Shown piece by piece: positions 1 through 47,526 of a stretch of DNA of 47,526 nt. The translations under genes and the position numbers were made by a program. Positions within the stretch are counted from its first letter, which is position 1. Each line of letters opens with the position of its first letter. The DNA is taken from contig NZ_CAJGWQ010000016.1 in the NCBI RefSeq assembly GCF_904842695.1, positions 1-47,526 of the forward strand. The letters run 5' to 3'. Under the pieces are notes generated by a model that saw only the letters and a list, made by a program, of their open reading frames with translations, did not search any database and was not told where the DNA came from. This stretch comes from Gulosibacter hominis (GTDB lineage: Bacteria > Actinomycetota > Actinomycetes > Actinomycetales > Microbacteriaceae).

Positions 1-1275
1 GTGTTCTCACCAGGAGTGAACTTGGTGCCCTCAGGAGCCTTGGTGTCCTTACCGTCCTTATCGGTGAAGGTCGGAGCGTCAATCTTGACGTCCTCACCCG
101 GCTTACCCGAACCATCCTCGTAACCAGGCTCGAAGTGATCGTTCTGGTTCGGAACCTTCGGGTTGCTGTCTTCACCGTCCGGGATGTCGTCACCGTCATC
201 ATCCGGATCCGTCACATCAGGGTCACCGTCGTTATCGGTGTCCAGCTTGAAGTTCGCGTCCGTCTTGTCTTCGCTACCGTCAGGGTAGGTCACCGTGACC
301 GGAACATCGAACTCCTCAACGGTGTCCTTGTTCAGCTTCGACTTGTCAGGGAACGTAACGGTGATCTCACCAGTGTTCTCGTCGATCGTGACGACGTAGC
401 CCTCAGGAGCAGTGAAGCCATCAGTGATCTTGAACTTCGACCCCTCAGGAGCCTTCGCGTCCTTACCGTCCTTATCGGTGAAGGTCGGCGACGACTTAGT
501 CTCCTCACCAGGAACAACCAGCTTGCCCTCGTACGCAGGCTCGAACTCTTCGTTCTGCTTGGTGTCAGGAGCGTCAGGCTGCTCAACCGTAACCGTGACG
601 TCAACGTTGTCCTTGGTGCCGTCCGGGTAAGTCACCACGACAGGAACAGTGATCTTGTCACCAGGCTTCGCATCCTCAGGGATGGTCACCGTGATCTCAC
701 CAGTGTTCTCGTCGATGGTCACACCATCAGGCGTGTTCTCACCAGGAGTGAACTTGGTGCCCTCAGGAGCCTTGGTGTCCTTACCGTCCTTATCGGTGAA
801 GGTCGGAGCGTCAATCTTGACGTCCTCACCCGGCTTACCCGAACCATCCTCGTAACCAGGCTCGAAGTGATCGTTCTGGTTCGGAACCTTCGGGTTGCTG
901 TCTTCACCGTCCGGGATGTCGTCACCGTCATCATCCGGATCCGTCACATCAGGGTCACCGTCGTTATCGGTGTCCAGCTTGAAGTTCGCGTCCGTCTTGT
1001 CTTCGCTACCGTCAGGGTAGGTCACCGTGACCGGAACATCGAACTCCTCAACGGTGTCCTTGTTCAGCTTCGACTTGTCAGGGAACGTAACGGTGATCTC
1101 ACCAGTGTTCTCGTCGATCGTGACGACGTAGCCCTCAGGAGCAGTGAAGCCATCAGTGATCTTGAACTTCGACCCCTCAGGAGCCTTCGCGTCCTTACCG
1201 TCCTTATCGGTGAAGGTCGGCGACGACTTAGTCTCCTCACCAGGAACAACCAGCTTGCCCTCGTACGCAGGCTCG
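1..1275 (-). repeat. Perfect 732-bp tandem repeat inside the surface-protein gene
   Basis: Bases 1-543 are identical to 733-1275 by line-by-line comparison, and identity stops at 544/1276. The period is 732 bp, or 244 codons, so the frame is kept. Each unit encodes two Rib/YPDG domains and one Asp-rich DxDxDG segment. Within the unit the two Rib domains also share stretches of DNA, for example around 31-80 and 447-496. One full unit (544-1275) and three quarters of a second are visible. More copies may follow to the left of the window. Confidence 0.95.
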
Positions 1276-3749
1276 TAGTTCTTGCTGTCGACGGTTTCGA
1301 GCTCAACGAAGAGGTTAGGCGTGTTGCCCGTGATCTGAATCTCAGCGCCGTCGCGGAGCTGGCTATCCTTCTTGAGCTTCAGTTCATCCTTGTTGATGTC
1401 GTCGAGGCCGGCGACCGAAACCGTGTACTTGCCCTTCGGGATGTCCTTCAGGCCAAAGTTCTGAACAACCGGGTAGTCCTTGGCTCCGCGCCAGGTTTCA
1501 CCGTTGTCGTTCGACTTGTACTCGGTTCCGTCTTCCGCGGTGAGCGTCACAACAACATCGCGCACCGACTCAGGGAGTTCGTTAGCGGTGGCGTTGTCGC
1601 CATCCGACTTGACGATGTTGCCGTCGATCTTGACACCGAAGGTCACGTGCTGCGAGTCAGCCTCAGGTGCACTCGGGTCGTCTGCTACACCGTCGTTGTC
1701 ACCGTCGGGGTCAGGTGCAACACCGTCACCATCGTCATCCTTCACAACGTTGACTTTGGCTTCAACCTTGTCGATCGTGCCGTCAGGGTAGGTCACAGTC
1801 ACAGGAACCGTGATCACATCGCCGACCTTGGCATCCGCTGGAATCGGGACGATCAATGAACCGTCTTCAGCGACCTCGACGCCGTCCTTGTCGGTCGAGA
1901 ACTTGGTGCCCTTAGGCGTGTCAACGACCTTGCCCTTGCCATTCTCGTCCTTGAAGGTCGGAGCCTTAACCGGGGCCTTAGTGCCAGGAGCGCCCTGGCC
2001 GTCTTCATACGCTGGCTCCAGCTCGTCAGCTTCCTTAGTTACCAGGACAGACCATGCTGCGACATCGTTATTACCCGATACGACAACAACGTTGTAGACG
2101 TCACCCTTCTGGGCATCCGCGGGGATGTCGAAGGTGCAGGCCGCGACCTGATCCTTGGCGTTCTTCGACTGATCGAGATCGCAGGTCTTGACGACCTTGC
2201 GGTTCTTGTCACGCCATTCGATCTTCGAGGGCAGGCTCGACAGTTCGCCGCTGAACTCCGGGGTCACCTTGGTGCCCGGAGCTGCCGGCTTGTCGGTCGC
2301 GTTGTAGTCAGCCTTGATCGACACCGGAGCATACGGCATCAGTGCGTGACGGACGTTGTAGATCGAGTTCACCGGCTTGCCGTAGCGCGGGGTGTTCAGG
2401 TCTTCCACCCTCGAGGTGACGGCCTGGTTTTCAGCCGGAACGGCGTCCGCTGGCTTGAAGTTACCACCAGCGTCGAAGCGCTGGAAGATCGGGGTGTGGA
2501 AGCCGGTGTAGCCGTTCTGGACGACACCATCCTTGTTCTCAACCCAAACGAACACGTGGTTCGGGTTGAGGAAGTCCTCACGGGTCTGGTTCTTGTCCGT
2601 GTAGTCACCGAAACGCAGCGAATAGTTACCGGACGGGTCAGTCTTGCCGTAGACCGTCTTGAGGATGTACTCGGGGTGAGCCTCGAGCATCTTCTTGGTC
2701 TCTTCGGACAACTTGTCGGGATCGTTCTTGAACTGCTCGTGCAGCTTCGCGTTCGCCGCAGCACCGTCCTTGGTGAGGGTCGAGGCGTATACGGTGTAGC
2801 CATCGGCAGCCGGGTCCTGAGTGACGGAGTCGCGCTTCGGACCAGTTGCGGGGAAGCCCCAGTCAGGGCTGCCACCGGTTTCGAGCCATACCTGGCCAGA
2901 AAGGACATTTGATTCACGAAGCTGGACAGATGCATTATTGATAGGACCCTTTGGATCCTCAACGAGCTTGTCGCCCTTGGCAGCCATCCAGCTGGTTTCG
3001 TGGTTCGGCGGAACCTCGCGCATGAATGCAGCCATCAGCTGCATGTTGCCGTCAGCTGCAACGAAGGAGCCCATCGGACCATCAACGACACCGTTGAAGG
3101 AGCCCGGAGTCCAGCCGTTGGCCTGGCGGAACATCTCAACACGGTTGCCGCGCTTGTTAGTGTACGGCTCAACCCAGATGCGGTGCTTCTGGTCGGTGCG
3201 TGCCGCCCAGGTGTGCTCGCGACCGAGCTTGTCGGTCCAGGTAATGCCCTTTTTGCCTGTACCGAACGCGAAGGTACCCTTACCGCCGTTACCGCCAACG
3301 ACATCCGGGAGGGTGTGCGTCTTCGCGCTGAAGATCGGCGAGTAGGAGCCGTCCTTGTCACGGAACTGTGCGTAGACCGTGACACCGTCCATCTTGACGT
3401 TGCCGTTGTCATACGAAGCGCCCGGGTTGCCGTTCGGGGTCGCCAGATACACGTGACCCGAGATGAGACCCTTGCCGACACCGTGTGCGTCGGTAAGGTT
3501 GGCAGCCTTGGTGACACGGCCGCTGGCGATCATGTCAGCGTCGATGATCGTGTTCTGATCAGTGGCGTTTGCCGGAGCCTTAGCCAGCTGATCGACAGCG
3601 GTCTGGGCCATCTGAGCAGCGGCAGCCTGGTCCACACCACTCGGCAGGAAGCTTGGCGTCAGCGTCGTAGCCAGCGCTAGCGCCAGCGCGGCCGATCCCA
3701 CGCGCACCGGCCGGCACTGCAGCAGCCCAGGCGATTCTTTTTTAGCCAT
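1..3749 (-). CDS. Large secreted Rib/YPDG-repeat surface protein, 3' end outside window
   Basis: Reading frame open from an ATG at 3749 to the left edge (at least 1249 codons), so the C-terminus and any LPXTG anchor are not visible. Residues 1-45 form a signal peptide: basic MAKKES start, hydrophobic Ala/Leu core, AAAA near the cleavage region. Residues 50-560 are unique beta-rich sequence. From about residue 580 there are Rib/YPDG-type domains, each with an APTFKDENGKG or SPTFTDKDGKD-like start, a DENTGEITVT strand and a VTYPDGT/S end. Between them lie Asp-rich DxDxDGD segments like thrombospondin type 3 calcium-binding repeats (about residues 670-690 and again in each repeat unit). Known members of this class are cell-wall adhesins or stalk proteins of Gram-positive bacteria, and that role is inferred here. 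The Shine-Dalgarno is weak: GAGAG lies far upstream of the ATG. Codon use matches the high-GC neighbours. Confidence 0.9.
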   Translation of the reverse strand, partial: MAKKESPGLLQCRPVRVGSAALALALATTLTPSFLPSGVDQAAAAQMAQTAVDQLAKAPANATDQNTIIDADMIASGRVTKAANLTDAHGVGKGLISGHVYLATPNGNPGASYDNGNVKMDGVTVYAQFRDKDGSYSPIFSAKTHTLPDVVGGNGGKGTFAFGTGKKGITWTDKLGREHTWAARTDQKHRIWVEPYTNKRGNRVEMFRQANGWTPGSFNGVVDGPMGSFVAADGNMQLMAAFMREVPPNHETSWMAAKGDKLVEDPKGPINNASVQLRESNVLSGQVWLETGGSPDWGFPATGPKRDSVTQDPAADGYTVYASTLTKDGAAANAKLHEQFKNDPDKLSEETKKMLEAHPEYILKTVYGKTDPSGNYSLRFGDYTDKNQTREDFLNPNHVFVWVENKDGVVQNGYTGFHTPIFQRFDAGGNFKPADAVPAENQAVTSRVEDLNTPRYGKPVNSIYNVRHALMPYAPVSIKADYNATDKPAAPGTKVTPEFSGELSSLPSKIEWRDKNRKVVKTCDLDQSKNAKDQVAACTFDIPADAQKGDVYNVVVVSGNNDVAAWSVLVTKEADELEPAYEDGQGAPGTKAPVKAPTFKDENGKGKVVDTPKGTKFSTDKDGVEVAEDGSLIVPIPADAKVGDVITVPVTVTYPDGTIDKVEAKVNVVKDDDGDGVAPDPDGDNDGVADDPSAPEADSQHVTFGVKIDGNIVKSDGDNATANELPESVRDVVVTLTAEDGTEYKSNDNGETWRGAKDYPVVQNFGLKDIPKGKYTVSVAGLDDINKDELKLKKDSQLRDGAEIQITGNTPNLFVELETVDSKNYEPAYEGKLVVPGEETKSSPTFTDKDGKDAKAPEGSKFKITDGFTAPEGYVVTIDENTGEITVTFPDKSKLNKDTVEEFDVPVTVTYPDGSEDKTDANFKLDTDNDGDPDVTDPDDDGDDIPDGEDSNPKVPNQNDHFEPGYEDGSGKPGEDVKIDAPTFTDKDGKDTKAPEGTKFTPGENTPDGVTIDENTGEITVTIPEDAKPGDKITVPVVVTYPDGTKDNVDVTVTVEQPDAPDTKQNEEFEPAYEGKLVVPGEETKSSPTFTDKDGKDAKAPEGSKFKITDGFTAPEGYVVTIDENTGEITVTFPDKSKLNKDTVEEFDVPVTVTYPDGSEDKTDANFKLDTDNDGDPDVTDPDDDGDDIPDGEDSNPKVPNQNDHFEPGYEDGSGKPGEDVKIDAPTFTDKDGKDTKAPEGTKFTPGEN

Positions 3750-4056
3750 GAGATAGAGGTTCTCTCGTTGCTTTTTCAAGGAGGGGCGAGAGCGTGCCAG
3801 TGAATCCGCAAACAGCACGACCGAACCCGAGAAGCAGCAACGCAGAGACGAACCAAACTTCCGGCTGATCATGGCCAGACTCAGAGAATACTCTCAGAAT
3901 AGATCTTAGGTGTTAGATGCGTGCCCCGCAAAGCTATGCCAGCCGCCAATTTTTCCGGTTCTCCCACCACATATTTGTGAAATGGCTACAAAGTTCCCAC
4001 GAAAAAGCAGCTGGCCTGGTATGGCCCGGCTACTAACCTGGTGGCCATCTCCCTGA
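3750..4056. other. Intergenic region upstream of the surface-protein gene
   Basis: About 300 bases without a convincing gene, lying between the surface-protein start (minus) and the open SHOCT frame (plus). It should contain both promoters. The stretch 3888-3912 is notably AT-richer than its surroundings and is a plausible minus-strand promoter region, but I see no clear -35/-10 pair. A 134-codon minus frame across 3906-4310 has unusual composition and overlaps the SHOCT gene, so I do not call it. Confidence 0.4.
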
Positions 4057-4278
4057 ACGACAGCAGGGCCCTCGCACACAAATGACCGCCAGCGGCAACC
4101 CCACCGCACCGATGAATCACCACTGTCCCGTAAACGGTTCGCGGCAGCCGCACACCACCGCGGCGGCGGCATCACCGCGTGCATCATCGGCGCGCTCTGC
4201 TTCTTTTCGTCTCCCAGCCAGCTAACGAACCCCTCACCCGAGACAACCGACCCGGCCGCCAGCTTCGTTGCCGCCCTG

Positions 4279-4617
4279 GTGCTCTCAGCCGTTCTCGTTG
4301 CCTGGGGCATCTATCTGCTGCGAGGCCAGGGCTCCACCACCAAGGCTGTGCTCGAACGCATCCGCCGCGAACGGCTCGCCAGTGATGCTTACGGCACCCC
4401 GCCTGCGCACTCTCATTTCGAGGCAGTTCCCGCCTTCAACAGCGCCAGCAACACCGATCAAACGGCAGCAGCGACGATCACCGCCGCACAAATTCAAGCG
4501 ATCTCCAACCCCGAAACCGCCAGGGCACTACAAAACCTGCAAGCCCTGCTCTACACGCGCACCATTTCACCCGAAGAGTTCCAGCGGGCAAAAAACAAGC
4601 TGCTCGGCGACAACTAA
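4279..4617 (+). CDS. Small membrane protein with C-terminal SHOCT domain
   Basis: The C-terminal 30 residues (NLQALLYTRTISPEEFQRAK) match the SHOCT pattern, a short oligomerisation-type domain common at the ends of bacterial membrane proteins. Upstream is a membrane helix (ALVLSAVLVAWGIYLL). The earliest usual start codon is GTG at 4279, but this cuts into that helix. The same frame is open back to 4057 and encodes a second convincing hydrophobic segment (GGITACIIGALCFF) and a Thr/Pro-rich loop. There is no ATG, GTG or TTG in this extension. The true protein is therefore probably a two-helix protein starting near 4060-4130 at a non-standard codon (for example CTG at 4123), or the gene carries a start-removing mutation or frameshift. 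An ATG at 4082 lies in another frame. Function is unknown. Confidence 0.65.
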   Translation: MLSAVLVAWGIYLLRGQGSTTKAVLERIRRERLASDAYGTPPAHSHFEAVPAFNSASNTDQTAAATITAAQIQAISNPETARALQNLQALLYTRTISPEEFQRAKNKLLGDN

Positions 4618-4644
4618 CCGCATACGCAGACACCCTCACTCAGT

Positions 4645-4671
4645 GCACTCAAGGCACTCAAGGCACTCATG
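4645..4671. repeat. 9-bp tandem repeat, three copies
   Basis: GCACTCAAG, GCACTCAAG, GCACTCATG in a row, 28 bases after the SHOCT stop codon. A simple microsatellite-like tract with no visible coding role. Confidence 0.85.
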
Positions 4672-4716
4672 CCCACGGTGAACCGACCCTGTCTGCCGTG
4701 CCGTGATGAGTTTTTC

Positions 4717-4770
4717 GGAAGATTTCGGCCCCAGGATTACGCTCAACGCATCCTGGGGTCAAAATCTTCC
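4717..4770. repeat. Long two-part hairpin, member of a two-copy family
   Basis: The outer stem GGAAGATTT (4717-4725) pairs with AAATCTTCC (4762-4770). The inner stem CCCCAGGAT (4729-4737) pairs with ATCCTGGGG (4750-4758), around a 12-base loop. A three-base internal loop separates the stems. No U-tract follows on either strand, so it is not a standard intrinsic terminator. A related copy lies at 27081-27134, and the flanks CAAAATCTTCC plus AATTCACG or AACTCACG are similar in both. Confidence 0.8.
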
Positions 4771-4974
4771 CCGCAATTCACGCCGGCTTTTCCACGGCCC
4801 CGCTGCCCGCGCGCGCATCAATCAAACGGTTGAGATCGAGTTCAACTCAGTTCGCGATGCCCCGCAGCGCTGTAGGTGATGAAGTTAACAACACGATCAC
4901 CCGGTGCAGCCGGCCGCATCCGGCCACAGCGCCCGAGCTTTGTCTCGGCACGAACCCGTTTGAAAGGACCCACC

Positions 4975-5424
4975 GTGAAAAAAATTTTCAACGCCGCATT
5001 CATCTATCTGATTGCCGGGCTCGCAGCGGGTGTGTTCTACCGTGAGTTCACCAAAATCAATAACTTCCCCGAAGGCCAGTTCACCCAGCTCAGCCTCGCC
5101 CACACCCACCTGCTGACGCTCGGCTTCCTCGTACTGCTGGTGGTGCTGGTGGTCGAAAAAGTCTTCACCGTCTCCCGCAGCCCGAAGCTTTTTGGCTGGT
5201 TTTTCTGGCTCTACAACGTCGGCGTTGTGATCACCTCGGCAATGCTCATCTGGCACGGCAGCCTCACCGTTTTGGGCCAGCAATCCAACGCCATGATTGC
5301 CGGCATCGCCGGGCTCGGCCACATCGCCATCTCGGCAGCCCTCATCATCTTTTTCATCGCGCTCGGCCGCGCAATCAACGCCCAAACCCCCGAGCTCACA
5401 ACCACCGAATCGACACAATCATGA
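4975..5424 (+). CDS. DUF2871 family membrane protein
   Basis: A 149-residue protein with four to five membrane helices, starting MKKIFNAAFIYLIAGLAAGV and followed by FYREFTK and AHTHLLTLGF. These are hallmarks of the DUF2871 family of small integral membrane proteins, whose function is unknown. The GTG at 4975 is chosen because GAAAGGA sits 5 bases upstream and the family begins MKK; an ATG at 4876 would add a non-family extension. The stop overlaps the next start in ATGA (5421-5424), so it is translationally coupled to the MFS exporter. The conserved His pair in AHTHLL suggests metal or heme binding, but that is inference. Confidence 0.85.
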   Translation: MKKIFNAAFIYLIAGLAAGVFYREFTKINNFPEGQFTQLSLAHTHLLTLGFLVLLVVLVVEKVFTVSRSPKLFGWFFWLYNVGVVITSAMLIWHGSLTVLGQQSNAMIAGIAGLGHIAISAALIIFFIALGRAINAQTPELTTTESTQS

Positions 5425-7064
5425 CCACCACCCACACCGCACAAGTCCCTGCCCCCACGAGCAGGGACTGGCTCGGCCTCACCGTCCTCGCGGTGGGGCT
5501 CGGCCTCATTGTGCTCGACGGCACCATCGTCGGGGTCGCCCTCCCCGCCATCATCGGCGACCTGAACCTCACCCTCACCGACGCCCAGTGGGTGAACAGC
5601 CTCTACGCCGTGCTGCTGGCGGCACTGCTGCTCTCAACCGGCAACCTCGCCGACCGCCTCGGCCGCAAACGCGTCTTCCTTGCTGGCCTGGTGGTGTTCG
5701 TCGCCGGCAGCGCATTGGCCGCTGCCTCCACCACCGCCGGCACACTCATCGCGGCCCGCGCCATCCAAGCCGTCGGCGCAGCCGGCATCATGCCAGCAAC
5801 ACTGTCGACTGTGAACGCCGTATTCCGCGGCAAATACCGGGCCGCAGCATTCGGAGTGTGGGGCGCCGTCATCTCTGGCGCGGCAGCGGTGGGCCCGCTG
5901 GCAGGCGGAGCGCTCACCCAGTGGACCACCTGGCACTGGATCTTCCTCGTGAACCTTCCCATCGGTGCGCTGGTGTTCATCGCGGCACTGTTCAGCGTGC
6001 CCGAAACCCGCGGCCAAAAAACCCGCCCCGGCGTCGACGTCGACGGCGCACTGCTCAGCGCCATCGGGTTCGGCGCCCTCGTATTCGCAATCATCGAAGG
6101 CCCGGAGCTCGGCTGGTGGCAACCAAAAACCGAACTCAACCTGTTCGGCTGGGTGTGGCCGGCGGATGCATCCATCTCGATCGTTCCCGTAGCGTTCGCC
6201 GTCGCCGCAATTGCGCTCATCCTGTTTGTGGTGTGGGAACGGCACCGTGAAAAAGTGCAGCGTGAAGCACTGCTTGATCTGGGGCTATTCACCTATTCGA
6301 CGTTCTCATGGGGCAACCTCACCGCCGCAATGGTCGCCATCGGCGAATTTGCGATCGTATTCGTGCTGCCGCTGTATCTGATTAATGCCCTCGGCCTCAG
6401 CGTTATGACCGCCGGCCTGGTGCTCGCAGCGATGGCATTCGGGGCGTTTCTCGCCGGGGCATCCGCCCGCCACCTCGCAGCCCGGTTCGGATCGCCCGGC
6501 ACCGTGCTCATCGGGCTCGGGCTCGAAGTTGCCGGCGCGCTCACACTCGCGCTGACGGTGGGCCCGAGCACTTCCGGCTGGTGTATTGCTCTGCCGCTCG
6601 TGGTGTATGGCCTCGGGCTCGGGCTCGCATCGGCACAGCTCACCGGCACCGTACTGCAAGACATTCCGGTCGCAGTTTCGGGCCAGGGATCAGCCACGCA
6701 AAGCACCGTCCGCCAAGTGGGCTCGGCGCTCGGAACCGCCTTCGCCGGCGCCGCACTGTCGATTTCCCTGGCGTTCACGCTGCCATCAGCACTCAGCGAC
6801 GCCAGATTCACCGGGCCCGCCGCCGACTCACTCGCCGACGCAACACGCGAATCGGCCGGCACGACACTGCTGCAATTGCGGGCGCAGGGCACGCACAGCA
6901 GCCTCGGCGATCACACCGACGCCGCCGTGCAGGCACTCACCAACGGTTTTGCGGATGCAACCCGCTCGGCAATTTTTATCGCCACCATATTTCTCGCCCT
7001 CGGATTCATCGGCGCCATAAAACTGCGTCGGGCATCGCGCGCCGCGTCGCCATCCAGCAACTAA
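5421..7064 (+). CDS. MFS drug/solute exporter, DHA2 (14-helix) type
   Basis: A 547-residue multi-pass protein. Near the N-terminus are the motif LDGTIVGVALPAI (typical of the DHA2/EmrB-QacA branch), the loop 2-3 motif GNLADRLGRKRVF, and motif C-like glycines (GAVISGAAAVGPLAGGAL) in helix 5. Length and hydrophobicity fit 14 membrane helices. The family exports hydrophobic drugs or metabolites by proton antiport; the substrate cannot be told from sequence. It starts in the ATGA overlap with DUF2871 and has no strong ribosome site of its own. The stop codon lies inside a 16-bp tandem repeat. No regulator gene is adjacent. Confidence 0.9.
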   Translation: MTTTHTAQVPAPTSRDWLGLTVLAVGLGLIVLDGTIVGVALPAIIGDLNLTLTDAQWVNSLYAVLLAALLLSTGNLADRLGRKRVFLAGLVVFVAGSALAAASTTAGTLIAARAIQAVGAAGIMPATLSTVNAVFRGKYRAAAFGVWGAVISGAAAVGPLAGGALTQWTTWHWIFLVNLPIGALVFIAALFSVPETRGQKTRPGVDVDGALLSAIGFGALVFAIIEGPELGWWQPKTELNLFGWVWPADASISIVPVAFAVAAIALILFVVWERHREKVQREALLDLGLFTYSTFSWGNLTAAMVAIGEFAIVFVLPLYLINALGLSVMTAGLVLAAMAFGAFLAGASARHLAARFGSPGTVLIGLGLEVAGALTLALTVGPSTSGWCIALPLVVYGLGLGLASAQLTGTVLQDIPVAVSGQGSATQSTVRQVGSALGTAFAGAALSISLAFTLPSALSDARFTGPAADSLADATRESAGTTLLQLRAQGTHSSLGDHTDAAVQALTNGFADATRSAIFIATIFLALGFIGAIKLRRASRAASPSSN

Positions 7065-7096
7065 GTCATCCACCAACTAGGTCATCCAGCAATCAG
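7051..7096. repeat. 16-bp tandem repeat spanning the MFS stop codon
   Basis: Copies begin CATCCAGCAACTAAGT (7051), CATCCACCAACTAGGT (7067) and CATCCAGCAATC (7083). The first copy includes the MFS stop codon TAA (7062-7064), so the repeat straddles the gene end and the leader of the next gene. Confidence 0.85.
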
Positions 7097-7111
7097 AAAG
7101 ACACCCAAACT

Positions 7112-7591
7112 ATGACCACAGCCGCACAAAGCAAACCAATCAGCCCGCGCATCCTGTTTCGCAGTTTCGCAATCGCCGAAGTATTCACCTGGGCGGGACT
7201 GATCACCGCACTCATTCTGCGGGCGCTCGACGTGACAAATATCGTGCCAATTGCCGGCGGCATCCACGGATTCATTTTTCTTAGCTACGCCACCTCGACC
7301 GTGTTCGTGTGGGTGAACCAAAAATGGCCCGCACGTCTCGGCATCACCGGCGTGCTGCTGGCGATCGTGCCATTTGCCACCGTGCCGTTTGAAATGTACG
7401 TCGACCGCAGGGGATTGCTCGAAGGCGGCTGGCGTTTGGCACCGGGCGGGGATGCACCGCGCGGCTTCATCGAGCACTTGCAGGCGTGGGTGCTGCGCAA
7501 TGTGTGGCTCGCGGTGCTGCTGCTGGTCGCGTTGGTGGCGGCGCTGTTTGTGACGCTGCTGTGGCTCGGCCCGCCGGTGCCGCGCAGCTAG
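7112..7591 (+). CDS. DUF3817 family membrane protein
   Basis: A 159-residue integral membrane protein with about four helices. The first half (FRSFAIAEVFTWAGLITAL, then GGIHGFIFLSYATS) fits the DUF3817/YdzA-type family, whose members have a conserved His in a second helix and unknown function. ATG at 7112 is the first start after the MFS stop 47 bases upstream. A weak AGAAAG lies about 10 bases before it. It may form an operon with DUF2871 and the MFS exporter. The C-terminal half carries a longer soluble loop (GGWRLAPGGDAP) before the last helix. Confidence 0.8.
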   Translation: MTTAAQSKPISPRILFRSFAIAEVFTWAGLITALILRALDVTNIVPIAGGIHGFIFLSYATSTVFVWVNQKWPARLGITGVLLAIVPFATVPFEMYVDRRGLLEGGWRLAPGGDAPRGFIEHLQAWVLRNVWLAVLLLVALVAALFVTLLWLGPPVPRS

Positions 7592-7630
7592 TTCGGTGCA
7601 GCTGCGTTAGAGCCGCGCTACTGCGCTGAG

Positions 7631-7679
7631 CCGTGCCGCGCGGTTCAGCCCGTGCCGCGCGGTTCAGCCCGTGCCGCGC
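7631..7679. repeat. 19-bp tandem repeat, about 2.5 copies
   Basis: The unit GTGCCGCGCGGTTCAGCCC starts at 7633, 7652 and 7671 with an exact 19-bp period. It lies just downstream of the DUF3817 gene and before the bidirectional terminator. Confidence 0.85.
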
Positions 7680-7696
7680 AACTCCGCAGAAACAAC

Positions 7697-7729
7697 AACA
7701 CCCCGGTGAGTCAAACCCACCGGGGTGTT
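7697..7729. terminator. Bidirectional intrinsic terminator
   Basis: A 12-bp perfect stem AACACCCCGGTG (7697-7708) / CACCGGGGTGTT (7718-7729) with a 9-base loop. It is followed by a T on the plus strand and by a T-rich stretch on the minus strand. Its position between the plus-strand membrane operon and the minus-strand tRNA lets it end both. Confidence 0.9.
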
Positions 7730-7733
7730 TCTG

Positions 7734-7807
<74 letters not shown>

Positions 7808-7975
7808 TTGGCCGAAATGCATCCGACCGTTAGCCGAATAACATCGGGCAACTCCGACAGCTTAGCGCATTTTGCGGCGCCGCGCGCCAACTCGACACGC
7901 CCGCACCGCGGCAGCCCCGCGGGCGGGCCCCGCACGACGCGCGCCCTCTGACCGCCCAAGACATAAACTCACCAC

Positions 7976-8773
7976 ATGAGCAGCAACGAATCGCCCGTAG
8001 CCATCGTCACCGGAGCCGGAGCCGCCGACGGCATCGGGTTCGCCGCAGCCCGGCAGCTGGTCGACTCCGGCTTCCGCGTCATGATCGCCGCGACCACCGA
8101 CCGCATCCGTGAGCGGGCCGCCGAACTCGCCCAAATTCATCCCGATGCATCCGCCAGCTTCATCGGCGACCTCACCAGCGAAACCGCCGCCACCGACCTC
8201 ATCTCGCAAACCGTGGCAAAGTTCGGGCGCATCGACGCGCTCGTCAACAATGCCGGCATGACCTCGCAGCACGACCCGCTCAGCGATCGCGAAGCCGCCA
8301 CAGCAATCGATCTCGACCGCACCGGCTGGGAACACTCACTCACCCGCAATCTCACCACCGCGTTCCTTGTCACCCGCGCCGCTCTCCCCCACCTGCTGAA
8401 CTCACCCCACCCACGCATCGTCAACGTCGCGTCAGTATCGGGGCCCGTGCTCGCTTTCCGTGGTGATGTGGGCTACCACGCCGCAAAATCAGGGCTCGTT
8501 GGCTTCACTCGCGCACTCGCCGCCGACCACGCCGCCGAGGGTCTCACCGCCAACGCCGTCGCACCCGGCTGGATTCACACCGGCTCAGCCACCGCCGAAG
8601 AAATTGAGCTCGGAAAACAGGTGCCAATGCGCCGCTCGGGAACACCCGCCGAAGTCGGCGCCGCAATCTCCTTCCTCGCCTCCCCCGCCGCCTCGTATAT
8701 CACCGGACAGGTCATCGTCGTCGACGGTGGAAATTCCATCCAAGAAGACCGCGCCACACTTTCGCTCTCATAA
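7976..8773 (+). CDS. SDR-family oxidoreductase
   Basis: A 265-residue Rossmann-fold short-chain dehydrogenase. Visible motifs are the dinucleotide loop TGAGAADGIGFAAARQL near residue 12, LVNNAGM (NNAG), a catalytic Ser in NVASVSG, and the catalytic YHAAK (Tyr-xxx-Lys). The C-terminal GQVIVVDGG is typical of the FabG-like classical group. Length is normal. Substrate is unknown, and no neighbouring pathway gene points to one. TAAACT at 7964-7969, seven bases before the ATG, resembles a -10 box and no Shine-Dalgarno is seen, so the transcript may be leaderless (inference). Confidence 0.9.
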   Translation: MSSNESPVAIVTGAGAADGIGFAAARQLVDSGFRVMIAATTDRIRERAAELAQIHPDASASFIGDLTSETAATDLISQTVAKFGRIDALVNNAGMTSQHDPLSDREAATAIDLDRTGWEHSLTRNLTTAFLVTRAALPHLLNSPHPRIVNVASVSGPVLAFRGDVGYHAAKSGLVGFTRALAADHAAEGLTANAVAPGWIHTGSATAEEIELGKQVPMRRSGTPAEVGAAISFLASPAASYITGQVIVVDGGNSIQEDRATLSLS

Positions 8774-9120
8774 CCTCTGCGCTAGGCTTGCAAGGTTGAT
8801 GCGGCCCGGCGAACCATCAAAATCGCCCGCGCCCCTCGCATCAGATCCGCTGCCACCGGACCGGTGGCACTAGCTCAGCTCGCGCCCGGTAATCAGAACC
8901 GGAACCGAGCACGGCCAAGCGCCCAGTGTGGCACCGGCCGCGCGGCGAATTTTTGCCGCCAAAACTCAATACCGGGCCCCACAAGGGCCGGATGCGTCCG
9001 CGACGAATGTGCTTGACCGTGCCGGTGATCGTCCCTTTCGCATCCCGATGATCACCAGCGCAACAACCGTTGCCGCAATAGCTGTGCCCACGGACACAGC
9101 GCAGAAAGGTCGCCTCCGCG
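8774..9120. other. Intergenic/5' leader region before the RNA helicase
   Basis: 347 bases with no confident gene. It contains a near-perfect 19-base palindrome TGCCACCGGaCCGGTGGCA (8851-8869), a short GCGGC/GCCGC hairpin with a T-rich loop (8942-8959), and GGTGATC/GATCACC arms (9024-9030, 9050-9056). A long structured 5' UTR would fit a cold- or stress-regulated RNA helicase, but the transcription start is unknown. A 30-codon minus frame ending at the TAG near 8870 is too short to call. Confidence 0.5.
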
Positions 9121-11280
9121 ATGACGCAACCAACCGAATCCACGAACAACGAAGCAGCGGGCCACGAGGCCGCGAGCCGCGAGTCGATGAGCGCCCGGGC
9201 CGAGAGCACCGAGGCTGCGAGCGCCGAATCAGCAAGCCGCGAACACGAAGTCACGTTCCGCGAACTCGGCCTCAGCGAACCCGTTCTCAACGCAATCTCC
9301 AGCATCGGCTTCGAACACCCCAGCCCCATCCAGGCCGCCACAATCCCGACCCTGCTGGAAGGGCGCGATGTGGTGGGGCTCGCCCAAACCGGCACCGGCA
9401 AAACCGCAGCGTTCGCGCTGCCGATTCTCAGCCGCATCCAGCCCGGCGCGTACAAGCCGCAGGCGCTCGTACTCTCACCCACCCGTGAACTCGCAATCCA
9501 GGTGGCCGAAGCATTCGAAAGTTTTGCCGCCGAAATGCCCGAGCTGCGCCTACTGCCCGTTTATGGCGGCCAGTCATACGGCGTGCAGCTGTCGGCGCTG
9601 CGCCGCGGCGTTGACATCGTGGTGGGCACGCCCGGCCGAGTTATCGACCACCTGCGCCGCGGCACTCTCGACCTCACCGAGCTCAAATATCTCGTGCTCG
9701 ACGAAGCCGACGAAATGCTCAAAATGGGGTTCGCCGAAGACGTCGAAACGATCCTCGCCGACACCCCCGACTCAAAACAGGTGGCACTGTTCTCGGCAAC
9801 CATGCCGAAACAGATTCGCCGCATCGCCGAGCAATATCTCACCGACGCCGCCGAAATCACCGTCAAGTCGCAAACCCAAACCTCGTCGAACGTCACCCAG
9901 CGCTACCTCGTCATCGCCCACCAGCGAAAAGTGGATGCCCTCACGCGCATCCTCGAAGTCGAAGAATTCGACGGGATGATCGTGTTCGTGCGCACCAAGA
10001 GCGAAACCGAACAGCTCGCCGAACGGCTGCGCGCCCGCGGGCTGGCTGCCGCCGCCATCAACGGTGACCTCGCGCAGGCTGCTCGCGAACGCATCATCGA
10101 CGACCTCAAGGGCGGCAAAGTGGATGTGCTGGTGGCAACCGATGTGGCAGCGCGCGGCCTCGACGTTGATCGCCTCAGTCACGTCGTGAATTTCGACATC
10201 CCCACCGATCCCGAATCGTATGTGCACCGCATCGGGCGCACCGGTCGCGCGGGTCGCAAGGGCACCGCGATCAGTTTTGTCACCCCGCGCGAACGGCGCC
10301 TGCTGAGCATCATTGAGCGCAACACCCGGCAGCCGATGGAACAGCTGCAGCTGCCCACGGCCGCCGACATCAACGAGTCGCGGCTCAGCAGGTTCGACGA
10401 CGCGATTACCGCGGCACTCGAACAAACCGAGCGGATCGAAGCATTCCGCGACATCATCGACCACTATGTGCGACACCACGATGTTCCGAACGAGGATGTG
10501 GCGGCGGCGCTGGCCGTGGTTGCGCAGGGCGACACTCCCCTGCTGCTCGACCCCGAAAAAGACGACCTCGACAACTTCAACAAACCCCGGCGCGAGCGCG
10601 ATAACGACCGCGACCCCAAGCGCGAGGGGCTCGTGCAGTACCGCATCGAGGTGGGTCGGCGCGACCGAGTGCAGCCGGGATGGATCGTGGGTGCGATTGC
10701 CAACGAGGGCGGAATCAGCCGCGATGACATCGGCCACATTCGCATCATGCAGTATTTCTCGCTGGTTGAGCTGCCGGAAGACCTCGATCCTGAGGTGATT
10801 GCGCGGCTGCAAGACACCGAGGTGGCGCACCGGCCGCTCGAGCTGAAGCTCGATGACGGGCCACGCCGGGATGGTGACCGGGGTGGTCGCGATCGTGGCT
10901 TTGGTGGCGAGCGCGGTGATCGCGGCGGTTTCCGTGATGATCGACGTGGTGGCCGCGATGATCGTGGTTTTGGTGGCGGTCGTGGTGGTCGCGATTTCGG
11001 TGGTGACCGTGGTGGATTCCGCGACGATCGCCGTGGTAGCCGGGATTTTGGCGGCGACCGTGACGGCCGTGGGCACCGCGGAGCTTACCGCGATGGCAAG
11101 GGTCGCGGCGACCACCGTGGCGGAGCTGATGCCCGAGGCGGCGGACAGCGCCGCGACTTCGGTGGTGACCGTGGACGCCGCAATGACAAGGGCGGTTTCC
11201 GCGATGACCGCGGTGGCCGTAACGATCGGCGCGGAGGCAGCTGGAACGGCAAACGCCGCGGCCGCGACGACTGGCGCTAG
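9121..11280 (+). CDS. deaD: DEAD-box ATP-dependent RNA helicase with RG-rich tail
   Basis: A 719-residue protein. An acidic/Ala-rich N-terminus of about 40 residues precedes the Q motif (FRELGL to SPIQ, residues 46-71). Then come motif I AQTGTGKT (88-95), PTRELA (120-125), GTPGR (169-173), DEAD (194-197), SAT (225-227), ATDVAARGLD and HRIGRTGRAG. A DbpA-type RNA-binding domain follows (about 500-575, from YRIEVGRRDR). The last 140 residues are a disordered Gly/Arg/Asp repeat tail (RGG, DRGGFRDD). The architecture matches CsdA/DeaD helicases, which unwind structured RNA in ribosome assembly and cold adaptation. AGAAAGG lies 13-14 bases before the ATG. A strong terminator follows at 11316. Confidence 0.93.
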   Translation: MTQPTESTNNEAAGHEAASRESMSARAESTEAASAESASREHEVTFRELGLSEPVLNAISSIGFEHPSPIQAATIPTLLEGRDVVGLAQTGTGKTAAFALPILSRIQPGAYKPQALVLSPTRELAIQVAEAFESFAAEMPELRLLPVYGGQSYGVQLSALRRGVDIVVGTPGRVIDHLRRGTLDLTELKYLVLDEADEMLKMGFAEDVETILADTPDSKQVALFSATMPKQIRRIAEQYLTDAAEITVKSQTQTSSNVTQRYLVIAHQRKVDALTRILEVEEFDGMIVFVRTKSETEQLAERLRARGLAAAAINGDLAQAARERIIDDLKGGKVDVLVATDVAARGLDVDRLSHVVNFDIPTDPESYVHRIGRTGRAGRKGTAISFVTPRERRLLSIIERNTRQPMEQLQLPTAADINESRLSRFDDAITAALEQTERIEAFRDIIDHYVRHHDVPNEDVAAALAVVAQGDTPLLLDPEKDDLDNFNKPRRERDNDRDPKREGLVQYRIEVGRRDRVQPGWIVGAIANEGGISRDDIGHIRIMQYFSLVELPEDLDPEVIARLQDTEVAHRPLELKLDDGPRRDGDRGGRDRGFGGERGDRGGFRDDRRGGRDDRGFGGGRGGRDFGGDRGGFRDDRRGSRDFGGDRDGRGHRGAYRDGKGRGDHRGGADARGGGQRRDFGGDRGRRNDKGGFRDDRGGRNDRRGGSWNGKRRGRDDWR

Positions 11281-11315
11281 CCGCGGCGCCAGTGCACTGG
11301 CCTAATTAACTCCGG

Positions 11316-11351
11316 GTGGGACAGGATGCAGCATCCTGTCCCACCTCTTTT
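11316..11351 (+). terminator. Intrinsic terminator of the helicase gene
   Basis: A perfect 14-bp inverted repeat GTGGGACAGGATGC (11316-11329) / GCATCCTGTCCCAC (11331-11344) is followed by CTCTTTT. It lies 35 bases after the helicase stop. Its CAGGATGC/GCATCCTG core resembles the two hairpins at 4717 and 27081. Confidence 0.9.
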
Positions 11352-11386
11352 CTCTCCCTCCCACCCCTGCACCCTGCCCAGCCCTG

Positions 11387-11593
11387 CAGATTTTTGTTTC
11401 CTGACTGCATCCCAAAACTGAAAATTGTTTCCTGACTGCATCCGGATGCAGAAATTTGTTTCCTGGCTGCAAAACCGGCTGTTTCGGCTCAATCCGGCCC
11501 TAAATCCCCTGTTTTGCAGCCAAAATTCTGATTTCAGGAAACAAAAATCCGACGCCAGGAAACAAAAATCCGCAGGCCCGACGGTAACCGAGC
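11387..11593. repeat. Phased-box intergenic element, copy A (3 left + 2 right boxes)
   Basis: Left boxes (core GTTTCCTG) start at 11396, 11427 and 11458, spaced 31 bp. Right boxes (core CAGGAAAC, the inverse) start at 11535 and 11556, spaced 21 bp. The innermost boxes are 77 bp apart. The spacer holds an 11-bp perfect inverted repeat, GGCTGCAAAAC (11465-11475) / GTTTTGCAGCC (11511-11521). The right flank through 11593 is identical to copy B, and CAGCCAAGCAGC recurs at 11635. Frames are open on both strands here but look like a by-product of the repeats. It lies between the helicase terminator and the SixA gene. Confidence 0.9.
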
Positions 11594-11695
11594 AACAACC
11601 AAGCAACAACCTGACAGGCAGCCAGCTCAGCGACCAGCCAAGCAGCCCAGCGCCCGCCCCGCACTTTGTCAGCAGCCACGGCCTAGCCTCGAAGT

Positions 11696-12229
11696 ATGGA
11701 CAATCGGGATGCGCGCAGCAATAACCAGCACACGCTCGTAGTGATGCGGCACGCGAAATCGGCGTGGCACACCGGCGCGGCCGACCACGCCCGCCCGTTG
11801 AACGACCGCGGACTCCGCGACGCTCCGGCCGCGGGAAAAGTGCTCTCCGAGCTCGGCCAACCCATCGATCGCGTGCTGTGCTCGAGCGCACTCCGCACGC
11901 GTCAAACCTGGGAGGGCGCCGAACGCGGCGGGGCGCGCGCATCCGAGGTGACGTATCACGACGAAATTTACGAATCGCATCCCGGCGAGATTCTGCATCT
12001 GGTGCAGCAGCTTGATGACAGTGTCGGATGCGCGCTCGTGGTGGGTCACTACCCCGGTGTGGCGCTGCTCGTGCAAGGGCTTGCCGAAGGCAGTGATCAC
12101 CGCGGCATCGCACAGCTGGCCGAAAAATATCCCACCAGCGCGATCTCAGTGCTGCGATTCACCGGCAGCTGGGCCGACCTCGAAGTTGGCCGCGCCGAGC
12201 TCGTCGACTTCGTTATCCCCCGCGGGTAG
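11696..12229 (+). CDS. SixA-like histidine phosphatase
   Basis: A 177-residue member of the histidine phosphatase (phosphoglycerate mutase-like) superfamily, short SixA branch. It has the catalytic VVMRHAKSAW (RHAK in place of RHGE), the PLNDRGLRDA segment, SSALRTRQTW, and the second His in VVGHYPGV. SixA proteins remove phosphate from phosphohistidine; the actual substrate here is unknown. The gene stands alone, flanked on both sides by phased-box elements A and B in direct orientation. TAGCCT lies seven bases before the ATG and no ribosome site is seen, so a leaderless transcript is possible. Confidence 0.88.
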   Translation: MDNRDARSNNQHTLVVMRHAKSAWHTGAADHARPLNDRGLRDAPAAGKVLSELGQPIDRVLCSSALRTRQTWEGAERGGARASEVTYHDEIYESHPGEILHLVQQLDDSVGCALVVGHYPGVALLVQGLAEGSDHRGIAQLAEKYPTSAISVLRFTGSWADLEVGRAELVDFVIPRG

Positions 12230-12249
12230 CTTGCCCGCGCGCTACTCGC

Positions 12250-12581
12250 ACGCACCCGCCGCATAGCCGCCTCTGCCCCGCGCACTGCAGCAGATCGCTC
12301 AAGCCGCGTAGCCGCACCGCCCCCGCGGAATTTTGTTTCCTGACTGCATCCCGCTGCGGAATTTTGTTTCCTGGCTGCATCCCAAAACTGAGATTTGTTT
12401 CCTGGCTGCAAAACCGGCTGTTTCGGCTCAATCCGGCCCTAAAACCCCTGTTTTGCAGCCAAAATTCTGATTTCAGGAAACAAAAATCCGAGACCAGGAA
12501 ACAAAAATCCGACGCCAGGAAACAAAAATCCGCAGGCCCGACGGTAACCGAGCCAGGCACACGCCCAGACAGCCAGGCAGC
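12250..12581. repeat. Phased-box intergenic element, copy B (3 left + 3 right boxes)
   Basis: Left boxes start at 12335, 12366 and 12397 (31-bp period). Right boxes start at 12474, 12495 and 12516 (21-bp period). The inner spacing is 77 bp. The inverted repeat is GGCTGCAAAAC (12404-12414) / GTTTTGCAGCC (12450-12460). The left flank beginning at 12250 (ACGCACCCGCCGCATAGCC) matches the left flank of copy C, and GCCGCACCGCCCC precedes the first box in both. CAGCCAGGCAGC at 12570-12581 is the presumed right edge. It lies between the SixA gene and the convergent aminopeptidase gene. Confidence 0.9.
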
Positions 12582-12616
12582 ACAGCACACGCACAGTTAC
12601 CCAGTGCACGCCCTGG

Positions 12617-13936
12617 CTACTGCAACACCGGCAGGGGTGGCAGCTCAGCAGCGAACAGCCAGGCCTCAAAGAGTTCGCTAATTTCACTCCCACGACCACC
12701 TGCAAAGCGGCAGCAGTGTTCGATGAACTGTTCGCTGGTGACTAGCCCATACGCGTTTTCTTGAACCCAGTCTCGCAGCAGTGCAAAAAACATGGTGTCG
12801 CCAACCAATACACGCAGCGCGTGCAGCGTGAGTGCGCCACGCTTGTACACCCAGTCGTCAAACATGTGTGCCATGCCAGGACGGGCGAGCGTCGACCCCT
12901 CCGGCATCGGATCGAGTGAGGCGTACCGTTCTGCCGCTCGTTCCTGTGCGGTGGGGCTTTCACACCAGTTGCGTTTGTGCTCCGACCACAGCCACTCTGA
13001 ATAGCAGGCAAAACCCTCGTGCAGCCAGATATCGCACAGCTGGCGCCCCGTGACGCAGTTACCAAACCACTGGTGCGCTAGTTCGTGTGCCACGAGCCGT
13101 TCATTGCGCCAGGTAGCAGGGATGAAGTTGCAACCAAACGAGCTCAACCCCTGCGCCTCGAGCGGAATCTCCATCTCGTCGCCAAGAATAACCGCGCGGT
13201 ATTCGGCAAAGGGATACGGGCCATACAGCTCACTGAAAAAATCGACCATCTCAGCTTGATGTTCGAAAGCCGTACCGACTCCGACCTCGGCGCCGACAGG
13301 GCACACTATTGACACCGGAACAGAAGCTGATCGACCCTCTTCTCGGTATCGCCCAATTTGCACGGTCGCCAAATATGGGGACATCGGACGATCCATCTCG
13401 TAGATCCAGCGAGTGTTGTCGCCCACATCGGCGCGCTCTACAAGAGAGCCGTTGGCGACCACATGGTATTCCGATGCGGTAGTCACCTGAATGCGATAAG
13501 TCGCCTTGTTTGCCGCATCGTTATTGCACGGGAACCAGCTCGGTGCTCCCTGTGGCTGCGCGCCCACCATCGCACCGTCGGTGAGCTCTTCCCACCCCGC
13601 TTCGCCGTGTATCCCAGGAACGGGCCGAGGATTGCCCGAGACCTGTAGCTCGAGCATGAGGGAGTCACCGGCCGCACGTGGGCCAATCTCAACGGATGCG
13701 CCGCTTGGTTTTGCGACATACCTCGCGGGCCTGCTATCAACCAGCAGTGTGCCGATATGCAAACCATGTAGATCGAGAGCAATTTGGCTGGTGGGCTCAC
13801 TGATAGTGATGTACAGCAGCGCGCGTTCATCCAGTCGGTTTGCGGCAACCTGATAGTGCAGCTCGAGATCGTAATGCGTTACTCGATAACGCGTGTCGCC
13901 GTGTCCGACGAGGTACGGGTCGGGAGTGTGCATCAT
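12617..13936 (-). CDS. M1-family zinc aminopeptidase, short form
   Basis: A 439-residue protein. It has an N-terminal beta-sandwich-like domain (residues 10-200) and a thermolysin-like domain with HELAHQWFG (HExxH at 284-288) and the third zinc ligand Glu307 in WLHEGFACYSEW, 18 residues after the second His. The usual GAMEN substrate loop is replaced by LEAQGLSSFG (259-268), as in other short actinobacterial M1 enzymes. It lacks the long C-terminal helical domain of classic aminopeptidase N. No signal peptide is seen, so it is probably cytoplasmic and trims N-terminal residues from peptides. The start is MMH at 13936 with GGAG upstream. It lies 29 bases after the secreted hydrolase gene on the same strand. 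Confidence 0.9.
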   Translation of the reverse strand: MMHTPDPYLVGHGDTRYRVTHYDLELHYQVAANRLDERALLYITISEPTSQIALDLHGLHIGTLLVDSRPARYVAKPSGASVEIGPRAAGDSLMLELQVSGNPRPVPGIHGEAGWEELTDGAMVGAQPQGAPSWFPCNNDAANKATYRIQVTTASEYHVVANGSLVERADVGDNTRWIYEMDRPMSPYLATVQIGRYREEGRSASVPVSIVCPVGAEVGVGTAFEHQAEMVDFFSELYGPYPFAEYRAVILGDEMEIPLEAQGLSSFGCNFIPATWRNERLVAHELAHQWFGNCVTGRQLCDIWLHEGFACYSEWLWSEHKRNWCESPTAQERAAERYASLDPMPEGSTLARPGMAHMFDDWVYKRGALTLHALRVLVGDTMFFALLRDWVQENAYGLVTSEQFIEHCCRFAGGRGSEISELFEAWLFAAELPPLPVLQ

Positions 13937-13965
13937 TGCTCCGGTCTAAATAGCGGCCAGGATGG

Positions 13966-15192
13966 TTAGGGCTTCCGCTTGACGATGACATTCACCGGGT
14001 CAGTACTGATGTCCCCTACAGAAACACTCACCCGGTACCGGCCGGGGGAAATGAGCCGTGAGCGCGGATCCTCAATTTTGATCGTGCCCTTGAACGACCC
14101 GTCGTATCCCACTGCGGCACCGGATTCGGGCGTGAACTCGAACACTCGCCCGGCACGTGTCGCAGTCACCTTCACCTGCTCGCCAGGTACGAATCCAGTG
14201 GCGTCAATGGTGAGCTCGTAGCGCCCGGTAGTTTCGGTGTTGATCTGCTGCGAACCATCGGATGCGTTGGCGAGCAGCAGGTCGAGCCGTTCGGCGACAA
14301 TGCCACGGTAGTTGTAGTTGTAGTGGGTGGTATCGGGCAGTTCAATGATTTCAGCACCGGAATAACCAAGTGACTGCCACTGTGCCACCGCTTTACGGCT
14401 TGCCTCGAGTGCCGACCATTTATTGGGGTCGGTACCGTCGAGCAGGCCGACGACATACACATACGACATGTTTTCTCTACCTGCAGCAGGTTTCGCAGGC
14501 TCGTACGGGCCGGTAATTGACCCACCGCCTCCGATAAAAGTGGCCGCAGTGTTGAGCGGGAGCCAATCGTTACCGTTGACAAGCAAGTGCCGAGCCATAA
14601 ACTCTGCTCCGCCAGAGTAACCAACCAGTTGCACGTTCTGTGCTCCCGAAGCGGAGATAATCTCGCGAACGACTTCAGCGTACTCGTCGACTTCGCCACC
14701 CGGTGAGTCGTCCATGTAATCCCACCAGCTGGTGCCGGTCACGCGTTTAGGTCCGCCGAGGGGAACGTCCTCACCGTGTGGATGCTCGAGGAAGATGAGG
14801 TCCATACCTCGGGCAGCGGCTTCCTCATTGATGCGCTGTACATGACCGTTACCAACCCCTGGCTCGTGCACGACAGATGAATCAACGTGTGGGTAGTGAA
14901 AATTCGTTGTCTGGTCTCCGTCAAAGTAAAAGACCGTCCCGTTATCACCGTTCTCGAAGTAGTGATATTGCAGCATTCGGCCGTTTTCGCCGATGTATTC
15001 ATTGAAGGTGCCCTCTTCAAGGGTTGATTCAGGCTGCGAGGGGCCGCTTCCGGTGAAACTCACCGGTGGTTGTTCCATTTCAGCGGCCACTGCTGTAGAA
15101 GCAATGCCGGGAGCCACTAGTAGCGCTCCGACGCACAGGGTAGAAGCAATTCGACGTGAAGCCCGTGCACCCAACGGTTGTTTGTTCACCAT
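13966..15192 (-). CDS. Secreted alpha/beta hydrolase
   Basis: A 408-residue protein with a signal peptide (basic MVNKQPLGARASRR, hydrophobic core, cleavage near AVAA-EM, residue 38). The hydrolase fold has nucleophile elbow GYSGG (Ser193), a likely acid Asp252 in GLLDGTD, and His290 in PDTTHYNYNY. After about residue 322 comes an 85-residue beta-rich domain (GRYELTIDATGFVPGEQVKV to VNVIVKRKP) that looks Ig- or fibronectin-like. Substrate is unknown; an esterase or peptidase acting outside the cell would fit the neighbours. ATG 15192 is preferred because GGAGG lies 5 bases upstream; the frame itself is open much further. It probably shares an operon with the M1 peptidase. Confidence 0.8.
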   Translation of the reverse strand: MVNKQPLGARASRRIASTLCVGALLVAPGIASTAVAAEMEQPPVSFTGSGPSQPESTLEEGTFNEYIGENGRMLQYHYFENGDNGTVFYFDGDQTTNFHYPHVDSSVVHEPGVGNGHVQRINEEAAARGMDLIFLEHPHGEDVPLGGPKRVTGTSWWDYMDDSPGGEVDEYAEVVREIISASGAQNVQLVGYSGGAEFMARHLLVNGNDWLPLNTAATFIGGGGSITGPYEPAKPAAGRENMSYVYVVGLLDGTDPNKWSALEASRKAVAQWQSLGYSGAEIIELPDTTHYNYNYRGIVAERLDLLLANASDGSQQINTETTGRYELTIDATGFVPGEQVKVTATRAGRVFEFTPESGAAVGYDGSFKGTIKIEDPRSRLISPGRYRVSVSVGDISTDPVNVIVKRKP

Positions 15193-15571
15193 TTTGTCCT
15201 CCAAAGTCATCGTGTGGGCGCCTCCGAAGCGGATGATCTCGCGCCCACTTACTACCGCCGCTTTACAGAGCGCCCTTCTCCTTTGAATGGTTCGCTTAGC
15301 AGCACATGCGGTTGAGCCTCTGGCTCTCGACGAGAGTAGCCACGGGATGACGCTATTGGCCAGTACCTGACGTAACTCGCCCCGGGCATCAAAAACTTTG
15401 CCCGCGAAGTTCGCGGACATCGATTCTGATGCTCGGGCGGTGCGTTGAGAGCCGCCGAAACCGCGCGATAGCCTCGAGCAACATTCAAGCAATGGACCTC
15501 AATATTCATTCCCCTATCTCGATCCTCGTGCGGGCAATGTGGCCCCACGTCAAGTGAAACGAAGGCGTCTC
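15193..15571. promoter_or_regulatory. Divergent promoter region of the peptide island
   Basis: 379 bases between the secreted hydrolase (minus) and the solute-binding protein (plus). It must carry promoters for both transcripts. Candidate control sites are a perfect 15-base palindrome at 15402-15416 and CCTTTGAATG at 15280-15289, which recurs upstream of the PucR gene (24576-24585). No convincing gene lies within; a minus frame continues through it but has no typical start. Confidence 0.5.
15402..15416. promoter_or_regulatory. Candidate operator palindrome
   Basis: CCGCGAA-G-TTCGCGG is a perfect inverted repeat with 7-bp arms, central in the divergent promoter region. Its symmetry fits a dimeric regulator such as the PucR-type protein of this island. 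The link is inference. Confidence 0.4.
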
Positions 15572-17419
15572 ATGGAAACACACAGTTCACAGTCAAACCC
15601 GATTAGGCGTCAGACAAGACGCATCATCGCCGGGGTCGCCGGCAGCGCCCTAGCAATTGGAGGGTTTGGTGTCAGCGCCACCGCTGCTGCCGCCGACACC
15701 GGTTCAGACACCGCCGCTGATCAGGTGATCAATATTGCGCTCACTACTGATATTGACTCGGTCAACCCCTTCATTGGTGTGCTCGCCGATGCGATGAACA
15801 TCCACCGCATCCAATATGAACCGCTCGTGGCCTGGGGCCCTGAGGACAACGCCGAGCATCCCGCCATTGCCCAGGAATGGGAATCGAACGATGATGGCAC
15901 CACCTGGACCTACAAGCTCGAAGAAGGTGCGAAATGGTCAGACGGCGAAACGATCACCTCCGAGGATGTCGAATGGACCTTTAACGCAATTCTCGAAAAT
16001 GAGTCGCTGAACTCAGCTTTCGGTGCTTATGCGAGCACAGTAAAGACCGTTGAGGCCGTCGATGAATATACGGTTGAAATTCAGCTCTCCGAACCACAGT
16101 CGGCAAACCCAGGCACTGATATTCCAATCGTTCCCGAACATGTCTGGTCAGCAATTGACGACCCAGCCGGCTACGCCAATGACAAGGATGTGGTTGGTTC
16201 TGGTCCTTTCCAGGTCACCAGCTACTCGGTTTCAAGCGGCATTCAGATGACCGCCAACCCGCACTATCGTGGCGGCGCACCCGCATTTGGTGGAATCAAT
16301 TTCGTTCCCTATAAGAACACCGACGCCGCAGTGCAGGCCTTGAATGCTGGCGAGATCGATATGATGAGCGGCCTCACGACCGCCCAGTATGAGGCACTGC
16401 AAAACAACGACAAGATCGAAGTTGTCGCAGCTTCCGGACGCGGCTTCCGCGGCGTTCAAATCAACCCCGGTGCTACCGACATCAACGGCAACCCGATGGG
16501 AGACGGCCACAAAGCGCTTCAGGACGTCAAATTCCGTCAGGCGCTCGTCCATGCCATCGACCGCGACACCCTCAACGAACGGGTGCTCAAGGGCTACGGC
16601 GCGCCAGGCACCGGCTTGATCCCCCCGCTGTACCCGAACTACTACGTAGAACCAGGCACTTCGGGGCTGTTGGAGTTCGATCTCGACAAAGCCAACCAGC
16701 TGCTCGATGAGGCCGGTTACGAACGCGGTAGCGACGGCGCTCGCACCGATAAAGATGGCAACCCCATCAAACTTCGCCTGTACTCCTACGAGCACGCTTC
16801 GGCACAGCAGACGCTCGACCTCGTCGCCGGATGGTTCGACGAAATCGGCATCAACACCGAACTCAACGTCACCTCGATGGGTCAGTACAACGACGACACC
16901 GTGATGGGCAACTACGACATCTATATCAGCGGATGGACGGTGCGCCCCAACCCCGACTATCTGTTCGGCATGAACACCTGCGACTCGCGCCCAGCGGCCG
17001 ATGGCTCAGGTGCCACGAGCCTCGCGGGTTACTGTGACGAAGAGTTCGACAAGCTCTATAAGCAGCAGGCTGCAGAGACTGATCCGGACGCGCGAGCCGA
17101 ACTGATCAAACAGATGCAGCTCAAGATCGAAGACGCTGCGATCTTCCCGGTCTTCTTCTACCCCGAAACATTCCAGGCGTACCGCAGCGACAAGATTCAA
17201 AACATGGTTGCCCAGCCCACCGAGGGCGGCGCGATCCTGATGCAGAACGGTGCCTGGAGCCTTGCTGCGGCCCAACCTGTAGGTGGCGGTGGAAGTGACG
17301 CAGGCGGTGGCAACTCGACCGGTATCTGGGTCGGTGTTGGTGCAGCCGCAGTAGTCATCGCGGGACTGCTGTTCTTTAACTCGCGCCGCAAGAAGGCATC
17401 AGCCGAAGAACGCGAATAA
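15572..17419 (+). CDS. Peptide ABC transporter solute-binding protein (family 5), C-terminally anchored
   Basis: A 615-residue protein. The signal peptide contains twin arginines (RRQTRR, then IIAGVAGSALAIGG). A family 5 extracellular binding domain follows: INIALTTDIDSVNPF, YEPLVAWGPE, VGSGPFQV, KFRQALVHAIDRD and DEAGYERGSDG. These proteins capture oligopeptides or dipeptides for DppBCDF-type importers. Oddly there is no lipobox cysteine. Instead a Gly/Ser linker (GGGGSDAGGGNS) leads to a C-terminal helix (GIWVGVGAAAVVIAGLLFF) and RRKK, so the protein appears membrane-anchored at its C-terminus. METHSS at 15572 is chosen because AAGG lies upstream. It is the first gene of a six-gene plus-strand operon. 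Confidence 0.92.
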   Translation: METHSSQSNPIRRQTRRIIAGVAGSALAIGGFGVSATAAAADTGSDTAADQVINIALTTDIDSVNPFIGVLADAMNIHRIQYEPLVAWGPEDNAEHPAIAQEWESNDDGTTWTYKLEEGAKWSDGETITSEDVEWTFNAILENESLNSAFGAYASTVKTVEAVDEYTVEIQLSEPQSANPGTDIPIVPEHVWSAIDDPAGYANDKDVVGSGPFQVTSYSVSSGIQMTANPHYRGGAPAFGGINFVPYKNTDAAVQALNAGEIDMMSGLTTAQYEALQNNDKIEVVAASGRGFRGVQINPGATDINGNPMGDGHKALQDVKFRQALVHAIDRDTLNERVLKGYGAPGTGLIPPLYPNYYVEPGTSGLLEFDLDKANQLLDEAGYERGSDGARTDKDGNPIKLRLYSYEHASAQQTLDLVAGWFDEIGINTELNVTSMGQYNDDTVMGNYDIYISGWTVRPNPDYLFGMNTCDSRPAADGSGATSLAGYCDEEFDKLYKQQAAETDPDARAELIKQMQLKIEDAAIFPVFFYPETFQAYRSDKIQNMVAQPTEGGAILMQNGAWSLAAAQPVGGGGSDAGGGNSTGIWVGVGAAAVVIAGLLFFNSRRKKASAEERE

Positions 17420-17437
17420 TCACGGTGAAGGTAACGC

Positions 17438-18502
17438 ATGAGTGACACAAATCGTGTCCAGTCGGGACCGTCGGAACAGGCAAACCTGCCCGACGGTCCC
17501 CAGACGGACATTGACGAACCCAAATCACGCAGTTCTTGGCCTCGCTTCATTCTGGCCAAGGCGGGCGGTGCGGCCATCTCCATGATCCTGGTTGTTGTGG
17601 TTGGCTTCTTCGCGTTCCGCATCCTGCCGGGCGACCCCGTACGGATGCTCGCGCAAGACCGACGCACCACACCCGAGCAGCTTGCAGCCCTACGTGCCGA
17701 ACACGGCCTGGATGCACCGCTTTTTGAACAGTTCATCCTCTACGTCAAGGGACTCTTCACCGGTGACCTCGGCTCGTCGCTGGTGCTCAAGCAAGACGTG
17801 ACGCAATTGATTGCTGAGCGTTTCTGGCCCACTATCCTGCTCACAGGCACTGCCTCGCTCATCGCTATCGTGATTGGCCTTGCAATTGGACAGCGAGCTG
17901 CATGGCGACGTGGCACCGCTTTCGATAATGCCAATATGGGCATCGCGCTCACGCTGTGGTCGGTGCCCACCTTCTGGCTGGGTCTGATCTTGATCATGGT
18001 GTTTGGCGGGATGCTCGGATGGTTCCCCACCGGCGGCATGACCACACCCGGGTCAAGACTCACCGGAATCGACCATGCGCTCGACGTGGCACACCACCTG
18101 GTGCTCCCAGCCCTCGCCATGGGCGCAGTGTCATATGCGCACTACCTGCTGGTTATGCGTGCTTCGCTACTGGAAGAACTGCCCAAAGACTATCTATTGA
18201 CCGCCCGCGCGAAGGGCCTGCGCGAAGACCTTGTGCGGAAGCGTCATGCTGTACCCAACGCGCTGCTGCCAACTATCACCGTTATTTTCATGACGGTGGG
18301 CGGCCTCATCGGCGGGGCTGTGACAGTTGAAACCGTGTTTTCGTGGCCGGGGCTTGGCTACCTCACCTTCCAAGCCTTGAGTTCATCTGACTTCCCGCTG
18401 CTGCAGGGCACCTTCGTGGTGTTCTCGGGTGTGGTCATTCTGATGAATTTCCTGGCAGATATCGCCTATCGCATTATTGATCCGAGGTTGAGGACGTCAT
18501 GA
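17438..18502 (+). CDS. Peptide ABC transporter permease, DppB type
   Basis: A 354-residue inner-membrane permease. A hydrophilic N-terminal extension of about 40 residues is followed by the first helix (AISMILVVVVGFFAFRI), the LPGDPVRML motif typical of DppB/OppB, and further helices. The conserved EAA-like cytoplasmic loop (LLTARAKGLREDLVRKRHAV) contacts the ATPase. GAAGG lies upstream of the ATG. The stop overlaps the next start by 4 bases. It pairs with the DppC-type permease to form the membrane pore. Confidence 0.92.
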   Translation: MSDTNRVQSGPSEQANLPDGPQTDIDEPKSRSSWPRFILAKAGGAAISMILVVVVGFFAFRILPGDPVRMLAQDRRTTPEQLAALRAEHGLDAPLFEQFILYVKGLFTGDLGSSLVLKQDVTQLIAERFWPTILLTGTASLIAIVIGLAIGQRAAWRRGTAFDNANMGIALTLWSVPTFWLGLILIMVFGGMLGWFPTGGMTTPGSRLTGIDHALDVAHHLVLPALAMGAVSYAHYLLVMRASLLEELPKDYLLTARAKGLREDLVRKRHAVPNALLPTITVIFMTVGGLIGGAVTVETVFSWPGLGYLTFQALSSSDFPLLQGTFVVFSGVVILMNFLADIAYRIIDPRLRTS

Positions 18503-19410
18503 CTACCTTGCAATCCACAGCCCCTCGTCATGGGGCGCTACAGCGAAATCTGTCTCGCCTGCAGGGCTTTTGGAAAGAATATGCTGGGCAAACTTCGGGC
18601 ATTGTCGGGCTCGTCTTGATTGTGTTGTGCATTACCGCAGCGCTCGCAGCTCCGCTACTTTTCCCAGCCGACTCACTCAGCGTCGCGAGAACAGACAATC
18701 CACCGAATCTGCCTCCGAGCGCCGAGTTTCTGCTCGGCACTGATAACCGCGGGATCGATGTGCTCGCTCAGCTAGTCTGGGGTGCGCGCGCTTCGCTGCT
18801 GGTCGGTTTCGCAGCCACTGCAATTTCAATGGTTGTGGGCACCATTTTTGGTATGGCAGCCGGCCATTTCCAGGGGTTCACCCAGGCAGTGCTCATGCGC
18901 ATCATTGACTTCTTCCTCGTTATTCCCTCGCTCGTGCTGGCGATCACGCTTTCGGCGGTCATCGGTTCGGGGTTGACCACCATCATCATCGCCATCGGTG
19001 TGACCGGTTGGGCAAGCACGGCGCGTGTAGTGCGCTCACAGACCATGCAGATCGAAACGCAGGCATATATTGAGCGTGCTCGTGCCCTGGGCGCCGGCAG
19101 CCCGCATATCCTCATTCGTCATGTGCTCCCCGGCGTCATGCCGCTTGTGCTCGCAAACACCACCCTCACCGTGGCACTCGCAGTGATCGCCGAGTCGACC
19201 CTGTCATTCCTCGGACTGGGCGACCCGAGTACGGTTTCGTGGGGCTCAATGCTCAAGGGTGCGATGGATGCGGGTGCGGCAACCGCGGGGTACTGGTGGG
19301 TTGTACTCTCACCGGGTATCGCCATCGTGATTGCGGTGTTGGCGTTCACCCTGGTGGGACGCGCCATGGAAACAGTGTTTAATCCTGCTCTGAGAGGCGG
19401 TTCAAAGTGA
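18499..19410 (+). CDS. Peptide ABC transporter permease, DppC type
   Basis: A 303-residue permease. It has an N-terminal helix, LLGTDNRGIDVLAQLVWGAR (the GTDxxGRD-like motif of DppC/OppC proteins), and the EAA loop YIERARALGAGSPHILIRHVLP. About six helices are predicted. It starts in the ATGA overlap with DppB, with GAGG upstream, and its last codons overlap the ATPase start (GTG at 19407). Confidence 0.92.
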   Translation: MTTLQSTAPRHGALQRNLSRLQGFWKEYAGQTSGIVGLVLIVLCITAALAAPLLFPADSLSVARTDNPPNLPPSAEFLLGTDNRGIDVLAQLVWGARASLLVGFAATAISMVVGTIFGMAAGHFQGFTQAVLMRIIDFFLVIPSLVLAITLSAVIGSGLTTIIIAIGVTGWASTARVVRSQTMQIETQAYIERARALGAGSPHILIRHVLPGVMPLVLANTTLTVALAVIAESTLSFLGLGDPSTVSWGSMLKGAMDAGAATAGYWWVVLSPGIAIVIAVLAFTLVGRAMETVFNPALRGGSK

Positions 19411-21143
19411 ACAAGCTGGAGTTCAAAAACGTCACGATCCGCTACCAGCAACGAGCGGGCTCGAACCGCCGCGCAATCGATGCCGTCAAAAATGTCTCGC
19501 TGGCAGTTCGAGAAGGTGGTGCGCTCGGCCTCGCCGGTGAATCTGGCAGTGGCAAATCAACGCTCGCCATGAGCATCCTTCGCTTGCTGCCGAAGAACGC
19601 GAAGATCGAGGGTGAGATCCTCCTCAACGGTGAATCAGTCGCCGACATGAGTTGGGGGCGGCTGCGTGTGGTGCGTTGGACTGAGGCCGCCGTGGTATTC
19701 CAAGGCGCGATGCACGCGCTCAACCCGGTGAAACGCGTCAACGAGCAAATCGCCGAAGCGATTGAACTGCACGCCGTAGACGAACTCGCGCCGCTGAAGG
19801 ACCCGAAGCTTCGCGCTGAGCGGGTAGATGAGCTGCTACGCCAGGTTGATCTGAGCCCAGCAAAGGGCCAGTCATTCCCCCACCAGCTTTCTGGCGGGCA
19901 GAAACAGCGCGTCATGATTGCTATGGCGCTCGCATGTGAACCGCATGTGATCATCGCCGACGAACCCACGACCGCACTCGATGTCATCGTCCAGGCTCAG
20001 GTGCTCGACCTGCTCAAAGAAAAAGCGGCCGAACGCAACCTCACTCTGCTCATGATCAGCCACGATCTCACCGTGCTCGCCACGGTGTGTGACGAAATCG
20101 GCGTCATGTACAAGGGCGAGCTTATCGAGCACGGCCCGAGTAATGAAGTGCTCACGAACCCGCAGCATCCGCACACTGCAAAACTCGCTGCAGCTTTCCC
20201 CTTGATCGGCGACCCCTCCTCAAGGCTCTCGCTGCCGAACTACACAGCCCCGGATGCACCAACCGCGGGTCCCGAGGTAAAGCTCACCGAAGCGGTTCGA
20301 CAAATTGAATCGGTGGCCGACCTATCAACCCAAAGCATTTCCCTCGAGCAGGTCACGCTCGCGGCGCGCAACCTCACGGTCGAGTTCGGGCGCGGCAGCA
20401 CCCATAATGTCGCCGTGAACAACGTGAACCTCACCTGTCGCCCCGGCGAAATCATTGCCTTGGTCGGCCAGTCGGGTTCCGGAAAAACCACCCTCGCCCG
20501 CACCATGCTCGGTCTCCAGCAACCCACCGATGGCGAAGTCATGTTTCGTGGCGACCCGCTGCCGACCAAGCAGCGCCACCTCAAGGAGTACCGCCGCAAG
20601 GTTCAATACGTGCTACAAGATCCGATGGCTGCGCTCAACAGTCGCCACACTGTTTACGAGCAGGTGGCCGAAGGCATCCGGGTGCAGGGAATTAAGGGCG
20701 ATGAACGCGAACTCGTGGCGCGAGCACTCGCCGCCGCCGAACTTGACCCGCCTGAAGAATTCTTCAACTCGTACCCGTTCGAGCTTTCTGGCGGGCAACG
20801 GCAGCGAGTAGTCATCGCCGGTGCGCTCGCGCTCAACCCCGAGTTCCTCATTGCTGACGAACCAGTTGCGAGCTTGGATGCATCCGTAAGGGCTGGCGTG
20901 CTCGCGCTCTTTTTGCGGTTGCGCAGCGAACGCGGGCTCGGTGCGCTCATCATCACTCACGATCTCGGTCTTGCCTGGAACATAGCGGATCGAGTGGCGG
21001 TGATGTACCGCGGCGAAATCGTCGAGCACGGCCCCGTCGACGAGGTGCTGCTCAATCCACAACATCCCTACACGCGGAAGTTCCTGTCGGTCGTCCCCAC
21101 CCGTGACTCAGCCGACATCACCGCAGAATCGGAAGGAATCTAA
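19407..21143 (+). CDS. Fused double ATPase of the peptide ABC transporter (DppD-DppF type)
   Basis: A 578-residue protein with two complete ABC cassettes in one chain. Cassette 1 has Walker A GESGSGKST (residues 44-52), signature LSGGQKQR and Walker B IIADEPTTALD. Cassette 2 has Walker A GQSGSGKTT, signature LSGGQRQR and Walker B LIADEPVASLD. Each has the oligopeptide-transporter C-terminal region with NPQHPHT or NPQHPYT. The fusion gives both ATP sites of the importer in one polypeptide. The GTG start overlaps the permease end, and the stop overlaps the LD-carboxypeptidase start as TAATG. Confidence 0.93.
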   Translation: MNKLEFKNVTIRYQQRAGSNRRAIDAVKNVSLAVREGGALGLAGESGSGKSTLAMSILRLLPKNAKIEGEILLNGESVADMSWGRLRVVRWTEAAVVFQGAMHALNPVKRVNEQIAEAIELHAVDELAPLKDPKLRAERVDELLRQVDLSPAKGQSFPHQLSGGQKQRVMIAMALACEPHVIIADEPTTALDVIVQAQVLDLLKEKAAERNLTLLMISHDLTVLATVCDEIGVMYKGELIEHGPSNEVLTNPQHPHTAKLAAAFPLIGDPSSRLSLPNYTAPDAPTAGPEVKLTEAVRQIESVADLSTQSISLEQVTLAARNLTVEFGRGSTHNVAVNNVNLTCRPGEIIALVGQSGSGKTTLARTMLGLQQPTDGEVMFRGDPLPTKQRHLKEYRRKVQYVLQDPMAALNSRHTVYEQVAEGIRVQGIKGDERELVARALAAAELDPPEEFFNSYPFELSGGQRQRVVIAGALALNPEFLIADEPVASLDASVRAGVLALFLRLRSERGLGALIITHDLGLAWNIADRVAVMYRGEIVEHGPVDEVLLNPQHPYTRKFLSVVPTRDSADITAESEGI

Positions 21144-22075
21144 TGACTTCGCACCCTGCACTTCGCCCGCTTCAGCGTGGCGACCGAGTTGCTCTTATCA
21201 GCACCTCGATTCCTCCCACACCCGACCTTGTCGATGAATCCCTTGCCATTCTGGATGCGTGGGGGTTGGACCCCGTTCTAGGTAAGCACGCTCTTGACCG
21301 GCATCCTCGAGCCGCTTACCTCGCCGGGCTCGATAAAGATCGAGCCCAAGACCTCACCGATGCCTGGCTCGACGACTCAATCGACGCGATTTTTTGCCTG
21401 CGCGGAGGCTACGGCACCCTCCGGCTGGTTGATTACCTCGACCCCGAGCAGCTGCGCAAAGCGAAGCCAAAGCCGTTGATCGGTTCCAGCGATCTCACTG
21501 GCGTGCACGAATACTGGGAGCAGCATCTGGGGGTACCCACCTGGTTTGCGCCAATGTTCGCCACTTTTGATCTGCTGCGCTCAACGCACAATGTCGAAAA
21601 ACTCCACGAGGCAGTTTTTGGTGATTATCACAATGCTGCGCTCACCTCCCCCGATGCGGTGACAGTCCAAGGTGGAACCGTTGAGGGAACCCTCACCGGC
21701 GGCACCCTGAGCCTAATTCGACAGGCTCGCGGCATGAATCTGTTTCCGCCCGAAACCCAAAATGCTGACGGCAAAATTGTTTTGCTCGAAGACGTCAGCG
21801 AAGAACCGTGGCGTCTCGATGGTCAGCTACTCACCCTGGTGCGCTCGGGCTACTTCGATGGTGTGGCCGGTATCGGGCTTGGCACCTGGGAAAAATGTGG
21901 CGACCCCGAGCAGGTGATGTTTGTACTCGAGGAGTATCTGAAGCCGCTCGGTGTGCCCATCGTCACCGGACTTCCGTTTGGTCACGGCAAACAGGTGCAA
22001 CCGGTTCCGTTGGGAGTGCGGGCACGCCTCATCGCCGAAGGCGACAACCCACGAATCGAGATTGTTGATGGTTAA
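21143..22075 (+). CDS. S66 serine peptidase (LD-carboxypeptidase / MccF-like)
   Basis: A 310-residue cytoplasmic peptidase of family S66. Visible features are FCLRGGYGTLRLVDYLD, the nucleophile elbow GSSDLTG (Ser116; most relatives have G-Y/F-S-D), Glu216 in VLLEDVSEEPW and His281 in LPFGHGKQ, giving the Ser-Glu-His triad. LdcA enzymes cut the terminal D-Ala from muropeptides. The related MccF detoxifies microcin C-like peptides. Sequence alone does not separate the two. Its place behind a peptide importer fits either imported cell-wall peptides or protection against imported peptide antibiotics. Confidence 0.88.
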   Translation: MTSHPALRPLQRGDRVALISTSIPPTPDLVDESLAILDAWGLDPVLGKHALDRHPRAAYLAGLDKDRAQDLTDAWLDDSIDAIFCLRGGYGTLRLVDYLDPEQLRKAKPKPLIGSSDLTGVHEYWEQHLGVPTWFAPMFATFDLLRSTHNVEKLHEAVFGDYHNAALTSPDAVTVQGGTVEGTLTGGTLSLIRQARGMNLFPPETQNADGKIVLLEDVSEEPWRLDGQLLTLVRSGYFDGVAGIGLGTWEKCGDPEQVMFVLEEYLKPLGVPIVTGLPFGHGKQVQPVPLGVRARLIAEGDNPRIEIVDG

Positions 22076-23216
22076 ATCTGTGACCGCATCCAGTAAGCAT
22101 GCTGGTGACACGACTGACCTGCTCGCCCCCGATCGCGGAGCGGTTGAACTGGCACGCCAGCTGTGCAATATTCCGTCCGAGTCTGGGTATGAAACGCAGC
22201 TTGCCGATGCCATTGAGCAACTGCTGACCCGCCATGCCCCGCATCTCACAGTGCTGCGTGATGGCGACGCGATCGTTGCGCGAACCGAACTCGGCCGAGA
22301 CACTCGCGTGCTCATCGCGGGACATCTCGACACCGTACCCATTAATGGTCTGCTCCCTGTGGTCGATTCAGTGAACGCCGAAACGGGCGAAGCCATGCTA
22401 CGTGGACGCGGCACTGTCGACATGAAATCGGGAGTTGCCGTGCAGCTCGCGCTCGCTCTCGAGCTCGCGACGCCAGCGATGGACATCACCTGGGTTTGGT
22501 ACGACCACGAAGAGGTCGAGGAGGAACGAAACGGCCTCGGGCGGCTGGTGCGCAACCATCGTGATCTTTTGTATGCCGATCTCGCAGTGCTCGGTGAACC
22601 ATCAAATGGATGCATTGAGCTGGGTTGCAACGGCACGATTACCATCCGGGCCACCTATCGGGGACGCCGCTCGCATACCGCCCGAGCATGGAAAGGCATT
22701 AACTCGATTCATCGTGCCGGACGGCTGCTGAATTTTTTGCACGAATACCAGCCAGAACGTCCTGTCGTTGATGGCCTCGAGTTCCGTGAAGGAATTCAGG
22801 CGGTGCGCTGCAGCGCTGGGGTGGCCGCCAATGTGGTTCCAGATCTCACCGAGATCGATATTAATTTCCGTTTTGCGCCCAGCCGATCACCGCAGGAAGC
22901 CGAACAGCTGCTTCGTGACATGTGCTTCGATGCTGACCATTTCGAGGTGCTTGACGTGGCCGCCGCCTCACACCCGAGCAGGTACTCTCCCGAGGTCGCA
23001 GATCTCGTCAAAAAGTTGGGGCTTCCGGTGCGAGCCAAGCTCGGATGGACTGATGTTGCGCGTCTATCGAGTTTGAACATCCCCTCGATCAATTTTGGTC
23101 CGGGGGTGCCAACTCTTGCGCACACCGACTATGAAGAGGTCAGCATCGCACAAATCGAACAGGCCTGGGCACTACAGCGGGCTTGGCTGCTCGGCCACAG
23201 TATTTGCGAAGGATAG
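22068..23216 (+). CDS. M20 metallopeptidase, DapE-like
   Basis: A 382-residue zinc amidohydrolase. It has the metal site GHLDTVP (His86, Asp88), bridging RGTVDMKSG (Asp118), the catalytic/metal Glu pair in DHEEVEEERNG (148-149), and a dimerisation domain from about residue 190. It ends with a FGPGVPTLAHTDYE His. The sequence resembles succinyl-diaminopimelate desuccinylase (DapE), which releases succinate in lysine/DAP synthesis. Many M20 enzymes given that name are general dipeptidases, and its place in a peptide-uptake operon makes that a real alternative. ATG 22068 is chosen as it overlaps the S66 stop by 8 bases; the frame is open further upstream. Confidence 0.85.
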   Translation: MVKSVTASSKHAGDTTDLLAPDRGAVELARQLCNIPSESGYETQLADAIEQLLTRHAPHLTVLRDGDAIVARTELGRDTRVLIAGHLDTVPINGLLPVVDSVNAETGEAMLRGRGTVDMKSGVAVQLALALELATPAMDITWVWYDHEEVEEERNGLGRLVRNHRDLLYADLAVLGEPSNGCIELGCNGTITIRATYRGRRSHTARAWKGINSIHRAGRLLNFLHEYQPERPVVDGLEFREGIQAVRCSAGVAANVVPDLTEIDINFRFAPSRSPQEAEQLLRDMCFDADHFEVLDVAAASHPSRYSPEVADLVKKLGLPVRAKLGWTDVARLSSLNIPSINFGPGVPTLAHTDYEEVSIAQIEQAWALQRAWLLGHSICEG

Positions 23217-23229
23217 AGGTGACGGTCGC

Positions 23230-24510
23230 TCACGCGCGCTGGTGTGGCGCCCCGACGCGTCGCAGCACCTCAAGCCCCTGCAGAGCCACTTGCAGCCGCA
23301 GCCGGGTGGCGGCTGCATCCAAGTTACTGTCAAGCAGCGCCTCGAGCCGTTCGATGCGGTAGTACAGCGATCGCCGTTCGATGTGGAGCTGCTTTGCCGC
23401 GACGGTCTTGTTGCCGCCGCAATCGAGAAACGTCTGCAGCGTCTCCAGTAGCGGCGTTCGCTGAGCGGGAGTCAACCCCAACACCGCGCCGAGTTCATCG
23501 TCAACGTAGCGTCGCAGCTCTGGCCCCTCGGCGAGGTTACTCAGCAGGCTCAGAAGGCCCAGATCGGAGCTCTGGTACAAACCGGATACTTGCACCACTT
23601 CGGCTCCGTGTCGGCTGGCATCCACAGATTCGGTGAGTAGTTTGCGCAACCGACCAACCGAACCCTCACGGCTGAGTCCGATCGAAATAGTGACGTCACC
23701 GAACCGGTCGCCGAGCGCATTGAGTACCGCGTTTGCTAGCTTCTCACCTGCTCGCGCCTCCGCCTGTTGCCGCGACATACCAACAATGCCGAGACAGGTT
23801 GATTCGACGACCGCCGCCATGCAGCTGAGGTCGTGTTGGGTTGCATTTTTACGCAAACGTTCAAGCGCATTTTGCAGGAGTGCCCGTTCGCCGGCAGTCT
23901 CTCCCCCAAGCCGGATCGCGACTCCCAACAACACGGGGCGTTCCAGGTCGGCACCCACACTTCGTGAACGCTGCAACAACATGTCGTGACTCCAGCGGCG
24001 ACCGCGCCACAGATCAGCGATGAACTCACTGCGCGCCGTATCGATGAGCGAGGTCGATTCACGGCGCGTCAGCATCCACAGTGTGAGGTTCAGTGCCGCC
24101 CGCTCCACTGCCCGCTGATCGAAATCGGTAGCCGTCTCAGCTCCTAATAGCAGATGCACCGTGCCCCACTGCTCATCACGCAGCTGCACTGGCGCAAAGA
24201 CGCAATCAATGCCACCTTTCGCACCGTGCGGCTGCTGAGCATGAAGCTCCCAGTGCTCCAGCAGCTGCGCATCGGTAAGAGATGGCCCTGGCGAATAGGC
24301 AACAAGTTGCTGCGTGAAGTCGTCAAAGAGCACGGGCTTTGCTGTCACCTCGGCAAGCTCGGCAAGCATTTCTTGCAACCCCTCCCCGTGCAGGATGCGC
24401 TTTTGCATCGCCACAGACAGCTCATCAAGTCGTTCTATTTCGGCCAGTCGGCTCTCGACTGAGAGTCCGTCCTCGCCTGTCGCCGCGGTTGATGCGGGGT
24501 CCGTAACCAT
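23230..24510 (-). CDS. PucR-family transcription regulator
   Basis: A 426-residue regulator. The N-terminal half is a GAF-like sensing region (GLQEMLAELAEVTAKPVLF, then GGIDCVFAPVQLRDEQWGTV). A GGDEF-like CdaR/PucR middle region follows (VTISIGLSREGSV). The C-terminal PucR helix-turn-helix is at LLETLQTFLDCGGNKTVAAK and RRSLYYRIERLEALL. PucR proteins usually control transport and use of small nitrogen compounds in response to a ligand. GGAG upstream fixes ATG 24510 over the longer open frame. It ends 13 bases from the DapE-like stop (convergent), so it probably regulates the peptide island; no autoregulatory site is proven. Confidence 0.88.
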   Translation of the reverse strand: MVTDPASTAATGEDGLSVESRLAEIERLDELSVAMQKRILHGEGLQEMLAELAEVTAKPVLFDDFTQQLVAYSPGPSLTDAQLLEHWELHAQQPHGAKGGIDCVFAPVQLRDEQWGTVHLLLGAETATDFDQRAVERAALNLTLWMLTRRESTSLIDTARSEFIADLWRGRRWSHDMLLQRSRSVGADLERPVLLGVAIRLGGETAGERALLQNALERLRKNATQHDLSCMAAVVESTCLGIVGMSRQQAEARAGEKLANAVLNALGDRFGDVTISIGLSREGSVGRLRKLLTESVDASRHGAEVVQVSGLYQSSDLGLLSLLSNLAEGPELRRYVDDELGAVLGLTPAQRTPLLETLQTFLDCGGNKTVAAKQLHIERRSLYYRIERLEALLDSNLDAAATRLRLQVALQGLEVLRRVGAPHQRA

Positions 24511-24693
24511 GCTCACTCCGGTGTGTGTCGTTAGGCACCACCCTACCCATTTTTCACACTCTGAGAAATATGAGCCCTTTGAATGTCGCACTTCGGAAGT
24601 AGTTCTGGGCACCACAGCGAAATAAAGTCGCCATAAGAGCCCTTCGCAAATGGCTCAAGTGGTCGACGAAGACCTAGAGGAGTTGTAATTGCA

Positions 24694-25827
24694 ATGTCGC
24701 AAGAACGATCACAGCTGATACAGCTGGCACGCGGATACCAGAGTGCCAGCCGCATCGAAAAGGGTGTCATCCTTGAGCATCTCCAGGCACAAACTGGCTG
24801 GTCACGAGACCACTGCCGACGAAGCCTTCGTGAGGCTGCAAACCCAAAAACTCGAACAGCTCCCGGCCGCCCCTCTGGAAGCCGAAAATATTCCACCAGC
24901 ACCACCACAGCACTCGAGCAGCTCTGGCACCTCGTGGGGCAACCCAGCGGACGGCGCCTCCAAGCGATGATGCCGCAGCTCTTGTACCGCCTCGACCGCC
25001 ACGGGGAACTGCGTGGAGAACTGGCCGACAACACGGTACGCAGCGAACTGCTCACTATGAGCTCAGCGTCGATCGATCGATACCTCCGAGCAGCACGAGC
25101 GAACAGCACACCGCAATCACAGCCGGAAATCAACGACTCTCTACAGCAGCGCCTGGCCGAGAACGAGCCCGTCAAAGAAGCCGGTATGTTTCGTCTGTGT
25201 GCTGCCGCCGGAAACAATCCAGAAAGTGGCTGCAGCCACATCCTTTCACTTGGTCTCTACGACAAGCTCACCGGTTGGCGCATTCGGGTAGCAACCACCA
25301 GCGCATCCCCACACCTGCTATTTCCACTGCTTGATCGCGCTTTGGAGGCGAATCCGGTCCCCTTCCGCAACATCCACGTTCACAGCGGCAGCGAACTATT
25401 GAATTTCTCGCTCATCAGCTGGGCTCAACAGCTCGGCATTGATGTTTCGCCGCCTAATTTCGCGACCACCAACGCCGCAGCTACGAGCGACTCTGCCCAA
25501 TGCAACTGCCACCCTTACGAACTAGCCATGTACAAACGAGAGGCACAGCTGCAAACTCAGCTATGGGAAGTGCTCGACGCTCGACACAATTATTTACTCC
25601 CAATCACGCGTGCCAAGTACAAGGTCTGGACAGGCAACGGTAGCGTCCGCGTATTCGATAACCCGCTCACTCCCCTAGAGCGACTTGAAGTCAGCGACAA
25701 CAGCGTACTCAGTGATGGTCTGCGCTCCCGTGATGAGCTCATCAATCCCGCTGCCATCGCCAGAGAAGTTGCCCGGCTACAAGCTGAGCTTGCCCTCGCA
25801 CGAGCCCAGCACGCACCCGCCGCATAG
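24694..25827 (+). CDS. Transposase-derived protein with lost DDE catalytic residues
   Basis: A 377-residue intact frame with GAGGAG upstream of the ATG. The N-terminus (residues 12-47, ARGYQSASRIEKGVILEHL and GWSRDHCRRSL) matches the helix-turn-helix start of ISNCY/IS481-like integrase-type transposases. The region LEQLWHLVGQPSGRRLQAMM to SSASIDRYLRAAR and the C-terminal INPAAIAREVARLQAEL also align with that family as I know it. The catalytic core is degenerate. The usual EADTVAHCGG is replaced by EAGMFRLCAAAG, and the D-containing DNGxEF motif by HVHSGSELLNF, so both catalytic aspartates are gone. No flanking inverted repeats are recognised. The stop codon lies inside the flank of phased-box element C. 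It is best read as a domesticated DNA-binding protein; a decaying transposase is the alternative. Confidence 0.7.
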   Translation: MSQERSQLIQLARGYQSASRIEKGVILEHLQAQTGWSRDHCRRSLREAANPKTRTAPGRPSGSRKYSTSTTTALEQLWHLVGQPSGRRLQAMMPQLLYRLDRHGELRGELADNTVRSELLTMSSASIDRYLRAARANSTPQSQPEINDSLQQRLAENEPVKEAGMFRLCAAAGNNPESGCSHILSLGLYDKLTGWRIRVATTSASPHLLFPLLDRALEANPVPFRNIHVHSGSELLNFSLISWAQQLGIDVSPPNFATTNAAATSDSAQCNCHPYELAMYKREAQLQTQLWEVLDARHNYLLPITRAKYKVWTGNGSVRVFDNPLTPLERLEVSDNSVLSDGLRSRDELINPAAIAREVARLQAELALARAQHAPAA

Positions 25828-26166
25828 CCGCACCGCCGCGCGCACTGCGCCAGCTCGCCCACGCCGCACCGCCCCTCAGATTTTTGTTTCCTGGCTGCAT
25901 CCCGTTGCGGAATTTTGTTTCCTGGCTGCATCCCAAAACTGAGATTTGTTTCCTGGCTGCATCCGGATGCAGAAAGTTGTTTCCTGGCTGCAAAACCGGC
26001 TGTTTCGCCTCAATCCGGACCCAAATCCCCTGTTTTGCAGCCAAAATTCTGATTTCAGGAAACAAAAATCCGAGGCCAGGAAACAAAATTCTGAGGCCAG
26101 GAAACAAAAATCCGCAGGCAAGCACACAGCAAGCAGCACAGCACAGCACAGCACAGCCAAGCAGCA
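25811..26166. repeat. Phased-box intergenic element, copy C (4 left + 3 right boxes)
   Basis: Left boxes (GTTTCCTG) start at 25886, 25917, 25948 and 25979 (31-bp period). Right boxes (CAGGAAAC) start at 26056, 26077 and 26098 (21-bp period). The inner spacing is 77 bp. The 11-bp inverted repeat is at 25986-25996 and 26032-26042. The left flank matches copy B from 25811, and the stop codon of the transposase-like gene (25825-25827) is within that match. The right flank is C/A/G-only sequence with CAGCA repeats, ending in CAGCCAAGCAGC (26155-26166). It is the largest of the three copies. Confidence 0.9.
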
Positions 26167-26197
26167 AAGCACGCACCACAACTAAACTGGCAGCATC

Positions 26198-27103
26198 ATG
26201 ACGCAGCGACTCTCCTCGGCCAGGTGGCAGCAACTCGCAGCCGAGCACGCGCACCGGGCAGACGCGCTCACCGCCGAGTACCGCAGCGCGCGCGCCGCGG
26301 GGCGCCGCCACGCCATCGACGACTTCCTGTTCACCTACTACTCTTACCGTCCCTCGGTGCTGCGCAAGTGGCATCCGGGCATCGGCACCGCTCTCTACGA
26401 CGCCGACGAGTATGCCGACAAGCGCTGGTACCGCACCAATACCGACGGGTCGGTGACGGTGGATGCGGCCGCGTTCCTGACCGACCGCGGGCACGTGGCC
26501 CGGCAAATACGCGTACTCAGCGAGGCGATCGCCGGCCGGCAACCACGTTTCAGCTGTTTCGGGCTTCACGAGTGGGCGATGGTGTACCGGCAGCCCGAAC
26601 ACCGCCACCCCATTCCGCTACGCCTCGGCCAGGCCGGCACCGACGCCGTGGTCGAATCGCACGACATCAACTGCACTCACTTCGACGCGTTCCGGTTTTT
26701 TACCCCGGATGCGCGACCGCTCAACCAGCTCCAGCCCACCCGTGCCACCCAGTGCGATCTCGACCAGACCGGCTGCCTGCACGCGAACATGGACCTCTAC
26801 AAGTGGGCCATGAAACTCGGCCCGCTCGTACCGGGCGACCTGCTGCTGGATACATTTGCGCTCGCCCGCGAAATCCGCTGGACCGATATGCAGGCATCTC
26901 CCTACGACGTCAGCGACTACAGCGTCCCCGCCATCGCCATCGAAACCCCGCAGGGCAAAGCCGAGTATGTGCAGCTACAGCGCAGCTACGCCGAGCGGGC
27001 GCAGCTGCTGCGCGGCCGGCTCATCGAGGTGATTCGGGCAGCCCAGCAAGCCGCCACCACCGAAACCGAGGGAGGTTCTCGGAACATTCTGGCCGCAGGA
27101 TGA
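26198..27103 (+). CDS. Conserved actinobacterial protein, often labelled 3-methyladenine DNA glycosylase
   Basis: A 301-residue soluble protein. Characteristic segments are DDFLFTYYSYRPSVLRKWHP, LHEWAMVYRQP, INCTHFDAFRFFTP, and CDLDQTGCLHANMDLYKWAM. I recall this family in many actinobacteria under the name 3-methyladenine DNA glycosylase, but I see no helix-hairpin-helix or other glycosylase signature, so function is unproven. Conserved His, Cys and Asp residues suggest an enzyme or metal site. The likely -10 box TAAACT (26183-26188) lies just after element C. The stop codon (27101-27103) falls inside a hairpin of the second repeat family. Confidence 0.75.
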   Translation: MTQRLSSARWQQLAAEHAHRADALTAEYRSARAAGRRHAIDDFLFTYYSYRPSVLRKWHPGIGTALYDADEYADKRWYRTNTDGSVTVDAAAFLTDRGHVARQIRVLSEAIAGRQPRFSCFGLHEWAMVYRQPEHRHPIPLRLGQAGTDAVVESHDINCTHFDAFRFFTPDARPLNQLQPTRATQCDLDQTGCLHANMDLYKWAMKLGPLVPGDLLLDTFALAREIRWTDMQASPYDVSDYSVPAIAIETPQGKAEYVQLQRSYAERAQLLRGRLIEVIRAAQQAATTETEGGSRNILAAG

Positions 27104-27134
27104 CCCACAGCGCATCCTGCACTCAAAATCTTCC
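27081..27134. repeat. Hairpin, second member of the two-copy family
   Basis: The inner stem GCAGGATG (27095-27102) pairs with CATCCTGC (27113-27120) around a 10-base loop. The outer stem GGAACATT (27081-27088) pairs with AATCTTCC (27127-27134) with one mismatch. The flank after it (GCTGAACTCACG) parallels the flank of the 4717-4770 copy. It contains the stop codon of the preceding gene. No U-tract follows. Confidence 0.7.
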
Positions 27135-27208
27135 GCTGAACTCACGCTCTCCGCCAACAGCACCGCACAACACCCCCTAAAACCCGCGGCAACAGCCAAA
27201 CAACCCAC

Positions 27209-27243
27209 AAAAAGGCGGGCCCGATCCAAAGACCGAGCCCGCC
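27209..27243 (-). terminator. Intrinsic terminator of the gap gene
   Basis: On the minus strand GGCGGGCTCGGTC (27243-27231) pairs with GATCGGGCCCGCC (27226-27214) around a short loop, followed by a run of T (27213-27209). It lies 20 bases after the GAPDH stop. Confidence 0.92.
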
Positions 27244-27262
27244 AGGCACTAAACCGCAGCGA

Positions 27263-28720
27263 TTACACCTCGAGCACGTCGCGACGGTGCGGCAGCACTG
27301 CCGGGTGCACGCCACCGAGGTGCTCGATGATGCGCACAACCTGCTTCGAGTAGCCGTACTCGTTGTCGTACCACACGTAGAGCACGAGGCTGGTGCCGTT
27401 CGCGATGGTCGCGAGACCGTCAACGATGCCGCAGCGCTCGTGGCCAACAAAGTCGGTCGACACAATGTCGGGCGACTCAACGTAGTCGATCTGCTGGCGC
27501 AGGTTCGAGCGCAGCGAAACCTCACGCAGGTAGTCGTTGACCTCTTCGCGGGTCACCTCGCGGCCGAGTTCGAGGTTGAGCACCGCCATCGAAACGTTCG
27601 GGGTGGGAACGCGGATGGCGTTACCGGTGAGCTTGCCAGCGAACTCGGGCAGCGCCTTCGCAACGGCCTTGGCGGCACCGGTTTCGGTGAGCACCATGTT
27701 GAGGGTTGCGGCGCGGCCACGGCGGGCGGCCTTGTGGTAGTTGTCGATGAGGTTCTGGTCGTTGGTGAACGAGTGCACGGTCTCGACGTGTCCACGCACC
27801 ACACCGAACTTCTTGTCGAGTGCGTGCAGGGTGGGGGTGATGCCGTTGGTGGTGCACGATGCGGCCGACAGAATCTTCTCTTCGTCGGTGATGTCGTTGT
27901 GGTTGATACCGAACACGACGTTGCGCAGGTCGCCCTTACCGGGGGCGGTGAGCAGCACGCGCGCAATACCCTTCGACTGCAGGTGCTGCGAAAGGCCGGC
28001 CTCGTCGCGCCAGCGGCCGGTGTTGTCGACGAGGATGGCGTCGTTGATGCCGTACTGGGTGTAGTCGACAGTGGCGGGGTCGCTCGAGTAGATCACCTGG
28101 ATGAGCGTGCCGTTGGCGAGAATCGTGTTGTTTTCGTTGTCGACCTGGATGGTGCCGTTGAAGGGGCCGTGCACCGAGTCGCGCCGCAGCAGCGCGGCAC
28201 GCTTTTCGAGGTCGTCGTCGCCGTTTTTGCGCACCACGATCGCGCGCAGGCGCAGGCCCGGTCCGGTGGCGGCCTGTTCAATAAGGATGCGGGCGAGCAG
28301 ACGACCAATACGACCGAAACCGTAGAGCACCACATCTTTACCCTGACCGTTCACGTCGGCGGGCTTCACCTCTGCCAGCTGCTCGGCGAGGAACGCCGCG
28401 ATGTCGCCTTCGCCGCCCTGTTCGCGGTAGAGGCGGGCGAGCTCACCGAGGTCGACCGAGGCGGTGTCGAAGTTCATCTCTGAGAGCGCTTCGAGCAGCT
28501 TGATGGTGAGGTCGAGCGACACCACCTCGCCCTGCACGCGACGTGCGTAGCGGTGCGCCTTGATCACGTCTACCGCCGAACGGTTGATGAGGCGACGGCC
28601 GTGAATCGAGGTCACAATGTTGTGCTCGCGGTAGAGCTTTGAAACCAGCGGAATCACCCGCTCGGCGGCCGCAACGCGTTCAAACCATTCGGCTTGAGCC
28701 TGGGTGTACTGATCGGTCAT
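27263..28720 (-). CDS. gap: Glyceraldehyde-3-phosphate dehydrogenase, long GapB type
   Basis: A 485-residue protein. About 125 N-terminal residues precede the Rossmann motif LYGFGRIGRLLARIL, unlike classic GapA enzymes of about 335 residues. The catalytic site is SAASCTTNGITPTLHAL, and HSFTNDQN, NMVLTETGAAKAV and WYDNEYGY are typical GAPDH motifs. The length and extension resemble GapB of Corynebacterium, which works mainly in the gluconeogenic direction with NADP; cofactor use here is inferred. ATG 28720 has GGAGGGA upstream. It stands alone between der (134 bases) and its own terminator. Confidence 0.92.
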   Translation of the reverse strand: MTDQYTQAQAEWFERVAAAERVIPLVSKLYREHNIVTSIHGRRLINRSAVDVIKAHRYARRVQGEVVSLDLTIKLLEALSEMNFDTASVDLGELARLYREQGGEGDIAAFLAEQLAEVKPADVNGQGKDVVLYGFGRIGRLLARILIEQAATGPGLRLRAIVVRKNGDDDLEKRAALLRRDSVHGPFNGTIQVDNENNTILANGTLIQVIYSSDPATVDYTQYGINDAILVDNTGRWRDEAGLSQHLQSKGIARVLLTAPGKGDLRNVVFGINHNDITDEEKILSAASCTTNGITPTLHALDKKFGVVRGHVETVHSFTNDQNLIDNYHKAARRGRAATLNMVLTETGAAKAVAKALPEFAGKLTGNAIRVPTPNVSMAVLNLELGREVTREEVNDYLREVSLRSNLRQQIDYVESPDIVSTDFVGHERCGIVDGLATIANGTSLVLYVWYDNEYGYSKQVVRIIEHLGGVHPAVLPHRRDVLEV

Positions 28721-28854
28721 CGGATCGTCCCTCCATCGGGTGTCGTGGCACTGCGAAGTGCACCGCAGCGGCGATTTTTCCTGCTTTCAGCTTACCCAAC
28801 CAAGTCAACGATGCACGCAGCTTTCGCGATCAAAAGCGACCCGGTTGGCGGGGG

Positions 28855-30456
28855 TTATTTTTTCCGGCGACGTTCGCGCACGCGCATGTTCACGACGATT
28901 GGTGTGCCCTCAAAACTGAACACTTCTCGTAGGCGTCGCTGGATGAATCGACGGTATCCGGGGTCGAGGAAGCCGGTGGTGAACAGCACGAATGTCGGCG
29001 GGCGGGTCTGTGCCTGCGTGGCGAACAGGATGCGTGGCTGTTTACCGCCGCGCAGCGGGTGCGGGAATTCTTGCGCCAGTTCGGTGAGGAAGGCGTTGAG
29101 CTTCCCAGTGGGGATGCGGGTGTCCCACGACGCGAGCGCGGTTTCGAGCGCCGGCACGAGTTTTTCGAGGTGGCGTCCGGTGCGCGCTGAAATGTTCACG
29201 CGCGGAGCCCACGACACATGCGAGAGGTCTTGTTCGATTTCGCGTTCGAGCTGCCAGCGGCGCTCGTCGTCGATGAGGTCCCATTTGTTGAAGGCGAGCA
29301 CGAGTGCGCGGCCCGATTGCAGCACCATTTCGACGATACGCACATCCTGCACGCCGAGCGGTTCGGCGACGTCGAACACCACGATCGCCACTTCGGCTTT
29401 GTCGAGTGCGGTTGCGGTGCGCAGTGAGGCGTAGAAGTCGGCGCCCTGCTGCAGGTGCACGCGTTTGCGGATACCGGCGGTGTCAACGAACCGCCACAGT
29501 TTGCCGCCCACTTCAACGAGCGAGTCGACCGGGTCGCGGGTGGTGCCGGCGAGGTCGTTGACGACCACGCGTTCTTCGCCGGCGGCCTTGTTGAGCAGGC
29601 TCGATTTGCCGACGTTGGGTCGGCCAACGATCGCCACCCGGCGCGGCCCGCCCACTTCGCGTTCGGCGACGCGAGATTCTTGCGGCAGCACCCGCATCAC
29701 TTCGTCGAGCAGGTCGGCCACACCGCGCCCGTGTAGCGCCGAGGTTGGCCAAGGTTCGCCGAGTCCGAGGCTCCACAGCGGTGCGGCGTTGGGTTCTTGC
29801 ACGACGTCGTCGATTTTGTTGGCGGCCAAAATCACGGGGCGGTCGGTTTTGCGCAGCATCCGCACCACGTGTTCATCGGTGGCGGTGGCGCCAACGTTCG
29901 CGTCCACCACGAACAGCACCGCGTCGGCGAGTTCGATGGCAATTTCGGCCTGTTCGGCAACCGAGCGGTCGATACCTTTTGCATCCGGTTCCCAACCGCC
30001 GGTGTCGACCACGGTGAATCCGCGCCCGCCCCACTCGGCTCGGTAGCTGACCCGGTCGCGGGTGACGCCGGGCACGTCTTCAACCACGGCTTCACGGCGG
30101 CCGAGGATGCGGTTAACAAGCGCCGACTTCCCCACGTTTGGGCGCCCCACCACCGCCAGTACGGGCAGCGCGGGCAGATAGTAGACGTCGTCTTGACCGG
30201 CCGCGTCGGCTTCGAGCATGGCGAGGTCTTCGTCGTCGAGTTCGTAGTCGCGCAGCCCCTGCCGCAGCATTTCGGCGCGCTGGTCGGCGAGATCGTCATC
30301 GATCGCCGCCACTCGTTCGACAAAGTCTTCGGCGCTTTCGGCGTAGTGCACCTCGATGTCGTGGTCGTCGGCAACCAGTTCGGGCTGGTAGGGGGTGTGT
30401 TCGCGCGAGCTCTCGGGGTCACCGAGCGGCGCCATCGGGTTGTGCTGGTCGCTCAT
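28855..30456 (-). CDS. der: Ribosome-assembly GTPase Der (EngA)
   Basis: A 533-residue protein with two tandem GTPase domains, each with GRPNVGKS (G1), DxPG- or DTAG-like G3 and an NKxD motif (NKID, NKWD), then a KH-like C-terminal domain (RTGRHLEKL to [12 protein letters not shown]). About 95 acidic residues precede the first domain, longer than in Escherichia coli and common in actinobacteria. Der acts in maturation of the 50S ribosomal subunit. It starts in an ATGA overlap with cmk. Confidence 0.96.
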
Positions 30457-31130
30457 TGTTGTGCCTTTCGGATGAGTTCGATCACGGCCGTAATCGCGGC
30501 GTCAAGTGTCAGGTTGGTGGTGTCGAGTTCGACGACCCCGTCGGCGGCGCTGGTGAAGTTCGCCACCGTCGCGTCGCGCGCATCCCGTTCACTAATTGTG
30601 GCCGCCACTCGCTTAGCGTTGTCTCCGGCACGCTCGGCCTGCCGGCGGCGGATGCGTTCGGCTTCGCTGGCGGTGATGAGGATGCGCAGCGGCGCGTCGG
30701 GCACCACCACCGTGGTGAGGTCGCGCCCCTCGGCAATAATTCCGGCGGCGTCGTCTTCGTGCAAAATCTGGCGGAATCGTTCGTTGACGGCGGCGCGCAC
30801 TCGCAGGTTGGTGGCGACGCCCGATACGAGCTCTGAGATGCGCGTTTCGCGGATCGCCTCGGTGATGTCGGTGTCGCCGAGGCGCACCCAGCGCTCGTCG
30901 GGTTCGAGCGACAGCCGCCACTGCGCAAAAAACTCGGGCAGTAGCGCCACTACTGCGTCTTGGTCGGCGGGGTCGACCTGGTGGTCGAGCGCGAACCAGG
31001 TGAGGGCCCGGTACACCGAGCCGGTGTCGAGCAGATGCCAGCCGAGCTGCTGTGCCGCGGCGCGTGAGACGGTCGACTTACCCGACCCCGAGGGGCCGTC
31101 GATCGCGACAATCAGGTGGTTTGGCATCAT
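30453..31130 (-). CDS. cmk: Cytidylate kinase
   Basis: A 225-residue P-loop kinase ([13 protein letters not shown] near residue 10) that phosphorylates CMP and dCMP. Later motifs are [31 protein letters not shown] and RDARD. Two adjacent ATG codons (31130, 31127) are possible starts. The order tyrA-cmk-der on one strand is the usual Microbacteriaceae arrangement; 40 bases separate it from tyrA. Confidence 0.95.
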
Positions 31131-31170
31131 TTTTCTTTCGTAGGGCCGGTTGCGGGCGTGGCTGTTTGGG

Positions 31171-32295
31171 TTATTGCGCTACCCGCCAGCCACGGCTGTC
31201 GAGTTCGTCGACCAGGCGCTGGCGCACCTCGGGCAGCACCCACACTTCGACGAGGCCAAGGTTTGCGCCCGGCGAGTGTTCGAGCATGATTTCTTCAACG
31301 TTGATATCGGCCTCGCCGATTTCGTTGAACAGCCGCGCGAGCTGACCGGGGCGGTCGTCGACCATCACGGTTACCGAGGCGTAGGTGCGTCGCGAGCCGT
31401 GTTTACCGGGGATGCGGGCGACACCCTCGTTACCGGCGCGCATCTGGTCGGCGACCACGCGCCGGGCGCCTTCGGCTTCAATATCGTCGAGTGCGTCGGC
31501 GAGCGTGCCAATATCGCCGGCGATATTGCGCAGGATGCGGGCCACCCGCGATCCGTTCGCGGCCAGAATTTGGTTCCACATGGTTGGGTCGCTGGCGGCG
31601 ATGCGGGTGACATCGCGCAGTCCCCCGCCGGCGAGATTGGCGGCATCAAGGTTGTCGCCGAGCAGTTGTGCCGCCATCACGCTCGACACCAGTTGCGGCA
31701 CATGCGAGATAAGCGCCACCGATTCATCGTGGTCTTCAGCGGTGAGGTTGACGACGGTGGCGCCCAAATCAAGCGCCATTCCCTCGACCTCTTGCAGACT
31801 GTCGACCGTGGTTTCGGTGGTGCTGGTGATCACCCACGGGCGCCCGAGAAATAGGTCGGCGCGGCCCGAGAGCGGCCCGCCGGTTTCGCGGCCGGCCATT
31901 GGATGCGAGCCCACATAGCGGCTCACATCCCCGCCGCCGGCGCGCAGCACCTCGAGCGGGAGCGTTTTAACGCTGGCAACGTCGGTGACGATGGCGTCTG
32001 GCCAGTTGCGCAGCTGTTCGAGTACAACCGTGCCCACCGCGTCGGGAGGTACGCACACGACCACGAGCCGCGGAGTGTCTTCCGGCTGCGCGTCGGTCGC
32101 GCGATCGGCTGGTGCGATGCGGCCGGCGCCGTAGTCGGCAGCGAGCCGCATCGCCGTTGGTGAGAGATCGCGCAGCATCACGTCGACACCGAGCCGCCGC
32201 AGCCCCAGCCCGATCGAGGTGCCGAGCAGGCCCGTGCCAACTACGAGCACCGGGGATAGAGTGCGCACCGGCGCCTTTGCTCGAACGCTATTCAT
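31171..32295 (-). CDS. tyrA: Prephenate dehydrogenase with ACT domain
   Basis: A 374-residue protein. The NAD-binding motif VVGTGLLGTSIGLGLRRLG is near residue 18. The active-site His is in SHPMAGRETGG. A helical dimer domain follows, then a C-terminal ACT domain (about 295-365, TYASVTVMVDDRPGQLARLF), which binds tyrosine or phenylalanine for feedback control in this class. It makes 4-hydroxyphenylpyruvate for tyrosine synthesis. It overlaps the pseudouridine synthase stop by 4 bases. Confidence 0.95.
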   Translation of the reverse strand: MNSVRAKAPVRTLSPVLVVGTGLLGTSIGLGLRRLGVDVMLRDLSPTAMRLAADYGAGRIAPADRATDAQPEDTPRLVVVCVPPDAVGTVVLEQLRNWPDAIVTDVASVKTLPLEVLRAGGGDVSRYVGSHPMAGRETGGPLSGRADLFLGRPWVITSTTETTVDSLQEVEGMALDLGATVVNLTAEDHDESVALISHVPQLVSSVMAAQLLGDNLDAANLAGGGLRDVTRIAASDPTMWNQILAANGSRVARILRNIAGDIGTLADALDDIEAEGARRVVADQMRAGNEGVARIPGKHGSRRTYASVTVMVDDRPGQLARLFNEIGEADINVEEIMLEHSPGANLGLVEVWVLPEVRQRLVDELDSRGWRVAQ

Positions 32296-33479
32296 CGTTT
32301 GCCTCCACCGTGCTTGTTGCCACCGTGCTTACCGCCGCCGTCGCGACGCTGCTGACCGGATGCACCGCCGCGCCGGCCCCGCGGCTGGCTGCCGCGATCG
32401 CCCCGGGCATGACCGCCGCGGGTGCCGCCGCTTTTGCTGCGCGGATGGCCACCGTGACCGGCCCGCTTACCGCGACCGGGCTGGCCGCCGCGCGAGTCGG
32501 CACGTTCACCGCGCTGCTTGTTGGAGCTGCCGGCAGGTTCGCCGCTGCTCAGGCGCAGCAGTTGTCCGAGCTCATCGGCGGTTAGTTCGCGAATCTCACC
32601 CTGGCGAAGCGTGCCCAGGTGCAGCGGCCCGAAGCTGCGCCGCACCAGTGACCGCACCGGATAGCCCACATGCGCGAGCATCCGGCGCACAATACGGTTT
32701 TTGCCCGAGTGCAGGGTGATTTCGACGAGTGTCGATTTGGCGGATGAACCGGCAGCGAGAATCCGTGCCGAATCGGCCTGAATAAATCCGTCTTCAAGTT
32801 CGATACCGTCACGCAGCTGCTGCACTGCGGCAGCCGGCATCCGCCCATCAACCTTGGCCACATAGGTTTTTGACACCCCGAACGATGGGTGAGCAAGCAC
32901 ATGCGCGAGCTCGCCGTCGTTCGTGATGATGAGCAGACCGCTCGTTTCATAGTCGAGACGGCCGACGTTGTAGAGCCGCTCGGAATACTGTTCGGTAAAT
33001 TCGCGCAGATCGCGGCGGCCGTGTTCGTCACGCATTGACGAGACGACTTTCACGGGCTTATTGAGGATGAGATACCGCTTGGTTTGGTCGAGCTGCACCG
33101 GGGTGCCGTCGACCACCACGCGGTCGTTATCGGGGTCGATGCGGGTGCCGAGTTCGGTCACCACCGAGCCATTCACTTTCACTCGACCCGCGGTGATGAG
33201 TTGTTCGCACACGCGGCGGCTGGCAACGCCGGCGTTTGCGAGCGCTTTTTGTAGTCGCACTCCCTCGGGAAGCTCACGAGCCGGGGCCGCATTTGCGGGG
33301 CGGTGATCGGGTGGGAACGGGATGTCGTCAAAATCGCTGAGCTGATAGCCGCCGGCGGGGCGTTCAGCCTCGGCGCGGGCCACTGCGGCGGCAAACTGTG
33401 CCAGCTCGCGGGCATCCTCGCCAGCGCTCGAAAATTCCGAGCCCTGCGAATACTGGGTGTCGTCACGACGCTCAGTCAC
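32292..33479 (-). CDS. RluB/RsuA-family pseudouridine synthase with basic tail
   Basis: A 395-residue protein. An acidic N-terminus of about 75 residues is followed by an S4 RNA-binding domain (VRLQKALANAGVASRRVCEQ), then the catalytic domain with VGRLDYETSGLLIITNDGEL (catalytic Asp). It ends in about 80 disordered Gly/Arg/Lys/His residues (RGGQPGRGKRAGHGG). RluB acts on 23S rRNA helix 89 and RsuA on 16S; the genomic place beside scpAB matches Rv1711-like RluB. The start is GTG 33479, overlapping the scpB stop by 8 bases. Confidence 0.92.
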   Translation of the reverse strand: MTERRDDTQYSQGSEFSSAGEDARELAQFAAAVARAEAERPAGGYQLSDFDDIPFPPDHRPANAAPARELPEGVRLQKALANAGVASRRVCEQLITAGRVKVNGSVVTELGTRIDPDNDRVVVDGTPVQLDQTKRYLILNKPVKVVSSMRDEHGRRDLREFTEQYSERLYNVGRLDYETSGLLIITNDGELAHVLAHPSFGVSKTYVAKVDGRMPAAAVQQLRDGIELEDGFIQADSARILAAGSSAKSTLVEITLHSGKNRIVRRMLAHVGYPVRSLVRRSFGPLHLGTLRQGEIRELTADELGQLLRLSSGEPAGSSNKQRGERADSRGGQPGRGKRAGHGGHPRSKSGGTRGGHARGDRGSQPRGRRGGASGQQRRDGGGKHGGNKHGGGKR

Positions 33480-34104
33480 TGAATCCGTCCCTTCCGTCGT
33501 CCAAGAATGGTGAAATTTTTGGTAGTTCGTCTATCGAATTAATCCCGAGGTGTTCGAGCAGCAGCTCGGTGGTCTCGTACAGAATCGCACCGGTTTGTGG
33601 ATCATTACCGCTTTCGGTGATGAGCCCGCGCGCCAGCAGGGTGCGCACCACCGAGTCGACGTTCACCGCGCGCACCTGCGCAACCTGCGATCGGGTCACC
33701 GGCTGGCGATAGGCGATCACCGTGAGTGTTTCGAGCGCGGCCTGTGACAGCCGTGCTGGCTGCCGCACCGCCACAAAGTCGCCCACGATGTCTTCGTAGC
33801 CGCTGCGCACATACATGCGATAGCCGCCGCCCACCTCTCGCAGTTCAAAACCGCGCGGTGTCGTGCCGTTTTGTCCATCGTAGTCGGCGCACAGTCGGGC
33901 AAGTGCTTCACGCACCCTAGCGACCGGCTGCGACACTGCTGCCGCGAGCGCCACCAGCGGCACTGGTTCATCACTGATGAACAAAATTGCTTCCAGCGCT
34001 CGGTCGAGATCAACCGCACGCTCGGCGTTGCCGACCGTCGATTCGGCCACCGTGCCGCGCGCAGTGTCGCGGCCAACGGGTTCGGCGATTGATTCATCCC
34101 TCAT
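33472..34104 (-). CDS. scpB: Segregation and condensation protein B
   Basis: A 210-residue protein with two winged-helix domains. The first covers ALEAILFISDEPVPLVALA and the second LSQAALETLTVIAYRQPVTR, the ScpB hallmark, ending RGLITESG. ScpB with ScpA and SMC forms the bacterial condensin. ATG 34104 lies inside the scpA end (11-base overlap) and is preferred over an ATG 33 bases further upstream. The last residues (ISPFLDDGRDGFSD) overlap the next gene. Confidence 0.94.
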   Translation of the reverse strand: MRDESIAEPVGRDTARGTVAESTVGNAERAVDLDRALEAILFISDEPVPLVALAAAVSQPVARVREALARLCADYDGQNGTTPRGFELREVGGGYRMYVRSGYEDIVGDFVAVRQPARLSQAALETLTVIAYRQPVTRSQVAQVRAVNVDSVVRTLLARGLITESGNDPQTGAILYETTELLLEHLGINSIDELPKISPFLDDGRDGFSD

Positions 34105-34942
34105 AGTCGGCCCCCAGTGTGCCAAGTTCTTCATCACTCCAGTGCTCGGCCTCCCAGCTCACCGTGAGGGGGCCCAGCGGTTGTTCCTGCGTGAGCGCGA
34201 CTGCTGCTCGGCGATACAGTTCGAGCACCGCCAAAAACCGCGCGATAACCACGCCGGGGCTGTCGGCATCGGCCACCAGCTCGGTAAACGGTGCCGGCCC
34301 ATTTTCGCGCAAGCGCCGCACGAGCACTGTCGCCTGTTCGCGAATCGACACCAGCGGTGCGTGCAGGTGGTCAAGCCCCACCGTCGGGATCGCTTTCGGT
34401 GTGAACACAATTGCCGCGAGCGCGGCGAAATCGGCGAGGCTGAGCGGAAACACGAGCTCGGGTTCGCGCTCACGCAGCTGTGGTTCGAGGGGCACGGTGC
34501 GCGGATAGCGGTGCTCTTCGGCAGCAAATTTTGTTTGCAACCACTTTGCGGCTTCTTTGTAGGCGCGATATTGCAGCAGCCGCGCGAACAGCACATCGCG
34601 GGCTTCGAGCACCGCCACATCCTCGGCGTCGACGTAGTCGCCCTGTGGCAGCAGGCTCACGAGTTTCATATCGAGCAGTGTCGCGGCAACCACAATAAAT
34701 TCGCTCGCCTGGTCGAGCTCGCCCGCGGTTTCGAGGCTGGCGACGTGGCTGATGAACTCGTCGGTCACCTTTGAGAGCGAAATCTCGGTGATGTCGAGTT
34801 CGTGTTTGGCGATCAATTGCAGCAGCAGATCGAACGGCCCCTCGAATACTTCGAGTGAAACCTGGAATGAGTCGGAGCTTTCGACGCTCGGGTCGGTGGT
34901 TGGGCCGTCGTTAGCGAGCGCCGCGAGGTCAGGCTGCTGCAC
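34094..34942 (-). CDS. scpA: Segregation and condensation protein A
   Basis: A 282-residue kleisin. The N-terminal SMC-binding region has FQVSLEVFEGPFDLLLQLIA and KHELDITEISLSKV. The C-terminal winged helix has VIARFLAVLELYRRAAVAL. The start is uncertain. GTG 34942 overlaps the ParA end by 14 bases and gives a normal length; ATG 35005 would overlap ParA by 77 bases and add non-family residues. Confidence 0.93.
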   Translation of the reverse strand: MQQPDLAALANDGPTTDPSVESSDSFQVSLEVFEGPFDLLLQLIAKHELDITEISLSKVTDEFISHVASLETAGELDQASEFIVVAATLLDMKLVSLLPQGDYVDAEDVAVLEARDVLFARLLQYRAYKEAAKWLQTKFAAEEHRYPRTVPLEPQLREREPELVFPLSLADFAALAAIVFTPKAIPTVGLDHLHAPLVSIREQATVLVRRLRENGPAPFTELVADADSPGVVIARFLAVLELYRRAAVALTQEQPLGPLTVSWEAEHWSDEELGTLGADYEG

Positions 34943-35885
34943 CGCGTGCCACCAGTTCGCGGGCGAGCTGACGGTACGCCTGTGCGGCCGGGTGATTGGG
35001 TGCAAAGGTCACGATTGGCACGCCAGCAACGGATGCATCCGGGAATTTCACGGTGCGGCCAATCACGGTGTCGAACACCTTGTCGCCGAACACTTCGTAG
35101 ACCCGGTCGAGCACCTCGCGGGCGTGCAGGGTGCGGCCGTCGAACATGGTTGGCAGGATGCCATCGAGTTCGAGTGCCGGGTTGAGCCGCGAGCGCACCT
35201 TCTCGATCGTTTCGATGAGCAGTGCCACGCCGCGCAGCGCAAAATATTCGCATTCGAGCGGAATCATGACGCCGTGGCTGGCGGTGAGTGCGTTCACGGT
35301 GAGCAGCCCCAGTGAGGGCTGGCAGTCGACGATGATGACGTCGTATTCGCCGGCCATCTGCCGCAGCAGGCTCGCGAGGATCTGTTCGCGGGCGACCTCG
35401 GTCACCAGGTGCACTTCGGCGGCCGACAGGTCGATATTGGCGGGGATGACGTCGAGGCCATCAAAGTCGGTGGGTTGAATCGCGTTGTGCGGGTTGTTTT
35501 CGCGCCCGATCAGCAGGTCGTAAATGGTCGGCACATTGTGGGTGGAGATACCGAGCCCGGCCGAGAGCGCCCCCTGCGGGTCGAAGTCGACACACAGCAC
35601 CCGTCGCCCGTAGGCGGCCAGCGAGGCGGCGAGATTAATTGAGGTGGTGGTTTTGCCGACGCCGCCCTTCTGGTTGCACATGGCGATCACTCGCGCCGGC
35701 CCGTGCGATTCGAGCGGCTGGGGGTCGGGGAATTTGTTGTACAGCCGTGTGGATACCGATTCGGCCGAGCGGATCTGACCGGGTTCGCTGCCCTCGGCAT
35801 AGTTGATGCGTTCGGTTCCCGCGGTCAGCAGCGCTTCGGGCACTTCCAAACCCGGCAGTTCGGGCATATCAGTGTCTGGTTTCAC
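34929..35885 (-). CDS. ParA-family ATPase
   Basis: A 318-residue protein. A non-conserved 65-residue N-terminus is followed by the deviant Walker A box CNQKGGVGKTT, then CVDFDPQGALSAGLG and VDCQPSLGLLTVNAL, and a C-terminal VPIVTFAPNHPAAQAYRQLA. It belongs to the ParA/Soj group next to scpAB (Rv1708-like). No parB gene or parS-like site is next to it, so this is the orphan ParA of the scp cluster rather than the chromosomal parAB pair. The GTG start at 35885 has GGAGGGG 8 bases upstream. It is the first gene of the parA-to-der minus-strand run. Confidence 0.93.
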   Translation of the reverse strand: MKPDTDMPELPGLEVPEALLTAGTERINYAEGSEPGQIRSAESVSTRLYNKFPDPQPLESHGPARVIAMCNQKGGVGKTTTSINLAASLAAYGRRVLCVDFDPQGALSAGLGISTHNVPTIYDLLIGRENNPHNAIQPTDFDGLDVIPANIDLSAAEVHLVTEVAREQILASLLRQMAGEYDVIIVDCQPSLGLLTVNALTASHGVMIPLECEYFALRGVALLIETIEKVRSRLNPALELDGILPTMFDGRTLHAREVLDRVYEVFGDKVFDTVIGRTVKFPDASVAGVPIVTFAPNHPAAQAYRQLARELVARGAAA

Positions 35886-36228
35886 GATCGGTGCCCCTCC
35901 CTTCCTGTACTGATTCGGCCTGTGCTTTTCGGGTTTGCCGGGTTACAGCTTCGTTCTATCCGGCAGTGCGTGATTTTCACCAGACTGTCGGGGTGTTGCT
36001 GGCATGGTATCGCCGTCAGAGAGTGTTCCCACCGTCGCTTTAAGGGTGTCGGCGATTGGGCTTCAAGCAGTGGTTGAAGCTGTCGCCGCTGGTTGCCATT
36101 TGTCATCCGGATGCGTAACGCAATCGGTTGCCAGAGCATCCTCTCGGTACCGGGCCGGCCGCTCGGCTATCGGATTAGCGCGTGGCCGAGTTTCAGTGCG
36201 TTTCCGTTCAGCGATTATCCTGGCAGTC
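35886..36228. promoter_or_regulatory. Divergent promoter region (parA / secreted-protein gene)
   Basis: 343 bases between parA (minus) and the gene at 36229 (plus). TATCCT at 36216-36221 lies 7 bases before the ATG at 36229, with no Shine-Dalgarno, which suggests a leaderless transcript. CTTCAA/TTGAAG arms at 36061-36079 form a small inverted repeat. No gene is convincing; the plus frame extends upstream but with codon use unlike the coding part. Confidence 0.45.
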
Positions 36229-37050
36229 ATGTCTTGGCCGTTCTCCGTGATCACGCGCGCGTTCAGCGCGCTCGTCGCCGCAGTCGCGACAGTCACGGTC
36301 ATGGTCGGAACGCCCAATATCATCCAGGCTGAAGACGATCGAGCGCGCACGCAGCGACAGCACGAACACATCGATCGCGAACTTGCGAATGCCGCCGGTG
36401 TCGCCAACTATTCGATCACCGAACTCGACCAAGACCCCTCGTCGACCATGGTGCTCGGCACCCATGTGGTGGTGAAGCTGGCCACCAGCTACTCCCCCGA
36501 CCAGCTCGGTCAGCTGCTCGCGAAACTGTTCGGTGAAGGCTGCGATGTTTCACTGGTGCGGCTCGAGTTCGGCCCCACTTCGAGCCTCGAGGTGGTGCAC
36601 GCGCAGCGCGATGCGCAGCAGTGGGCCGAGCTCGTCGACAGCGTCGACCAGCTCGAGTATGCCCGGATGCGGCTAGCGCAGTTTGGCCCCGACAGCATCG
36701 CCCAATTTCAGCTCGAGGTCAGTTCACAATCACAAGACGTGATTGCGACCTACGAACAATTGCACAGTCAACCGATTCCCAGCTGGGTTGCGCTCGGGCA
36801 GCTTGAGCTTGAAACCATGACCGGCACCTGGCCTCGGCTCTCGGTGCACGCCGAGCGTGCAGTAACTGCCGCCGAGTGGCAGCGGTTCTGTGACCGCGTT
36901 GCTGAGCTGCGTGAAACCACCGAGTCGCAGCCGCATTTTTCGCTCAGCATGACCGCCACCGATTCCGGCAGCGAAGCGCAGTTTGAAGAGTCGATTGTGC
37001 CGGCCCCGCCGCCACAATTCACTCCCGACCCAGGCCAGCCGCAGCCGTAA
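36229..37050 (+). CDS. Predicted exported/membrane-anchored protein, unknown function
   Basis: A 273-residue protein I do not recognise. The N-terminal helix (FSALVAAVATVTVMVG, residues 12-27) acts as a signal peptide or anchor. The rest is hydrophilic and mixed alpha/beta (THVVVKLATSYSPDQLGQLL, GPTSSLEVVHAQRDAQQ, MTGTWPRLSVHAE), ending in a Pro-rich tail (PAPPPQFTPDPGQPQP). Two cysteines (CDVSLV, RFCDRV) could form a disulfide outside the cell. ATG 36229 is preferred because the signal segment starts there. It is the only plus-strand gene in the 27-47 kb block, convergent with xerD and divergent from parA. Confidence 0.75.
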   Translation: MSWPFSVITRAFSALVAAVATVTVMVGTPNIIQAEDDRARTQRQHEHIDRELANAAGVANYSITELDQDPSSTMVLGTHVVVKLATSYSPDQLGQLLAKLFGEGCDVSLVRLEFGPTSSLEVVHAQRDAQQWAELVDSVDQLEYARMRLAQFGPDSIAQFQLEVSSQSQDVIATYEQLHSQPIPSWVALGQLELETMTGTWPRLSVHAERAVTAAEWQRFCDRVAELRETTESQPHFSLSMTATDSGSEAQFEESIVPAPPPQFTPDPGQPQP

Positions 37051-37079
37051 AACCAGCCGCGGCCGTAAGACTAGCCGCG
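37035..37079. repeat. 18-bp tandem repeat joining two convergent gene ends
   Basis: CCAGCCGCAGCCGTAAAA (37035), CCAGCCGCGGCCGTAAGA (37053) and CTAGCCGCG (37071) recur with an 18-bp period. The stop codons of both the 36229 gene (37048-37050) and xerD (37071-37073) lie inside it. Confidence 0.85.
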
Positions 37080-38003
37080 TGCCCGAGGGTGGCTGGTCAA
37101 ATACATATCGCGCAGCGCATCCGCAGTCACCCTGGTATAAATCTGCGTTGTCGATACCGAGGCGTGTCCGAGTAGTTCTTGCACCACGCGCACATCGGCA
37201 CCGCCCTGCATCAGATGCGTCGCAAACGAGTGGCGCAGCACATGCGGCGACACATGTTCGCTCAGCTGCGCCCGCTGCGCCACCTGCTGCAGGATATTAA
37301 ACGCTCCGGTACGACTGAGCCGCTTCCCACGCACCCCTAAAAACAGTGCCCCGCCAGATCGTCCGGCGGCCGCGAACTGGGGCCTGGCCCGTACCAGATA
37401 GGCGTCGAGCGCCTGCCGCGCATAGCTTCCCAGCGGCACAATCCGCTGCTTATCGCCCTTGCCCCTGACCCGGATCATGTCTTGGCCGATGACATCGTCC
37501 ACATCCAGCGCCACAGCCTCGGAGATTCGCGCGCCGGTGGCATAGAGCAGCTCGAGCAGCGCCCGATTGCGCAGCTGTTCGGGTTCATCACCGCCGCTGG
37601 CTTCGAGCAGCTGTTCTACCTGCGCAATCGTCAGCGCTTTGGGCAGCCGCGCCGGCAATTTTGGCGTCACAATATCGGCCGTCGCATCCTCTTGCACGAG
37701 CTGCTCATCGAGCGCAAAACGGTGCAGGCCCCGCACGCTTGAAGCGATACGTGACACCGAACTCGCCGCCAGCGCCAAGCCGCTCTCAGTGCGCGGGGAA
37801 CGTAGCCAGGCAATGAACTCTTGCACCTGCGCGGGTGTGACCCCCTCGAGGGCGGTTACCTGCTGTTCGGCAAGCCAATCACGGTAGCGGTTGAGATCGC
37901 GTCGGTAAGCAGCAATCGAGTTATCAGACAGCCCGCGTTCGATGGTGACATGACGCAAATACTGCTGAATTTCGCGGTCGAGCGTCAGCCGTTGCCCGGT
38001 CAA
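37071..38003 (-). CDS. xerD: Site-specific tyrosine recombinase XerD
   Basis: A 310-residue recombinase. The N-terminal core-binding SAM-like domain (IQQYLRHVTIERGLSDNSI) is followed by a catalytic domain with Arg in ATGARISEA, HVLRHSFATH (His-x-x-Arg), LGHASVSTTQIYTRV (His/Trp position and nucleophile Tyr). XerD with XerC resolves chromosome dimers at dif. TTG 38003 is chosen. It overlaps the Nudix TGA (TTGA coupling) and gives the usual length. The longer frame would start far inside the Nudix gene. Confidence 0.93.
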   Translation of the reverse strand: MTGQRLTLDREIQQYLRHVTIERGLSDNSIAAYRRDLNRYRDWLAEQQVTALEGVTPAQVQEFIAWLRSPRTESGLALAASSVSRIASSVRGLHRFALDEQLVQEDATADIVTPKLPARLPKALTIAQVEQLLEASGGDEPEQLRNRALLELLYATGARISEAVALDVDDVIGQDMIRVRGKGDKQRIVPLGSYARQALDAYLVRARPQFAAAGRSGGALFLGVRGKRLSRTGAFNILQQVAQRAQLSEHVSPHVLRHSFATHLMQGGADVRVVQELLGHASVSTTQIYTRVTADALRDMYLTSHPRARG

Positions 38004-38674
38004 GCTCGCTGCCCGCCGGCAATTGCTCGGGGCAGCACCGACTGCGCTTCGGGTCGGGTGTCCCACGGTGTGTCGGCCGGCCGCAGCGTCGCCCAGTTTT
38101 GTCGGCGCGACTCATTGGCGGCAAACAGTGCCTGCAAGGCCGCGGGGTTATGCAGCTGGCCGGCAAAAATGCGTTCGATCGCCTCATCGAGCCCGATCCA
38201 CGCCAACCGAATATCGGCCTCTTCTGCCTGCCGGTTAAACGTCTCGGCAGTGGCTTGCAGTCCGCGAGCCAAATAGATGCGAATCGACTCGTTCGAGCCG
38301 CCGGGCGAGGTCCAAAAATCAAGCAGCAAATGCCACTCGGATGCCTGCAGATCGGCTTCTTCGGCCAGTTCCCGCTGTGCCGCGGCCAGCGGATCTTCAC
38401 CCGGTGCATCCAAAAGCCCCGCCGGCAGCTCCCAATCGCGGCTGCGGGCCGGATGCCGGTACTGCTGCAGCAACAGCGCGCGATCATTTTCGTCGAGCGC
38501 CAGCACCGCCACCGCCCCCGTGTGCGCGATGAATTCGCGAGTCAGTTCGGTGTCGCCATAGCGAAACGACTCCGACACCACGTTCCACACCCAGCCGTGA
38601 TGCAGCATCCCGGTTGCGGTAACCGGGTGCGATTCGGGCTGGTCGGCAACCGCACCCGACTCAACGATTTGCAT
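38000..38674 (-). CDS. Nudix hydrolase, ADP-ribose pyrophosphatase type
   Basis: A 224-residue protein with the Nudix box in PAGLLDAPGEDPLAAAQREL followed by AEEADL (REL-x-EE core). The surrounding FRYGDTELTREFIAHTGAVA and DFWTSPGGSNE are typical of ADP-ribose pyrophosphatases. It hydrolyses ADP-ribose or a similar nucleoside diphosphate. It corresponds to Rv1700 in the pyrG-Nudix-xerD order. It starts 2 bases after the pyrG stop. Confidence 0.92.
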   Translation of the reverse strand: MQIVESGAVADQPESHPVTATGMLHHGWVWNVVSESFRYGDTELTREFIAHTGAVAVLALDENDRALLLQQYRHPARSRDWELPAGLLDAPGEDPLAAAQRELAEEADLQASEWHLLLDFWTSPGGSNESIRIYLARGLQATAETFNRQAEEADIRLAWIGLDEAIERIFAGQLHNPAALQALFAANESRRQNWATLRPADTPWDTRPEAQSVLPRAIAGGQRA

Positions 38675-38676
38675 GA

Positions 38677-40407
38677 TTATTCGGCAATATCAGCGTCGTC
38701 GATTTCCACGAGCCGGCTCGCCCGCTGGCGCTCGAGCGCCGCGGCCACGAGCCCGGCAAATAGCGGATGCGCGCGGTTGGGTCGCGATTTTAGTTCGGGA
38801 TGCGCCTGGGTCGCCACATAGAACGGATGCACATCGGCCGGCAGCTCAACAAATTCAACGAGCTTGCCGTCGGGAGAGGTGCCCGAAAAGCGCAGACCGG
38901 CTTCGGTGAGCTGCTCGCGGTAGGCATTATTCACCTCGTAGCGGTGCCGGTGACGTTCTTCCACATCGGTGCTGCCGTAGGTTTGGGCCACCACCGATCC
39001 GGCAGTGAGCACCGCCGGGTAGGTGCCCAGCCGCATCGTGCCGCCCAGGTCACCGTCACCCAAAATCGCAATCTGCTCTTCCATCGTGGCCACCACCGGC
39101 GACGGGGTTTCGGGATCAAACTCGGTGGATGAGGCGTCTTCGATGCCGGCAACATTGCGGGCATACTCGATCACCATCGTCTGCAGGCCGAGGCAAAGCC
39201 CCAGCAGCGGAATTTTGTTTTCGCGGGCGTATCGCAGCGCACCGAGTTTGCCCTCAATACCGCGAATACCGAAACCACCCGGCACGCACACACCGTCAAC
39301 ATCCGAAAGCTGTGCTGCCGCGCCCTCAGGTGTGGCGCAATCATCGGCCGCCACCCAGCGCAGCTCGACCTTGGCCTGGTTCGCGAACCCACCGGCGCGC
39401 AGCGCCTCACCCACCGAGAGGTAGGCGTCGGGCAGGTCAATGTATTTGCCCACGAGCGCAATCGTGACGGTGTGCTTGGGGTTGTGCACCACATCCAGCA
39501 GTTTTTGCCAGCCGCTCGAATAGTCAAACTCACGCACTGGCAGGTTGAGCTGGCGGATGATGACCTCATCCAGCCCCTGCTCGCGCAGCGTTGCCGGAAT
39601 GTCGTAGATCGACGCAAGGTCGGGAGTGTTGACCACCGCATCCTCGTCGACATCGCACATGAGCGCGATCTTCGCGCGGTTCGATTCGGTCACCGGCCGG
39701 TCGCTGCGCAGCACCAGCGCGTCGGGCTGAATACCCGCCGAGCGTAGCGCGGCAACCGAGTGCTGAGTGGGCTTCGTTTTTTGTTCACCGGAGGCGCCCA
39801 TGAACGGCACCAGCGACACGTGCACAAAAAACACGTTGTTGCGGCCGAGCTCGTGACGAATCTGGCGCGCCGACTCGATGAACGGCTGCGATTCGATGTC
39901 GCCGATCGTGCCGCCAACCTCGGTGATGATGACATCCGGGCGCGGGGTCTCGCTGGCCTGCAACCGCATCCGGCGCTTGATTTCATCGGTGATATGCGGG
40001 ATGACCTGCACCGTGTCACCAAGAAATTCGCCGCGACGCTCGCGCGCAATAACCGTCGAATACACCTGGCCGGTGGTGACGTTCGCGGCGGCGCTCAGGT
40101 TGACGTCAAGAAAACGCTCGTAGTGGCCGATGTCGAGGTCGGTTTCGGCACCGTCGTTGGTGACGAACACCTCACCGTGCTGGAACGGGTTCATCGTGCC
40201 CGGGTCGACGTTGAGGTACGGGTCGAGCTTCTGCATCACCACGCGAAGACCGCGGGCGGTCAAAAGATTGCCGAGCGAGGCTGCAGTCAGCCCCTTGCCC
40301 AGCGAAGAGACAACACCACCGGTAACAAAAATTTGCTTGACCGGGGCGAGTGCCTCGGTGTCAGCATTTTGGTGGTCCGTGACGGGGGCTGCAGCTGAGT
40401 CATTCAC
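38677..40407 (-). CDS. pyrG: CTP synthase
   Basis: A 576-residue protein. The N-terminal synthetase domain starts with [20 protein letters not shown], with [20 protein letters not shown]. The C-terminal glutamine amidotransferase domain has the nucleophile Cys in LGLCLGLQ and His/Glu near [15 protein letters not shown]. It converts UTP to CTP using ATP and glutamine. The length is normal. It begins 11 bases after recN ends. The usual actinobacterial steA-mctB pair between recN and pyrG is missing. Confidence 0.97.
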
Positions 40408-40418
40408 GGGGTTTAATA

Positions 40419-42152
40419 CTATCCCACGTCGCGGCCCGTGGCAGCAGCCCGGCGAAGCAGCTCTTTGGCGTGTTCGCGGCCCGATTCAGATTCGGGCAGA
40501 CCCGACAGCAGCCGCGTCATCTCATTCACCCGCGCCTCGTCATCGAGCGCCCGAATTGACGAGGTGGTCACCTGCCCGTCAGTGGTTTTTTCGATGTGCA
40601 AATGCTGGTCGGCAAACGCCGCCACCTGCGCCAGGTGGGTCACCACAATCACCTGCCGGGTTGCGGCGAGCCGCTGCAACCGGGCCCCGATTTCGAGTGC
40701 CGCTGCCCCACCCACACCGGCGTCAATTTCGTCAAACACGAGCGTCGGCACCGGGTTGGCGGCTGAGAGCACCACCTCAAGTCCCAGCATCACGCGGCTG
40801 AGTTCACCGCCGGATGCGCTGGTTGCCAGTGGCGCTGGCGCGGCACCCGGATGCGGTGCCAGTAGCAGCGCGACCCGGTCCTGTCCCAGCCGGCGGATTT
40901 CGTCGTCTGTGGTGATCGAAACCGACAGTTCGGCGTTTGGCATCGCCAGTGCGTGCAGCTCTTCGGTGACTCGCGCGGCAAGCTCGTCGCCTGCCTTTTG
41001 GCGCAGCCCGCTGAGACGATCGGCAGCCGCCACCAGTTCGCTTTCAAGTTCTTGCACCTGCGCCACCAATTGCGGGATGCGCTGATCGTCACCGGCGAGC
41101 TCGAGTAGCCGCGCGCCGGCGGCCGCATACTGGTCAAGCAGCTCATCGAGGCCAATGCGATACCGGGTTTTTAGCGATTCGATTGCCGCCAGCCGCTCAT
41201 TGAGCGAGTCGAGCTCGCCGATGCCCTCCACATCGAGGTCGGCGAGATAACCCGCGAGGCGCGTGGCGAGATCCTCGGCTGCAAACACCAGATCGTTCGC
41301 CGCTTCAACGGTGGTGTCGAGCGAACCATCCGAACGGTGGGCCCGCTCAATACGGGCGGTGATCGTGCGGCTCAGTTCGCGCACACTGCCGCCGGGATGT
41401 TCCTCTCCAGCCAGCAGTTCGTGCGCCTCTCCCATGAGCGCGCGCAGCTCTTCCCGATTCGCGAGCCGCTCGATACGGGCCAGCAGCTGCCGATCCTCAT
41501 CCGGTTGCGGGTCGAGCTGCTCAACCTCGTCGATGAGCAGTTGCAGGCGTTCGCGTTCCGAGACGCGAGCTTCGGCCGCATCCCGTAGTGCGTGCAACTC
41601 GCCACGCACCTGCTGGAGGCGATCAAAAATCTCAGCCACCGTATCCCGCACACTCAGCAGCTCATCGCCACCGAACGCATCCAGCACGGCACGCTGTACC
41701 GGCTCTTGCGCGAGCCGCAGCTGTTCCGACTGCCCGTGCACTGCTACCAGCTGGGCACCAATTTCACCCAGTTTGCCCGCCGGCACGCTCTGGCCGCCAA
41801 GCCAGGCCCGCGAACGCCCGCTTTCAAGCAGTTGCCGAGCCAACACCAGTTCAGCCTCGGGCTGCACGCCATCGGGCCCGGTCACCGTGTCGAGCTCGCC
41901 GCCAGCTTCATCGACCTGCACGGCAATTTCACCGTCTGCGGCAATGAGCACGCGCCCCTCGACCCGCGCCCGGTCGGCCCCCTGACGCACCAGCTGCGCC
42001 GAGCCTCGGCCACCGAGCAACAGCCCCAGTGCCGTCACCACCATGGTTTTACCGGCGCCGGTTTCACCCGTGATCGCCGTGAAACCTGGTGAGAGCGGCA
42101 GCTGGGCGCTGTCAATTACGCCGAGGCCACGAATTTCGAGTTCTGTCAGCAC
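40419..42152 (-). CDS. recN: DNA repair ATPase RecN
   Basis: A 577-residue SMC-like protein with N-terminal Walker [11 protein letters not shown], long coiled-coil arms in the middle, and a C-terminal signature and Walker B ([27 protein letters not shown]). RecN helps double-strand break repair by holding DNA ends together. GTG 42152 is chosen: it sits in TAGTG, overlapping the nadK stop, and gives the normal [18 protein letters not shown] start. The frame is open upstream. Confidence 0.95.
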
Positions 42153-43084
42153 TAGCGTGGACCTCGCCAACCCACGATCGGCAGCTGAAATTTTTTCACC
42201 AGTCGAGTGGTGAACGGCACCTGATGCAGGCGTGCCAGCCGCACCGGCTGCGATGACCGAGTCACGGTAATCCGGGTGCCCGAGGGCACCGTGTGGCTGC
42301 GACGGCCGTCGCACCAGATGATCCCGTCAGAGCCGTCGCGCGTGTACACCTCCACCGCGAGCGTCGAATCGGGTGCGGTCACCAGCGGCCTGGCAAATAG
42401 CGCGTGCGCCGAAACCGGCACCAGCAGCAGCGCCTCCACCTGCGGCCACACCACCGGGCCGCCCGACGAGAACGAGTAGGCGGTCGAACCGGTCGGCGTG
42501 GCGAACAGCACGCCGTCGCAACCGAAGCTCGAAAGTGGCTCGCTATCCACCTCGATCACGGCGTCGAGCATCCGCTCACGGTTACCTTTTTCAACACTGA
42601 CCTCATTGAGGGCCCAGCCGGTGAAACGTTCACCCGTCTCGGTTTCGGCAATAAATTCGACGGTCAATCGTTCTTCAACGTCATATTCACGGTCGATCAC
42701 CCGTTCAACAACCGTGCTGAGCGCATCTTTTTCGCTCTCGGCGAGGAAGCCAACATGTCCCAGGTTCACGCCGAGCACCGGCACATCGGCCGCGCGGGCC
42801 AGTTCAACAGCCAGCAAAATCGTGCCATCGCCGCCGAGCACAATCACAATCTCGCACTGGTTGATCGAGCAGTCGACATCGAGCAGCTCAGCCGATTTGG
42901 GCAGCCGCGGCCGCCCCTCAGCGCCGAGCACCTCGGGTGTGTCACGCTCAATCACCGGGATAATGCCGGCGGCGTCGAGCATCTGCATGGTGCTGAGCGC
43001 CGATTCAATGGCGTCCTCACGCGCGAAGTGGCTGACCACCAAAACCCGCCGCGTCGTGGCGGCCGACGGTGTTGTTGCGGTCAT
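42152..43084 (-). CDS. nadK: NAD kinase
   Basis: A 310-residue protein with the kinase motif VLGGDGTILLAVELAR, the NAD-binding TPTGSTAYSFSSGGPVVWP and LVTAPDSTLAVEV. It phosphorylates NAD to NADP. It starts in an ATGA overlap with tlyA and ends on the recN start. The tlyA-nadK-recN order matches Rv1694-Rv1696. Confidence 0.96.
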   Translation of the reverse strand: MTATTPSAATTRRVLVVSHFAREDAIESALSTMQMLDAAGIIPVIERDTPEVLGAEGRPRLPKSAELLDVDCSINQCEIVIVLGGDGTILLAVELARAADVPVLGVNLGHVGFLAESEKDALSTVVERVIDREYDVEERLTVEFIAETETGERFTGWALNEVSVEKGNRERMLDAVIEVDSEPLSSFGCDGVLFATPTGSTAYSFSSGGPVVWPQVEALLLVPVSAHALFARPLVTAPDSTLAVEVYTRDGSDGIIWCDGRRSHTVPSGTRITVTRSSQPVRLARLHQVPFTTRLVKKFQLPIVGWRGPR

Positions 43085-43971
43085 GAGTTCCCTTTCACCA
43101 CTGTTTCGCGGATATGCGCGATATCAATCTCGTTATGTGATTGTCTCGCATCCAAGCTGGCCGCATCACCAGAGGCCGTGTTTTGGGCTCGGTGAGCGTC
43201 GTTTGGCAATTGCAGCCACAGCAGGTATTCGTGGTTCCCGTGCGTGCCGGTGATCGGCGATTGTCGGAACCCGCGCACCCGAAAACCAAGCTCGCAAGCA
43301 TCCCGCACCACATCTACCGTCGCATCGGCCGCAACCTCAGCATCGGTCACAATGCCACCGCGAACAAATCGGCGCCCCACCTCAAACTGCGGTTTTACCA
43401 GCAGCACTGCCCAGTGAAGATTCGGTAGTGCGGCCCGCACCGCCGGCAAAATATGCCGCAGCGAAATGAACGAGAGATCGCCCACCACCGCCGTTATGTC
43501 TTTGGCGGCAAGTGGCGCGCGGCCCACCCGGGCCGCGGCGATACAGCTATCGAGGCGCTGCTGGTTGAGATACCGGGCGTTCTCGCCCTCGATCACGGTC
43601 ACTCGAGTGTCGGCGCGCAGCAGCGCATCCAATTGATCGTGGCCAACGTCGAGCGCCACCACTTCGCGCGCCCCACGTTCGAGCAGCACCTGTGTGAACC
43701 CTCCCGTTGATGCCCCGAGGTCGAGCACCGCACGCCCCGAAATATCAAGCGCAAAACTATCGGCCGCGGCCAGCAATTTTTGTGCCGCCCGCGACACGTA
43801 CCCGGGCCCGGCAGTCACCTCGATGCGGTCGGTCTCGGATACCGACATTGATGCTTTGGTTGCGAGCCGACCGTTGACGTGCACCTGGCCCGCGGCGATG
43901 CTGCGAGCCGCCGCTGTGCGGCTGCGGCACAGGCGGCGGCTCGCGAGCGCGTGATCGAGCCGCTCAGGCAT
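43081..43971 (-). CDS. tlyA: TlyA-family rRNA methyltransferase
   Basis: A 296-residue protein. An N-terminal S4 domain (RLDHALASRRLCRSRTAA) is followed by a Rossmann methyltransferase with VLDLGASTGGFTQVLLERGA (SAM motif) and the LVKPQFEVGR catalytic Lys/Glu region. TlyA makes 2'-O-methylcytidines in 16S and 23S rRNA and in mycobacteria sets capreomycin sensitivity. ATG 43971 is chosen to match the S4 start; it overlaps the small upstream gene by 8 bases. The longer frame is not family-like. Confidence 0.95.
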   Translation of the reverse strand: MPERLDHALASRRLCRSRTAAARSIAAGQVHVNGRLATKASMSVSETDRIEVTAGPGYVSRAAQKLLAAADSFALDISGRAVLDLGASTGGFTQVLLERGAREVVALDVGHDQLDALLRADTRVTVIEGENARYLNQQRLDSCIAAARVGRAPLAAKDITAVVGDLSFISLRHILPAVRAALPNLHWAVLLVKPQFEVGRRFVRGGIVTDAEVAADATVDVVRDACELGFRVRGFRQSPITGTHGNHEYLLWLQLPNDAHRAQNTASGDAASLDARQSHNEIDIAHIRETVVKGNS

Positions 43972-44167
43972 GGTTATCGGCGCCCGCCGTGCCCGGCTCG
44001 TCACCCGCCACTTCGAACTCCTCAATGTCGAGCGGCTCGTCGGCGTCATCGAGTGCCCGCGAGAGCTGTTCGAGACGACGCTTGTAGGCGCCGGCTCGTT
44101 CTGCCAGCGGCAGCTGCTCGATCGCGGCAAACTCGGCGGATGCGGGTTGCGAGGTTTCGTCGCTCAT
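43964..44167 (-). CDS. Small acidic conserved protein (Rv1693 position)
   Basis: A 67-residue protein locked between two genes by overlaps: 4 bases (ATGA) with the HAD gene and 8 bases with tlyA. It has a helical middle (IEQLPLAERAGAYKRRLEQL) and an acidic C-terminus (DDADEPLDIEEFE). A short gene in the same place is found in Mycobacterium (Rv1693). Function is unknown. The overlaps and codon use support that it is real. Confidence 0.8.
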   Translation of the reverse strand: MSDETSQPASAEFAAIEQLPLAERAGAYKRRLEQLSRALDDADEPLDIEEFEVAGDEPGTAGADNHA

Positions 44168-45201
44168 ACCGAAAAGTCCATTTCGAGCAGTGATGCGGGG
44201 ATTTCGAGCGCGTAGATGACCTTGTCAGAGTTCCAAATTGCCGCGCAGGCTGCTCGCAGCAGGTCTACTTCGTCGTTCCCCGCGCTGCGCACTCTCAGAC
44301 TGATACCGTCGAGCACCACGCGCGATTTGCGCACGCGGGCCTCGACCAGTTCTGGCTGCACCGATACCTCCACTTTCGGATAGGGCTCGGTGAGGCTGCG
44401 CAGATCGCGAATGATGTAGTCGGGCCGGTCTTCTGGCCCGGATGCAAACAATTGTTTGGCCTGGTCGATGCCGGTGAGTACGAGTGCGGATGCAATACCG
44501 GCACGGTTTGCGCCTCGAATATCGGTATCGAGCCGGTCACCAATCATGAGCGGATGCGCGACCCCGAACCGTTCTTGGGCTGCGGTGAACAGCGCCGTTT
44601 CGGGCTTACCGGCCACCTGCGCCATCTTCTGGGTGGCTGTGTGTACCGCAGAAACGAGCGTACCGTTACCGGGCGCGATGCCCTGCTCGCGCGGAATGGT
44701 CCAGTCTTGGTTGGTGGCGATCCACGGGATATCGCGGCGCAGCGCATACGACGCTTCGGCAAGTTGCAGCCAATTAACGTCGGGCGCGAAGCCTTGCAGC
44801 ACCGCGTCGGGTTCGTCGGCGGCCTGGCGGGTGACTCGATACCCGGCTTTGACGAGCTCGTCGACAAGCCCGGCTCCCCCAACGACGAGCACCAGTGAAC
44901 CGGTGGGCACCTGTTCGCTGAGTAGCCGCACTGCTGCCTGGGGGCTCGTGACCACATCCTGTGCTTCGGTGCGCAGACCGAGCGTGCGCAGGTGTTCGGC
45001 CACGTCGGCATCGGTGCGGGATGCATTATTGGTGATGTATCCCACTCGGGTTCCGCGATCGCTCGCCGCGTTGAGCGCTTCGACCGCGTGCGGCACAGCG
45101 TTTGCGCCGCGATAGACGACGCCGTCGAGGTCGACCAGCAGCGCGTCGGCTGCGGCGACCGGTGCCGGAAGATCGTCTGATTTATTACCAAACAACCGCA
45201 T
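44164..45201 (-). CDS. HAD-superfamily hydrolase, subfamily IIA
   Basis: A 345-residue phosphatase. Motif I is LLVDLDGVVYRG (nucleophile Asp and DxDGV). Motif II region is YITNNASRT. The C-terminal MIGDRLDTDIRGANRAG holds the acidic metal site. NagD-like members dephosphorylate small sugar or glycerol phosphates. The last 75 residues (EVSVQPELVEARVRKS onward) are an added domain seen in actinobacterial homologues such as Rv1692. It lies 14 bases after the TPR gene stop. Confidence 0.92.
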   Translation of the reverse strand: MRLFGNKSDDLPAPVAAADALLVDLDGVVYRGANAVPHAVEALNAASDRGTRVGYITNNASRTDADVAEHLRTLGLRTEAQDVVTSPQAAVRLLSEQVPTGSLVLVVGGAGLVDELVKAGYRVTRQAADEPDAVLQGFAPDVNWLQLAEASYALRRDIPWIATNQDWTIPREQGIAPGNGTLVSAVHTATQKMAQVAGKPETALFTAAQERFGVAHPLMIGDRLDTDIRGANRAGIASALVLTGIDQAKQLFASGPEDRPDYIIRDLRSLTEPYPKVEVSVQPELVEARVRKSRVVLDGISLRVRSAGNDEVDLLRAACAAIWNSDKVIYALEIPASLLEMDFSV

Positions 45202-45215
45202 GACGGATGTGCTCC

Positions 45216-47072
45216 TTAGAGATCAAAAAGCGACGGCTGGTCGTCGTCCAACACCGTGTTTGTTGCCGGCTTGGATGCCGATTTTTCTGATTCGGATGCG
45301 TCTGCCGCGTTGTCGGCAGTGTCGGCCGCCTCGTCAGCCTCCGGTTCATCAGCGGCAACAGACTCGTCACCGTCAGCCGCCCCGTCAACCTCAATCGGCT
45401 CGACGGCAGTCGACTCGCTAGCCTCCGGTTCAGTGTCCTGCGGCTCGCAGGTCTGAGGTTCGACGGTCTCAGGACCGTCACCCTCGGGTTCTTCGCCCGC
45501 CAGCTCACGAACCGGCTCAGCACCCGTTTCCGCGTCATCGGCTTCATCGTCGGCTGCGGCAGCATCGGTGGCGGCGCGTTCGACTTCCGCGATCAGTTCG
45601 TCATACTCAGCCTGGATTTGCGATTCGATCGATTCTTCGGCAAGTGGCGCCGCATCCTCTTCGGGACCGGTTTCGAGGCGTTCGGTGATGATGGTCACCG
45701 TCTCAAATTCATTGTGCTCGGCAGCCTGGAGGGCCGCTTCGGCTCGGTCCGCAGCCGATTCCCACAGGGTGGCTTCGCTATCACCGAGATCGTCAAGTAC
45801 GGCTGCGTAGGCACGGAACAGTGCCGGTGAGTAGCTGAACGCGCGGGTGCGGTCAAGCTGCGAAATCTCGAGCTCGGCGCGAGCGAGTTCGGTTTCACCG
45901 AGGTCGAGGCGTGCGCCCGACATTGCGATCGCAAGCAGCACCTGTTGCTGCGTATCAAGAGTCGAGCGATCGACCGATTGGCCGAGTTCGATGGCACGAT
46001 CGGGACGCCCGAGCCCGCGCTCACAGTCAACCATGAGGGCGATTTCGTCGTCGCGGCCAGAGATGCGTCGATAGGTGCGCAGTTCGCGCAGTGCCAGCGC
46101 ATAGTCGCCCGTTCGATAGGCGGTGATGGCGAGCGCTTCACGCACCATTGCGACCCGGCCACCGCGACGCGATGCGCTGAGTGCGTGCGCGTGCGCGAGT
46201 TCAGGGTCGGTGTCGATCAGCAGCGACGCCATCACGAGGTGACGTGCGACTGTGACGTAGTTTTCGTGGCTGAGAGTCTTGAGCTCAACGCGTGCCTTCA
46301 TCGGCAGGTCGCGTTCGGTGATCTCTTCGGGAATCTCGGGATCAACGTGCGTTTCGCGAATAGCGCGCAGCTCATGTGGCCGCGAACTGAAATCACGCCG
46401 CGGCTCGGTGCCACCGCGTTTCGATTCTGATCGGTACCCCCGGCCACCACTGCGGCCGCGATCGAAGTTGCGGTCGCTGTTTCGGTCGTTGCGGCGCCGC
46501 TCGCCACGCTCGTTTCGTGACCGATCTGGTCGGCCGCGGTAGTCACCGCCGTCGCGACGCTGTTCATCGCGTTCGCGCCAATTACCGAGATCACGCTGTC
46601 CACCGTCGCCCCGACGATTCCCAGAGTAGCCACGCTCGTCGTCATAGCGTCGCCGCTGACCGCCGTGACCGCCACGATTACGGTCGCGCTCACCGCCCCG
46701 GCTGCGGTCACGGTCATCGCGCCAGTTTGAGCGCCCGGATGCACGGCGGTCGCTGTCGCGGTAGTGGCCGCGCTCGTTGCGGCCACCAGACTCGTTACGT
46801 GCGTAGCCACCGGATGCACCGCGGCGCTCATCGCCGCGATCGCGATAGTTCTTCGCACCGTCGCGTCCGCGGTCGTTGTACCGGCGTTCGCTCGAGCCGC
46901 GCTCAAATCGATCGCGTGAGCGATAGTCGTCTCGGCGGCCGCCTCCTCGAGAGCCGGAGCTTGAAGGACCTCCCTTGCCGTGGCGTGAACCTCCGCCAAA
47001 GTTATTGCGGTCGCGGCCTGCGCCGCCGTTACGTTTACCGTGGCGGTCTCCGCCGTCAAAGTGGTTGCTCAT
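45216..47072 (-). CDS. TPR-like protein with long RG-rich N-terminus and acidic tail
   Basis: A 618-residue protein in three parts. Residues 1-235 are disordered and rich in Arg/Gly/Asp/Ser (RHGKRNGGAGRDRNN, RGGHGGQRRR). Residues 240-470 are helical and TPR-like (YVTVARHLVMASLLI, ELAHAHALSASRRGG, YALALRELRTYRRI), related to Rv1691-type proteins. Residues 480-618 are acidic Glu/Asp/Ala sequence ending DDDQPSLFDL. ATG 47072 has GGAAGGA upstream; the open frame extends to 47180. Function is unknown, but the tail resembles RNA-binding RG regions. It is the first gene of the operon running down to xerD. Confidence 0.88.
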   Translation of the reverse strand: MSNHFDGGDRHGKRNGGAGRDRNNFGGGSRHGKGGPSSSGSRGGGRRDDYRSRDRFERGSSERRYNDRGRDGAKNYRDRGDERRGASGGYARNESGGRNERGHYRDSDRRASGRSNWRDDRDRSRGGERDRNRGGHGGQRRRYDDERGYSGNRRGDGGQRDLGNWRERDEQRRDGGDYRGRPDRSRNERGERRRNDRNSDRNFDRGRSGGRGYRSESKRGGTEPRRDFSSRPHELRAIRETHVDPEIPEEITERDLPMKARVELKTLSHENYVTVARHLVMASLLIDTDPELAHAHALSASRRGGRVAMVREALAITAYRTGDYALALRELRTYRRISGRDDEIALMVDCERGLGRPDRAIELGQSVDRSTLDTQQQVLLAIAMSGARLDLGETELARAELEISQLDRTRAFSYSPALFRAYAAVLDDLGDSEATLWESAADRAEAALQAAEHNEFETVTIITERLETGPEEDAAPLAEESIESQIQAEYDELIAEVERAATDAAAADDEADDAETGAEPVRELAGEEPEGDGPETVEPQTCEPQDTEPEASESTAVEPIEVDGAADGDESVAADEPEADEAADTADNAADASESEKSASKPATNTVLDDDQPSLFDL

Positions 47073-47218
47073 GAGTGTCCTTCCCGTGCTATCGGTGCGC
47101 TGTGAAGTTTTAGACCAGTCTAGTAGGGAGCTAATCGAAGCCGACTGGGCGCGCCTGAGCCGGCGGCCGTCATCCATCACGCCGCGCTTGGCGGCCCGAC
47201 TATTCCTAGAAACCCCTA

Positions 47219-47332
47219 CCGCTTTTCAAAACTGCCCGCCCTTTTAAAAACCGCCACACCTTCTGAAAAGGACCGCCCGCCTTTAAAGGCACTGCCCGCC
47301 TTTTAAAAAACTGCTCGCCTTTAAAAACGACA
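47219..47332. repeat. Degenerate 19-22-bp tandem array (ACYGCCCGCCTTTTAAAA)
   Basis: Five to six units start with ACCGC, ACTGCCCGCC, ACCGCCACACC, ACCGCCCGCC, ACTGCCCGCC and ACTGCTCGCC. Most end in a self-complementary TTTTAAAA or CCTTTAAAGG. The array lies between the rRNA operon terminator and the TPR-gene promoter. A 64-codon minus frame across it is unlikely to be a gene. Confidence 0.75.
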
Positions 47333-47371
47333 GCTTCTTCACCAACACTCGTGGGGTTGTTTTTGGGAAAC

Positions 47372-47422
47372 AAAAAATGGTGGGGCACACAACCCGCCAA
47401 AACGGATCATGCACCCCACCAT
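47372..47422 (-). terminator. Intrinsic terminator of the rRNA operon
   Basis: On the minus strand ATGGTGGGG (47422-47414) pairs with CCCCACCAT (47385-47377), with extra weak pairs inside the loop, then a run of T (47377-47372). It begins about 10 bases after the 5S 3' end. Confidence 0.9.
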
Positions 47423-47431
47423 CAAAATAAA

Positions 47432-47526
47432 GTTCGGCAGTGACCTACTCTCCCACAAAGTCCCCCTTGCAGTACCATCGGCGCAAAAGCACTTAGCTAC
47501 CGGGTTCGGAATGTAACCGGGCGTAC
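47432..47526 (-). rRNA. 5S rRNA, 3' part
   Basis: The minus strand reads CCCGGTTACATTCCGAACCC, GAGAGTAGGTCACTGCC and GAAC at the end, the conserved 5S core and 3' stem. About 95 of the roughly 117 nt are inside the window; the 5' end is beyond the right edge. It implies a full rRNA operon to the right on the minus strand. Confidence 0.95.

Follow-up and report, generated by a model that had tools for sequence, protein, structure and literature searches.

The 47,526-bp stretch of Gulosibacter hominis DNA analysed here (the window) carries three arrays of short, regularly spaced inverted boxes between its genes, and the question is what these arrays are and what they belong to. We find that they are members of a family of 22 elements dispersed over the genome. 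Comparison of sequences leads us to propose, with a probability of about 0.6, that the 22 arrays are dispersed non-coding copies of the putative binding array of one gene on another contig, which codes for an AbiEi-DUF559 protein; the partnership would be like that of REP sequences with RAYT, with a different enzyme (see below).

The three elements of the window

The window is contig C16 of a genome of 2.34 Mb in 33 contigs (G000). Its three elements, which we number 19, 20 and 21, lie where an earlier note on this DNA had put them, all in the same orientation with the long arm on the left, and consist of 3+2, 3+3 and 4+3 boxes. The box is best given as the 10-mer TTGTTTCCTG. The 11-bp perfect inverted repeat that the earlier note had seen in the spacer is present, as GGCTGCAAAAC / GTTTTGCAGCC in element 21; its statement that exactly 77 bp lie between the inner boxes needs correction, as it is from start to start that the inner 8-mers are 77 bp apart (the 10-mers 79); 69 bp lie between the 8-mers. 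The features are listed below, with box starts from exact 10-mer matches and with E values for the covariance model R1, in which each of these elements is itself included.

11367..11393, forward strand: CTGC-rich flank on the long-arm side of element 19, reading inward (composition and tract scan)
11394..11565, forward strand: element 19 (3+2), between the DeaD helicase and histidine-phosphatase genes; box starts 11394/11425/11456, inverted 11535/11556; E 4.5e-28
12333..12525, forward strand: element 20 (3+3), with the histidine-phosphatase gene on one side and a convergent M1-type peptidase gene on the other; box starts 12333/12364/12395, inverted 12474/12495/12516; E 6.6e-28
25809..25883, forward strand: left flank of element 21, by eye resembling the left flank of element 20 (about 12248-12332); holds the stop codon of ORF 24694-25827
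25884..26107, forward strand: element 21 (4+3), four TTGTTTCCTG at 31-bp steps, a 79-bp core and three inverted CAGGAAACAA at 21-bp steps; box starts 25884/25915/25946/25977, inverted 26056/26077/26098; E 2.7e-27
25986..26042, forward strand: core palindrome of element 21, GGCTGCAAAAC at 25986-25996, a variable loop and GTTTTGCAGCC at 26032-26042; conserved in the 15-element alignment
26108..26180, reverse strand: TGC-rich flank on the short-arm side of element 21, reading inward (listing and composition; below the threshold of the tract scan)

By eye, element 20 looks like a mosaic of the other two, its left flank being common to it and element 21 and some 28 bp of its right flank to it and element 19. 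ORF 24694-25827, the stop codon of which is in the flank common to elements 20 and 21, codes for a 377-aa protein without a match in Pfam, NCBIfam or PADLOC, and ORF 26198-27103 (301 aa) directly follows element 21. The window also contains a tRNA gene (7734-7807) and a 5S rRNA gene (47432-47526), the latter cut by the window end.

Extent of the family

The family is larger than the three copies of the earlier note. Exact copies of TTGTTTCCTG number 101 genome-wide (49 forward, 52 reverse) and the reversed control has none, so the boxes are not a product of chance. Places were listed for 100 of them, and all 100 fall within 22 elements on 15 contigs; these are intergenic by a crude gene caller, a few overlapping the ends of predicted ORFs. 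The model R1, built from 15 of the 22 elements, recovers the same 22 in its own genome with no further match up to E 1 (of 861 candidates from a first look, 150 were scored; the 45 raw matches count both strands of the same elements). The earlier note had proposed such a search of the genome and its relatives: box spacing is regular in the copies that it brought out here, and among 149 other genomes of the family, under stricter filters, the model has no match. Likewise, the exact box pair is absent from 59 relatives, ten congeners included, and any role for the host would therefore be confined to this lineage. The pair does occur in 51 stretches of a genome-contig collection, nearly all from distant taxa and 46 of them with a single match, and in seven viral contigs.

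The elements have no DNA similarity to plasmids or phages that our searches could find and no credible match in Rfam (one microRNA model was below threshold, at E 0.088), and open-access literature searches returned no description of them or of bracketed DUF559 genes. As far as these searches go, the earlier view that no named element has this layout still holds.

Anatomy of the lattice

Each element consists of one to four exact long-arm boxes, a core, and one to three inverted short-arm boxes. Across the 22 elements, long-arm steps are 31 bp (26 cases) or 32 bp (11), and short-arm steps 21 bp (17) or 14 bp (2). Measured from start to start between the nearest exact boxes, the inner distance is 79 in 11 of the 22 elements and 78 or 80 in four; the other seven values are 65, 75, 90, 100 (twice), 111 and 122. 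If the distance is instead taken to the short-arm box that comes next on the regular lattice, or from a decayed inner box placed by hand, six of these become about 79 or 89/90, the latter one helical turn more; element 13, with 122, was left out. The numbers of boxes in the long and the short arm are positively correlated (r = 0.75); the commonest combinations are 2+1 and 3+2, with six elements each. Steps of 31 and 21 do hold for all three elements of the window, where spacing had been said never to vary; over the whole genome the lattice is tight without being invariant.

The core keeps GGCTGCAAAA ... TTTTGCAGCC around a loop that was measured in 20 elements: 14 loops are 43 bp long, three 44 and one 42, with outliers of 53 and 54 (+10 and +11). 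Loops of equal length have a median identity of 0.51, compared to 0.26 for shuffled sequence, and an identity of 0.98 in the element pairs 8/9 and 19/20. A loop length that stays constant while the sequence diverges, and that changes by about one turn, points to a protein bound to double-stranded DNA. Box words barely decay: there is a one-mismatch box on the regular lattice in element 11 and an overlapping one-mismatch word in element 13. The innermost long-arm box has been lost in elements 5, 8, 9 and 13, and in elements 8 and 9 the decayed box, placed by eye, is 21 rather than 31 bp from its neighbour. A test of divergence between boxes and spacers was set aside, as boxes chosen by exact match make it circular and one pair was misaligned.

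The elements could instead be a structured RNA, an attenuator or a bidirectional terminator that acts in transcripts, an explanation that we consider highly improbable. They do fold stably on both strands (z -7.9 and -6.4), and the preference for convergent gaps (see below) would suit a terminator, as would, speculatively, the inward-reading CTGC/C-rich tracts if they resemble Rho-loading sequence. The stable foldback, however, follows from the inverted boxes as such, and none of the 22 consensus pairs has changed on both sides among 15 sequences (covariation term 0.19; the invariant arms give little power there), which gives no indication that conservation acts on RNA structure. By eye, no T-run follows the stem, and a hairpin with a T-rich run behind it is already present before element 19; relative to tandem genes, elements are found in both orientations. 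The 31-bp units have a weak tendency to form mini-hairpins (mean MFE -3.3, versus -2.0 after shuffling, in 35 distinct units). Between the protein platform and the cruciform or RNA fold offered by the earlier note, loop lengths and the recurrence of the lattice with another word (see below) favour the platform, and the lack of covariation and of an Rfam match speaks against the fold.

Flanks and genomic placement

Many elements have, to either side, inward-reading stretches of 100-150 bp that are rich in CTGC and poor in A. In 151 kb sampled around elements, 29 of 33 such tracts overlap an element or lie within 200 bp of one; it may be speculated that they are scars of repeated local duplication. 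Flanking genes that were scanned are ordinary housekeeping, metabolic, regulatory or unnamed genes, plus the DUF559 gene. By the crude gene caller, the 20 element-bearing gaps comprise 10 convergent, 8 tandem and 2 divergent ones, against 2, 16 and 11, respectively, for the 29 other gaps of at least 100 bp.

Several counterparts of these gaps in congeners are free of elements. Matches to the UDG and amidase genes on the two sides of element 1 are 33 bp apart in congener G008 and about 375 bp apart here; the pdxT and M18 peptidase genes around element 0 are adjacent in G008 and separated by several hundred bases here; and behind purA the element is absent from the nine other congeners read, in which the next gene is often a different one. 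The insertions thus look recent on the scale of the genus. A target-site duplication was looked for at the two element-free gaps of G008, where the junctions are too diverged to call one. In G004 (L146), the gap after DeaD that corresponds to the gap of element 19 contains, by eye, a 2+2 inverted array of ACTAATACGCGCG with steps of about 19 bp.

Near-identical copies at different sites (pairs 8/9 and 19/20) and the empty gaps of G008 would also be expected if the elements were MITE-like copies of a transposon that has lost its transposase, the DUF559 gene being a passenger or a captured regulator. Transposon ends can be multi-site, and arms of several boxes recall such ends; moreover, ORF 24694-25827, beside element 21, has what we take to be a likeness to a decayed DDE-type transposase. 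Against this, elements differ in how many boxes they have at their outer ends, where terminal repeats would be fixed; no further copy carrying a gene was seen; a genome-wide search, which covered Y1 transposases, found none of these; and brackets with unrelated words track the DUF559 family across genera (see below). None of the flanking genes scanned matches a transposase family above the Pfam cut-off. We regard a MITE-like origin as quite doubtful.

A candidate partner gene and its protein

The candidate partner lies outside the window, on contig C11 at about 66533-67387, between elements 14 and 15, which differ in their loops and in their spacing, and has RmuC and PheT as neighbours. Its product combines an N-terminal AbiEi-type winged helix with a C-terminal DUF559/MTES_1575 endonuclease domain (Vsr-like, EDxHD-like). 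DUF559 is above the Pfam cut-off in all eight homologs examined and AbiEi_4 in four of them, the C11 protein staying below it (15.4 bits, cut-off 25); in PADLOC, the C11 protein matches AbiEi at 3.8e-6 and 'HEase' at 0.003, the latter model reaching 1.2e-7 with one homolog. Nuclease-type residues (E, D, ExD and H), together with two further D, are invariant in 23 aligned homologs. The homolog profile matches the PDB entries 3hrl (2.3e-10) and 3r3p, a 'mobile intron protein' (5.9e-9), which is presumably I-Bth0305I. AbiEi-DUF559 profile matches are found in 49 of 79 genomes of the class at E 1e-10, and two homologs on Tsukamurella plasmids are annotated by an automatic name alone, 'type IV toxin-antitoxin system AbiEi family antitoxin domain-containing protein'.

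MTES_1575_REase is described as a Vsr-fold domain in PMC3710099. According to PMC7319586, AbiEi-family antitoxins are autoregulators that bind paired inverted repeats, and one of them, with four repeats, gives four bound species.

In this genome two ordinary genes are bracketed by elements as well, a dehydrogenase (elements 8/9) and the histidine phosphatase (elements 19/20), so that, within this genome alone, the bracket around the C11 gene could be a coincidence. The link to the partner being weaker in a single genome, the case rests on repetition across genomes.

Bracketing of homologs in other genomes

We asked how often the same inverted 8-mer pair, with the same spacing, occurs within 600 bp on both sides of a homolog (strict test). 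The genus set consisted of 30 homolog loci in 11 genomes, from 40 matches listed, and the class-level set of 29 loci, with our own locus L287 left out and the self-overlap L292 not counted as bracketed. Strict bracketing was found at nine of the 30 genus loci and four of the 29 class-level ones, as opposed to none of 23 purA/DeaD loci and 7 of 10,000 random stretches; four of these seven are L165 (a gene of the AbiEi-DUF559 family), two L230 (duplicated coding DNA) and one L223. Further random sets gave 0 of 3000 and 6 of 10,000, the six being three L250 (an AbiEi-DUF559 family gene), one L165 (which encloses another gene of the family), one L230 (duplicated coding DNA) and one L204. By a relaxed test, 10 of the 30 genus and 14 of the 29 class-level loci are bracketed, compared to 1 of 600 and 14 of 3000 random stretches, the last value including true elements (L169, L165). 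Counts are to be read with the loci not being independent, as L264/L271 and L276/L283/L284 are near-identical orthologs.

The strict test was failed by 21 of 30 genus and 25 of 29 class-level loci, that of C11 among them; the C11 locus, the G002 locus and the G008 gene at 1800638 go uncounted, as they have arrays or unequal spacing on their two sides. By the relaxed test, neither of the Tsukamurella plasmid homologs is bracketed, nor is a homolog on a phage fragment. Box pairs stand on either side of all three homologs found in our genome and of all three in G008; each gene has a word to itself, although two of the G008 words share AACTGTC. Words vary from gene to gene (e.g., AAATGGCGA, GAACTGTCAC, GAATCTGTGC and CAAAATTGTG). 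Of 14 cassettes measured, 13 have a copy 10-187 bp ahead of the gene match and another somewhere from 16 bp inside to 75 bp beyond its end; the exception is the C12 cassette (L274), with copies 259 and 927 bp from the gene. A scan blind to genes, over 2 Mb from five congeners, returned three bracketed places; two enclose AbiEi-DUF559 genes (E 1e-9 and 5.7e-98, the latter gene being itself in the profile), and the third is duplicated coding DNA.

Dispersal, too, recurs with other words. G008 has an inverted-box family, CCAAACTGTCTCA ... TGAGACAGTTYGG, with 36 exact copies of AAACTGTCTCA genome-wide (control 0) and a start-to-start distance of 58 in 12 of 14 pairs listed from a 400-kb sample; the G008 gene at 1800638-1801435 lies between pairs that start at 1800437 and 1801462. 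The word of the C12 partner gene, CACCAACTTTGG, occurs in 10 exact copies, eight of which form four inverted pairs with a spacing of 60. All ten are on C12 (24797-60739), no farther than 36 kb from the gene, and the rest of the genome has none, which looks like a local spread.

Several further word families were seen in passing. A second dispersed family of G008, with the word GGCCCACTTCGCACA, forms tandem arrays (L162:4521-9187, L165:3499-5568, L168:3312-3563), which in L165 bracket another AbiEi-DUF559-type gene. Inverted pairs like TTGAGTGGTCA ... TGACCACTCAA in G007 (L202 near 9936, L204 near 13672, L214 near 19938) are probably yet another word family; our first detectors found no clear multi-box family in the sequence sampled from G001 and G007.

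The closest homolog of the C11 protein, G002:C232 (49% identical), has the same lattice made of a different word. To one side of the gene, past another reading frame and at a distance of about 1.1 kb, six CCGACTCTCCC are at 2745, 2777, 2809, 2888, 2920 and 2952 of L258, i.e., at steps of 32, 32, 79, 32 and 32; on the other side, near the stop codon, are four boxes at steps of 21, 111 and 21, one of them with a mismatch. These steps match the 31/32, 21, 79 and, once, 111 of the present family. CCGACTCTCCC is unrelated to TTGTTTCCTG and partly palindromic, which makes its orientation ambiguous. An equal lattice with an unrelated word near the homolog leads us to read the geometry as set by the protein.

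A proposed partnership of a nuclease and dispersed sites

The brackets around some AbiEi-DUF559 genes in related bacteria suggest that a nuclease and dispersed DNA sites of its own form a hitherto undescribed partnership. Several copies of the protein would bind the boxes by their winged helices, one per box, on one face of the DNA, and the arrays would spread with, or by, a C11-type protein: a nick or break at an array, followed by repair through copying, would leave non-coding copies at intergenic sites. We favour such nick- or break-driven copying by analogy with REP-RAYT pairs; binding, cutting, mobilisation and a role that may be selfish or useful are what we infer from the sequences.

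The main rival is a pure binding platform, regulatory or chromosome-organising. On this view the 22 arrays are sites at which the AbiEi-DUF559 protein regulates, insulates or bridges DNA, the boxes are maintained by selection on the host, and spread is incidental. Boxes that remain almost undecayed while loops diverge, helix-phased steps, the scatter over 15 contigs and the share of convergent gaps (10 of 20, against 2 of 29 others of at least 100 bp, by the crude gene caller) all agree with it, as does the autoregulation reported for AbiEi proteins in PMC7319586. Yet neither the box pair in 59 relatives nor the model in 149 family genomes has a counterpart, many cassettes have a second pair near the stop codon, which autoregulation does not need, and the nuclease-type residues are invariant in all 23 homologs. 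We consider it rather unlikely. Against the partnership itself stand the unbracketed homologs, which are the majority, and the brackets around two ordinary genes of this genome; neither an intermediate nor activity was seen, and the upstream pair alone could be an autoregulatory operator.

A wider form of the partnership is tentative, and we would put it a little short of even odds. It would be a class-wide actinobacterial system, in which each AbiEi-DUF559 nuclease, with a private word, binds and cuts the arrays that bracket it and break repair disperses the copies; words would diverge, the helical lattice set by the protein would stay, and this would be a new class of enzymes for dispersing palindromes. 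A fixed bond between gene and word, if true, would provide the AbiEi-DUF559 family with a target, with binding and cutting open to direct test, and the gene-specific words would be natural data on how a winged helix reads DNA.

Comparison with known systems

With moderate confidence we regard the system as new, since it fits none of the families tested (RAYT, AbiE, classical homing genes and Rfam). Similar to BOX, ERIC and Correia elements and to MITEs, the elements are dispersed, intergenic, palindromic and modular; we know of none among these with inward-facing helix-phased boxes or a bracketed nuclease gene.

The candidate partner family shares its N-terminal AbiEi_4-type winged helix with the type IV toxin-antitoxin system AbiE, and differs from it in the C-terminal nuclease domain of the candidate partner. 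A complete AbiE system was rejected: no gene for an AbiEii-type nucleotidyltransferase toxin lies beside the C11 gene, and none is annotated at the Tsukamurella plasmid homologs.

The catalytic domain is related to EDxHD homing endonucleases through its profile match to PDB 3r3p (E 5.9e-9), and mobility linked to a site-specific nuclease would be a similar trait. A classical homing gene splits its own target; in the cassettes read, whole palindromes remain on both sides of the gene and solo copies are dispersed, and this candidate was set aside.

The closest parallel that we draw is with REP/REPIN sequences and RAYT, a Y1 HUH protein: short intergenic palindromes in tens of copies, with a partner gene bracketed by its own sequence. 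Here, too, non-coding extragenic palindromes are dispersed (22 elements), the partner is flanked on both sides by its cognate palindrome (the C11 gene, and 9 of 30 genus homologs by the strict test), and the word differs from lineage to lineage. A Y1/RAYT partner is ruled out by PF01797, which has no match in this genome and matches 5 of 14 control genomes. The differences are in the candidate partner, a wHTH-DUF559 nuclease, and in the multi-box arms on a 31/21-bp lattice. If the partnership is true, it would be an independent parallel to REP-RAYT for how a bacterial gene and scattered palindromes persist together.
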